A stretch of 44,302 bases of DNA, taken from positions 1 to 44,302 of the IMG/VR virus record IMGVR_UViG_3300028831_000347; one strand, given 5' to 3'. Positions 1 to 44,302 of this stretch are shown here, in pieces (position 1 is the stretch's first letter; each line of letters starts with the position of its first letter). Position numbers and translations under genes: made by a program. The stretch is from a virus. The notes under the pieces are model-generated. The model was given only the letters and a program-made list of their open reading frames with translations, was not told where the DNA came from and did not search any database.

Positions 1-141
1 CGAGCGCCGCCGCGCCGCCCGCGCGCGCCGCCGCCAGGCCCGCCCGTACGATGCCGGCACCCTCGGCCAGGGCTGCCCGACCTGCAGCTCTCCCGGCGCC
101 CGTAGCGAGGCCGCCAAGGCCGCCCGTGAGCGCCGCAACGC
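1..141. repeat. Left copy of 141-bp terminal direct repeat (circular join)
   Basis: These 141 bases are identical to 44162-44302. The repeat lies inside a coding region that reads through the join without a frame break, so it is best read as the overlap left when a circular genome is assembled. It could also be a genuine short terminal repeat of the T7 kind. However, its position in mid-gene and its length of 141, a common assembler k-mer size, favour the first reading. Confidence 0.95.
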
Positions 142-439
142 CAACGTCCGGGAGCACGCTCGCGGCGAAGCTGGTGACCGGCGAAAGCTCCTGGGAAACC
201 TCGGCGCGCGCCCGGATGTCTTCCGGCGCGCCGAACCCCTCGACGGCGCCGAACGTCGCGCCGCGGAGAACGCGTTCTCCCTGGGCCTGGGCCTGCTGGG
301 CAACGGAGCCGAACTCCTCCTGTCGGGCGGATTGGAGCAGCTCGTCACGCGTGGGGTCGCGATAGCCCTGCTCATAGAGCGCCGTCGGATCGTCGGTGGA
401 GAGAATCTCGCCCGTGGTCGGGTTCAGAACGAGTGCCAT
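1..439 (-). CDS. Very large ejection-type virion protein, N-terminal part (continues at the right edge)
   Basis: This is the 5' end of a gene that runs off the left edge and continues at 44161 down to 41424, giving about 1058 residues in all. The ATG at 439-437 overlaps the TAA of the upstream gene by one base, which fixes the start. The first 146 residues are charged, then become Ala/Gly-rich with small-residue helices able to insert in a membrane. Its place as the last of three long proteins after the nozzle-like gene suggests an internal core protein ejected with the DNA, like T7 gp15 or gp16. That is inferred from position and composition, not homology. See the entry at 41424-44302 for the rest. 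Confidence 0.75.
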   Translation of the reverse strand, partial: MALVLNPTTGEILSTDDPTALYEQGYRDPTRDELLQSARQEEFGSVAQQAQAQGERVLRGATFGAVEGFGAPEDIRARAEVSQELSPVTSFAASVLPDVGVAALTGGLGGLATGAGRAAGRAALAEGAGIVRAGLAAARAGGAAAL

Positions 440-2724
440 TAGAGCCGCCTCAGGATACCCTGCAGATAGCCGCCCTCGTTGCCCGTGAAGTAGCCGCCGT
501 CTTTGAGCGCAGCGACGTAGGCATCGGCATCGCCCATCTGCAGCGCTTCGAGCGCGCGGGGATACTTCCGCTCGAGCAACGAAAGCATGTCCATGGCCGC
601 ATCGTTCGCCGAGTCGAACGTCGCGAAGTTCTGCGGCACGCGCTTGGCGCTGGAACCAGCGCCTTCGGTGGTCATCAAATTGGTCATCCCTGCGCCGCCC
701 TTGCGATTGCGCTCGGTCGATTTCATGCCGAAGAAATTGTTGGTCGGCATGTTCTTTCCGTCATTCGTCTCGTGCCCGGCTTGGCCCATCAGGATCGCGA
801 TACCCTCGGGCGGGATGTTCTTTTCCTGGGCGATGGTCGTCAGGCTCTCGTTCAAAGCTCCCATGCGTTGCTCTGGCGTCATCTGCTGTAGCTCCATGGA
901 TTGTGGTTGCTGGGGTTGTCCCATCGTCTCGGCGGCGCGCCGCTTCTCTTCCAGCGTCGCGGGACGGATGGCGGCCGGTGTGGTCGTCTGCTCGCGGCCA
1001 CCCGCCGCGCGATATTGCCGCTCGTATTCCGCAACGACCTGCGGCGTGTACTGGGCAGCATCGTTGGCGCGCTGCTGGTCTTCGCCGTTCCTGAGCCGCT
1101 CGAGCGTCTGGACGAGCCCCTGCTCGGTGTCGAGCGTGGCGGCGATGTCGCCGACCTTGCGATCGACATCGCTGATGATGCCCGTCGGCTGCATCTGCCG
1201 CACCATCGCATAGGCAATGGCCTGTTTAGCGCCGCGGATTTGGTAGGCGTCCTGTTGCCCGAGCGTCGAATAGACGGAGGTCGGGATCCATTGCTCGAGC
1301 TCGCCCGTGCCCGGGATGCCTTTTTTGATGACCTCCTGGGCATTCGCGTAATGCCCGGGCTGGCCGTTCTTGCCTGGGCTCCAAACGAGACCCGTCGCCT
1401 GTTCCATGCGCTGCACGACACCGGTAGCGGCATCGCGTTCGCGCCGGAGCTCGCCGTACTTCTGCAGCGCTTCCGGGCTCGGAGGCTTCGCCGGCGGCGG
1501 CACCTTCTCGATGGTCTTGCCCAGGCTGTCTTGTTCCCATTTCTGGGTGTACTCGAGCTGCTTCTGCCGCAGACCTTGGATGATGGCCGGGCTCTGCGCT
1601 TCGTAGACGTCGTTTTTGGTCTTTTGCACGAGCAGCTCCGCCCGATCGGCGGCGAGCTTGTAGAGCTCAGCTTTGCCCATCTTGATCGCTTGCTGCGCGC
1701 TGCCGACCTGTTCGGTGAGTAGCCCGAGCTTCGTGTCGCGCTGATTGACCTGATTGCGCACGCTGCGATCGATGGTGCTCTCGATCATGCGCAGACCCGC
1801 GTCCGATCCCGTGCTCCCGAGCAGCGCTGCGCCGAGCACCGACATGAGACCGCCGACGAGGCCGACGGCACCCGAAAGGCTCTTGTCGATCTCCATGCTA
1901 GCGAGCTGCTGGCGCTCCTTGTCGAGACGCTCGACCTTGGCTTGCTGCTCCTGAATGTCCTGCTGCTGCTTGATTCGGTCCGCCTCGTTCTTGGCCATCG
2001 CTTTGAGCGTGGCGTCATTCATTATGCGTGCCTGATCGGCGCGCGACTGCTGCTCGGCGGCGAGCGATTGCTGCTGCATCGCCGCCATCTCGGCGCCCTG
2101 GCGCTGCATTACATCTGGCGGGAGCGCGCCTTCGCGCTGAGCCACCTGCAACCCGGGAGCCTGCGCCGGCTTCAGCGGGTTTTCCGGATCCATCAGATCG
2201 ACTTGGTACATGCGCCCGTCGGCACCCTGCAGCGGCGGCGGCGGTTGCGAGACCGATGCGGACGGCGGCGCTGCGGATTCTGGAGTCGGCGGCGGTGTTG
2301 CAGGCGGCGACATGCCGCCACCCAGCGCCGAGCCGACTCGGCTTGCGGCGTTGCCCAGCATATCGCCGAGCCCGTTGCCCTGCTGTCCCGTTGGGATTCC
2401 GCCGGTGAGCGTATTACCGAGCGAGTTGAGAGCTCCGGTCAAACCCGTTGCCGGCTTCAGCGGGTTTTCCGGATCCATCAGATCGACCTGGTATTGCTGG
2501 CCATCGGCCCCTTGTAGCGGAGGGGCCGCCGGCGGCGCGGGCGGCCCCATGTCGATCGATCCCTTCGGGTTCACCCCGGGGGGAGGCCGCGGCAATCCTG
2601 CCGCCATTTCGGGATCGCCCGAGAGGTAATTCGTTACGCCATTGCTGTAGACGAGATCGCCGTAGCCGAGCAGATCGGCATCGGGGATCTGCGGGTCGGG
2701 ATTGAAGTAGAGGAGATCGGGCAT
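439..2724 (-). CDS. Virion-associated peptidoglycan hydrolase with C-terminal GH73-like domain
   Basis: 761 residues. The first ~230 are Pro/Gly-rich and carry a duplicated 24-residue block. The middle (about 230-450) is Gln/Lys/Glu-rich and predicted helical. From about residue 615 the protein resembles the FlgJ-type glucosaminidase family GH73: a helix ending QAGHET, with Glu652 as likely catalytic acid, then a TNNFFGMK segment like the family's NLFGIK, and a final GGYFTGNEGGYLQ stretch matching the family's GYATDPxY end. The family cleaves the glycan strand of peptidoglycan. Placed among ejection-type proteins, it probably opens the wall during DNA entry. The start is preceded by GAGGA about 8 bases upstream. 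It is the only clear muralytic gene in the window, so it might also serve lysis. Confidence 0.75.
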   Translation of the reverse strand: MPDLLYFNPDPQIPDADLLGYGDLVYSNGVTNYLSGDPEMAAGLPRPPPGVNPKGSIDMGPPAPPAAPPLQGADGQQYQVDLMDPENPLKPATGLTGALNSLGNTLTGGIPTGQQGNGLGDMLGNAASRVGSALGGGMSPPATPPPTPESAAPPSASVSQPPPPLQGADGRMYQVDLMDPENPLKPAQAPGLQVAQREGALPPDVMQRQGAEMAAMQQQSLAAEQQSRADQARIMNDATLKAMAKNEADRIKQQQDIQEQQAKVERLDKERQQLASMEIDKSLSGAVGLVGGLMSVLGAALLGSTGSDAGLRMIESTIDRSVRNQVNQRDTKLGLLTEQVGSAQQAIKMGKAELYKLAADRAELLVQKTKNDVYEAQSPAIIQGLRQKQLEYTQKWEQDSLGKTIEKVPPPAKPPSPEALQKYGELRRERDAATGVVQRMEQATGLVWSPGKNGQPGHYANAQEVIKKGIPGTGELEQWIPTSVYSTLGQQDAYQIRGAKQAIAYAMVRQMQPTGIISDVDRKVGDIAATLDTEQGLVQTLERLRNGEDQQRANDAAQYTPQVVAEYERQYRAAGGREQTTTPAAIRPATLEEKRRAAETMGQPQQPQSMELQQMTPEQRMGALNESLTTIAQEKNIPPEGIAILMGQAGHETNDGKNMPTNNFFGMKSTERNRKGGAGMTNLMTTEGAGSSAKRVPQNFATFDSANDAAMDMLSLLERKYPRALEALQMGDADAYVAALKDGGYFTGNEGGYLQGILRRL
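2165..2520. repeat. Duplicated 71-bp coding segment inside the GH73-like gene
   Basis: Bases 2165-2235 and 2450-2520 are near-identical copies in the same frame, 285 bases (95 codons) apart. Each encodes a block starting PLQGADG and ending DPENPLKP. The differences are mostly clustered in the middle of the block. It is an internal protein repeat, possibly a docking motif for another core protein. Confidence 0.85.
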
Positions 2725-2730
2725 GGGTCC

Positions 2731-5202
2731 TCAAAGCTGCGCGCCGGCGAGCAGCAAATTGGCATAGAACTGGCGCTGCTGAGCCTGCTGCTGAGCAGAG
2801 AGCTGAGCATTGAATTGGTTGTTTTGGTTCGTCATCTGCTGCTGTTGCATCGCCTGCGAGCTCAGGCCCAGCTGAGTGTTCGCGTTCAGCGCGTTGTAGT
2901 TGTATTCTAGCTGCTGTTGCTGGCTCAGTTGCGAAAACACGGCTTGCTGATATTGCAGGTTCAGTGCTTGCTGAGCCTGATCGGCGGAGACTCCGAATTG
3001 CGCCGCTTGCTGCTGCATGTTCTGACTCGCGAGCGTCGCCTGCTGGCCGAGCCCGGCGAAGTAGCGAACCTGCGTATCGTTCAGGTTCATCTGCTGCAGA
3101 TTGGCGTCGAGATTCGCGCGCAAAACCGTGATGTCCTGGTTGCGAATATCGGACGCGATCGAGGCTTGCAACCCCATCGCCTGTAGCTGCTGGGCGCTTC
3201 CCTGTAGCTCGGCCTGCGTCGCCGCGATCTGGCCCTGCTGGTTGATGGCGCTGCCCTGCAATCGGATGTTCGCCGCGCTCTGCTGAGCAGAGAGCAGCTG
3301 CGCATCCATGGCGCTCTGGACTTGAGCGGCATTCGAGATGGCCCCGAGCCGCGCCTGGTCGGCGCCCAGATTGAGCTGGCCCGCGCTCTGGCGCGCCGAG
3401 AGCTGCTGTGAGTCTTGGGTCGCTTTCAGCTGCCCGTAAGCCTGCAGCGCCGAGAGCTTTTGCTGGTCCGCCTGCGACATGAGCGCGCCGGCATTGCTCA
3501 GCGCCGTGAGCCGTTGCGCTTCGGCGGTGGAGATGAGCGAGCCCGCTTGCGCCAGCGCCTGAAGCTGTCGCTGCTTGTACGCCTCGGTTTCCTGGGCGGC
3601 GAGCACGGCCCCCTGCCCGCGCGTCTCCGCCGAGACGAGCCCGCCCTCGGTGATGGCCTGTCGCTGAGCCTGCACGGCGCTCGCCGGCGTGCCGCGGCCG
3701 CTTCGGGAGATCGCGAGCAGCATGCGCTTGTCGGCATCGCTCTGGGCCCTCAGCATCGCCTGGGCAGCGCTCGGGCCCTGTGCCTCGTCGGCGTATGCGT
3801 TGAGACGGTTGATGCCGCTGCGGTCTGCCTGGAAGGTGCGGAGCGATTCCGCATCCTGCTGCACCTGGTCGGGGCTGAAAGCGCGCACCGCATTGGCCCC
3901 TTCGGCGGTATTCTGAGCGTAGAAGTTCTCCAGCTGATTCGCGCTGTTATAAGTCGCGTCCGGATTGTACCCATAGAGCGCGCTCACGCCTTGCTGCGAA
4001 TTGGTCGGGTTGAACGATTCGAGTCGTCCCGCGCCGGAGACGTCCGCCGTCGCCGCGCGAATGCCCGCGACTCCACTCGTGTTCGGCTGGAAGCTGCCCG
4101 CCGCGTTGTAAACGGCCTGCTGCTGCGCCGAGCTCGGAGCCTGGATTTGCGGCGCAGCGCGGTTCGCCGCCGCGGCGCTCTGCTGGTTGTAGCCCTGGAC
4201 CGCCGAAGCATTCTGGGCCGCAAATTGATTCGCCTGTTGCGCCACCTGCTGGATGCCCTGCGATGTCGAGGTTCCGCCCGCCATGGGCGCCAATCGCTGC
4301 GCGGCCGCGCTCTGACCTGCGGTGGGGCCCGTCGCGCGCGGCGTCGTGCCATTGGTGATCTGCGTGAATTGGTTGGCCCGAGCAATCGCCTGCTGGGCCG
4401 CGGGAGAGATCGACGACAGCGCCTGCTCGGGCGATTTGCCCGTCGATTGCCCGGGCGCCGTCACGGTTGGTTGCAGGTAGCCGCCGGCAGGCGCGTAATT
4501 GCCCGTGGCTGCGGTATTGCCCGCAAATGCCGTCTGCCCTGCCGTCGCCGGCGCTGCGCCGCTCCCGCCACCTGGGCTGCCTCCGAGCATGTTGGCCGCG
4601 GTTCCCACGGCGCCGGCGCCCATGATGCCGTATTTGAGAGCATCCTTCGCCAGAGAGCCGCCGGCTGCGGCTGCCGGGGCAGCCGCACCCGCACCCGCAG
4701 CGCCCGCATAGTAGACGGGTGGCGTTGCCGCTGCCGCTGCCGCAGTCGTCGGGAACGGAGAGGCCACGGACCCGACTGCGCCGAGCGTCGGCGCGCCCGC
4801 CGGCGAAGCCCCGACAGCTCCCGCCGCAGCCGGGATCAGTGCGCCCGCCGCGCCGACGGCATAGGGGGCCGCCAGGATCGCCGTGGTGACCGGATCGCTG
4901 CCCCAAATCTTGCCGATGTCCCCGAGCACGTCGTTGGGCGCATTCGCATGCTTGATGCCCGCGGCATTGGCCTTCTTGGCGGCGGCTACCTGCGCCGGCG
5001 AGCCGCCATATCCGAGCGTCGGATCGCCCTGGCGCTGCGAGGAATTGGCGACGGCTTGGCGCTGTTTCGCGAGCAGGATCGCGAGTTGGTTGTTCGAGAT
5101 GCCGCCCGGGTTCGCCGGGTTCGGGAGGTTGTTCGGATCGTTCTGCTGTTGCGTCCCATAGACGCCTTGGTTCAAGAAGTCCGCTTGGTTCGCTTGTGCC
5201 AT
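2731..5202 (-). CDS. Ala/Gln-rich ejection-type virion protein (gp14-like by position)
   Basis: 823 residues from an ATG at 5202 that overlaps the upstream TGA by one base (TGATG). An alternative start 63 bases upstream would overlap the previous gene more. Residues ~100-210 are Ala/Gly/Pro-rich and hydrophobic, and could form membrane-inserting helices. The remainder is extremely rich in Gln and Ala with heptad-like helices (repeated SAxQSA and QQQ runs). This composition and position, directly after the nozzle-like gene, are typical of the small internal core protein of podoviruses, which helps build the trans-envelope channel. No enzymatic motif is visible. Function is inferred from architecture and neighbours only. 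Confidence 0.6.
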   Translation of the reverse strand: MAQANQADFLNQGVYGTQQQNDPNNLPNPANPGGISNNQLAILLAKQRQAVANSSQRQGDPTLGYGGSPAQVAAAKKANAAGIKHANAPNDVLGDIGKIWGSDPVTTAILAAPYAVGAAGALIPAAAGAVGASPAGAPTLGAVGSVASPFPTTAAAAAATPPVYYAGAAGAGAAAPAAAAGGSLAKDALKYGIMGAGAVGTAANMLGGSPGGGSGAAPATAGQTAFAGNTAATGNYAPAGGYLQPTVTAPGQSTGKSPEQALSSISPAAQQAIARANQFTQITNGTTPRATGPTAGQSAAAQRLAPMAGGTSTSQGIQQVAQQANQFAAQNASAVQGYNQQSAAAANRAAPQIQAPSSAQQQAVYNAAGSFQPNTSGVAGIRAATADVSGAGRLESFNPTNSQQGVSALYGYNPDATYNSANQLENFYAQNTAEGANAVRAFSPDQVQQDAESLRTFQADRSGINRLNAYADEAQGPSAAQAMLRAQSDADKRMLLAISRSGRGTPASAVQAQRQAITEGGLVSAETRGQGAVLAAQETEAYKQRQLQALAQAGSLISTAEAQRLTALSNAGALMSQADQQKLSALQAYGQLKATQDSQQLSARQSAGQLNLGADQARLGAISNAAQVQSAMDAQLLSAQQSAANIRLQGSAINQQGQIAATQAELQGSAQQLQAMGLQASIASDIRNQDITVLRANLDANLQQMNLNDTQVRYFAGLGQQATLASQNMQQQAAQFGVSADQAQQALNLQYQQAVFSQLSQQQQLEYNYNALNANTQLGLSSQAMQQQQMTNQNNQFNAQLSAQQQAQQRQFYANLLLAGAQL

Positions 5203-8200
5203 CAGGTCATCGCTTCCGGTTCGACTTGGTTGGGTACGTTGCTGGGCTCGCTCTCGATCGCCCAATAGGTGAGGTCGAGCCCTGAGCCGGCGCGACCCTG
5301 GAAATCAGAGAATTCGAAATCGACTTGGACGCTCTCGCATTTGACCTGGTCGAATTCGAAGCGGAAACGGAACTGCGAGCCCATGTCTTTGCCAACGACG
5401 TCGACCCATTCATGGGCCACCGTCGTGTTGGGATCCTCATCCCATGTCACGACGGCTCGCACCCGGAAATCGCTGCGCACGGTGCCATAGAGCCAAGGCG
5501 CCAGAAAGCGCCCGAACATGCCCGGCTTGAAGGGATGCACCGGCGTGCCGCGCCAAGCATAGGAAACGAATGTGAGCGGCGCATCTTCGGTGCGCTGACG
5601 CAAAACCTCGTTGTTCGAAGTCAGGAGATAGAAGCGCCCATTGGCTCGAGCTGCGGCGCGAATGGTGAAGGCATACGGGCCTTCGGTGAACCATTCGGCG
5701 AATCGCACGTTGAACAGCAGGACGATGCTCTCTGTGCCAGCCTCATTGTTGCACGTGAAACGGACGGTTTGATCCTCGTTCATGTACACGGCGCCCGAGA
5801 TAACCGGATAGGCCAACAGCTTGTCTTCGACGGGGAACCCGATCGGGACGGGCGTCACTCCGCCGCGCGGCAGAAGGTAGAGCTGATTCTTCAGGCCCTG
5901 GAAGATGATGCCCGCCGATATTTCGACGATGCTGCGCCATCCGAGCACGCCGCCATAGAGACCGACATCGCTCGGCAGCCGACGTGGCGCCCCGATCTCG
6001 CCGAGCCCATTGTCGTCGAGTCCGGGGCCATCGCACTCGAACAGCTCCTCGGCGGTGAAGATGATGCGCCGCTCATCGAGCCGCGCCACGGCCAGCACGC
6101 GGTTGCGCACATCGCGATAGAAACCGAGTGTGTCGCTCCATTGAACCTGCTCACCGGGGAATAATGGGCGGCTCTCTTGGATGCGAGAATCCTCGGGCAG
6201 TCCTCCGCTCAGGATCCGGTCAGCGCTGGCGGCGAGCGTGATGGATGGATCTGGACAGACGAATTCCAGCGGTCCCGAGAGAGCGCCGCGGGCTCCCTGC
6301 GTGTACAGGATCGCGTTGTCGCTCAGGTTGGTGTCGCTCTGGGTGCTGGTCAGAATCTCGCGCGAGCGCCGCGCGCCACGCGGATCCAAGGTGCTGATGT
6401 CGAAATGGAACGTACCGTTGCCGTCATTGGTGTCGAGCGTGCGATAGACGGTCGTGATCGGTGCGGTCTTGGATTCGTCGGGCGTGAAGTTGTCCGCATC
6501 CTGCGCGTCCTGCATGGTCAAAGATTTCTGGACCGTCACATCGATCGCGGTGCCCGCCAGCGTCACTTCCACGAGATTGCTCGGCGCGCTCTGGCTGCGG
6601 CGCTGCTTCGAATCGCGCGTCTCGCTCACCGCGATGAACTGGTAAATGCCTCCGTTGGTGACCGAGCCGCCCGAAGCGGAAGAGACCACGTCGCTGATAA
6701 AGGGGCGTGTGAGAAAGCCGCCGGCCTCCGTGGCCGTGCGCCCGTCGAAGTCCTGCACGATTGCGCCAGCAATGTAGAGCACATCACCGAGCTGAACCGT
6801 CTGTCGGCGATCGGTGCCGCATACGCGAAGCTCGACGACCTTGGGCGAAGCGGATCGGTCTTCATCCTCGACGCTCACCGCCCAATACATCAGGTCGGTG
6901 CTCGAATCGTACGCAATGGCCGGGAGATGCGGGCGCGATAGCTCATGCCCGAGAAACCGATCGACGACGCAAACCGGGCGGTAGACGTCCTGGTTGAGCG
7001 TATCGGTGAGCCTCAGCAGGGCATGCGTCGTGAATCCGACATCCTCGATCGTATTGATCGCAAAGAACAGGCGCCCCTTCACCAGGATGCTCTTCGTATT
7101 GCAATCGCTGAACTCGCGATTGAGCATCTGCATTGCATTGCCCAGCGCATGGGTCGTGAAATTGACCGCGCGCCCTAGAATCTGCTGGGCGGTTCCCGAG
7201 ATTGCCGTCAGCGTGATGATGATGTTGCTGCTCGACGCCGGGTCCAGCGTCAGCCCGGGCTGTGACAGCCCATTGAACGGCGTGAGTAAATTGGTCGAGC
7301 TGACTGCGGGAGTCGTCGCCGGCGGCAAATAGGTGTATAGGTCGATGTCCAACGACGTATCGCGCACGATGCAGACATGAAGCCGCTGCGTTCCACCGGT
7401 ATCATGGTGGAACACGGTGATCATGTCGCCGAGCACGGCGGGGCCCGCGGCGCTGTATGTGACCGCTCCCGAAGAATCGCAGCCACGAAGCACGGTCGTC
7501 GTGTTCGAGCGCGCGACACCGATCCAGAATGTATTGGCGCCCGAGCTGGCGGCCACGCTGGCGGACAGATCATACGCATCGATGGACGCGCCAGCGGGGA
7601 CCGGATCGGTCAGCGTATTGAGCGCCGAGTCGGTCGCCGGCGTATAGCTGTAGAGGTTGACCGACCCGTCCGCGGTATCGACGGCGGTGATGAAGAACGT
7701 GCCATTGACGAACACGACGCGCGGGCGCTCGACGCCGAAGATGCCAGAGACGAGCAATGTCGCGTCGTCCTCGGCGTTGACGACCATCACGCCAACGCTG
7801 CGCGCCGAGCCCGTGTCGGGCCGCAGGATCACCTCATAGACGAGGCAGACGCGGCCTCCGCCCGCCGCCACGTCGATGCGGTCGACGGAGGTGGGTTTGC
7901 GCCCCACGCGTCCAATGAATCGCGCCCGGGTTCCGGCGCCGAGCTCGCCCGTGGGCACACGTTGCCAAGCGTGCGTAGGCTCCTCGACGAGATCGAAAAT
8001 GTCCGCCGTTGCGTCCACGGCGTAATTGACGTTGGTGCTCACCTGGCAACGGCCGAATCCCAGCAGTCGCGTGCCAAAAGCCGCGAGATCGTACAGGCGG
8101 ATATTCGAAACGCCGCTCTGCCCCGTCATGGCCAGCGTTTCGTAGTCGTGCCGCGGCCGCAGGCGCCCGGTCTTGGTCCGAATCAGGTTCTCGACCTCGC

Positions 8201-8279
8201 GCGGCGTGCCGGGTTCATTCAGCCGATCGTCGTTTTCCTGGTGAAGACCGCGGTTGAACGCGAAGACCTGTAATGCCAC
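5202..8279 (-). CDS. Large tail nozzle/hub-like structural protein
   Basis: 1025 residues. The GTG start at 8279 has an AAGG ribosome site about 9 bases upstream. The N-terminus contains a phrase (ENLIRTKTGRLRPRHDYETL) of the type seen in podoviral nozzle or stabilisation proteins such as P22 gp10 and T7 gp12, where a viral protein lists 'N..... G.L..R.G'. The rest is beta-rich with repeated short strands, consistent with a propeller. The C-terminal third keeps phrases such as GIIFQGLKNQLYLL typical of that group. It probably forms the distal short tail. Assignment rests on these phrases, size and order (before the ejection-type proteins). A receptor-binding role cannot be excluded. Confidence 0.6.
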   Translation of the reverse strand: MALQVFAFNRGLHQENDDRLNEPGTPREVENLIRTKTGRLRPRHDYETLAMTGQSGVSNIRLYDLAAFGTRLLGFGRCQVSTNVNYAVDATADIFDLVEEPTHAWQRVPTGELGAGTRARFIGRVGRKPTSVDRIDVAAGGGRVCLVYEVILRPDTGSARSVGVMVVNAEDDATLLVSGIFGVERPRVVFVNGTFFITAVDTADGSVNLYSYTPATDSALNTLTDPVPAGASIDAYDLSASVAASSGANTFWIGVARSNTTTVLRGCDSSGAVTYSAAGPAVLGDMITVFHHDTGGTQRLHVCIVRDTSLDIDLYTYLPPATTPAVSSTNLLTPFNGLSQPGLTLDPASSSNIIITLTAISGTAQQILGRAVNFTTHALGNAMQMLNREFSDCNTKSILVKGRLFFAINTIEDVGFTTHALLRLTDTLNQDVYRPVCVVDRFLGHELSRPHLPAIAYDSSTDLMYWAVSVEDEDRSASPKVVELRVCGTDRRQTVQLGDVLYIAGAIVQDFDGRTATEAGGFLTRPFISDVVSSASGGSVTNGGIYQFIAVSETRDSKQRRSQSAPSNLVEVTLAGTAIDVTVQKSLTMQDAQDADNFTPDESKTAPITTVYRTLDTNDGNGTFHFDISTLDPRGARRSREILTSTQSDTNLSDNAILYTQGARGALSGPLEFVCPDPSITLAASADRILSGGLPEDSRIQESRPLFPGEQVQWSDTLGFYRDVRNRVLAVARLDERRIIFTAEELFECDGPGLDDNGLGEIGAPRRLPSDVGLYGGVLGWRSIVEISAGIIFQGLKNQLYLLPRGGVTPVPIGFPVEDKLLAYPVISGAVYMNEDQTVRFTCNNEAGTESIVLLFNVRFAEWFTEGPYAFTIRAAARANGRFYLLTSNNEVLRQRTEDAPLTFVSYAWRGTPVHPFKPGMFGRFLAPWLYGTVRSDFRVRAVVTWDEDPNTTVAHEWVDVVGKDMGSQFRFRFEFDQVKCESVQVDFEFSDFQGRAGSGLDLTYWAIESEPSNVPNQVEPEAMT

Positions 8280-8372
8280 GGCTGGACCTTAACCTAACCG
8301 CAGGCCGAATGCCACGATCCGGGTATCTTCTGACCCGGACCAGCCAGCGGAGGATGTCCGCCAGCAGCCAGA

Positions 8373-8720
8373 TCACCCCCCAAATACCTGCATCAGGCTG
8401 TCAAACGGACCCGCGAGCTCGGGCCGCCAGAGCTTCACGACGGCCTGCACGAGACCCAGGCCAGCCAGGATCGCCGCGCCATAGCGGCCGCCCGCCGCTG
8501 CGCCGCGTCCGACCTTCCGGAGCGCGCTCGAAGGCGAGGCCTCGGGCGCTAGCCGCTCGAGAGCGCTGTCGAGCTTCTTGCCGAACTCCTCGAGCTGCTT
8601 GTCGATGTACCGGCGGTGGAGCACGAACTCTTGCCGGATGCTCGGACCAATGGGGATTGGCGCCTCCACGACGGCGCTCTCGGGCGGTGGGAAAAGCTTG
8701 TCGGTGGTATCGTCGCGCAT
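8373..8720 (-). CDS. Small protein with one C-terminal hydrophobic helix
   Basis: 115 residues. The N-terminal two thirds are polar with a helical, Glu/Lys/Arg-rich stretch around residues 35-60. Residues ~75-95 (Ala/Gly/Leu/Val) could span a membrane once. The length and single helix would suit a holin-like or other membrane protein made with the tail genes, but there is no diagnostic motif. It is separated by 26 bp from the gene upstream and by 93 bp from the nozzle-like gene downstream. Confidence 0.6.
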   Translation of the reverse strand: MRDDTTDKLFPPPESAVVEAPIPIGPSIRQEFVLHRRYIDKQLEEFGKKLDSALERLAPEASPSSALRKVGRGAAAGGRYGAAILAGLGLVQAVVKLWRPELAGPFDSLMQVFGG

Positions 8721-8746
8721 GCCTCAGTGTTGCACGACGGGACGTC

Positions 8747-9055
8747 TCAGGCGAAGGGTGAGGGGATCACCCTAAAGTGACCAGTCGCGACGGCGGCGAC
8801 GGTCCCGGTTCCGATGGCTTGGTAGACCCAATTGCCGGCGGCATTGGGAGTGAAATCCAGATGATAGTTCCCGGTCGAATCCTTCACGGTCGAGCCCACG
8901 CCGAACACGTCGCTGGTGGCGGTCGGATCTGGCGGCGGGTTGACGATCACGGGGGCGTACTTGAACGTGACGGTCGTCGGATCGGCAGCGGCACCCGCCG
9001 CATTCAGGAATGACGCGGTGAGGCGGATGGCTTGCCCGAGTGGAATTTCTATCAT
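8747..9055 (-). CDS. Small Ig-like virion or appendage protein
   Basis: 102 residues, probably all beta. The pattern is a 'DPTTVTF' strand near residue 26, a 'STGNYHLDFTP' strand near residue 60 and a 'GNWVYQAIGTG' strand near residue 74. This is the small Ig-like fold often found near phage tail and fibre genes. The ATG overlaps the preceding stop by ATGA, so it is translationally coupled to the repeat-containing gene upstream. Probably a decoration or appendage protein. Confidence 0.65.
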   Translation of the reverse strand: MIEIPLGQAIRLTASFLNAAGAAADPTTVTFKYAPVIVNPPPDPTATSDVFGVGSTVKDSTGNYHLDFTPNAAGNWVYQAIGTGTVAAVATGHFRVIPSPFA

Positions 9056-9315
9056 GGCGGAAACCCGGTGAGCGTGACGCTGCCGGCGAGGCCCTCGAAG
9101 ACTACCACGCCGCCCGCTGGCGCGTCGCCGACCGTGACCGACCCAGCGGGCCCCTCGAAGACGAAAACGTCACCTGCGGGCGCCTCGGAGAGCAGGCAAG
9201 CATTGATCGGGCGCTCGTAGACCACGACCCGCCCGGGGATCGTGACTCCGACCACGACCGTGTCCTCGGGCGCCGAGATGGCGCGGTCGGAAATGGCATG
9301 GTCGGAAATGGCCAA
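9052..9315 (-). CDS. Short beta-repeat protein (TTG start)
   Basis: 87 residues if it starts at the TTG at 9315, one base after the methyltransferase stop codon. No ATG is available in the intergenic position. The C-terminal half is two imperfect copies of a unit of ~20 residues built on 'APAGxVxVFEGxAGSVT', and the N-terminus has a small repeat of AISD. The stop overlaps the next ATG (ATGA), which supports it being translated. Such repeats suggest a small beta-structured surface or fibre-associated protein. Function unknown. Confidence 0.55.
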   Translation of the reverse strand: MAISDHAISDRAISAPEDTVVVGVTIPGRVVVYERPINACLLSEAPAGDVFVFEGPAGSVTVGDAPAGGVVVFEGLAGSVTLTGFPP

Positions 9316-9316
9316 T

Positions 9317-9919
9317 TCAGGGCTTTCGGCAGCGGAGGACGGCGAACAGGTCCTCGGCAAAGTTCCACGTCTCGATCGCGAGCTTGGTTTGCACCTCGGC
9401 GGGCTTCTTCGAGTTCTCGATCGAGCAGCTCGAAGCGCCGCTCTCATAGACCCAATCGCAGCCCCCGAGGTAGTGGTCGAGCTTCTGCATTTGCCGCCAA
9501 TTCTTGTCCAGGTAGGCCATCGTCTGCGGCGGGATAAAGCGCCGATGCGTCGGGTCCTGGAAGGCTCGGACGCTCTGCAGCGCCGGCCATTGCAGACTGA
9601 ACGTCGCGCCCGGCTTGGCGACACGCCAGGCCTCATCGAAGAACCAGAGCAGCGCATCCGTGCCATCGGGCAGATAGACCGCGTCAATGTGCTCGATCAG
9701 ATGCGCCGCGTGGAGCTCGTCAACGCTCGAATCAGCCCAGGGCCAGCGTTCTCCGCTCCATAGATGCACCTTGTGCTTGGCGTTAGGTGCGAACCGATCG
9801 ACACCTTCGAAGCCCTCTTTGGGATTCTGCCCGCAGCCCAGGTCGAGCTTCAGCGTCGGCACGGGGACATGGATCTTGGGTGCCGCGACGCGCCGGAAAT
9901 ACTTTCGTTTCGCTGACAT
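9317..9919 (-). CDS. Class I SAM-dependent methyltransferase
   Basis: 200 residues. Motif I is LDLGCG (residues 25-30) followed by an acidic strand end at GVDR, the usual SAM site. A 'VDELHAAHLIEHID' helix and 'FDEAWRVAKPGATF' strand complete the Rossmann core in the order seen in class I enzymes. The ATG at 9919 has a GAAAGGCTATC leader. It follows directly after a glycosyltransferase gene and sits between fibre and nozzle genes. The likely substrate is therefore a sugar or another small group placed on a virion or host surface, although DNA or protein cannot be excluded. Confidence 0.8.
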   Translation of the reverse strand: MSAKRKYFRRVAAPKIHVPVPTLKLDLGCGQNPKEGFEGVDRFAPNAKHKVHLWSGERWPWADSSVDELHAAHLIEHIDAVYLPDGTDALLWFFDEAWRVAKPGATFSLQWPALQSVRAFQDPTHRRFIPPQTMAYLDKNWRQMQKLDHYLGGCDWVYESGASSCSIENSKKPAEVQTKLAIETWNFAEDLFAVLRCRKP

Positions 9920-9928
9920 GATAGCCTT

Positions 9929-10708
9929 TCAGTAGACCGTTCCGGTCTTGTAGTCGATGTGCCCGCAGACCACCCGCATGTCAACCGCAAAGCGTTTGCC
10001 AGCCCGGCGCGCCTTCGAACACCAAAACAGATCTTGCGTACTCGCGCCGCGGCCCCATTCGTTGAGCGTCTGAAACCAGGGGCCCGGAACGTCGCGAAAG
10101 CTCGCGGTGCGGTAGAGCGAGCAGCCCATCGCGATGCCGTTGCATTCGACAATCTCGCCATGCTGCAGCGCCGAGCGGATATCCCGCGGACGGAAGTCGA
10201 GCACATTCGTGCGCGCGAACTCTGCCGGATCGCCGTAGCACATGGGCATGTTGAAATCGCCCTTCGTCCAATAGAGCGCTCCCACGCCATCGAAGGGCCC
10301 AAGCTCAATGCTCTCCACGAGCTTCTGCACCGCATCGGGCGGCGGCAACGTGTCGTCTTCGAGCGTCAGAACATACTTGCACGTGCCCAGCTCGGGATGC
10401 TCCAAGCAGAGCCGAACCTGCTCATCGTATGCCTTGCCGACCTCGGCGCCCGTCACGAGGAACATGTATCGCCGCTGATTCATCGGCCACGTGAGCGATT
10501 GCAATGCCTGCTGGAAGCGATGGTGTAGCCATGGCCATTCATCGCTACCATCCTCCACAGGGTCCGGCGAGCGCGATGGGATGATGACGATCATCGAACT
10601 GTCGATGTAGCTGGTCTTTGCGACATGCTCGATCCGCTGGAAACCCAGCGGCGCCTTTCCGTTCTTCGCCTCGGGCTGCGGGCGCCGAGGCGGGTTCTTG
10701 CGTTTCAT
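9929..10708 (-). CDS. GT-A-like glycosyltransferase
   Basis: 259 residues. After a basic, proline-rich tail of ~25 residues comes a nucleotide-sugar-transferase-like core: a 'MIVIIPSR' first strand (~39-46), 'YVLTLEDDTLPPPDA' with an acidic EDD at 117-119 in the position of the metal-binding DxD, and a later 'GIAMGCSLYR' acceptor-side segment. This is the layout of GT2-like enzymes that use UDP- or GDP-sugars and a divalent metal. It has a strong GAAAGGCTATC ribosome site and pairs with the methyltransferase downstream. It may glycosylate virion proteins or host glycan. Confidence 0.7.
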   Translation of the reverse strand: MKRKNPPRRPQPEAKNGKAPLGFQRIEHVAKTSYIDSSMIVIIPSRSPDPVEDGSDEWPWLHHRFQQALQSLTWPMNQRRYMFLVTGAEVGKAYDEQVRLCLEHPELGTCKYVLTLEDDTLPPPDAVQKLVESIELGPFDGVGALYWTKGDFNMPMCYGDPAEFARTNVLDFRPRDIRSALQHGEIVECNGIAMGCSLYRTASFRDVPGPWFQTLNEWGRGASTQDLFWCSKARRAGKRFAVDMRVVCGHIDYKTGTVY

Positions 10709-10739
10709 GGATGATAGCCTTTCGTATCAGTGGGCCTTT

Positions 10740-11147
10740 TCAGGCCATGTTCCAATCGGTGAATTGACCGTCTGAATTGTAATCCCCAGAGAAGCGGATG
10801 CGCACCGATACCGTCGATGTTCCGGCTGGGCCAATCAACGTGGAAATCGCTCTCATGAGCGATGCGGCGCTCTGCCGTTGCATGGGCACTACCGGCGAAG
10901 AGAAAAAGCCGCTGCTGTCGGCAAGCGAGATCGGTGATCCGTTGATCTGTCGAGTGGCTCCCGTCGGATCGACGTATTCGAGGTCCATGGTAAATGCGCC
11001 CGCCGCGACATCGGCTGTATCGACCCAATAGGTCAACGAGACCCACGTCGTGATCTCGTAATCCGCATTCAGGTTCGCGTCGAAAAAGCTGAAGTCATCC
11101 GAGGCGGGAGGCAGGTTCGATACTTTGAGCATTTGGAAATTGGACAT
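10740..11147 (-). CDS. Small beta-rich protein downstream of the fibre
   Basis: 135 residues from the ATG at 11147, preceded by GAAAGAA. An upstream TTG at 11159 overlaps the fibre stop (TTGA) and is a possible alternative start adding four residues. The protein alternates short strands ('TTWVSLTYWVDTADV', 'STVSVRIRFSGDYNS') and has no hydrophobic segment. Its position right after the fibre suggests a fibre-tip, chaperone or attachment protein. Not recognised. Confidence 0.6.
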   Translation of the reverse strand: MSNFQMLKVSNLPPASDDFSFFDANLNADYEITTWVSLTYWVDTADVAAGAFTMDLEYVDPTGATRQINGSPISLADSSGFFSSPVVPMQRQSAASLMRAISTLIGPAGTSTVSVRIRFSGDYNSDGQFTDWNMA

Positions 11148-11155
11148 TGATTCTT

Positions 11156-13294
11156 TCAAGCGGTTCCGCTCGCGAAGTAGACGTACGGGTTGCGCTGGTG
11201 AATGGATAGAGAGCCGATGAGAGCCGAAAATGCAATGGAAGACGCGATCGTGCTGGTGGTTCCGCTGAACCCACCAAGGCCCAATCTAATTTGCACTGAG
11301 GCATTGGTGGCGACCGAAAACAGGCCAATACCACCATTGGGAGGAACGTTGGACGAGACCATGCCATTGCCGATCTGACCACCGCCGCCGCCCGCGGTGC
11401 TCAGCCGCGATCCGAGACCCAGCCAATAGTTGCCGGCCGCGAGAGTCGATGTGAGCGGGAATGTGAGTAGCTTCCAGCCATAGTGCAGCGAAGAGTTGAC
11501 ATTGCTGCTGAGCGTATAAGCAAATGAACTGGTGACCCCGGTAATAAATGAAAGGGTGGAGGCATTCCGAGAATACAAGGCCAATGAGATACTGACCGAA
11601 TTGGACGCAACCGTACTCGTAGATCCGGTGATGCTGATCGCGTGCACGAGCCGGTCGAACTGCACGGCTGCCGGCAATTCGAAAGGCGAAAGATTCCAGG
11701 TGCCGGAAGTCCCGGCGCCAAAGCTGTTACTGACGAGCTCGCCTTGATATGGAGCGAATCCGGAGAGCGTATTCCCGCCCGCAGCCGCGACGCTCGCCAG
11801 CACCGTCGCCGCATTCGCAGCCGTGCTCAGACTGAAGGTGACATTGCTCGCATTGCTGAAAGCGAGCTGGCTCACGCTGGAGACGACGTTGCCGCCGACA
11901 TGGCTGACCACGCCGATATCGCGTGTCGCCGCCACGGTTGCGGTTGCCGTGATGGTCGAGCCCGCCATGCCGAAGCTGACGTTGTTCGAGTTGGACAGAA
12001 CGAACGTGCCGTTGGATATGCTGTTTCCCGCGGCGCTGGCGGCGAGCGTATGCGTGGGGACCGTCGGGACGGTGTAGCTCGCCGAGAGCGTTGCAGCGTT
12101 GCCGGCCGCCGTGCTCAGCAGGAAGCTCAGCCCGTTAGCATTCGAGAATGTGAGCCCCGTCGCCATGACGCTCGAGGCTGCATTCGAGAGCGCGAAGGCC
12201 GTGATACCGCCGCCGCCGCCGGCGGCGACCGAAGCAGTTACGATCGGGATGACGCCGCTATTCGCGATAGACGTTGTCGCGATGCCGAACGTCACGCCGT
12301 TTGCATCACTGAAACTCAATTGTTGAGCCGTGACGCCGTCGGTCTGGTTGGACGCAAAATAACGGGCCCAGGCTCCTACGTTGACGACAGCCGAGCTACC
12401 ACCAGTCGTGAAACGGAATCCTACGTTGTTATAGGAGAGCGATGTGTTGAACGATGTGTTGAGATTGGGAAAGAAAACGAGCTGAGCAGCCGTTGCCGCA
12501 GTATCTGTTGCGGTCGTGAGACTAGATAGACTGGGTGAATTCAGCGAAAGCGAGCGAATCGCCCGATAGGAAAGTGAAAGCGATAGGGCACTCGCTCCGG
12601 TTGACATCAACCAGCTGGCGCCGTTTGCGTTCTGCAGATCTATGCGTGTTACGGATCCGCTGGTCCCGTTGCCAGTAACGAACAATAGACCATCTGGTAC
12701 ACTGGCAAATACGGTCGCTGCCGATACCACGGTGCTGAGCGACCATGTGACGTTGCTGGCATTTGCAAATGCCAGCTTTGATACATTGGAGACAGAGTTT
12801 CCGCCGACATGCGAGATGACACCGATCAAACTGTCGGCGGCAGATGTTAGTCCATTGTGGCTCGCCTGGATCGTCCCGCCGTTGCTGTTCGTCGAGAGCG
12901 AGAATGAGATCCCATTGGCATTGCTGAACGACAGCGAGCCCGAGCCAAAGGACGTTGCCCCGATCTGCACGGGCCCGACGAGCTGCACGATGCGCGCGGC
13001 GGGCAGCACGAGATCGACCTTCTTCGTGCCGGCGCTGAAATTGACGGCCGCGCCGCCATTGCTCGACGCGAGCACCGTCGTGCGCGTGATGGTGTTGCCG
13101 CCGGTGTTGTAGGTGCCGAGACCGACCTCCCACTGATTCAGCGTGTCGTGGGAGATTGCATACTGGAACGTGTCTCCGTTCGAGCAGACCGCAGAGAACG
13201 TTTGCGCCGGCGAGCGAGCGCCGGCGAGCGTGATCGCGCCCGTGCCTGTGGTGAGCGTCGTCTCCTTGACGAAGTCTGCCGTTCGGAAGGCCAT
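11156..13294 (-). CDS. Tail fibre or spike built of short repeats
   Basis: 712 residues. The first ~110 form a typical fibre base ('NQWEVGLGTY', 'TTVLASSNGGAAVNFSAGTKKV'). From ~120 onward, about seven units of ~50-70 residues repeat the theme 'LxFSNANGxSFxLST....TxxAS', a fibrous beta repeat widely seen in phage fibres. One longer duplicated phrase ('IGVISHVGGN...') occurs twice. The C-terminal ~150 residues diverge and probably form the tip. The ATG at 13294 has a GAGG about 14 bases upstream. It probably binds a host surface glycan. The adjacent sugar-modifying pair is consistent with that setting. Confidence 0.75.
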   Translation of the reverse strand: MAFRTADFVKETTLTTGTGAITLAGARSPAQTFSAVCSNGDTFQYAISHDTLNQWEVGLGTYNTGGNTITRTTVLASSNGGAAVNFSAGTKKVDLVLPAARIVQLVGPVQIGATSFGSGSLSFSNANGISFSLSTNSNGGTIQASHNGLTSAADSLIGVISHVGGNSVSNVSKLAFANASNVTWSLSTVVSAATVFASVPDGLLFVTGNGTSGSVTRIDLQNANGASWLMSTGASALSLSLSYRAIRSLSLNSPSLSSLTTATDTAATAAQLVFFPNLNTSFNTSLSYNNVGFRFTTGGSSAVVNVGAWARYFASNQTDGVTAQQLSFSDANGVTFGIATTSIANSGVIPIVTASVAAGGGGGITAFALSNAASSVMATGLTFSNANGLSFLLSTAAGNAATLSASYTVPTVPTHTLAASAAGNSISNGTFVLSNSNNVSFGMAGSTITATATVAATRDIGVVSHVGGNVVSSVSQLAFSNASNVTFSLSTAANAATVLASVAAAGGNTLSGFAPYQGELVSNSFGAGTSGTWNLSPFELPAAVQFDRLVHAISITGSTSTVASNSVSISLALYSRNASTLSFITGVTSSFAYTLSSNVNSSLHYGWKLLTFPLTSTLAAGNYWLGLGSRLSTAGGGGGQIGNGMVSSNVPPNGGIGLFSVATNASVQIRLGLGGFSGTTSTIASSIAFSALIGSLSIHQRNPYVYFASGTA

Positions 13295-13307
13295 CGCTCA
13301 GCCTACC

Positions 13308-13724
13308 TCACGTCGAATAGAACCATCCGCGATCGCCAACGCTCACGAGCTCGACGAGGCGCGGGCTGTTCATGAAAAGGGTGTCTTGCCCGTTGATGGT
13401 GCCCTTGCGTCCGACAATCGAGACGGACACTCCCGGGCTCAGGAATCCGCCCACGAGCACGAGCACGATCCGCGCCGTGACATTGTCCGCGTTGCCCTGC
13501 GGGATCATGACGAGCGTGCCATCGGCCGGCGGCTCGAGCATCACGAAATCGCCGACCTTGGCATTGTAGGAGTGCCCGCCGAAAGCCGGCACGGAATTCT
13601 TGGGTGTGCCGCGCAGCGAATCCAAATCGAGCTGTACGGATTTGAACTGCGCGATGATGCTCCGCTCTGCCCCTTTGGGGAGATCGGGCAATGAAGGCGC
13701 ATAGCGGAAGGCCTGGGCCGTCAC
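13308..13724 (-). CDS. Small beta-structured appendage protein (GTG start)
   Basis: 138 residues. The GTG at 13724 overlaps the upstream TGA (GTGA), which is preferred over an ATG five codons earlier. The sequence is beta-rich with 'VGDFVMLEPPADGTLVMIPQGNADNVTARIVLVLVGG', a pattern common in small structural proteins next to fibre genes. It likely joins the fibre to the tail. No enzyme motif. Confidence 0.6.
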   Translation of the reverse strand: MTAQAFRYAPSLPDLPKGAERSIIAQFKSVQLDLDSLRGTPKNSVPAFGGHSYNAKVGDFVMLEPPADGTLVMIPQGNADNVTARIVLVLVGGFLSPGVSVSIVGRKGTINGQDTLFMNSPRLVELVSVGDRGWFYST

Positions 13725-14488
13725 AGGGGCGCACCCCACGAATCCATATCGTCGCCGTCGCCGCGTGCGTCGCGAGGCTCGAGCGCCATGCCGTCATCGA
13801 GGCGCTGAGCCGTACTCTCGATGAGCTTGCGCGCGTCGTCTCGCTCCATCGACCACATGGCGTAGTTCTTCTTCGAGTCCGCGTCGGGCCCCAGCATCTT
13901 GATCAAGGTCTGGTAGATCGCGAACTCGAACCACTCGTCATGCCCATAGAACAGGTCATCGTCTTCGACCTGTGGCTGATAGGCAGCCATGTACCAGAGA
14001 CGGTAGAGCCCGCCGGTGGGCACGGGCAGGATCATGATGGCGCCCACGGCCTCGGTGGTCTCGGAGGCGCTGGGGAGCGACCTGGCGCAATAGGCACGTG
14101 GTCCGGGTTGGCGCCGGTACGCTTCGATCACCTGGTCGTACTGGTAATCGTGGTACGCCGCCCAAGGGATCTTCTTCAGCGGATACCAGCGGCTCGATGT
14201 GGTTGGCTGCACGCGCACACCGTAAATGCGCATCGCGTTGATGGGCCACGCGATCTCGGCATACGCTTCGCCGGCGACCGCCGCTGTCGTGGGGAGCGCC
14301 GCCGGCGCCGTCGCCTCCAGAAAGGTTCCGTCGTTCGCGAGCGAAACGATCGAGCGCAGCTGCACCCACGAAGTGTTGAACAGCTGCATGATGCGCGCCG
14401 GCGGATGGCGCAGCTTTACGCCTGCAGTCGAGAAACGATAGCGGACGTCCTCCAGCAGGTCACCGAGACGGCGAAACCCGAAAGTCAC
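13721..14488 (-). CDS. Head-tail adaptor-like structural protein
   Basis: 255 residues. The N-terminus is a helix ('FRRLGDLLEDVRYRFSTAG') followed by an 'NTSWVQLRSIV' segment. The C-terminal half has 'WYMAAYQP' then 'DEWFEFAIYQTLIKMLGPDADS', then a helical 'RDDARKLIESTAQRLDD' tail. This combination recurs in small connector or adaptor proteins of tailed phages. The position between capsid-module genes and the fibre fits a head-tail joining role, but the family is uncertain. Confidence 0.55.
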   Translation of the reverse strand: MTFGFRRLGDLLEDVRYRFSTAGVKLRHPPARIMQLFNTSWVQLRSIVSLANDGTFLEATAPAALPTTAAVAGEAYAEIAWPINAMRIYGVRVQPTTSSRWYPLKKIPWAAYHDYQYDQVIEAYRRQPGPRAYCARSLPSASETTEAVGAIMILPVPTGGLYRLWYMAAYQPQVEDDDLFYGHDEWFEFAIYQTLIKMLGPDADSKKNYAMWSMERDDARKLIESTAQRLDDGMALEPRDARGDGDDMDSWGAPL

Positions 14489-14520
14489 GGTTTACTCCGC
14501 GGGCCCTCCCGCGAGGCCCA

Positions 14521-14883
14521 TCAGCGCGGGATGATATCGCCCGTCCTCAGCTCGATCGTCGGATCGGTGGCCTCGGACGGTGGAACGGATGCTTTCGCTC
14601 TCCACTCGCGCTCGGTACGTTCGACCAAGTCGCTCAGACTGGGCGTTGGCTCGCGCAAAAAGCTCTCCAATAGACTCCTCTGAAGTCCGTTGAGTTTCGC
14701 GAAATTCGAGTTCAAGAGCCCTCTCTCGATCGCGATGTGCCTCTGCTGCTCGCGGGCCAAGGCCTCTCGCAAGTATCTCCGCGTCCGAAAGAGCTGCCAG
14801 GTGATCCCGAGTAACGAAAGCCCACCCCCAAGCACGAGCCAAAAAGCTTGGGCGATCAGCTGGCACAAGGTGGACGGGTCCAT
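14521..14883 (-). CDS. Single-span membrane protein with coiled coil
   Basis: 120 residues from the ATG at 14883; a GTG at 14937 would add 18. Residues ~8-33 form one strong transmembrane helix (Trp/Leu/Val/Gly-rich), followed by an Arg-rich boundary and a long charged helix. N-out, C-in topology is likely from the positive residues after the helix. The charged helical tail is of the kind found in inner-membrane lysis or spanin-like proteins. No partner could be proved. Confidence 0.55.
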   Translation of the reverse strand: MDPSTLCQLIAQAFWLVLGGGLSLLGITWQLFRTRRYLREALAREQQRHIAIERGLLNSNFAKLNGLQRSLLESFLREPTPSLSDLVERTEREWRAKASVPPSEATDPTIELRTGDIIPR

Positions 14884-14952
14884 GGTGTTGCATAAGTATG
14901 CCTCGAAATTGAGAATTTGCAGGTTTCTTTGCGACACCCGCGGGGTGAGTCG

Positions 14953-15537
14953 TCAGCGCAGGAAATCAGCGGCCAGAAGCAGAATACCGGTTCCGCTCTG
15001 GGCGGTGGTTGCTCGGACTTCGAGCGCCTCTCCGGCTTCGAGTGTGCATGGGCACAGATCACTTGGTAACCAAATGGCGGAACCGCTGGACACATCGACA
15101 ATGCCAACCGACACCCAATCGAGTGGACCTGTCGCATCGTCGGGCGTGAATGATCCGCCAGAGATCGCGCCCGTGGCGGCCATGTAGAGATGTGTCTCGG
15201 TCAGGCCAATTGCCGGATACCCGCTCGTCTTGCGACGTTGTGCGGAATGCGCATTGCCGCCGGTTGTGGCAGGTGTGCCTACACCCTTCAAGATTTCGAA
15301 GGTCGAGCCATTCGCCGGCGATGTCACGGGCGCATATTTGAGACGAAGCTGGCTGATCCGGATCGGCGTTGCAACGATCGCTCCTGGCGTGCGCGGATCC
15401 AGCATACCGAGTTGAGCGAGCCGCCCCACCGGTTGCGATGCGGTGATGCCGGTAAGGATGCCGGTGCGTCCCGAGATGAAATAAGGCGCAGCAACCTGCA
15501 AGCTGCCGGGCTCGAACGCACCGTTGCTGCCGCCCAT
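14953..15537 (-). CDS. Small beta-rich structural protein
   Basis: 194 residues, beta-rich, low in charge and with no long helices. It ends in 'SGTGILLLAADFLR', a plausible strand. The ATG at 15537 lies 3 bp past the stop of the 21-residue peptide gene. It sits in a run of similar beta-rich proteins (15751-16721) between the capsid and tail genes, so a decoration or tail-tube role is likely. Not recognised. Confidence 0.6.
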   Translation of the reverse strand: MGGSNGAFEPGSLQVAAPYFISGRTGILTGITASQPVGRLAQLGMLDPRTPGAIVATPIRISQLRLKYAPVTSPANGSTFEILKGVGTPATTGGNAHSAQRRKTSGYPAIGLTETHLYMAATGAISGGSFTPDDATGPLDWVSVGIVDVSSGSAIWLPSDLCPCTLEAGEALEVRATTAQSGTGILLLAADFLR

Positions 15538-15540
15538 TGC

Positions 15541-15606
15541 TCAGCAGCCCTTCTTGCCGCCCTTGCCGTACTTCGGCGCGGGCTTGGGCTTGGTTTTCTT
15601 GGCCAT
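15541..15606 (-). CDS. 21-residue lysine-rich peptide
   Basis: The reading frame encodes a tiny basic peptide that begins MAKKTKPKPAPKYG and ends KKGC, with eight Lys and one terminal Cys. It has an unusually good ribosome site (GGAG about 9 bases before the ATG) and is placed 3 bp before the next gene. The ORF is short enough to be chance, but the strong site and the spacing favour translation. It could be a nucleic-acid-binding or DNA-compacting peptide packaged with virion proteins. Confidence 0.55.
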   Translation of the reverse strand: MAKKTKPKPAPKYGKGGKKGC

Positions 15607-15630
15607 GTTGGTTCTCCGTTGAGGCGACCT

Positions 15631-15666
15631 GCGCGGCGCGCGAAAGGCTAATAACTCGCGCCGCGC
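15631..15666 (-). other. 10-bp GC hairpin with a loop complementary to the phage's ribosome-site motif
   Basis: A perfect inverted repeat GCGCGGCGCG (15631-15640) and CGCGCCGCGC (15657-15666) flanks a 16-base loop. On the minus-strand transcript the loop reads AGTTATTAGCCTTTCG, complementary to the GAAAGGCTA leader motif used before many genes here. A copy of that motif occurs about 85 bases upstream (15735-15745) in the same transcript. It lies just ahead of the 21-residue peptide gene and could be a local translational switch. It could also be a processing or transcription signal. Confidence 0.5.
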
Positions 15667-15750
15667 CTGGTCATATCGAATGGGGTGTAGCAGCGCGAAA
15701 CGGCCCAGCACAAGCGCGCCGAGCCGTTCCGGATAGCCTTTCCATGTTGA

Positions 15751-16116
15751 TCAGGGCGAAAGCGGCACCAGGAAAAGTGAGCCCAGTGCCAACTCATCCC
15801 CGAGCGTGCCGAGATTGATCGTGAAGGTTACGATTCCAGCGCCCGCCTCGAAGTCGAGTGCATCGGTCACGACAACACCGAGCGATAGCGGCAACGACGA
15901 AACTCCAGGGATGAGCGGGTAAGCGGCTCCCCCCGGGCTGTCGTCTGGCTGAAAAGCCCCGATGTCTACAGTTGGGCTTCCGGAATAGATCGTCCCGGAG
16001 AACGTCAGTTTGCCAGGTCCGCCTGGCCAACGCACGCTGCGCTGCGCGCCTTGCACGCCGGCGACGTGCGCATAGATGCGCGTTGCGCCGAAAACTTCGA
16101 TCGCTCGCATGCTCAT
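15751..16116 (-). CDS. Small beta-rich structural protein
   Basis: 121 residues. The ATG overlaps the upstream stop (ATGA). The sequence alternates short strands with Gly/Pro turns and ends with 'LALGSLFLVPLSP'. Its position between the MALT protein and the 15541 peptide suggests a minor tail or connector protein. No motif. The 144 bp between it and the peptide hold two inverted repeats and no convincing gene. Confidence 0.6.
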   Translation of the reverse strand: MSMRAIEVFGATRIYAHVAGVQGAQRSVRWPGGPGKLTFSGTIYSGSPTVDIGAFQPDDSPGGAAYPLIPGVSSLPLSLGVVVTDALDFEAGAGIVTFTINLGTLGDELALGSLFLVPLSP

Positions 16117-16721
16117 GCCGCAACCGGGATAATCAAAAGCGGCTCGACGACGACCTCGAGACGCCAGCGCATCAAAGTCGCCGATGCCGTTGCACGAGTT
16201 GTGCCAACCAGGTTCTGAACGCCGACGATGACGTTGGTCGTTGCGACCGCATCCATGATGACGATGCCGGTACCATACTCGGGAGCCGAAGCGCTGTTGT
16301 TGTTCGGCGTGGCCGCGATCACGCTGGGCTCATTCAGGGCGGCCAGCGCAGCTGCAACCGTGCTGTCAGGGGCAACGCTCGGGGTTGCGCCGCCGATGAC
16401 GGTCCAGAGCTTCTCGCAATACCCGGCGTTCGCGACCGTGGCGCGGCGAGACCAGACCTTCGTTCGGATGTTGCGCATCGAGCTCGCCGGGAACGTGACG
16501 CCCAACGCCGTCAGGTTGATCGGAGCGAGCAGCGCGAGCGTCACGGCCTCGTTGCCCACCGACTGACCCTCGGCGATGAAGGTGAACGGCCTCGGCGCGA
16601 GATAGCGGGCCGCCTCGGGATCGTTGTTCTCGATCGCCTTCAGCAGCGCGAAGCCGCCCGAGCTATCCGTGACGTTGGCATCGAAAGCTTCCTGAACCGC
16701 GCGAGTGATTGTGAGGGCCAT
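16113..16721 (-). CDS. Structural protein of the capsid-tail module
   Basis: 202 residues. The first 25 form an amphipathic helix, and the remainder is beta-rich with 'EYGTGIVIMDAVATTNVIVGVQNL' as a strong strand block. It starts 3 bp after the 50-residue protein's stop and is followed by a coupled gene. This could be the tail-tube or major head-decoration protein. Composition alone cannot tell which. Confidence 0.6.
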   Translation of the reverse strand: MALTITRAVQEAFDANVTDSSGGFALLKAIENNDPEAARYLAPRPFTFIAEGQSVGNEAVTLALLAPINLTALGVTFPASSMRNIRTKVWSRRATVANAGYCEKLWTVIGGATPSVAPDSTVAAALAALNEPSVIAATPNNNSASAPEYGTGIVIMDAVATTNVIVGVQNLVGTTRATASATLMRWRLEVVVEPLLIIPVAA

Positions 16722-16724
16722 GGG

Positions 16725-16877
16725 TTACTTCTTCTTGTCCTTGGATTTGCCGGCGCGAGCTCGGCGCTGCTCTTCATATCCGATGGCTACTGCCTGTTTG
16801 ACAGGCTTGCCCGCGGCGATCTCCGTCTTGATGTTGGCCTCTTTGGCCTTCTCGGTGACGCTGGCGATGAGCGGCAT
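16725..16877 (-). CDS. Small Lys/Arg-rich protein (50 residues)
   Basis: The frame starts at the ATG at 16877, 2 bp after the preceding stop, and encodes MPLIASVTEKAKEANIK... ending in a run of lysines. The phrase 'VKQAVAIGYEEQRRA' matches small phage proteins with the same 'KQAVAI' core that are often encoded next to capsid genes. Probably helical; function unknown. Confidence 0.65.
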   Translation of the reverse strand: MPLIASVTEKAKEANIKTEIAAGKPVKQAVAIGYEEQRRARAGKSKDKKK

Positions 16878-16879
16878 GC

Positions 16880-17326
16880 TCAACCCGCATCCGCCCAAAC
16901 AGCGAGATTCATTTCGGAGTTCTGGGCGAGCTCCGTACTGACCGATGCGCCTGTCGCGAAACAGATGCGCGCTTTGCCCGTGCCCGCATTGGTGTTGGTC
17001 GAGCTGCGATCGAGCACCGCGTATCGCGCATCACTCGCGGCAAACGTGCCGTTCCCGGCCGCGCTCTTGGCACAGCAGGAGAGCGTGCCCCAATGAATGC
17101 GTCGGCACGGATTGTAGGTCAGGTCATAGACCGCCGCCGAAACGCGCGTGATTGTCCAATCGATCGAGCTTGGCGCGTCATTCGTGGCATCTACCGTGGT
17201 GACGATCGTCGGAGCGCCCGTCGTTCCGACGGTGAATTTCAGGTTCAGAAGGACTGGCGCACGACTTCCGGCAATCCCCCAAAGGAGATTGCTAGCCGCC
17301 TGCGCCAGTATCTTCGAGAGGCTCAT
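16880..17326 (-). CDS. Capsid-associated (decoration-type) protein
   Basis: 148 residues. The ATG at 17326 overlaps the capsid stop by one base (TAATG), preferred to a longer start inside the capsid gene. After an N-terminal helix the protein is beta-rich with a Cys pair ('LSCCAKSAAG'). Immediate coupling to the capsid gene makes a head-decoration or head-completion role plausible. No family recognised. Confidence 0.6.
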   Translation of the reverse strand: MSLSKILAQAASNLLWGIAGSRAPVLLNLKFTVGTTGAPTIVTTVDATNDAPSSIDWTITRVSAAVYDLTYNPCRRIHWGTLSCCAKSAAGNGTFAASDARYAVLDRSSTNTNAGTGKARICFATGASVSTELAQNSEMNLAVWADAG

Positions 17327-18702
17327 TAGGTGACCGGGATTCCGGACAGGTCGCCCCGTCCATTCTGGTTGATGCCTCGGACGCCCCAATGGAAGAACGT
17401 GTACGTCCGGAACTCGTACTTATCGTCGGCGGATGCGCGCAGCATCTTCAGGCCATCGCCATTCAGAATGGCAGGCCATCCGTCGAGATGACGCACGCAC
17501 CAGCCATCATCCTCCATCTTCAAGAAGAAAATGGAGTCCGAGTCCATCGAGGGGCAGCTGATGCACTCGGCCCGCATCTCGCCATGGACGATCTCGATGT
17601 AGTTGTACCCGATCGTCGCCGTCGCACCGCTGAGCATGCGGTAGCCGCGCGAGGTCGCGATCTGGGTGAGCTGCGTCCATCGGACAGGGTTGATGATGAC
17701 CTGGTAGGTCCCGTCGACACCGTACAGGTTGTATGCGCGCTCGAGCGCGCGGATGATGAGGGTATCGAGCTGCTCGCCGGCGACGGTCGGGAGCCGCCAG
17801 CCCGCGAGGCGCGAGTCCCGCGCGCGGATGACGCCGAAGAAGTCGGTCGAGTAGATCGCGGCGGACGGGTCGAATGCTGTCGACGGGATCCACTCCTGCA
17901 CACCGGGCGGGAGCCGGTTCGGCGTGTAGCCGCTGGAACCCTGGAAGTCGGTGTAATTGAACAGGAAGACGGCGTTGGTGCCGGCAGCCGTGTTCATCGC
18001 GGCGTGGCCGTTGGGGCCGCCCGAGGTCGCCGACACGAAGAGGCGGCCGTTGTCGATGTCGATCCCGCGGATGTAGATCTTCTGGTCGTCACCCACGCCG
18101 AGCAGCGCCGCGCTCGCGGGCACCGAGCCGTCGTTCAGCGACGCATTCAGGATCATCGCGTGCCGGAATGCGCCGATCTTCAGCGGATCGGCGAGCTGAA
18201 TGAAGCCGCTCGCGAAGTTCGTGGTGCCGAGCGCGCCGGCGCCGTTCGCCGTCGTGAGCCCGAGCGATTTCCCGGATCGCCCCAGGAAATAGCGCTCCAT
18301 GCGCTGGCCGAACTCCTTCGGCTGCTCCTTCATCTTGACGGCGAAATTTTCGAGATACGCGCCGTCCGGAACACCACCGCTCGCGGCGGTGAGCGACATG
18401 TCGAACTGCGTGATCTCGAACCCGCCCTTGTACCCGGGTGGGAAGTAGCCGAGATTGAACTCCTCGCCGTCGAAGTTGGCGATATCGTTGGCTTGGGCGG
18501 CCTGTTCCTGCACGCCGGCACGGGTAGTGCCCTGCGCTACGGCTGCCTGGACCAGGCAGGGATAGGACCAGCTCTTGCCGCTCGACTGATGGAGCTTTTG
18601 CTCGAGCTTGGCCAAGACCGGGCGCCGAACGAACGAAAACGCCTGGAAGCTCCGCTCATCGGGGAACAGGTCGTGTGCAAATGCGTCGAGAAACGTGCTC
18701 AT
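17326..18702 (-). CDS. Major capsid protein (HK97-fold-like)
   Basis: 458 residues. The layout fits an HK97-type capsid protein: a charged helical N-arm, a 'SSGKSWSYPCLVQ' segment, central beta and P-domain-like stretches, a spine-helix-like region near residue 310-330 ('TLIIRALERAYNLYG'), and a C-terminal 'EFRTYTFFHWGVRGINQNGRG' strand-and-turn typical of the A-domain end. It is the long protein between scaffold-like and adaptor genes. The ATG at 18702 has an AGGG 7-10 bases upstream. No capsid protease was found upstream. Confidence 0.7.
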   Translation of the reverse strand: MSTFLDAFAHDLFPDERSFQAFSFVRRPVLAKLEQKLHQSSGKSWSYPCLVQAAVAQGTTRAGVQEQAAQANDIANFDGEEFNLGYFPPGYKGGFEITQFDMSLTAASGGVPDGAYLENFAVKMKEQPKEFGQRMERYFLGRSGKSLGLTTANGAGALGTTNFASGFIQLADPLKIGAFRHAMILNASLNDGSVPASAALLGVGDDQKIYIRGIDIDNGRLFVSATSGGPNGHAAMNTAAGTNAVFLFNYTDFQGSSGYTPNRLPPGVQEWIPSTAFDPSAAIYSTDFFGVIRARDSRLAGWRLPTVAGEQLDTLIIRALERAYNLYGVDGTYQVIINPVRWTQLTQIATSRGYRMLSGATATIGYNYIEIVHGEMRAECISCPSMDSDSIFFLKMEDDGWCVRHLDGWPAILNGDGLKMLRASADDKYEFRTYTFFHWGVRGINQNGRGDLSGIPVT

Positions 18703-18842
18703 TTTTGCCCTGGTGGGAGATGGAGGAGGCGACGCTCGACTGCGCGCGTCGTGCGCTCATCCATATCGGCCACCAGAGGCCATTGCCGGACGCTAGCTCT
18801 CGGCTTGCTGGGCTCCGAGCAGCCCTCCCGAACTTTTCGCGC

Positions 18843-18888
18843 CGGGCAGCGTGGTTGTAATGCTGGCCGAGCTCGGGGCGGCTGTCAA
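18843..18888 (-). promoter_or_regulatory. Candidate promoter upstream of the capsid gene
   Basis: On the minus strand TTGACA (18888-18883) is followed 18-20 bases later by a weak -10 (AGCATT or CATTAC). The spacer contains a short palindrome, CCGAGCTCGG. The -35 overlaps the stop of the lipoprotein gene. It could drive the capsid gene about 140 bp downstream. The -10 is poor, so confidence is low. The 182 bp gap 18703-18884 otherwise shows no gene. Confidence 0.3.
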
Positions 18889-19082
18889 GGATCGTCGGTG
18901 CACTCGCCGCGCGTGCCGGGCCCAGGATGGCGCGCCACGGCGTCACAGGTGCACTCGGCGAAGACGGACGCCTCCTCGCCGGTGAGCCCGCACAGGCCGT
19001 CGCAGCACCAGCCAGGGACCGGGCGCCAATCGTCCGCCGCGCTCCCGCCGCAGGCCATCAGCAGCAGGAGCGCCCATCTCAT
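18885..19082 (-). CDS. Small Cys-rich secreted lipoprotein
   Basis: 65 residues. A very short signal peptide (one Arg, then Leu-rich) ends in a lipobox LMAC with the acylated Cys at 11. The rest holds seven more cysteines in 'WCCDGLCG' and 'ECTCDAV', suggesting disulphides in the periplasm. It is coupled to the coiled-coil protein upstream (ATGA overlap). Short outer-membrane lipoproteins like this include spanin subunits and superinfection exclusion proteins. No partner was proved. Confidence 0.6.
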   Translation of the reverse strand: MRWALLLLMACGGSAADDWRPVPGWCCDGLCGLTGEEASVFAECTCDAVARHPGPGTRGECTDDP

Positions 19083-19627
19083 TGGAGCGGCTCCGTAATC
19101 TCGGTCAGCGGGTCTCGCTCATCGAGCGGCACCAGCTCCGTGTCGGGCGCGATCTCGTTGATCTCTTCTTCGGTGGCCCGCTCGGGCATGGCCTCGATCT
19201 CGGCAGCCTGCTTCTTCATCGCCTTGAGCTTCGCCGGAAGCTGGTCCACCGGGATCGCGTCATGCATGAAGGCCGCGAGCGTGCGCGCCGCATGCTCATA
19301 CAGCGGCTTGTAGCGGTCGCCGCCGGCCGCTTCGAGCTGCGCGATGTACCGCGCCTGTTCCTGGTTCTGTTGTGAGATGATGTCAAACCGCCGCCGCAGC
19401 CCGGCCATCTCGGCTTCGAGCTCGCGCGAGCGGGCGACCAGCTTCTTGTTCGTGTGATAGAGCTGGTGGTTGTTCGCGAGTGCCAGGCTGGTCACTTCGC
19501 CCTGCTGGCGCACGACGCTCTGGACGGCCTTTACGCCGCGGCCGTAGTTCTCTGCCAGGTCCAGCATCGGATCGATCCCGCCGATGCCCTGGCGAAGCTC
19601 GGAGAGGGCCTTGTCTCGTTCGTTCAT
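19079..19627 (-). CDS. Coiled-coil protein of the head module
   Basis: 182 residues. Residues ~55-110 form a clear helical coiled coil ('LYHTNKKLVARSRELEAEMAGLRRRFDIISQQNQEQ', given here only as a description of its heptads). The flanks are helical and acidic at the C-terminus. ATGA overlaps at both ends tie it to its neighbours. The position suggests a scaffolding helper or head-completion protein. Confidence 0.6.
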   Translation of the reverse strand: MNERDKALSELRQGIGGIDPMLDLAENYGRGVKAVQSVVRQQGEVTSLALANNHQLYHTNKKLVARSRELEAEMAGLRRRFDIISQQNQEQARYIAQLEAAGGDRYKPLYEHAARTLAAFMHDAIPVDQLPAKLKAMKKQAAEIEAMPERATEEEINEIAPDTELVPLDERDPLTEITEPLQ

Positions 19628-19833
19628 GATGCTTTCGCTTGCTGTTTCGCCTTGTGCTCTTGGTAGTCGAGCAGTTGGCAGACCTGGTTGCAGATCGATG
19701 CCGCCTCGTTCAGCCGTGAGAACAGCGCTGGCAAGGCATCAGGCTCGGCGAGCGCGATCTCGCTCAAGATGTCATCGTAACGCTTGCTGCAGACTTCGCG
19801 CTGCCGGCGTAAGCGTGTGATTAAATCGCTCAT
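19624..19833 (-). CDS. Small helical protein (69 residues)
   Basis: The ATG at 19833 overlaps the preceding TGA (ATGA), so it is preferred to a longer ATG at 19869. The whole protein looks helical: Arg-rich at the N-terminus, 'EVCSKRYDDILSEIALAEPDALPALFSRLNEAASICNQ' in the middle, and a Gln/Lys-rich end. Function unknown. Part of the coupled head-module operon. Confidence 0.6.
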   Translation of the reverse strand: MSDLITRLRRQREVCSKRYDDILSEIALAEPDALPALFSRLNEAASICNQVCQLLDYQEHKAKQQAKAS

Positions 19834-20099
19834 AGGGGCTCTGACATCTTCTTTGCAGAGCGCTCCCACCCGCTCGTGTCGGGTGTCGTCATCGGTGCGT
19901 CAGGGTTGAATTGGCCCGCTTGGAGACTGGGCGGCGCGCCCTTCTGCCACCAGTTGAGCGTGCGATTGTGGGCGCGCTCGTAGGCCATCAGGCAATCGGT
20001 GAGATACTCGGCCAGAATGAAGTCCGGCGTATTGCTGGCGTTCTCCCGGCTCGCGCGGTTGATTGCCGCGCGGATCTCATCCTCCAAGGTGCTTCCCAT
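19830..20099 (-). CDS. Small phage protein with conserved YLxxCLxAYE core
   Basis: 89 residues. The ATG at 20099 has a strong AGAAAGGA ribosome site, although it overlaps the end of the upstream gene by 23 bp. Residues ~28-52 ('ILAEYLTDCLMAYERAHNRTLNWW') match a widely recurring small phage protein family of unknown function. Useful as a phage-type marker, but it gives no activity. Confidence 0.65.
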   Translation of the reverse strand: MGSTLEDEIRAAINRASRENASNTPDFILAEYLTDCLMAYERAHNRTLNWWQKGAPPSLQAGQFNPDAPMTTPDTSGWERSAKKMSEPL

Positions 20100-20586
20100 T
20101 TTTGATCCTTTCTCTCTGGAGTCGGCGAGTCTCGATATCGAGCTTGCCGCGTCGTTGTCGTTGGCGCTGCTTCAGGAGCTCGCGGCGCGTGGGCATGCGT
20201 TCCGCAGGGGCCGGGGCGGACGCACCACCGTTTACCACGGCCCCGTTGGTCTGTATGTCTCGTCCGATGGATTGCTCCATGGATCGTGTCTCTTCCTGTG
20301 GAGGCGTCCAGTTCGCGACGGCCGCGCGCCGTGTGCGGCGGTTCTCGCCCTTGTGCGGGACTAACCCGAGCGGGAGTTCGATGCCTTTCTCGCAGTAGTC
20401 GGGGTGCAACGGCTTCACCGCGCCGGGGATGAGTTCCCGGGCTTGGCCCTCGGTCATGCCATCGCCCATGCAAGCCAGCATATCGGGCTCTATGGCCGCC
20501 AGCTCGTCGCGAGCGAACAGCTGCTCCCTGGGCAATAGATCACGGTCCTCGGGGGTGCCGTAGAATGGTGTTCTTCGGGTTCTCAT
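20077..20586 (-). CDS. Charged helical protein of the head module
   Basis: 169 residues from the ATG at 20586, whose A overlaps the previous stop (ATGA). A longer start at 20598 is less likely. The first half carries 'MGDGMTEGQARELIPGAVKPLHPDYCEKGIELPLG' and the last 40 residues are a strongly basic helix. Role unknown; possibly a scaffold-linked protein. Confidence 0.55.
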   Translation of the reverse strand: MRTRRTPFYGTPEDRDLLPREQLFARDELAAIEPDMLACMGDGMTEGQARELIPGAVKPLHPDYCEKGIELPLGLVPHKGENRRTRRAAVANWTPPQEETRSMEQSIGRDIQTNGAVVNGGASAPAPAERMPTRRELLKQRQRQRRGKLDIETRRLQRERIKNGKHLGG

Positions 20587-20711
20587 GGGTTGCTCCACCT
20601 TCCGCGGATGGCCGCGCGCCGGCGCCGGCTCTCACGCCATGCGCGAACACCGAGCGTCAGCAGATAGCCGCCGATCGCGAACGCGATGAAGACCCAATCG
20701 CAGGCGTTCAT
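20583..20711 (-). CDS. 42-residue single-span membrane protein
   Basis: Starts at the ATG at 20711, overlapping the upstream stop (ATGA), and is coupled to the next gene the same way. Residues ~4-22 (WVFIAFAIGGYLLTLGVRA) form one membrane helix, followed by a tail of Arg residues, the positive-inside cue. The minimal size would suit a holin-like or pinholin-like protein, but there is no direct evidence. Confidence 0.6.
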   Translation of the reverse strand: MNACDWVFIAFAIGGYLLTLGVRAWRESRRRRAAIRGRWSNP

Positions 20712-20857
20712 GGGTAGAACTCCGGTGCGCAATTCTTGCAATAGATGCATATGCGACGGCGAGTGAAGATGCCGCCTGTCGTGGGAACCGCCACGGCCCT
20801 GCACATCGCGCATCGCTCATGCGTGAGCCAATGCCAAATCGAACGTAACCAGCTCAT
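20708..20857 (-). CDS. 49-residue zinc-ribbon-like protein
   Basis: The ATG at 20857 overlaps the scaffold-like gene's TGA (ATGA). Two CxxC pairs ('CAMC' and 'CIYC', then a further Cys) make a small zinc ribbon. A Trp-rich N-terminus precedes it. Such tiny zinc proteins are common in phages. No target is known. Confidence 0.6.
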   Translation of the reverse strand: MSWLRSIWHWLTHERCAMCRAVAVPTTGGIFTRRRICIYCKNCAPEFYP

Positions 20858-22449
20858 CCTTCCCTCAGCATTTGCGCGGCTCGCTCGCGCGCGCGTTTGA
20901 TGGCCCAGCGCTCGCGCTCGACCAGGTCGTCCGGCGGCTTGTCCGCGTCCTCGATCGCGATCTCGCGATGGCCCTTGGGTGGCGGCGGAAGCTCTTTGCC
21001 ATTGGCGGCGCGCTTGGCGGGGGTGGGCGGCTGGCGCCGGCGCGGCGCAGGCGGCGGCTCGTCGTCTTCGGTGAGCAGCGCCAGCTCGCGCTTCAGCACG
21101 ACGGCAGCCACGTCCTCGACATCTCGCGAATACTCGTTGAGCTCGGGATCGTGGTACTGCTCCATGGCGGCATCCAGCTTCTTTCCCCAGTCGACGATCT
21201 GCCGCAGCTTGTGCTTGGGCGGGATGTCGTCTCCCCACTTCGCCTCGAATTCCACCGCCGGAGTAGATACCGGGGCAGCCGCGAGCTGTGCGACAGCAGG
21301 CACGGAGGGGGGGGACGCCGTCTGCTGAGCTGCAGGGGCGGCTGCCCCCGTAGTCGTTCCCTTAGCTGCCTCGAGCTCGCGTTGCAAGCGCGCATTCTCG
21401 GCGCGCAGCCGCGCTTGCTCGGGATTGGAGACGCCGCGGCGCGCGCGCAGGCGCAGGTACGTGTCGAGCGGCATCTTGGCGACCTGCTCGAACGCATGGT
21501 CCACCGTATCGAAATCAGGAATGATGTTGCCCTGTTCGTCCTTGCGCGTCGCGCCCTGCCACAGGTCGAGCACGGGCCGCAGTGCGCCAGCGGCCCCCTC
21601 GGCTGCCTCCCGATCAGCCTTCGCCTGAGCCCGCTCCGCCGCCGCTTCCGCCGCCGTCTTCTCCTTTTCGGTCCGGAGTTCCTCTTTCAGCTTCCGGCGG
21701 AAGTTCTGGACCTTCACCCATTCCGCCGTCGTGTCCTGGTCCGCCCCGAAGACATGCACCCGGAGCTCCGCCGCTGCCTCCGGGTTCTGCTCCGCCCATT
21801 TCTTCATCGACTTGACGTCGTAGCGGGGGCCGCGAGCTGCACCTTGGGCAGTTTCGGTATCCGCATTCGCTGATTCTTTGGTCGTCTCGCTCGACGGCGA
21901 CGGCGTATTGGTGGCCTCGGAACTCGGCTGTGCCGCGGACGGGGAGGCGGAAGTCTGGGAGCTGTCCGTGTTCGTCGACTTGCCTGACGACGCTGGAGGG
22001 GAGCCAGTCGAGGTTGTAGGCGATTGCGTCTGCGGCGTGCTCGCCGAGCCGTTCGGCGAGGATGGCGTCTCGCTTTTCTTCCCAGGTTTTGGGGGCGGAG
22101 TGGCGCCATCCACGCCCGCATCCTCCACAGCCTTCGTGCGCGCGTTGTCCTTCGCGCGCTGGATCGCATCCCGCTGGCGCGCCTCGAGTGCGCGAACTGG
22201 ATCAGCCGGAGCGTTCGGGTTCGGCTCCGGCAGGTACGGCGCTATCGGCTTCCGGATGGGCGGGTTCTGCTGCGCTGGGGTCGGAGTGTGCGCGGCAGGC
22301 ATAATCGGCTTCGAGGTTGCCCCAGAAGTCGAGGGATTGGATGCTGCGCTCGGAGAGCCCGTCGTCGCGGCTGACTGGGGGCGCCCAGTCGACGCCGAGC
22401 CCGCTGGTGCCGCCTGTCCGCTGGGTGGTGGGTTCTTCGCTGCTGCCAT
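20854..22449 (-). CDS. Scaffold-like head assembly protein
   Basis: 531 residues. The first ~190 are Pro/Ser/Thr/Ala-rich and disordered. Then comes 'YDVKSMKKWAEQNPEAAAELRV', followed by a long Ala/Glu/Lys helix (~residues 235-270) and a Pro-rich C-terminus. Low-complexity ends around coiled coil, placed between portal and capsid, are the signature of a capsid scaffold. An AAGG ribosome site lies ~8 bases before the ATG at 22449. Its first 80 codons overlap the preceding gene in another frame, which is unusual. Confidence 0.6.
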   Translation of the reverse strand: MAAAKNPPPSGQAAPAGSASTGRPQSAATTGSPSAASNPSTSGATSKPIMPAAHTPTPAQQNPPIRKPIAPYLPEPNPNAPADPVRALEARQRDAIQRAKDNARTKAVEDAGVDGATPPPKPGKKSETPSSPNGSASTPQTQSPTTSTGSPPASSGKSTNTDSSQTSASPSAAQPSSEATNTPSPSSETTKESANADTETAQGAARGPRYDVKSMKKWAEQNPEAAAELRVHVFGADQDTTAEWVKVQNFRRKLKEELRTEKEKTAAEAAAERAQAKADREAAEGAAGALRPVLDLWQGATRKDEQGNIIPDFDTVDHAFEQVAKMPLDTYLRLRARRGVSNPEQARLRAENARLQRELEAAKGTTTGAAAPAAQQTASPPSVPAVAQLAAAPVSTPAVEFEAKWGDDIPPKHKLRQIVDWGKKLDAAMEQYHDPELNEYSRDVEDVAAVVLKRELALLTEDDEPPPAPRRRQPPTPAKRAANGKELPPPPKGHREIAIEDADKPPDDLVERERWAIKRARERAAQMLREG

Positions 22450-22702
22450 GGGTTTCCTTGGTCATCAAAAGTAGCTCGATGCGTTCGAGCCGGAGCAATT
22501 CTTGTTCGATGCGAGCCATGCGCTGCGCCAGCGTGCACCATTCGCAATCGGGAGCGTGCGTCTGCATGCTGTCCGAGCGCGGATAGCCACAGAATGGGCA
22601 ATGCGGCATGAGCTGTAGAACCGGATGTCTCTTCAGTTCGTCCAGCGCGACGCGCAAGCAATTGGGCGAGTGCAACTGCCCGCAGACGGGACAGGCATTC
22701 AT
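22202..22702 (-). CDS. Cys-rich zinc-binding protein with an end overlapping the next gene
   Basis: 166 residues from the ATG at 22702, overlapping the upstream TGA. Residues 4-15 hold a CPVC pair, and residues 35-56 hold 'CPFC' and 'CEWC', so two zinc sites are likely. A charged helix follows at ~58-80. The last ~80 residues are encoded by the same DNA as the scaffold-like N-terminus, in another frame. The C-terminal part is less certain. Confidence 0.5.
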   Translation of the reverse strand: MNACPVCGQLHSPNCLRVALDELKRHPVLQLMPHCPFCGYPRSDSMQTHAPDCEWCTLAQRMARIEQELLRLERIELLLMTKETHGSSEEPTTQRTGGTSGLGVDWAPPVSRDDGLSERSIQSLDFWGNLEADYACRAHSDPSAAEPAHPEADSAVPAGAEPERSG

Positions 22703-22989
22703 ACTTTGCGCTCCAGCGTCGTTATCATCTCGGTCAGCATCGCGATCTGTTTGCACGACTCTTCGAGCACCTTCGACATGAGCTCGCAATTCCGCACGCT
22801 TTCCTTGAGGAGTCCGGACATCATGTCGATCACGACGCGATGCTCGGCCGTCATGCGCTCGATCCGCCGCCAGCGCACCTCGGGCTGCATGCACGAGTCG
22901 GTGTGGCCCTCGTAGATGTTCAACGTGCTGATCGTCGCCTTGCAGCTCGCGCAGATGTGCGTCGGGGTAATGGGAGTGATGTCGGTCAT
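22699..22989 (-). CDS. Small zinc-finger protein with helical tail
   Basis: 96 residues. Cys14-x2-Cys17 and His29-x3-Cys33 form a CCHC zinc finger near the N-terminus. The rest ('EHRVVIDMMSGLLKESVRNC' onward) is a long helix. It overlaps its neighbours by ATGA. It may bind nucleic acid or act as an assembly cofactor. Confidence 0.6.
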   Translation of the reverse strand: MTDITPITPTHICASCKATISTLNIYEGHTDSCMQPEVRWRRIERMTAEHRVVIDMMSGLLKESVRNCELMSKVLEESCKQIAMLTEMITTLERKV

Positions 22990-23243
22990 GACGGCTTGTC
23001 ACCCCTCATCTTCGCCAGTAGCTCGGGCGGAACTAGGGTCATCGCTTCGGCGCGTGCGCGCCGGTCCTCATCGGTTATCGCCGGCCGGAGCTCATCGACC
23101 CGCTTGCCCGCGAGCACGTCGCGCAAGTCGGCGCCGCATGCCGAGATGGCCATTCGCGTAAACTGGTGAATGGAAAAATCGAAACACTCGCGCCAACGAG
23201 CGTCGAGCTTGCGCACCTCGGCCAGAATTTCTGCGTCGGTCAT
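22986..23243 (-). CDS. Small hypothetical protein (85 residues)
   Basis: The ATG at 23243 overlaps the previous stop (ATGA). Mostly helical; two isolated Cys residues (C20 and C36), no motif. A late 'ITDEDRRARAEAMTLV' segment is charged. No family recognised. Confidence 0.55.
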   Translation of the reverse strand: MTDAEILAEVRKLDARWRECFDFSIHQFTRMAISACGADLRDVLAGKRVDELRPAITDEDRRARAEAMTLVPPELLAKMRGDKPS

Positions 23244-23521
23244 GGGCGCCCCAGCTTATCGAGCAGCTCTCGCGAGGCCTGGGCTAGATTCTTGTCGTCC
23301 ATGATGGGCTTCGAAGCTCTGCGCCGATCTCGCTCGTCCTGCAAGCGGGCGTTTTCGCGCTCCAAAAATTGGTGATATTGCTCACCCTTCATGCGGCGAT
23401 ATTCTCGGAGCTCATCACCGATGCGATCACCCGCGCGTTTGATCTGAGCGCTCAGGCAATGCAGCTGCAGGACGATGGCCAGCAGCTCGAGCACGCCTGC
23501 GCATGCGATTATGGTGTCCAT
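23240..23521 (-). CDS. Membrane-anchored coiled-coil protein (93 residues)
   Basis: Residues ~3-22 are hydrophobic (IIACAGVLELLAIVLQLHCL) and give one membrane span. A long charged helix from ~27 to 93 follows. The ATG at 23521 has an AGAAAGGC site 8-9 bases upstream. It precedes the other small head-operon genes and could be a membrane-bound lysis accessory, but this is speculative. Confidence 0.6.
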   Translation of the reverse strand: MDTIIACAGVLELLAIVLQLHCLSAQIKRAGDRIGDELREYRRMKGEQYHQFLERENARLQDERDRRRASKPIMDDKNLAQASRELLDKLGRP

Positions 23522-23540
23522 TGATTAGCCTTTCTGACCC

Positions 23541-23666
23541 TCACGCCCGCCGCGCTTGCCTGGCTGCCCGCTCGTCCCAAGATTCAAGGTCCGGCGATTC
23601 GGGCTTTGGCTCCGTCGTAAGTCGGAGTGCTTCAGCAGACGCGGCGGGGCATGGGTACCCGATCAT
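23541..23666 (-). CDS. Possible 41-residue protein after the portal
   Basis: A short frame begins at the ATG at 23666 with GGGA about 8 bases before it and ends at 23541. It is acidic and helical in its C-terminal half ('PKPESPDLESWDERAARQARRA' type composition). A second small frame in the same bases could compete. Evidence is limited to the ribosome site and location. Confidence 0.35.
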   Translation of the reverse strand: MIGYPCPAASAEALRLTTEPKPESPDLESWDERAARQARRA

Positions 23667-23695
23667 GTAGCAGATCCCAAAGCTCGGCGTCGAAC

Positions 23696-25852
23696 TCAGA
23701 CCATGCCTGGGGCGCCAGGGGCATTGAGAACGGGAGCTCCAGCGGGCGCTGGGGGCGGGAGGGGAGCTCCGATGGGCGCACCAAGCGCAGGGGAGGCCGT
23801 AGGGGGGAGTCCGGGTGCTGTTCCAAGGGGTCCGCCTGTTCCGGGCGGGGCGCCGAGCGGGAATGCTTGGTCGGCGGTAGCCGCCACGTTCACTGATGCG
23901 TCTTGCATCGCGATTTCGCGCTGCTTCTGCATCCGCAGGGCCCATATATCTTCCAGGAAGCGCCGCAGCAAGCGCCGCCGATTCTGCGGGACGCCGTCGA
24001 TGAGCGCATCGAGGTACAGCGGGGATGCCTGCGCCATGGCCGCATCGGGGTCTATCCATGGCATCGGGGGGATGTAGTGCTCGGCCATGTAGACGCGCTC
24101 ATTTTCGACCAGCGACTTGTCCCCATACAGGATTTCGTCAGAAACCTTCGCTACATAGCGACGCTCTGCGGTGCTCGCCTTGGTCTCGCGCTTGGTATCG
24201 TATAGCCCTTCGAGGATGACCTCGAGCTGCGCGGCGTTGATCTCGCCACGGTCAAACATCTCCTGTGCCGCATCGGCACGATCGGCGGGTGTATTTTTTT
24301 GCTCCGAAACCGCGTATGGGCGGATGGTGAATTGCTCGAGGTCGATGTCCAGAACCTCGACCGACACCTTCGCGTCGAAGTCCGCGCCGGGCCACATCAC
24401 CTGCCAATCCGGAACGACCTCGCCGATTTGCTTGGCAGACCGAATCACGTTCTTGGCGCAGTCGACCGCCACCCAATTGCGCCAGGAGCGCAGCCGCCGC
24501 GCAAACCGCTCCGGCAAGAGCGACGCTTCGAGCCGAATCGAGCGCCCCGAGCGCTGCCCCGAGCTGCCCTGCACCTCGCCCGACTGGTGCATCAGCGAGA
24601 CGCCCGTCAGGTCGTGCGCGAGCTGGACCTTGCGGTCGCGGTACTGCCAGTAGTCGGCATTGAGAATCTCGGGCTTGATGAGCACCGGCGCCTTTTCGTT
24701 CTTCTTCGAATCGAACTCGAACACGACGACGTCTTTTGCGTTTAGAAACGCTGACTTCTTCGTTGTCGATGAGCCATCGACGGATACGTACGTTTGGCTC
24801 GTGCGATCCATGGTGCGCTTCGCCATGTCGTCGATATCCTCGGCGTCGCGCAGCGGGTTGAGCGCGACCTCGATCATGTTCTCGCCCCAGAAATCGTCTC
24901 CGAGCGCACGGCAGCAGCGGAAGAACGCGATGGGCCACTCGGGAACCTTCCAATCCTCCCAGTGGAGCGGCTCTCCGCCCTCGCCGTCGCCGCCGATGAA
25001 GATGGCGTGACGCCCCGTAAATCCCTTGCCATTCTGCCAATCGCCAAACGGCAACCGCCACGCCGTAATGACCTTCACCATCGGAGTGCCAAATGTGGGC
25101 CCATCGTAGTTGGCCCGCGTCAGATGCTCGGGCACCGTCGCCGCCTTCCAGATGGCATCTTGCTTCGCCGGCGACTTGAAGCGGTCGTCCTCGCACATAT
25201 ACTCGGGCGACTCCCATGTGATATCCACGAGCGTCAGGGGCACGCCGGAAGCGCGATCCGCCGGGTCGATGAACGTGTTCAGCGTGCTCCGCAGCTGGTT
25301 TCTGACGCGCTTGGCCACGAAATCCGGCTCGGTTCGGATGCCCACGGTGCCCGTGCTGCAGAATGAGAGCAGGCCCGCCTGACGGGCAAGGTCCCAAAAG
25401 TCTTGGTATAACCCCTGGGTCAGATGGTAATTGCCCTCGGTGAACCGGTCTGCCCAGATGCCCTGGCGGCGAATCTCCCACTCGGCATCGGTCGCCACGA
25501 GCTGGGTCTTGGGCTCATCCATGCCCAGGAGCTTCTCGACTACGGTCTCGACGATGGCCCTGGCATGCCTTTCCTCGCCCTCGGACCGGAACCCGTCCGT
25601 CCGCTTGCGACGTCGCCTGCGGCGCCCCAGGCTCGTCCACGGGCCATCGAAAGAGAGGTTCTCGAACAGGTCGCCGAGGCCCGCTCCCGAATACGCCAAG
25701 GCGCCACGGGCCGCCATCTGATGGCGCCAACTGAAGCAGTTCTCATGCTTCGAGACCATCTCGAAGACCTTCTTGGCCGCTTCGTCAGGCTCCCGCCGGC
25801 TCCAATTCAGGTATTCCTTACGTTTGCCCGCGAGCTTGGATTCGTCAGCCAT
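23696..25852 (-). CDS. Portal protein
   Basis: 718 residues from the ATG at 25852. The start inside the divergent terminase start region is tight: 16 bp separate the two start codons. Recognised by position (adjacent to large terminase), size, and internal features: a helical N-terminus, 'ENMIEVALNPLRDAEDIDDMAKRTMDRT' (portal stem-helix-like), 'YWQYRDRKVQLAHDLTGVSLMHQSGEVQG', and a Pro/Gly-rich C-terminus. The portal forms the dodecameric ring at the capsid vertex and the DNA conduit. The family (P22-like versus others) could not be fixed. Confidence 0.7.
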   Translation of the reverse strand: MADESKLAGKRKEYLNWSRREPDEAAKKVFEMVSKHENCFSWRHQMAARGALAYSGAGLGDLFENLSFDGPWTSLGRRRRRRKRTDGFRSEGEERHARAIVETVVEKLLGMDEPKTQLVATDAEWEIRRQGIWADRFTEGNYHLTQGLYQDFWDLARQAGLLSFCSTGTVGIRTEPDFVAKRVRNQLRSTLNTFIDPADRASGVPLTLVDITWESPEYMCEDDRFKSPAKQDAIWKAATVPEHLTRANYDGPTFGTPMVKVITAWRLPFGDWQNGKGFTGRHAIFIGGDGEGGEPLHWEDWKVPEWPIAFFRCCRALGDDFWGENMIEVALNPLRDAEDIDDMAKRTMDRTSQTYVSVDGSSTTKKSAFLNAKDVVVFEFDSKKNEKAPVLIKPEILNADYWQYRDRKVQLAHDLTGVSLMHQSGEVQGSSGQRSGRSIRLEASLLPERFARRLRSWRNWVAVDCAKNVIRSAKQIGEVVPDWQVMWPGADFDAKVSVEVLDIDLEQFTIRPYAVSEQKNTPADRADAAQEMFDRGEINAAQLEVILEGLYDTKRETKASTAERRYVAKVSDEILYGDKSLVENERVYMAEHYIPPMPWIDPDAAMAQASPLYLDALIDGVPQNRRRLLRRFLEDIWALRMQKQREIAMQDASVNVAATADQAFPLGAPPGTGGPLGTAPGLPPTASPALGAPIGAPLPPPAPAGAPVLNAPGAPGMV

Positions 25853-25868
25853 TGGGCCGTAACGTAGC

Positions 25869-27407
25869 ATGAGCGACCCACGGGTCAAAGCGCTGATCCG
25901 CCAGGGGGTGGGGCGGATGGGGGGCGTCATGACCCCTGGCTGGGCCCGAATCCTCGACTCGATGTCGAACGAGGGCCACCCGGGCTACGAGGGCCAGCGG
26001 GCGTTTGCGATGTGCCGGCGGCAGGGCGCTCGGGCGCGCGCAGGCCGCGGCGGCGGCAAGTCGTTTGCCCATGTGGGGCGTTTCCACAGCGTCAGCGCCG
26101 CGCATCCACGCTGCTCGAGCGTGTTCGTCACCATCTCGGCCGAGCGCTCGCGCGATATCCTGTTTCCCGCGGTCTGGAAGTTCAATGACACGTACGGCAC
26201 GTGCATCGAAGAGAAGCGCGGCGACGGCCTGTTCGAATGGCCCAACGGCTACAAGCTGCTCTACCGTGGATGCAAAGACATCAACGAGTGCAACAAGCGA
26301 CGTGGAACACCGTGGGTAATGGCCGCGTGGGACGAAGCAGCATCCATCAATCAAGGTTTGCTGGAGTACGACATCCACGAATGCGTCGAGCCGCGCCTCA
26401 TGGACTACAACGGGATCTGGTCCATCTCCGGAACTCCGGGCCCTGTGCCTCAGGGCTACTGGTACGATTTGAGCTCGGGCGACGATCCGCTGCAGCCGCT
26501 ATTCTGCTGGGATGCGAGGCACAACCCCCACATGCCCAACGTGCTGAAGTTCTTCAGCGAGACGTTGCAGCGCATGCAAGGGGTGCCGGACCGCAGCAAG
26601 TGGCCGCCGCACGCAAGCAGCGTCCTCGATCTCATCAACGACCCTCAGTGTTGGAAGATTCTGCCGGCCTCATTCGTGCGCGAGTACCTGGCGCAGTGGA
26701 TTCTCGATCTCAAAGCCATCATCTACAAGATCACGCCCAAGAACAGCTACGCCGAGTTCCCGATCAAACCCGACTACTGGACGATCGGCATCGACCTCGG
26801 CGCGCACTCGGAGGAGGACCCGGACCTGGATCATGCCGCCGTCAGCGTATGCGCCTCGCACAGCTCGCTTCCGTTCATCTGGTGCCCCGAGTCGCACAAG
26901 CTCTCGGATGTCACGGTGGACTCGCTGGCGGCCTACGTTTGCCAGCTACTCGTAAAGTACCCCGGAGCCACGTGCCACATCGATGGCACCAGCGCGGGGA
27001 AGCTCATCGAGAACACGCTCAAGAAGATGGGCATACCCATACAGTGCGCTGACAAGGCGAAAAAGCTCCGCCGCATCCAGCTCGTGCAAAGCGCGATCAG
27101 GTCCGGCAATCTGCAGCTGCACATCCGCGAGTGCATGGATCTGCGCAATGAAGCAACGGCGCTCGTTTGGAACGACAAGCGCGATGATCATTCGCCAAAG
27201 TGTGATGATGACGCCTGGGATTCCCTCCTCTACGCCGCAACTCCGCACATGGGCGATTATCGTCCCGAAGAAAACCCAGTCGTCCCAGGTTCGAAGGAGT
27301 GGCAGGCTGCGCAAGAGATGGCCGAGTATGAGCAAGCGTTGCAGAACGCTATCGAGCAGTACGGGGATGCCGAGGATCGGGCTCTGTGGTTGCCTCTGGC
27401 GGCTTGA
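25869..27407 (+). CDS. Terminase large subunit (TerL)
   Basis: 512 residues. ATPase: Walker A GRGGGKS at residues 59-65, Walker B with VMAAWDEA around 150-157 (Asp/Glu 155-156). Nuclease: RNase H-like D309 in IGIDLGAHS, an Asp in 'ATCHIDGTSAG', and acidic 446-448 in CDDDAWDS. This order is that of TerL, which pumps DNA into the capsid and cuts it. It is the only plus-strand gene in the head region. The ribosome site is not obvious in the 16 bp before the ATG. The 3' end overlaps an antisense gene by 59 bp. Confidence 0.92.
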   Translation: MSDPRVKALIRQGVGRMGGVMTPGWARILDSMSNEGHPGYEGQRAFAMCRRQGARARAGRGGGKSFAHVGRFHSVSAAHPRCSSVFVTISAERSRDILFPAVWKFNDTYGTCIEEKRGDGLFEWPNGYKLLYRGCKDINECNKRRGTPWVMAAWDEAASINQGLLEYDIHECVEPRLMDYNGIWSISGTPGPVPQGYWYDLSSGDDPLQPLFCWDARHNPHMPNVLKFFSETLQRMQGVPDRSKWPPHASSVLDLINDPQCWKILPASFVREYLAQWILDLKAIIYKITPKNSYAEFPIKPDYWTIGIDLGAHSEEDPDLDHAAVSVCASHSSLPFIWCPESHKLSDVTVDSLAAYVCQLLVKYPGATCHIDGTSAGKLIENTLKKMGIPIQCADKAKKLRRIQLVQSAIRSGNLQLHIRECMDLRNEATALVWNDKRDDHSPKCDDDAWDSLLYAATPHMGDYRPEENPVVPGSKEWQAAQEMAEYEQALQNAIEQYGDAEDRALWLPLAA

Positions 27408-27714
27408 TCTCGGGGCACGTCAGGTCAACGTCGATCTCCCCAGTCAGCATGTTCACTCCCGTGATTCGAAGCGACCACAGCAAGCCCTTGGCGTCACGAC
27501 CTAGCACGCAAGACAGATGCGGCGGCATCTTGAATCCGGGCTCCGGCGGCATTAGGCGCTCGCTCAGGACGTCGAGCTCGTCCTCCGTCGGCCTCTCCTC
27601 GCTACCCGACACGCGCCAGCCTTCGGAGCCCCAGGCAGCGATCTCGGGCGGCATCGGCCCGACCGCGGGAAACGATCTGAAGCGCACCCAATAGAACCCA
27701 GGCTTGCGTTTCAT
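27349..27714 (-). CDS. Small phage protein starting KPGFYWVRF
   Basis: 121 residues from the ATG at 27714 with an excellent GAAAGGC ribosome site. The 'KPGFYWVRFRSFPAVGP...IAAWG' start and 'LMPPEP' middle match a small protein family seen in many phages, of unknown function. It overlaps the terminase stop region antisense by 59 bp (27349-27407), suggesting transcription of one may affect the other. Confidence 0.65.
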   Translation of the reverse strand: MKRKPGFYWVRFRSFPAVGPMPPEIAAWGSEGWRVSGSEERPTEDELDVLSERLMPPEPGFKMPPHLSCVLGRDAKGLLWSLRITGVNMLTGEIDVDLTCPEIKPPEATTEPDPRHPRTAR

Positions 27715-27717
27715 CGT

Positions 27718-27885
27718 TCAGCCTTTCGTGTTCAGCTTTCGCCAATACGCGAGGATTGCGTTCGCACTCACGTCGTCGTGCAGGCAGATGACGGCGGCGA
27801 TGGTGCGTCGTCGCTCATCGTCGCTTTCTAGCTGCTGCAGCGTCTTGCAAATTTCGACCAAGGCATCCGTCTCGTTATTGATCAT
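27718..27885 (-). CDS. 55-residue helical protein
   Basis: The ATG at 27885 has a perfect-looking AAAGGTTAAACG site. It is too short for a usual ORF cutoff. Acidic N-terminus ('ETDALVEICKTLQQLESDDERRR'), then 'IAAVICLHDDVSANAILAYWRKL'. Helical throughout, no motif. Its stop is 3 bp before the next gene's start. Confidence 0.65.
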   Translation of the reverse strand: MINNETDALVEICKTLQQLESDDERRRTIAAVICLHDDVSANAILAYWRKLNTKG

Positions 27886-28090
27886 CGTTTAACCTTTCGC
27901 GGAAGCCGTGTGCCCCGCCCGTCGTGTGCCTCATGTCCTCGAACAACGCCGAGGCCTATCAACTCCGTTCGGGCGGGGCCACTGTCGCTTCTGCGCCCGG
28001 GCTCGACGCGGATATACCGTTTCTCGTCCGCATTCCCAGACTCGGAGCTTGATCGCCGGGCTTTTAGGGCCGGCGCCGCTTGGGCTCCTA

Positions 28091-28124
28091 CAAAAAGCGA
28101 ACGGCGGCCACCATGACCGCCGTT
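28091..28124 (-). terminator. Intrinsic terminator after the lipoprotein operon
   Basis: On the minus strand an 8-bp perfect stem AACGGCGG / CCGCCGTT with a 9-base loop is followed after two bases by TTTTTG. This is a classic Rho-independent terminator about 50 bp after the end of the 28175-28957 gene. The 289 bp gap 27886-28174 shows no other convincing gene. Confidence 0.85.
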
Positions 28125-28174
28125 CCCCAGATGCGTACCGTTCTCGTTTTACCTAGATCGGCTTCCGTTCGATG

Positions 28175-28957
28175 TCAATCGGGACAGCTGCCGCTCGCCT
28201 GGGAGAACGACGCGGGCACCGCCGAGCTGAACGAGCGAATCCTGCAGATGTCTCCCGATTTGAACGTCGAGAATTGATAGGAGCCGCCGGCGCGCTGCAC
28301 GGAGTCATTGTCCCAATCGCTCGAGGGCGAGCCCGTGACGGGACGCAGACCCGAGCCGGTCGCTTCGAGCGCAGCGGCATGCAGCCCATGCTGCAGAATG
28401 TTGTGCCGATCCGTTGCGCTCGCGGTGCGTGCCGAGATTTTGGTGATGTCCACGAGGATCTGCATCTCCGAATCCCAGCCCGCGTAATTGCCCGGCAGGC
28501 TCTCGGTGAGCACCGTGTGGGCGCCCCATGTCGTGCACACGAAGGTGCGGATGCTCGTGCTGGTCAAGGCGTTCCCGCTGCACGTTCCTTCCAGGACGGT
28601 GACATGTTGTCCACCCGTCACCTTCGAGAATGACCACGGATGGGAAAGCCCATCGGCATCGATATCGGACTTCAGGTGGATGAATGCGGTCTCTGTCTCG
28701 TCGCACCAATTATTCGGGAATGAGCCCTGCGTGCCGAAGCATTTGTACTTGAGCGCGGTCTGACGGGGCATGCGACAGAAGAACGCGCTTCCGCATCCGT
28801 TGGCCGTGGTTCCCTTCATCCGATCATTGCTCGATACACCGTAAGTGAACGTGGTCGAGAACTTGCTCGACATGCCTTGCTCGGCTTGTCCGAGCTCATC
28901 GTCATCGGCCGGCGCTCCACACGCGAGCGCCAGTGCCATCAGAATCCATCGTTTCAT
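28175..28957 (-). CDS. Secreted lipoprotein with degenerate HEIGH-zincin-like core
   Basis: 260 residues from the ATG at 28957, AAAGGC site. A signal peptide (MKRWILMALALAC) has a lipobox with Cys13, then an acidic linker. The mature part has several Cys pairs and, near residue 203, 'ILQHGLHAAALEATGSG', which aligns with the active-site helix HELGHALGLEHTGSG of HEIGH-type metallopeptidases. The catalytic Glu and third His ligand are missing. This suggests a pseudo-protease. Located at the outer membrane or cell surface; the fold is an inference from the motif relic. Confidence 0.6.
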   Translation of the reverse strand: MKRWILMALALACGAPADDDELGQAEQGMSSKFSTTFTYGVSSNDRMKGTTANGCGSAFFCRMPRQTALKYKCFGTQGSFPNNWCDETETAFIHLKSDIDADGLSHPWSFSKVTGGQHVTVLEGTCSGNALTSTSIRTFVCTTWGAHTVLTESLPGNYAGWDSEMQILVDITKISARTASATDRHNILQHGLHAAALEATGSGLRPVTGSPSSDWDNDSVQRAGGSYQFSTFKSGDICRIRSFSSAVPASFSQASGSCPD

Positions 28958-28968
28958 CGTGGTGCCTT

Positions 28969-29838
28969 TCAATTGCTGCAGGTCGTCGAGCTGATTCCGA
29001 AGTATTGGGGCGACAGCGGGTCGCCTTCGAACGGATCGAGCGTACGCAGTGCGTTGAGCCGACACGTTTCTTCGTTGGACAAGAACGACTTGGAGGTCTT
29101 GGCCATGTCCGTATAGGAGACGAATCCACTGTTGGCCGACTGCTCGCCGATGCCGACAACCAAATCCAAGGCATGCATGATCGTCTCCGTAATGGCGACG
29201 TTTTGCTGCCCCGACGTGTAGCCTTGCGCTGCCGTGTATAGGTTCAGATCGGTGATATCGAATTTGACGACTGCAAACGCGCACCGATTGTAGGTTGCCG
29301 TGACCGCTTCTCCCGCTGGAGACTTCGTCGTCGGAATCAGCGCCGTGCATTGCGACAAGTCGGGAAACGCATAGCGGTTGTACTTGCTGCTCGTGGCTCC
29401 GCCGAGGTCATTGGATACGATCTGCACGTTCTCGCCGCTTACGGCGCGCGAGAAGCTCATCGGCGTCTGAGACGACGAGGTCAGCGTGCGCATATTGGAC
29501 ACCCAGGTGTCGACCACGCCGTTCAAGAACGTGACCTGACTGGACGTGAACCCAGCGCTCAGGACACGGACTTTGATGGTGGTAGCCGCTCCGCCCGGCG
29601 GGGGATTGGCGAAGAAGAAGCAGTTGCCCGTCGTTGTCTTCGTACATGATGGCTGCGTGTTCACCGGCGATACGAAGACTGGTTTGCTGCCCCAGGTGCG
29701 AGCGCCACTGGCCGAGCTTCGCGTGACGATGCTCTGTGCATCGTGGCCCCATTCAACGGGGTCCTCGTCTTCGCCTGGCTCGCCGCCGCAGCCCACCAGC
29801 GCCCACACCGCCATGATTGCCAATCTGATCAGTTTCAT
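28969..29838 (-). CDS. Secreted lipoprotein, second degenerate HEIGH-zincin-like protein
   Basis: 289 residues from the ATG at 29838, AGAAAGGT site. Lipobox VGC at residue 17 after a clear signal peptide, then an acidic region. The mature part ends with 'ITETIMHALDLVVGIGEQ', matching the HExxHxxG-type helix but with E, H and third-ligand positions changed. Followed by 'VSYTDMAKTSKSFLSNEETCRLNAL', like the Met-turn region. It overlaps nothing and stops 11 bp before its neighbour's start. Probably a partner of the 28175 protein. Confidence 0.55.
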   Translation of the reverse strand: MKLIRLAIMAVWALVGCGGEPGEDEDPVEWGHDAQSIVTRSSASGARTWGSKPVFVSPVNTQPSCTKTTTGNCFFFANPPPGGAATTIKVRVLSAGFTSSQVTFLNGVVDTWVSNMRTLTSSSQTPMSFSRAVSGENVQIVSNDLGGATSSKYNRYAFPDLSQCTALIPTTKSPAGEAVTATYNRCAFAVVKFDITDLNLYTAAQGYTSGQQNVAITETIMHALDLVVGIGEQSANSGFVSYTDMAKTSKSFLSNEETCRLNALRTLDPFEGDPLSPQYFGISSTTCSN

Positions 29839-29956
29839 CTGTTTACCTTTCTGTCCCACCGTTGAAGCGGAGCCCGGGCTGCATGACGCCAAAGGGTCGT
29901 CGCGAGAACCCGGGCCCCTGCGTACTGTCCTATCACGGCGCGCGCTCGGGCGCCAG

Positions 29957-30922
29957 TTAAGCTCGCACGTTCGCGCGCCAGTTTTCGACCTCTTCCAAGC
30001 GATCATTCAGCTTGTCGCATCGCCTATCGATGCGGACGATCATCTCGCGCTGTTCCTCGAACACGCCGAGCGTCATCTTTTCCTGGCGTTCCAGATATTC
30101 CAGGCGTTCTTCGACTCGCTTCAGGGCTTTGGACAGCGCGTCATCGAGCCTGTTCTCGAACGTGCCCACCTGTTCGTTGTAACGACGCATCGCAGCCTCC
30201 AGCTGCAACATCCGATCGTTGTGGTCGCCGCCTATGTCGAACAGCGAGTTCAGCCGTCGCTCGAAGTTCGAGTAAGTCTTGAACGTCTCGTCGAGCTTGA
30301 TCTTCTCCAGCGTTTCGATGCGCTTGAACAACCCTTCCACCGTGGCTCGACTCGCGGTGTCCGTCTCGAGCTTTGCCTCCAGCGCATCGATTCGTTGGCT
30401 CAGCATGTCGCGCCGACCATCGAACTCCCTGTCGAGCGCGACATTGCGCTTCTCTTGTTCAAGCATACGCTCTTCCAGGTTTAACAGAATCTCAGTCACG
30501 CCTTTGGGCGCGATGTCATCCCCGAGCTCCGCCTGCTGGGCGTTCATATGCTCGCGTCGATTCCGGATCTGATCGGCGAGAATGTCGTGCATCATTTTCT
30601 CGCGCATGCGGCGCTGGTCCGGGCTATTCGCGTCGGGCTCTGGCACATCGTTCACGTTCGAAAGCAGCTCGTCGAGCTTGTACTTGAGATCATCGCGGGT
30701 CCACATCACACGCGGCCCCTGCATCATATGCTTTCGCAGCGTATTCAGCGCGCCGTTCCAGCCCACTTTGCAGCCATCGCGGTAGCCAGCGAACCCGTGT
30801 GTCGCGAGCTTTAGCTGCGCGTCGATGTCATCCACGAGCTCGAGCATCGATGGCGCCGGCATCGTGAACCAATCACCGGATGACGCCGTCTTCAGCCAAT
30901 CCCTCAACTCTTGCAGTTTCAT
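29957..30922 (-). CDS. Long coiled-coil protein
   Basis: 321 residues from the ATG at 30922, GAAAGGCTGAAG site. The first ~90 are globular-helical ('ELVDDIDAQLKLATHGFAGYRDGCKVGWNGALNTL'). From ~110 to the end is a nearly continuous coiled coil. This could be a tail-length, scaffold or cell-anchoring protein. The 118 bp before 29957 contain a GC-rich inverted repeat but no gene. Confidence 0.6.
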   Translation of the reverse strand: MKLQELRDWLKTASSGDWFTMPAPSMLELVDDIDAQLKLATHGFAGYRDGCKVGWNGALNTLRKHMMQGPRVMWTRDDLKYKLDELLSNVNDVPEPDANSPDQRRMREKMMHDILADQIRNRREHMNAQQAELGDDIAPKGVTEILLNLEERMLEQEKRNVALDREFDGRRDMLSQRIDALEAKLETDTASRATVEGLFKRIETLEKIKLDETFKTYSNFERRLNSLFDIGGDHNDRMLQLEAAMRRYNEQVGTFENRLDDALSKALKRVEERLEYLERQEKMTLGVFEEQREMIVRIDRRCDKLNDRLEEVENWRANVRA

Positions 30923-31499
30923 CTTCAGCCTTTCGTTTACGCGGCGGCCAACACCCCGCGTCTTCCATTGCCAGTCGTATCAGCTCGGGCGGGTCGGTGA
31001 ACAGCGCTTTGAGTTGCTCGCGATCCATGGCATGCGCATCGAGCCAGTGCTGCGCATCGAAGGTGGCTTCGGGCTCGCGATGCTTGCTCTGACCCCAATC
31101 GCGCGGGAACCTGGACTCGAGCAGGTTCAGCAGCTCTCTCACCTGCGGGTTCTTCAAGATGGCAATCTGCGCGACGAGATCGCCCTTCATCGCCTTCGCG
31201 GTGAGCTCGAACAGCATCTGCACGGTCATCGCCACCGTGCCGGCAGCCGCGCGCTCGAGCCCACGCTCGGCACGCCGGTACTGCGCCGAGAATGACCCGT
31301 AGGGCTCGACCTCGGGATAGGCCATGCCGCGCTCGATCCATCCGAGCAGAGTTCCGATCGGCACCCCCACCGTGTCGGCAACTCCGCGTCGGCTCATTCC
31401 CGTGCTGGCAACGCTGATGCATTCTGAGCGGAAAGATGCATCGTCTATGCGGTTAAACACCGCGTGTTTCCTGCTACGCTGTAGCGAGTATTCTGACAT
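30873..31499 (-). CDS. Terminase small subunit-like protein (TerS)
   Basis: 208 residues. Residues ~35-57 form an HTH ('SRRGVADTVGVPIGTLLGWIERG'), followed by 'YGSFSAQYRRAERGLERA' and a long helix. This HTH-then-helical layout fits small terminase subunits, which recognise the packaging site. It is far (about 3.5 kb) from TerL and on the opposite strand. The ATG at 31499 lacks a clear ribosome site. It overlaps the next gene by 50 bp. A transcription factor is an alternative. Confidence 0.6.
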   Translation of the reverse strand: MSEYSLQRSRKHAVFNRIDDASFRSECISVASTGMSRRGVADTVGVPIGTLLGWIERGMAYPEVEPYGSFSAQYRRAERGLERAAAGTVAMTVQMLFELTAKAMKGDLVAQIAILKNPQVRELLNLLESRFPRDWGQSKHREPEATFDAQHWLDAHAMDREQLKALFTDPPELIRLAMEDAGCWPPRKRKAEDETARVEGLAEDGVIR

Positions 31500-31515
31500 T
31501 GGAAAACGCTGTCGT

Positions 31516-31548
31516 TGATCGACCTAAAGCATCATGCCACTGATCGAC
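31516..31548. repeat. Direct repeat TGATCGAC pair upstream of the TerS-like gene
   Basis: Two identical TGATCGAC sites (31516-31523 and 31541-31548) start 25 bases apart, between the zinc-ribbon gene and the TerS-like start. They could be operator or packaging-related sites. Statistical support from one pair is weak. Confidence 0.35.
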
Positions 31549-31644
31549 ACTTGACGCCGCGCCGCCACCCCCGTAAGCCCCTGGAGCGGAGCGCGGGAGC
31601 GCGACAACGGAAGGGGCGGAATCGCGGAAACGCCGGGGGTGTGT

Positions 31645-31842
31645 TCATGTTCCGTCTGGATGTCGTGCGGTGACGCAGCGGCGGCATACGCAGAGCTCCG
31701 GGAAACTTTCCGGTTCATCTCTGCCATCGAAGCCAATGCCGCATTGTGGGCAGGCTGAGGCAGAGAACGCGAGGCGATGCCCACAGCCATAGCATCTATC
31801 CCGCAACCAGAACCACCCGCAGTCGTCTTCTTCGTCAATCAC
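31645..31842 (-). CDS. Zinc-ribbon protein (GTG start)
   Basis: 65 residues. The GTG at 31842-31840 has a very strong AGGAGGG site seven bases upstream; the ATG-start version is absent. Cys pairs CYGC, CPQC and CRRC suggest two zinc sites. The acidic N-terminus reads 'IDEEDDCGWFW'. It overlaps the previous gene by 8 bp. Confidence 0.65.
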   Translation of the reverse strand: MIDEEDDCGWFWLRDRCYGCGHRLAFSASACPQCGIGFDGRDEPESFPELCVCRRCVTARHPDGT

Positions 31843-32047
31843 TGAAACCCTCCTGCCTGGCCCACCAAGAGCCATCGACGATGACTAGGTTCCCGCTCTG
31901 CCCATCCTCGTAGACCTCGCTGTCATCGTGGATGCAGTCCTGCGGAACCCAGCGTTGTTTGGGTGACTCGTCTTTGAGAGTCACGAGAATGGCCTTGGGT
32001 GAGCTGCGATGGCAGCGTGCATGGCCTAGAGATATCGGTTTGCTCAT
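31835..32047 (-). CDS. Small phage protein with WVPQDCIHDDSEVY core
   Basis: 70 residues. The ATG overlaps the previous TGA (ATGA). The 'RWVPQDCIHDDSEVYEDGQSG' then 'GSWWARQEGF' order matches a recurrent small phage family of unknown function. Probably beta-rich. Confidence 0.65.
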   Translation of the reverse strand: MSKPISLGHARCHRSSPKAILVTLKDESPKQRWVPQDCIHDDSEVYEDGQSGNLVIVDGSWWARQEGFSD

Positions 32048-32256
32048 TCCCCAGCATCCTCCTTCTCGCATCGGAGGCATGGCGACTGCTCGCTCGGGCG
32101 CTTGCAGACCACGCACTTCTCGACGTTCCATTGGCGCGGGTAGAGCTTGCCGCGGACTTCCACCCAACGGGTGGCGTAATCTCGATACCACTTCTTGCGC
32201 CACGCTGCCGCTTTGGCTGGGTCGATGGGCATTGGGCTATTGGAATGAGCAGCCAT
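32044..32256 (-). CDS. Zinc-ribbon protein (70 residues)
   Basis: The ATG at 32256 overlaps the TGA of the gene before it by one base. A helical, Trp/Arg-rich N-terminus precedes 'CVVC' and 'CLRC', a small zinc ribbon. Function unknown. Confidence 0.6.
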   Translation of the reverse strand: MAAHSNSPMPIDPAKAAAWRKKWYRDYATRWVEVRGKLYPRQWNVEKCVVCKRPSEQSPCLRCEKEDAGE

Positions 32257-32483
32257 CAGACAAGCATCCACAGCAGAATGGTGATGGTGTAGCAGACGAC
32301 GAGGGCCGCGATGATCTGCGCGCGCGCATCGGATGAAGCGTGGCGGATGACGCGGCAATGGTCGAGCGAGCGCCGGCGTGGCGGCGGGATATGCACGGGT
32401 GTGCCCAGGAAGACTCGCTCTTGCTTCGGGCGCACGCCGGTGGTCTCGGGCGTATGTAGGTGGTAGCCGATGAGGGTTTTCAT
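32256..32483 (-). CDS. Tail-anchored membrane protein (75 residues)
   Basis: A Pro/Arg-rich body with a C-terminal hydrophobic helix (~residues 56-75: 'IIAALVVCYTITILLWMLV'). The tail-anchored layout suggests the body faces the cytoplasm. Coupled on both sides (ATGA and TGATG). May be an early inhibitor or a lysis accessory; no proof. Confidence 0.6.
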   Translation of the reverse strand: MKTLIGYHLHTPETTGVRPKQERVFLGTPVHIPPPRRRSLDHCRVIRHASSDARAQIIAALVVCYTITILLWMLV

Positions 32484-33505
32484 TTCTCCGTCTCCTTGAT
32501 CTTTGCAGCTCTGGCAAGCGCATCTTCCAAGGCGAGCGGCTTCTCCGCCTCCCGCCGCGCGAGCTCGGCACGGGCCGGCGCCCTGCTGTGCTCGTCACTG
32601 TGCAGAGTATTCTCAAGGGAGCGCCTCAGCGTCTCTTCGGGGACTGCCGCCATCGCCTTCAGCACCGCGCGCTCGTGGTCGGTGCGGGTGGGCTTGCATG
32701 GGGGCTGCTCTGGCTCATGCGCCCAACCGCAGTGCTCGCATTCGGCGCCTTTGCCCGGTGCGGCCGGGGCATCCGGGATGAAAGAGTCGCTGTCAGGTCG
32801 TGAGTGAAACGCCGACGGCGCGTCCGTGGCGCGCTCCTGCACCATGGCCTCCAGCTCATTGCGCGGAGGATCGGCCGGGGCGTTGGCGAGGAGCCGCTCC
32901 GCTTCGCCCAATGCTCTGGCCAATCGAGTGGAGCCCGGCGTGCGCGCGTTGTCCTCCTGAGCGTATTTCACGATGCGGCCCAGCAACTTGGTCGCGGCGG
33001 CGAGGCGGGACTCGGCGTACTGCCGTTCTAGCCTCTGCTCTTCAAACAAAGCGCGGAATCGCAATGCCTCTGTCTCGCTGTCGGTGTCCCGCAACCGCTC
33101 CACTTCCGCGTGCAAGTCAGCTCGCTCCGCCAGCAGCTTGACGCGCGTGTCCCGCTCAGCTTCCAGCTCCGCACGCAGCTCGAGCACTCCTTTCACGATG
33201 GCATGCTCGGACGGTGCTGAGAGCTTCTCACCCAGCGCCAGCGTCATGGCGCACAACGCTTGCCCAACGTCGCGTGCCAGCTGGTCTAGCTCCGCGCGCA
33301 GTGCATCGGCTCGGGCCGTCTCTTCGTTGGCCGTGTTGCGCGCAAGGTCCAACGCCAGGCGCAGGGCCGCGGCTTCGGATTCGGCACTGCCTCGAGTGTA
33401 CGATGCCTGCAGCGCGGTCAGATCCCGCTCCGCCGCCGCGGCACGGGCGTTGGCTGCGGCGAGGTCTTTCTCGCATTCATACAACGATTCATCGGGGTTG
33501 CTCAC
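32480..33505 (-). CDS. Long coiled-coil protein with small zinc site
   Basis: 341 residues. A long Ala/Glu/Arg coiled coil fills residues ~8-200, and a small 'CEHCGWAHEPEQPPCKP' segment near 260 could bind zinc. A helical C-terminus ends 'ALARAAKIKETEK'. ATGA overlap on both sides. Function unknown. Confidence 0.6.
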   Translation of the reverse strand: MSNPDESLYECEKDLAAANARAAAAERDLTALQASYTRGSAESEAAALRLALDLARNTANEETARADALRAELDQLARDVGQALCAMTLALGEKLSAPSEHAIVKGVLELRAELEAERDTRVKLLAERADLHAEVERLRDTDSETEALRFRALFEEQRLERQYAESRLAAATKLLGRIVKYAQEDNARTPGSTRLARALGEAERLLANAPADPPRNELEAMVQERATDAPSAFHSRPDSDSFIPDAPAAPGKGAECEHCGWAHEPEQPPCKPTRTDHERAVLKAMAAVPEETLRRSLENTLHSDEHSRAPARAELARREAEKPLALEDALARAAKIKETEK

Positions 33506-34035
33506 GGCGCATCCTCCTCTTCATGCTCATCGATCCAATCGCCATCGGCGCGCAACTGGGCCTCTGTACGGTCTTCCACCAGCGCGAGCGGCTTCAGGCC
33601 GCACGTGTGCATCTCCGTCACGCCCACGATGTCCGCAAGCTCGCGGTCCATGGCGTCGCTCTCGCTCGTATCACCCTCGGCGGTTAATGGGCAGTGCTTC
33701 TTTTCGAACTCGATCACACGCAGAACGATCCCGGTGGACTCGCAGCTGATGTAATCCGTCGCTTCAGTCAGCAGGTCCAGCGCCTCTTTGAAGTTGTCCA
33801 GCGCTTCGCCCCGTTCGCGCCGGCATTCGTCGAGCGATGCCGCACAGGATTTGAGTTCGCGCGAGCATTGAGCGAGCTCGTGGCGCAGCTGTTCCACGAG
33901 AGCGCTTTGCGATGCGCACATGCCCGTGCATACGGGGCGTCTCATGGCCTCGATATACTTGTCCTCCCAATTCTGGGCCGCGAGCTGCATCTCCACGAGC
34001 TCGGCCTTCAGATCTCTATTCGCCTTGTGAACCAT
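33502..34035 (-). CDS. Coiled-coil Cys-rich protein
   Basis: 177 residues. Ribosome site GGAGGTTCAGC before the ATG. A helical region (residues ~15-90) has Cys residues spaced along it. The end is acidic ('DWIDEHEEEDAP'). It overlaps the upstream membrane-protein gene by 20 bp and the next by ATGA. Confidence 0.6.
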   Translation of the reverse strand: MVHKANRDLKAELVEMQLAAQNWEDKYIEAMRRPVCTGMCASQSALVEQLRHELAQCSRELKSCAASLDECRRERGEALDNFKEALDLLTEATDYISCESTGIVLRVIEFEKKHCPLTAEGDTSESDAMDRELADIVGVTEMHTCGLKPLALVEDRTEAQLRADGDWIDEHEEEDAP

Positions 34036-34177
34036 GCTGAACCTCCGTCACGCCGCGCGGGCGCTCTGATTCGTAATCGTCAATGGATAGCAGGCTCACG
34101 ACGGCGAGCGCTGCCATGAACACGAGCACGCCCAGGAGTAGGCGCCAACCGATGTGATCGTCTGGAACCCGGAACAT
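34016..34177 (-). CDS. 53-residue single-span membrane protein
   Basis: Starts at the ATG at 34177, TGATG overlap, with GAGGAT ahead. Residues ~10-30 form one membrane helix ('GWRLLLGVLVFMAALAVVSLL'), followed by an acidic and then polar tail. Too short for common ORF cutoffs. Early-operon membrane protein; function unknown. Confidence 0.6.
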   Translation of the reverse strand: MFRVPDDHIGWRLLLGVLVFMAALAVVSLLSIDDYESERPRGVTEVQHGSQGE

Positions 34178-34398
34178 CAATCCTCCTCCACTGGCCCGAG
34201 CACCTGATCGATCTTCTGATTCCGATAGCGCTTGCTCGCGCCTCCGGCATGCGCACCCTTGCGTGCCTTCGCGATGACGTCATCCGCGCAGATGCGGAAG
34301 GGGCGGCCGCCGCGCGCTCGGATGCGCTGTTCCACGTCGGATCCGCCCTGTGTCTGCGGGTCGAACTTGTCGGCCCATCCGGGTTTGAGCTCGCTCAC
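34177..34398 (-). CDS. Small basic protein (73 residues)
   Basis: ATGA coupled to the upstream gene. Composition is basic, with Gly/Arg/Lys in 'RIRARGGRPFRICADDVIAKARKGAHAGG'; an RNA- or DNA-binding role is possible. No family recognised. Confidence 0.55.
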   Translation of the reverse strand: MSELKPGWADKFDPQTQGGSDVEQRIRARGGRPFRICADDVIAKARKGAHAGGASKRYRNQKIDQVLGPVEED

Positions 34399-34670
34399 GG
34401 CATGTCCGTTTCTCGCGCGAACTTCGCCAGCGCGGTGAGCAGCTGCGTCGCGATGCGATCCGCCTTCTCGCTCGTGCCTTCGAGCTCGCTCGCAGCATTG
34501 CGCACCGACCAGAGCAGATCATTCAACGGTCCGCATGACTGCACCTCGATGCGCATCTGCTCTCGCTCAATCGTGGGCATGGGCCATCCGAGCATACGCG
34601 CGACAGTCTGCGCGCAATACTCGTTCCAGCGTGCCCATGCTTCCGGGTCCAGATTCTTCGGTTCTTCCAT
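34395..34670 (-). CDS. Small acidic helical protein
   Basis: 91 residues. The ATG at 34670 has GGGAGGTG a few bases upstream and lies about 13 bases after the predicted transcription start of an operator-bearing promoter. Trp-rich N-terminus ('AWARWNEYCAQTVARMLGWP'), helical rest. First gene of the early minus operon downstream of the regulator. Confidence 0.65.
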   Translation of the reverse strand: MEEPKNLDPEAWARWNEYCAQTVARMLGWPMPTIEREQMRIEVQSCGPLNDLLWSVRNAASELEGTSEKADRIATQLLTALAKFARETDMP

Positions 34671-34689
34671 GATTCACCTCCCATTGCGC

Positions 34690-34718
34690 ATATTGCGGAC
34701 TGTACGCATCAGAGTCAA
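34690..34718 (-). promoter_or_regulatory. Promoter with internal palindromic operator (site 1)
   Basis: On the minus strand: -35 TTGACT (34718-34713), 17-bp spacer, -10 CAATAT (34695-34690). The palindromic site TGCGTACAGTCCGCA (34708-34694) begins four bases after the -35 and runs two bases into the -10, so a bound repressor would block RNA polymerase. This drives the 34670 gene. The same register occurs at 37805. Confidence 0.7.
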
Positions 34719-34978
34719 GCTCGTTTGCGCTTTTTCTTCGGAGCCATGTTCGCGAGCAGATGACGTCCGGATAGCGACAGCTCCCATCTGCCTGTGGTAA
34801 CCGGGCCATGCGCATAGCCCTTGTCTCGGCATTCCTGCATGAGCCGATGCGCGTTGCTGCGCTGCACGCCGAGGCGGATCGCGATCTGCGCAACGGTCGG
34901 CGCCTTGCCATGGCGCTCCCAATGGTCAGCGATAGCGACGAGGCATGCGGTCTGTTTCGTGGTGAGTTCTTCCATCAT
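34715..34978 (-). CDS. LexA-type winged-helix regulator without peptidase domain
   Basis: 87 residues. 'LTTKQTACLVAIADHWERHG' then 'PTVAQIAIRLGVQRSNAHRLMQECRDKGY' is the order of the LexA N-terminal DNA-binding domain (recognition helix ~36-50). The protein ends after a basic 'APKKKRKRA' and lacks the self-cleavage domain. It is transcribed away from the replication block, next to an operator at 35000-35014. It is a likely switch regulator and binds the shared palindrome (inference). Confidence 0.7.
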   Translation of the reverse strand: MMEELTTKQTACLVAIADHWERHGKAPTVAQIAIRLGVQRSNAHRLMQECRDKGYAHGPVTTGRWELSLSGRHLLANMAPKKKRKRA

Positions 34979-34999
34979 CGCGCGCCAATGTGGATCGTC

Positions 35000-35014
35000 T
35001 GCGGATTGTACGCA
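35000..35014. promoter_or_regulatory. Palindromic operator in the divergent region (site 2)
   Basis: TGCGGATTGTACGCA, 22 bases upstream of the regulator's start codon. It differs from sites 1 and 3 in a few positions but keeps the TGCG...CGCA arms. Autoregulation is likely. The 126 bp divergent gap 34979-35104 has no convincing -10 for the HNH side, though TTGACG (35068-35073) is a candidate -35. Confidence 0.6.
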
Positions 35015-35104
35015 AGTGGGTGCCCGGCGTGGCGCGCTGCGGCGTGGCAAAATAGTCAGGTGTGCGCTTGACGGGTGGGTGACAATGTGGAACCTGGTGG
35101 AAAC

Positions 35105-35467
35105 ATGATTCCACGCTTTCGCATACTTCAGCGCGACGGGTTTCGGTGCGTATACTGCGGCGCCACACCCGACGTCGCCGAGCTCCACATCGACCACTAC
35201 CAGCCCAAGTCGCGCGGCGGGACCGATCACCCGAGCAACCTCAGAACCGCATGCCGCGCCTGTAACCTATCGAAATCATATTCGCCGCCGACTTGGAATG
35301 CCTGCTCTCCGGTGATCGACGGCGAGGGGTTCCCGGCAGATGTCGGGATCTTCGATTTCGAATGGCCAAGGCCCATTCTCGGCTTCGCGTTCTGCTCCGC
35401 GTGGAGCGACCTTGGCCCCCCCAGAAACGGCTCGGAAGCACCCACCAGTAGGTGCACATGTCTCTGA
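35105..35467 (+). CDS. HNH endonuclease
   Basis: 120 residues from the ATG at 35105 (a GTG at 35075 is possible). Cys15-x2-Cys18, 'LHIDHYQPKSRGG' with the His-His core, then Asn45 and Cys50-x2-Cys53 form a full zinc-bound HNH (ββα-metal) nuclease. It cleaves DNA at or near specific sites. Being first in the replication block it may be a homing or packaging-linked nuclease. It overlaps the next gene by 10 bp. Confidence 0.85.
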   Translation: MIPRFRILQRDGFRCVYCGATPDVAELHIDHYQPKSRGGTDHPSNLRTACRACNLSKSYSPPTWNACSPVIDGEGFPADVGIFDFEWPRPILGFAFCSAWSDLGPPRNGSEAPTSRCTCL

Positions 35468-36420
35468 CATTCACCAAGCTTTTCAGCAGCATCACGGAGT
35501 CATCGATCTGGATGGAGCCAGACGCAACGCGACTCGTCTGGATCACCATGCTGGCGATGTCGGACCAGAACGGTTTTGTTTTCGGCAGCGTTCCGGGGCT
35601 CGCGCACCGAGCTCGTGTCAGCATCGAGGACTGCCGCGCCGCGCTCCGAACCCTGCTCGAGCCTGACCATGAATCTCGCACTCCTGACCACGAAGGGCGA
35701 AGAATAGCCGTCGTAGACGGAGGCTGGGCACTGCTTAACCATGCGAAATACAGAAAGATATTGTCCGTGGAGTCGATCCGTGAATCGAAGCGGGCATATA
35801 TGCGACGAATCAGATCAGAAACTCCAAATGTGGAAGTGAGTGGAAAATGTGGAAAGTCTCCCTCTGCTTCTGCTTCTGGATCTCCTTCTGAATCTGATCC
35901 TCCTCCGGATCCGGATCGCGTGCGCGCGAAGCGCAACACGGTGCCCGACGAGTGGAGCCCGAACGAGGGACACGAGGCGCGCTGTCAGGAGCTCGGCGTG
36001 GACTTCGAAACCACGGTGCGCAGCTTCCGGGAGCACGAGTTCAACCGAGCGTATGGCGACTGGGACCGGCGGTTCTCGAAGTGGATCACCGACCAGCGAG
36101 CTCGAGCCGAGACGGCCAAGCCACGGGGAAAGTTCAAGTTTCGCAAGGACTGGCGACCCAAGGACCCCGAGCATCTGGAGTTCGGGCAGAAGCACGGGAT
36201 CACCAAAGCCGAGATGTCTGACCTTGCCGTGCATTGTAAAAACAAGCTGTTCCCCGCCGCCTTCGACTCCGAGGACGAGCAATTCAAGCGCGAGATTCTC
36301 TGGCTGAAAGACCAAAAGAAACGAAAGGCTAACCCGCATGGACTCGACGAAAATCCCGGACGAAATCGCAAACCCGACGATCCCCGACCTGCCCCCGTCT
36401 TTGGGCGGATCGCTCGGTGA
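35458..36420 (+). CDS. Replication initiator-like protein
   Basis: 320 residues. The first ~110 ('FTKLFSSITESSIWMEPDATRLVWITMLAMSDQNGFV...SVPGLAHRARVSIEDCRAALRTLLEPD', described, not quoted further) form the winged-helix domain of phage replisome organisers. A Ser/Pro linker follows near residue 135-155. The C-terminal half is helical. It probably binds the origin and loads helicase. Host helicase supply is implied because the window has none. An AGGTG ribosome site lies 6 bases upstream of the ATG at 35458. Confidence 0.65.
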   Translation: MSLTFTKLFSSITESSIWMEPDATRLVWITMLAMSDQNGFVFGSVPGLAHRARVSIEDCRAALRTLLEPDHESRTPDHEGRRIAVVDGGWALLNHAKYRKILSVESIRESKRAYMRRIRSETPNVEVSGKCGKSPSASASGSPSESDPPPDPDRVRAKRNTVPDEWSPNEGHEARCQELGVDFETTVRSFREHEFNRAYGDWDRRFSKWITDQRARAETAKPRGKFKFRKDWRPKDPEHLEFGQKHGITKAEMSDLAVHCKNKLFPAAFDSEDEQFKREILWLKDQKKRKANPHGLDENPGRNRKPDDPRPAPVFGRIAR

Positions 36421-36829
36421 CATCCGCCGCGCAGCTCGAGCGTTTGGGCGGGCCCAGAAACTCGACAACATCGACGGCACCTGGCGATGCTGGCGCTGTG
36501 ACACGGAAATGGCATTCCACGAGTCTTTGCACTGCGAGTGGTGCCGTACCGAGGGGGCAGCTCGCGGACGCGCCAGAGAGGCGCGGGAGCGGGCCCTGAG
36601 CGATGAGGATTACCGATGGCGCGGGATGGCTCGAGCGATGCGCAAAGACGACAGGTTGGACCGCGATGCCGGCGTCCGGCTGCTCGAGGCAGCCCGGAAG
36701 CTCAAGAGCGCCACACCCGAACGCATCGAGCGCCTGAGCGAGGCATTCGATCGGCGCTTCGATAACGCGCCGGCGCCCGGGACGTATGTCGTCGAGTACG
36801 ATCAAGCGGAGGACTGGGACCGTGGCTGA
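36338..36829 (+). CDS. Zinc-ribbon protein, possible replication helper
   Basis: 163 residues, GAAAGGCTAACC site before the ATG at 36338. 'CWRC' and 'CEWC' form a zinc ribbon in residues ~51-70. A helical Arg/Asp/Glu-rich C-terminus follows. It overlaps the initiator gene by 83 bp, so both frames are read there. Confidence 0.6.
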   Translation: MDSTKIPDEIANPTIPDLPPSLGGSLGDIRRAARAFGRAQKLDNIDGTWRCWRCDTEMAFHESLHCEWCRTEGAARGRAREARERALSDEDYRWRGMARAMRKDDRLDRDAGVRLLEAARKLKSATPERIERLSEAFDRRFDNAPAPGTYVVEYDQAEDWDRG

Positions 36830-37247
36830 GCGTCGCTACGCCCAGGGCACAACCGTGCCCATAGCCAAGACGCGCGTCGATCTCGAGGCCGTCTTGCGCA
36901 AGCACGGCGCTGACCAGATCATGAGCGGTTCGGACAGCGCCGCTCGCATTGGTTTCGTCGGCTTCACTCTGCGCAAGCGCCAATACCGGATCCAGCTCCC
37001 GGCGCGCTCCATCCGCGGCGTCAAGCCGGACCAGCTCGAGCGCGAACAGTGGCGAGCGCTCCTGCTCATCATCAAGGCCAAGCTCGAGTTCATTCGGGAC
37101 GGATTCACCGAGCCAGAGCAGGAGTTCATGGCACACGTCGTGCTCCCGAATGGCGCCACCGTTGGGGAGGAGCTCGCGCCCCGCCTCGCTGAGGCCTACG
37201 CGACCGGCAACATGCCAAGGCTGCTGCCGGGAGGTCGCGATGGGTGA
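36822..37247 (+). CDS. Conserved phage protein (GTG start)
   Basis: 141 residues, GGAGGA ahead of the GTG at 36822. 'TRVDLEAVLRKHGADQI' then 'GFTLRKRQYRIQLPARS' and 'EQWRALLLIIKAKLEFIRDGF.EPEQEFMAHVVLPNG' match a widespread phage family of unknown function usually located near replication genes. It overlaps the upstream gene by 8 bp. Confidence 0.7.
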   Translation: MAERRYAQGTTVPIAKTRVDLEAVLRKHGADQIMSGSDSAARIGFVGFTLRKRQYRIQLPARSIRGVKPDQLEREQWRALLLIIKAKLEFIRDGFTEPEQEFMAHVVLPNGATVGEELAPRLAEAYATGNMPRLLPGGRDG

Positions 37248-37644
37248 TCAGCTCTCGCTTTTCGGATCGCCTGTGGTAAGCGAGACGCGGCGAGGCCGCG
37301 GCGCTGGGAGCAAACCACGGACAAGCGGTCCGCCATCGGACGACCCGGGATGGAGTACGGCGCCGCCCGCCCTCGCACAATGCCCGCATCATGGTCCAGA
37401 GCACGTGTGCGAGTTCGAGGGTCTCGACACCGACCACAGCGGTTTCGTGCACCGCTCGTTGTGCAAAGGTCGCATCCCACTGCGGATGTGCCACATGTGC
37501 GGTGAGCTGGTGAGTCCAGGCCGCTGGAACCATGCCGATTGGAACCACTGCCTCACATGTCAGCCTCTGGGCACCCTCTCGGATGAGAGCCGACCTGTCG
37601 CCGAGGCGATCGGTAAGGCACGGAGGAAACGATGTTCGGGTTAG
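37240..37644 (+). CDS. Zinc-binding protein (134 residues)
   Basis: The ATG at 37240 overlaps the previous gene by 8 bp and has GGAGG nearby. After a disordered Ser/Gly/Pro N-terminus come 'CPHHGPEHVC', then 'CHMCGELVSP' and 'CLTC'. Likely two zinc ions. Function unknown. Confidence 0.6.
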   Translation: MGDQLSLFGSPVVSETRRGRGAGSKPRTSGPPSDDPGWSTAPPALAQCPHHGPEHVCEFEGLDTDHSGFVHRSLCKGRIPLRMCHMCGELVSPGRWNHADWNHCLTCQPLGTLSDESRPVAEAIGKARRKRCSG

Positions 37645-37808
37645 CGTTCTTGGTCAAGCTGATGGCGTGGCAGCCGTGGATGCAATGGTCATGCGATCCG
37701 GAGTGCCGCCGCACCTGCGTGTTCTGTCAGCGCATCCTCATGCGTGAACAGTGGCAACGGTGGTTCGCGAATGGGTCACACTCAAAAAAAAGATCACGCA
37801 GGCCTTGA
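37632..37808 (+). CDS. 58-residue zinc-finger protein
   Basis: The ATG at 37632 follows GGAGGAAACG, a very good site. Hydrophobic N-terminus ('FGLAFLVKLMAWQPWM'), then 'CDPECRRTCVFC' and a basic tail. The stop lies inside the downstream promoter's -35 region (37806-37808). Function unknown. Confidence 0.65.
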   Translation: MFGLAFLVKLMAWQPWMQWSCDPECRRTCVFCQRILMREQWQRWFANGSHSKKRSRRP

Positions 37809-37833
37809 CCACGATGCGGACAGTCCGTATACC
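37805..37833 (+). promoter_or_regulatory. Promoter with internal palindromic operator (site 3)
   Basis: -35 TTGACC (37805-37810), 17-bp spacer, -10 TATACC (37828-37833). The operator TGCGGACAGTCCGTA (37815-37829) starts four bases after the -35 and covers two bases of the -10, the same arrangement as site 1. The predicted transcription start falls on the start codon at 37840, so the mRNA would be leaderless. Confidence 0.7.
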
Positions 37834-37839
37834 TAGGAC

Positions 37840-38127
37840 ATGAACAACGCGAACATGAACCTCGGTGCCCGAATCCCCCGCAACGCGCTCCGTATCTGGC
37901 AGAGCAATGAGACCATTGCGACGCTCTACGAGCCCGCTCTCACGCAAAGCCTGCGCGATGCGGTGTGCGATCATCTCCTGAAAACCGAGTCAGAAGCGGT
38001 ATGCAACGCGGTCCACCCCATCGACTGGCCCGAGCGCTGCGGATACGAAGCGCTTCGCGAGACGGCGTACGACCTGAGTCGGCGCGAGCCCCGGCGCTTC
38101 ACCACGAAGGGAATCCCCTGGCGCTGA
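37840..38127 (+). CDS. Small protein from a leaderless transcript
   Basis: 95 residues. Placed immediately after the operator-promoter. No ribosome site lies before the ATG. Slightly acidic to basic, mixed helix and strand ('SLRDAVCDHLLKTESEAVCNAV', 'GYEALRETAYDLSRREP'). Because it may be the most tightly switched gene, it is a good candidate for a lysis-lysogeny or immunity effector. No family recognised. Confidence 0.6.
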   Translation: MNNANMNLGARIPRNALRIWQSNETIATLYEPALTQSLRDAVCDHLLKTESEAVCNAVHPIDWPERCGYEALRETAYDLSRREPRRFTTKGIPWR

Positions 38128-38133
38128 GCCCTC

Positions 38134-38205
38134 GCCCCTTCGGGGGCCTCGGCCAGGTCGGCTCTCAGTTGCAACCCGCCGCGCGGCGGGAGAGCCGGCT
38201 TGGCC
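38134..38205 (+). ncRNA. Structured intergenic RNA with UUCG hairpin and nested stem
   Basis: First hairpin 38134-38147: GCCCC-TTCG-GGGGC, a stable tetraloop. Next, a 16-bp stem: 38151-38166 pairs with 38190-38205 with two G·U pairs and no bulge. Inside it, a second hairpin (about 38175-38190, CCCGCC...GGCGGG). The block ends ~28 bases before the next ATG, which has an AAAGGC site. Could be a riboregulator, mRNA stabiliser or terminator-like element. No poly-U follows. Confidence 0.55.
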
Positions 38206-38233
38206 AAGGCCAACGAACGAAAGGCAAAAGCAA

Positions 38234-38446
38234 ATGACCCAAGAGGAACAGATGCGCGCCGACCTGCGGCGCTTCCAGGAAACCGGCGAGCTGCCAGACG
38301 CATGGGCAGTCGAGCCCGACGAGCTCAGCGACGAAGAGTTCGACCGCCGCGTCGACGAGATCAACCGGGAGTTCGAGGCCATCGAGAGCGGCTCCGTCGA
38401 GCCGCCGCCTGGTGGCTGGCTGATCGAGATAGGGGTTCGTCGGTGA
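38234..38446 (+). CDS. Small acidic protein (70 residues)
   Basis: GAAAGGCAAAAGC site before the ATG at 38234, downstream of the structured RNA. Acidic: 'DELSDEEFDRRVDEINREFEAIES'. No motif. Overlaps the next gene by GTGA. Confidence 0.6.
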   Translation: MTQEEQMRADLRRFQETGELPDAWAVEPDELSDEEFDRRVDEINREFEAIESGSVEPPPGGWLIEIGVRR

Positions 38447-38643
38447 GCACCACGACGATTCGCCTGTTCAACGAAGACCAAGCCGCACGGGGCAAGACCG
38501 TGCGGCGCCGGCTCGGCATGCGCCAGCAGGCGAAGGACCTGCGAGACCGAGCGTCGCGCCTGCTGAGCGAGGCGGCCGAGATGCTCGCCGATGCGTGCGA
38601 GCTCGACGAGGCTGCAGACATTATCGGAGAACCGCCGTTGTGA
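38443..38643 (+). CDS. Small basic helical protein (GTG start)
   Basis: 66 residues. The GTG at 38443 overlaps the upstream TGA. Basic middle ('GKTVRRRLGMRQQAKDLRDRAS'), then an acidic end. Coiled-coil-like helix. Unknown function. Confidence 0.55.
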   Translation: MSTTTIRLFNEDQAARGKTVRRRLGMRQQAKDLRDRASRLLSEAAEMLADACELDEAADIIGEPPL

Positions 38644-38834
38644 GCTCGCCCAGTTGTCATTGCGGCTCAGGCCTGAGCATCGACTACCGCGGCAAAGACG
38701 AAACATGGATCTGCCACTGCCCACGCTGCCGGGCGCGAGCCGAACGCAACGGCGAAGCGATCGATGTGGACGGCTACGGAAAGACTTTGCTCGAGGCAGT
38801 GAAGAACTGGAACGAGCGCGTAGAGACATTCTGA
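38640..38834 (+). CDS. Lar-like zinc protein (GTG start)
   Basis: 64 residues, GTGA overlap. 'CHCGSG' and 'CHCPRC' give a zinc ribbon, followed by 'LLEAVKNWNERVE', close to the WNRR end of the restriction-alleviation Lar family. Lar reduces cutting by host type I restriction enzymes. Family membership is suggested by the pattern only. Confidence 0.5.
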   Translation: MSSPSCHCGSGLSIDYRGKDETWICHCPRCRARAERNGEAIDVDGYGKTLLEAVKNWNERVETF

Positions 38835-38840
38835 GTTTTT

Positions 38841-38885
38841 CGGTGGGGCCATCGTGGGGGAGCTGTCGGGAAACCAGCCCCACCG
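38841..38885 (+). promoter_or_regulatory. 9-bp hairpin in the leader of the nuclease-annealase gene
   Basis: CGGTGGGGC (38841-38849) is a perfect inverted repeat of GCCCCACCG (38877-38885), separated by a 27-base loop. It is followed by TATTTT and then a GAAAG site near the ATG at 38910. This could control translation or transcript stability. The 75 bp gap holds no gene. Confidence 0.5.
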
Positions 38886-38909
38886 GATCTATTTTGAAAG
38901 CGAGATATC

Positions 38910-40973
38910 ATGAGCCCAAAGATTCCAAAGTCGATCGCATTGGTCGACTTCATGCACATGCTGACCGTTCACTTCAAAGCGATGGCCAGCGATGCTGGTC
39001 CCAATGACGCAGGCCAGCGCACACTGAACGAACTGGCCGCGATTCGCCAAGCGTCCGATCACGTCATCGTCTGCATGGACTCGCCGCCGTACTGGCGCAA
39101 GACCGTGTTCCCCGGGTACAAGGCTGGCCGCGAACGAGAGCCAGAGTTCGGCGCCATCGTCAAGTGGACGATCGAACGGCTACACGCCGACGGCTACAAC
39201 GTCGCGGCGGCGCCCACCGAAGAAGCGGACGATGTAGCCGCCTGTCTCGCCACGATCTACAGTGAGGAATATGGATGCGAGGATGTGCGCATCGTCGGCG
39301 CCGACAAGGATGCGTTGCAGTTGGTCACCGATCAGGTGCGCTGCTTCGTGCCGAAGGGGCGGGGAGAGTTCGAGATTCGTGGCATCGACTGGGTTCTGAA
39401 GCATTTCGGAGGCGTCGACTGGGAAGCGGAGGCGAAGAAAGACCCGAGCGTGAAGCCAATCGAGCCAAAGGACATCGCGCTCGCGCTCGCCATCATGGGC
39501 GACACGTCGGATAAGATTCCCGGGATCAAGGGGATCGGGATCAAGAACGCGGCGCGCCTCATCAACGCTTACAAGAACCCAGAGGGTATGGCCGTGGCAT
39601 GCGTGGCCCGGGTCCAGGCCGCCAAGGTGACAGGCAAGCTGCCCGCGCTCTGGAAGAACTATGCAGAGGGGATGGCGGACCTGCCGAAGTGGCTTAAGCT
39701 CACGACGCTGAAGCGCGATGTGGCGCTCGAAAAGCATCCGCTGAAGTATCTCGAAAAGCTGCCCATGCAGAAGCTGGTCGACGACGACGAGGGCACGATC
39801 TCGTTCATCGACGAGGGCGAGCTGGAGGATGCTGCTGCAGAGGCGGTCGACTGGGATGCCATCGCGGCCGAGACCGAAGCTCGCGAGCGTGAAGCTCTCG
39901 CCGCGGCGCTCCCGGTCTCGGCCCCTCCCGGCTGGCCACAGGGTGGCTTAGAGCCCCCTGTCGATCCGGTGAAACTGCCCGACGGATACCAGAAGACGGC
40001 GGAACCGGGCGTGTTCACCAAGACGTTCACCGCAGAGCCCCGCATCGGCAAAGACCCGAAGGCGGACGAGCACCTAAAGCGCGCCGCCGATGAGCGCAAG
40101 CGGGAGCGCCCACCGGAACAGGTCGCCGCCGACAATGCGAAAGAGGCGTCCAGGGTTCGCCCTGACGGGCGCACGCAGGCTCAGGCGCTCGAAGACGAGC
40201 GGATCGATCGCCATGGCGTCAAGCGCCCGGATCCGACGGTGCTCGACCCGATGCGGAACGTTCCCGCGGAATCGCAAGAAGCGATCCGTGGTCTGGCTGA
40301 ACGAACGGGAAAAGAAGCCGCCGCTGCGACCGTTTCTGCTGCTACCGCTACGCCGTCGGCTCCCGCTGCGTCTGCGGCGCCGGCCGCCGCTGAAGTCGTG
40401 CCGAAGTCGCAGGGGCCACGCAAAGGCGATGAAATACCACAGCCAACGGATCTCATCCGCGTGCCGGCTCCGAGCTGGGCTCTCGCCACGCAGCCCTCGA
40501 GCGCCGCCGAGATGCTGGCCGTGTCCAAGACGCTCTTCAACTCGCGGTTCTATAGCCAATATGGCAGCGAGCGCGGCGTGTTCGCCGTCATGGCGCTCGG
40601 GCGCGAACTAGCGATGGGCTTTGCCGAGTCGCTAGAATCATTCTTCATCGTGAACGAACGTCCATTCATGAAGGCCGTGACCATTCTGGCGCGTGCGCAG
40701 AAGCATCCAGACTGCGAATGGATCTTCGTGACGTCAGCCGACGAGAAGCAAGCCACGATCAAAACAAAGCACCGGCGAGCGGGCGATCTGGAATACCAAT
40801 ACACGATCGAGCGCGCCGCAAAGGCGGGCTATCTGACGGGCAAGAACAAGTTCAATTGGGAGACCAAGACACAGGAGATGCTCGAAGCGCGCGCCATCAG
40901 TAAAGGCGTGCGCCGCTGGTACCCCGGCGTGTGCTTCGGCATGCACGCATTCGAGGAGGCCAATGATGACTGA
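38910..40973 (+). CDS. Fused 5' flap nuclease and RecT-like annealing protein
   Basis: 687 residues in one frame. N-terminal domain (~1-275) is a FEN/T5-type 5'-3' exonuclease: D13 in ALVDF, 'FPGYKAGRE', D107-D108 in EADD, D132/D134 in GADKD, D198/D201 in GDTSD, then helix-hairpin-helix 'PGIKGIGIKNAARLI'. A Pro/Ala-rich linker (~400-500) leads to a RecT-like domain (~510-687): 'LFNSRFYSQYG', 'GRELAMGFAESLESFFIVNERPFMKA', 'KFNWETKTQEMLEARAISKGVRRWYPGV'. The nuclease would resect 5' ends and the annealer would pair the exposed strand, so one chain could run phage recombination. A GAAAGCG site lies upstream. The fusion is read directly; the activity is inferred. Confidence 0.8.
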   Translation: MSPKIPKSIALVDFMHMLTVHFKAMASDAGPNDAGQRTLNELAAIRQASDHVIVCMDSPPYWRKTVFPGYKAGREREPEFGAIVKWTIERLHADGYNVAAAPTEEADDVAACLATIYSEEYGCEDVRIVGADKDALQLVTDQVRCFVPKGRGEFEIRGIDWVLKHFGGVDWEAEAKKDPSVKPIEPKDIALALAIMGDTSDKIPGIKGIGIKNAARLINAYKNPEGMAVACVARVQAAKVTGKLPALWKNYAEGMADLPKWLKLTTLKRDVALEKHPLKYLEKLPMQKLVDDDEGTISFIDEGELEDAAAEAVDWDAIAAETEAREREALAAALPVSAPPGWPQGGLEPPVDPVKLPDGYQKTAEPGVFTKTFTAEPRIGKDPKADEHLKRAADERKRERPPEQVAADNAKEASRVRPDGRTQAQALEDERIDRHGVKRPDPTVLDPMRNVPAESQEAIRGLAERTGKEAAAATVSAATATPSAPAASAAPAAAEVVPKSQGPRKGDEIPQPTDLIRVPAPSWALATQPSSAAEMLAVSKTLFNSRFYSQYGSERGVFAVMALGRELAMGFAESLESFFIVNERPFMKAVTILARAQKHPDCEWIFVTSADEKQATIKTKHRRAGDLEYQYTIERAAKAGYLTGKNKFNWETKTQEMLEARAISKGVRRWYPGVCFGMHAFEEANDD

Positions 40974-41427
40974 GCGCATCGTGATCGTCGGTGGGCCGCG
41001 GCGCGGAAAGAGCACGCTGGCTCAGGAGATCGTCAACTCCGTGTTCTCGCACCCGGCGCCATGGGTGATCCATCACCGGTGCGGCGATCCGTTGTCGAAG
41101 GTCAAAGACCCGTTGCCGCAGGTCGAATACCTGCCCGAGAAGATTCCCTTTGCTGGCGACGAGGGTGCCGCTCAGTGGGTCACCGACAACTGGTTCCCGA
41201 TGCCAGGACCATGGGTGCTCGAAGGCCACGTGATGGCGCGCGCGCTGCTGAGATGGCTCGACGGCAAGCGCGGAGACGATCCCGACTATCCCTGCGATCG
41301 CATCTTCGTCCTGGACCGCCCGGGATTCGGAATGCCGAGCCCGCGCCAAAACTCGATGCACAAAGGCGTGATGACCACGTGGTCCAAGATCGCCGATTAC
41401 TTCGAACCGATCACCGAATATCGCTAG
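40963..41427 (+). CDS. P-loop nucleotide-binding protein, kinase-like
   Basis: 154 residues (ATG at 40963 or 40966, GAGGAGG ahead). Walker A GGPRRGKST (~residues 10-18) and a later 'RIFVLDRPGF' strand place it among P-loop kinases. A deoxynucleotide monophosphate kinase is the most usual phage form, but substrate residues could not be fixed. Its TAG shares CTAG with the antisense gene's stop. It overlaps the previous gene by 11 bp. Confidence 0.65.
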   Translation: MMTERIVIVGGPRRGKSTLAQEIVNSVFSHPAPWVIHHRCGDPLSKVKDPLPQVEYLPEKIPFAGDEGAAQWVTDNWFPMPGPWVLEGHVMARALLRWLDGKRGDDPDYPCDRIFVLDRPGFGMPSPRQNSMHKGVMTTWSKIADYFEPITEYR

Positions 41428-44302
41428 CCCATCTGCCCGAACGTCGCTCCGCCGCTGATTGTCGCGGCGAGCGGCGCCGGCTTCGGCGGCCTGAGCTCGC
41501 CGCCGCCGCGCTTCATATGCTGCTGTTGCTGGTCCATGTTGTACTGGCGCACGGCATTACCGTATTCGCGCGAGAAGATCGGCGAGCCTATCCCGTCGAC
41601 GTCGGGGAACAGCAGCCCAGCCCGAACCAGAAACGAATCCCCGAGCGGAGTCCCCGTCGCCTCGGCCTTGCCGATGGCCTCGATTACCCGCTGTTGCGCC
41701 CGCTCATACAGCCGCGGGTAGACGGTCTTCAGGGCCTCGACCTCGGGCTGCGAAATGGCGCCGATGTCACGGATCACGCGCGTCGGGAAGCGCACGGCAT
41801 TCACGTATTCGGCCCAGTCCTCGATGCTCTCTCGGCTCGGCGGGTAGCCATCGGGCTTGGCCATGCTGACGGCCACGTTGGGTGGCATGCGGTCGATCAG
41901 GAATTGCCGGGCGATGCTGGCGCGCCCGGACAGCATCATGAACGTGTCCGGGTCCTCGCGAGCGAGCGCATCGTAATCGGTGCCCAGCATCTCGAAGAAC
42001 TTGTCCTGATCGAGAATCGCATCGCGCACGCGCTCGAAGGCGGCCGCCGGTGAACCGTCATCGCCCTGAAATAGCGCCATCCCCTGGGAGATGCCGCGGC
42101 GGGCGGCCACGTCGCGCAGCTGCCGCGCCTCGTCGGAGAGCTGGAGCACCTTTGGCATGCGGACGCCGGCGCTCTTCAGGCGGCTCGAGCGGATCCAGTC
42201 GTCAACGCCGCGCGCCAGCGCCTGGTCTGTGGCGCCGGAGAGACGCTGGTAGGCAGAGACCAGGTCACCGAGCACGAAGCCCCGGACGGCGCCCGGGAGC
42301 GCCGCGCCGATGGCTGCGCCGGGGAACCCGCCTGCGAGTCCTCCCGCGAGCGCCCCGCCGTAGGGCACGCCGCCCACGAGCTCGCCGAGCGCCTTCATCC
42401 GCTCGGTCGCGTCCGATACCTCGTCGGCGAGCCCGATAGTTCGGCGGATCTTCGCGGTCCCGTCCTCGATGCGCGCCGCCGTCTTGGCATCACCGAACTG
42501 TCGCCGCACGCTCGCGAGCTGGTCCATCGCGTCGAGCACGTTGCCGACGTGCCGGCGCGCTCCCGGATCGGCATCCTTCAGGAGCCTTCCGATCTTGGAC
42601 TCCCAGCCCTCCACGTTCCACATGCCCTCATAGTTCTTGCTCGTGCGCTCGAGCGTCTTGTTCTCGAAGATCTTCCAACTCGGGATGAGCTGGTCGGCGA
42701 TCACGGCATTGTAAGCGCGCTGCATGTCGCCGGCCTGACCCCAGGTCCCGGAGTCTTCCAGCGCCGTGCGAATCTTCTGGGCGAAGGTGTCGATGCGGGG
42801 TATCAGCTGCTGATGGTGGATCGGATTGGCGCTGTTCAACGCCCCCTGCTCGAGGTTGAGCTTGTACTCCTGTGCGGTTCGCTTGAAGCCGTCCAGAGCC
42901 TCAAACAGAGCCTTGCCGGTCTTCGCCTGCTGAACCTGCTTCGCGTTGTCCATGAGAGCGATGGTGAGGCTCTTCTGGCCAGGGATTGCGTACTGAAGGC
43001 CCTCCTTTCCCGATGCGGCTGCGTACGCTCGAGCTTCAGCCCGGAGCTCACCCGCGAACTTTGCAGCATCCTCGGCGATCACGCCTGCTACGGCACGCTG
43101 TGCTCCGAGATTGTCGCTGACATGCGTAGCAATGGATGCGAGCTTGTCTGCCCGCGTGACCTGATCGACATCCTTTACGAGTTTGGTCAGGTCTTGCCCC
43201 ATCTCACGGGCGGCGACCTCCTGGATCGCTTGCCGGTTGATGTAGAGCCGACGCTGCCGCCCAAATGAATCTGTCTCTTTTACTGGCACGGCGCCGTGCG
43301 TAGCGCTGGACACGATGTCTTCGGCATCCGCCTTCGATGCGTTGCGGAGCGCGCGTTCTACGCCAGCCTCGACCGCCTCGCGCTCGCCCTGGCGGACGGC
43401 GCCGTCGGCAACCGGCGCGGCTTTGATGCGCACGGGCCCGACGTAATCCCAGATCGTGTTTCCCTCGGCATCGTACTTTTTGACGTTCATCGCGATCTCT
43501 TCGAGACCCGCTTGCCGCCCCGCCGTCACGCGATGGCGCCCGTTGCCGAGCGAGGGCGGCTCGTCGGGAAACAGAGAAAGGATCGGCAAGCCGCCACGCC
43601 CGCGGTCGTTGTTTGACGGCAACATTCCCTCGCGGAGAAACGTCTCGTCTTTGGCGAATGCCGCGACCTTGGCGGCGCTCTCGGCTTCGCCCGGTCCTCC
43701 CTCGAGTGGAATTGCCCGCAAGTCCTTCAGCGACATGCCGGCAATGCCCCGCTCCCGGAGCTGGTCGAGCTCGGGCGCGATCGCCGCGAGCCGCGGATCG
43801 TCGGGAGCGACCTGGTCGAGCATCCCCTCGGCGTCCGGAAGGTGAACGTCTTCGAGCGGCGCCCGTGGTGCAGGGGGTGCAGGTGCGGCAGCGGGGACCG
43901 CCTCGTCGATCACCCCTTCGGCTCGGTGTTCCGCGGACTTGGCTATGTCATCGAGGTCGCGCTCGATCACCTCCGGAACCGCCTCGTCCACCGTTCGAGC
44001 GACACCACGCGTTCGGAGCCCCGGAGCGCCGAGCCCGAAGTTGATCCCGCCCCAAAGCAGCACATCCTCGGCGAACTTGCCCGGATCATCCTCGAAGTCG
44101 CGCCCCTCGGCATAGGCCGATTGGCCTGCGCCCACGAGACCGGTCCCGAGACTCTCGCCCGCGAGCGCCGCCGCGCCGCCCGCGCGCGCCGCCGCCAGGC
44201 CCGCCCGTACGATGCCGGCACCCTCGGCCAGGGCTGCCCGACCTGCAGCTCTCCCGGCGCCCGTAGCGAGGCCGCCAAGGCCGCCCGTGAGCGCCGCAAC
44301 GC
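41424..44302 (-). CDS. Very large ejection-type virion protein, rest of the gene (runs off the right edge)
   Basis: The main part (~residues 147-1058) of the gene that begins at 439. Residues ~340-370 hold 'LGNGRHRVTAGRQAGLEEI', a pattern like the ParB/sulfiredoxin-type nuclease core. A Gly/Ala-rich hydrophobic stretch near residue ~760-800 ('LVGGVPYGGALAGGLAGGFPG') could insert in a membrane. The C-terminus is charged and helical. Position and size fit a core protein that enters the host with the DNA. The stop overlaps the convergent kinase-like gene's stop at CTAG. Confidence 0.7.
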   Translation of the reverse strand, partial: VAALTGGLGGLATGAGRAAGRAALAEGAGIVRAGLAAARAGGAAALAGESLGTGLVGAGQSAYAEGRDFEDDPGKFAEDVLLWGGINFGLGAPGLRTRGVARTVDEAVPEVIERDLDDIAKSAEHRAEGVIDEAVPAAAPAPPAPRAPLEDVHLPDAEGMLDQVAPDDPRLAAIAPELDQLRERGIAGMSLKDLRAIPLEGGPGEAESAAKVAAFAKDETFLREGMLPSNNDRGRGGLPILSLFPDEPPSLGNGRHRVTAGRQAGLEEIAMNVKKYDAEGNTIWDYVGPVRIKAAPVADGAVRQGEREAVEAGVERALRNASKADAEDIVSSATHGAVPVKETDSFGRQRRLYINRQAIQEVAAREMGQDLTKLVKDVDQVTRADKLASIATHVSDNLGAQRAVAGVIAEDAAKFAGELRAEARAYAAASGKEGLQYAIPGQKSLTIALMDNAKQVQQAKTGKALFEALDGFKRTAQEYKLNLEQGALNSANPIHHQQLIPRIDTFAQKIRTALEDSGTWGQAGDMQRAYNAVIADQLIPSWKIFENKTLERTSKNYEGMWNVEGWESKIGRLLKDADPGARRHVGNVLDAMDQLASVRRQFGDAKTAARIEDGTAKIRRTIGLADEVSDATERMKALGELVGGVPYGGALAGGLAGGFPGAAIGAALPGAVRGFVLGDLVSAYQRLSGATDQALARGVDDWIRSSRLKSAGVRMPKVLQLSDEARQLRDVAARRGISQGMALFQGDDGSPAAAFERVRDAILDQDKFFEMLGTDYDALAREDPDTFMMLSGRASIARQFLIDRMPPNVAVSMAKPDGYPPSRESIEDWAEYVNAVRFPTRVIRDIGAISQPEVEALKTVYPRLYERAQQRVIEAIGKAEATGTPLGDSFLVRAGLLFPDVDGIGSPIFSREYGNAVRQYNMDQQQQHMKRGGGELRPPKPAPLAATISGGATFGQMG
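44162..44302. repeat. Right copy of 141-bp terminal direct repeat
   Basis: Identical to 1-141. Present twice in the window but probably once in the genome. Confidence 0.95.

Follow-up and report, generated by a model that had tools for sequence, protein, structure and literature searches.

In λ Exo/Redβ and RecE/RecT (the "EATR" or "SynExo" systems), a 5′–3′ exonuclease and a RecT/Redβ-type annealer are encoded together but made as two proteins, which dock via the C-terminal domain of the annealer and of which the nuclease has the PD-(D/E)XK fold. Such exonuclease–annealer pairs are the basis of recombineering. FEN-family nucleases also take part in viral recombination, one example being T7 gp6 exonuclease together with gp2.5. 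The FEN1-like nuclease of poxviruses is a further case (cited in PMC7824862); in both the T7 and the poxvirus systems annealing falls to a second protein with a different fold. Phage and bacterial FEN-type 5′ exonucleases (the N-terminal domain of Pol I, T5 D15, T7 gp6, Xni, and the standalone proteins of phrog_107) share two Pfam domains and a set of acidic metal ligands, and they either stand alone or are fused to a DNA polymerase. The locus described here, from IMG/VR virus record IMGVR_UViG_3300028831_000347 (all 44,302 nucleotides of which were analyzed and are called the window), encodes the same two domains and the same ligand set, fused instead to a RecT-type annealing core. No report of a FEN–RecT fusion was found by a literature text search whose coverage mostly lay outside subscription journals, so that an earlier mention is possible.

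Architecture of the fusion protein

The fusion gene occupies positions 38910..40973 on the plus strand as one uninterrupted frame of 687 codons from ATG to stop, and its codon-position GC content is coding-like along the full length, linker included. The preliminary description had proposed a single frame joining two halves through a long Ala/Pro linker, and this holds: the linker spans residues 282 to 522 (39753..40475; 241 aa), is rich in Ala, Pro, and Glu, and is poorly conserved. A structure prediction of the full-length protein, made from an alignment of two sequences only, reached a pLDDT of 35.

The N-terminal half matches both domains of the FEN-type 5′ nucleases. Residues 11 to 159 (38940..39386) form the 5′–3′ exonuclease N-terminal (PIN/resolvase-like) domain (PF02739; E 8e-19, 68.3 bits against a cut-off of 34.3), carrying ligand positions D13, D57, E105, D107, D108, D132, and D134. 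Residues 185 to 276 (39462..39737) form the C-terminal (helix-3-turn-helix/SAM) domain (PF01367; E 3e-13, 50.5 bits against a cut-off of 40), with D198 and D201 in the motif GDTSDKIPG. The half was also matched by phrog_107 "exonuclease" (E 2e-27) and by the NCBIfam models for the 5′ nuclease region of Pol I and for Xni. It could be aligned to the Taq and mycobacterial Pol I 5′ nucleases in the PDB, and a profile built from the window protein and its closest relative retrieved Pol I, mycobacterial FEN, Xni, and T5 exonuclease from the PDB. Together with the complete acidic cluster, these matches bear out the earlier assignment of this half to the FEN-type 5′ nucleases. Between the two FEN domains, the window protein carries a 16-residue insertion (39411–39461, about residues 168 to 184) seen in no other of the seven fusions described below.

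Residues 523 to 687 (40476..40970) form the putative RecT/Redβ-type annealing core. The PHROG family phrog_4171, "RecT-like ssDNA annealing protein," matches residues 561 to 684 (E 6e-8), while a Pfam search of the window protein itself gave no RecT match. Since a profile search of PDB sequences with the annealing domain was likewise blank, the fold link to RecT/Redβ rests on an AlphaFold model of the last 183 residues, computed from an alignment of 46 sequences. The model (mean pLDDT 81) shows a beta hairpin, a helix, a three-stranded sheet, and helices, which is the element order of the core common to LiRecT and RAD52, namely hairpin, helix, three-stranded sheet, and helix (PMC9772228). Foldseek ranked λ Redβ (7ujl) first (probability 1.00, E 1.7e-3) and LiRecT second (probability 0.89), and the similarity of the core to the Redβ fold corresponds to a TM score of about 0.45. 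In VIA-align, Redβ scored Z 7.1, LiRecT 5.9, and RAD52 5.1, with Sak and Mgm101 also below Redβ and LiRecT; unrelated double-strand-RNA-binding folds also came near Z 5–6, which makes this a moderate fold match, to be weighed jointly with the sequence evidence.

That sequence evidence includes relatives that bridge the window core to recognized RecT proteins. RecT-like relatives in phage records belong to Gordonia phages and two Manatee Spring phages, and in three such relatives tested the Pfam RecT score was above the cut-off in two (L006 and L007) and just below it in one (L008). A DNA pattern drawn from the annealer family found 119 viral contigs, most of which encode a protein of ∼230–330 aa with the domain near its start. 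The C-terminal part had been described beforehand as a RecT-like annealer, and the PHROG match, the bridging relatives, the predicted fold, and the operon context of the relatives (see below) agree with that assignment. An alternative is that this domain is a ssDNA-binding RecT relative that serves only to tether or target the nuclease, without annealing DNA. The presence of the core alone, the position of the window member below Pfam RecT detection, and a difference in the last core helix from one branch of the fusion clade to the other would all fit such a role. We nevertheless regard it as highly improbable, given that the whole core is present in the model and that the corresponding part of Redβ, residues 1 to 177, can anneal by itself in vitro (PMC9512822).

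The end of the fusion gene overlaps by 11 bases with a downstream gene for a 154-aa P-loop protein (40963..41427, plus strand; motif GGPRRGKS). This protein, which may be a nucleotide kinase or an ATPase linked to recombination, is conserved in the closest relative of the window, where its gene also overlaps that of the fusion. Upstream of the fusion gene are encoded an HNH endonuclease and a protein weakly similar to replication initiators (phrog_1408, E 0.006; DnaT, E 0.03).

A family of FEN–RecT fusions

The same fusion is encoded in the closest relative (IMGVR_UViG_3300038330_000039; L001), a virus record of 43 kb, as a 653-aa protein with 52% identity, in a similar neighboring gene order. 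Conservation between the two genes at codon positions 1, 2, and 3 was 0.71, 0.73, and 0.47 in the FEN part, 0.70, 0.74, and 0.50 in the RecT part, and 0.46, 0.48, and 0.33 in the linker. This excess of the first two positions over the third in both domains, smaller in the linker, is as expected if both domains are selected as protein.

Five further contigs carry the full fusion, at ∼28–33% identity. One turned up when about 800 Pseudomonadota genomes were sampled: it lies in a genome (G535) of the same order as Jezberella, where locus L163 encodes a single 485-aa chain in which Pfam matches both FEN (E 3e-25 and 1e-22) and RecT (E 2e-7; 31.1 bits, the cut-off being 24). Annealer-profile searches of about 1,170 genomes around Pseudomonadota, drawn as samples and not as a census, gave about a dozen matches, of which this was the one fusion. 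A motif common to the first three fusions, A-x-x-[IL]-[IL]-[AS]-R-x3-HPDCE, was then used as a search pattern and gave five viral contigs, all five encoding fusions and four of them new. In all, the exonuclease and the annealer are encoded as a unit, in one frame, in seven contigs, which are phages or phage-like. No fusion was found in 50,697 phage records and 72,556 plasmid records, where coverage of the window or L163 protein nowhere reached 80%.

First scans had suggested that the fusion was private to one phage pair; a genome-search match inside a 499-aa frame and the clade-specific DNA pattern overturned this. Chance or an assembly chimera as the source of the fused frame was ruled out by its recurrence in six more contigs, five of which lie in a branch of their own.

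Both FEN domains (PF02739 and PF01367) are matched in all seven members, and the nine acidic ligand positions are identical in 7/7. Pfam RecT is matched in 5/7, which places FEN and RecT in one chain by Pfam, and phrog_4171 in 6/7; other RecT-like or Bet-like PHROGs are matched in several members. The seven fusions form one clade in a tree of 50 RecT-domain sequences (support 98/89; 98% of bootstrap trees) and again in a tree of 22 FEN-domain sequences (99/98), and the main grouping inside the clade is the same in both. The simplest reading of these sequence trees would be that the domains fused once and were inherited together thereafter, although long branches leave the deep placement in the trees unsure.

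Linker length varies from 60–81 aa in the five distant fusions to 220 aa in the closest relative and 241 aa in the window. The length and poor conservation of the window linker could suggest two independent enzymes that merely share a frame, either separated by processing or with the annealer also made alone from an internal start, so that the linkage would have no mechanistic meaning. In-frame ATGs do occur in the linkers of the window and L001, some with weak ribosome-site-like sequence. Against this reading, the candidate starts lie at non-matching positions in the two genes, seven contigs retain the fusion across linkers of 60–241 aa, and the two domain trees agree in their grouping; we consider it very unlikely. 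With the fusion present in six more contigs, it seems that one chain combines recombination steps that are usually divided between two proteins.

Nuclease partners, the missing C-terminal region, and a proposed mechanism

Standalone relatives of the annealing core are associated with nucleases of another fold. In 77 loci a YqaJ (PD-(D/E)XK) exonuclease gene lies upstream of the annealer on the same strand, usually within a few hundred bases; among the loci of these standalone relatives, none had YqaJ on the opposite strand and none had a FEN gene beside the annealer. In Gordonia phages the upstream gene is a DUF3799 RecE-like exonuclease. These partners agree with a survey in which recT co-occurs with YqaJ or DUF3799 exonucleases (PMC8093625). 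The phrog_4171-type annealers next to YqaJ (MW202825 and MW202753 are examples) or next to the RecE-like exonuclease (Gordonia phages Adora and Evamon) have a core homologous to that of the fusions and a position downstream of the exonuclease, but they are separate genes. Conversely, in about 29 other phage FEN loci, sampled by FEN motif, the FEN proteins are 250–373 aa long and stand alone, and none of these loci had a RecT-like neighbor. It had been stated at the outset that phage exonucleases and annealers are usually separate genes with nucleases of other folds, and the 77 YqaJ-type loci, against none with FEN, agree. The comparison shows that the annealer family switched its nuclease partner in evolution.

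In two of the fusion contigs an SSB gene adjoins. The stop codon of the L163 fusion and the start codon of an SSB gene (PF00436, E 3e-17) have one base in common, and in L168 an SSB-like frame directly follows the fusion; an SSB gene adjoining the fusion was not found in the other five contigs. In staphylococcal phages, annealer and SSB genes work as a functional pair that replication requires and that takes part in concatemer formation (PMC5499656).

The fusions also differ from standalone relatives at their C-terminal end. Among 108 complete viral relatives, 62–149 aa follow the core (median 112), whereas all seven fusions end 2–5 residues past the conserved EE that closes it. Redβ residues 178 to 261, beyond the part that suffices for annealing, bind λ Exo (PMC9512822), and a protein deprived of the C-terminal region still anneals but no longer supports recombination (PMC5052646). 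Absence of this region from a protein with its own nuclease fits a replacement of docking by linkage, and we infer by analogy with Redβ that the covalent linkage stands in for the C-terminal docking domain. The tail-less core had appeared unique to the fusions, an idea weakened by L172 and L175 of genome G1070, a closely similar pair of short RecT-like genes that lie on separate contigs. These are standalone genes with RecE-like exonuclease genes upstream and ∼28–37 residues after the core, so a short tail is possible without fusion.

The reading we favor, and consider probable, is that the protein is a single-chain exonuclease–annealase for phage recombination, concatemer formation, and repair, in which linkage replaces docking and both activities are predicted. 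The FEN-type half would degrade or trim 5′ strands at ends, nicks, and gaps of phage DNA, and this removal would expose 3′ single strands. The tethered RecT-type half would then assemble on the exposed strand and anneal a complementary one, so that both halves would act in one reaction leading to recombination, concatemer formation, or repair. The nuclease and annealing activities, their joint action, and the biological role are all inferred here. The protein would thus work like λ Red and RecET, yet it falls outside that two-protein class, having a FEN-type nuclease in place of PD-(D/E)XK and both functions in one chain.

Cellular FEN enzymes act chiefly in flap and primer trimming, and resection is therefore not the sole possible role of the FEN half. 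The order of events could be reversed in an enzyme of the replication fork, in which the RecT half first anneals strands, at lagging-strand gaps for instance, after which the FEN half removes 5′ flaps and RNA primers so that ligase can act. FEN-like 5′–3′ exonucleases are indeed best known for 5′-flap processing in Okazaki fragment maturation (PMC12926913). A lone FEN domain without a polymerase is common in phages, and no Pol I-type polymerase was found in the window record. On the other hand, gene order ties the annealer family to resection exonucleases, whose place the FEN domain occupies in the fusions. Flap trimming, moreover, is already supplied by host Pol I. On balance, we regard annealing followed by trimming as unlikely, and the single-chain exonuclease–annealase as the better account.

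A more specific form of the exonuclease–annealase reading is held tentatively, at somewhat less than an even chance. The protein could be a self-contained one-polypeptide recombinase in which the FEN domain feeds the exposed strand to its own annealer within a many-chain oligomer, with no need for specific docking. It would then represent a distinct architecture of recombination module, of single origin and present in diverse phages, with SSB as a third component in some. In the two-protein systems partners are not freely exchangeable: neither the combination of RecE and Redβ nor that of Red alpha and RecT functions on double-stranded substrates (PMC5052646). A natural fusion to a nuclease of another fold asks whether specific docking is needed or whether proximity alone suffices, and it makes the protein a candidate one-gene recombineering enzyme.

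Genome context and the absence of a DNA polymerase

The window carries an exact direct terminal repeat of 141 bp (positions 1–141 are identical to 44162–44302), and a minus-strand gene stays in frame when the two ends are joined. These two features make it probable that the record is a whole genome of about 44.16 kb, either circular or terminally redundant. No match to DNA polymerase A, DNA polymerase B, or Pol III alpha was obtained in the window or in its closest relative, nor any to SSB or YqaJ, and with a probably complete genome the lack of a recognized polymerase is likely real. Phages without a polymerase generally rely on the host replicase. The further proposal of the preliminary description, that the fusion could explain phage growth without a visible DNA polymerase, is not supported, because neither domain polymerizes DNA and polymerase-less phages use the host enzyme; a missing polymerase is ordinary for such phages, and the fusion protein is no explanation for its absence.

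The structural genes of this phage group go unrecognized by current libraries. Across window positions 1–34000, the large minus-strand frames are almost all without a PHROG or Pfam match, yet many have homologues in the closest relative. Exceptions in this region are a glucosaminidase domain in 442–2724 and a weak glycosyltransferase match in 9932–10708. Outside it, the frame at 36786–37247 strongly matches phrog_17260 (E 1e-32), a family of unknown function and one of the few families recognized in the window.
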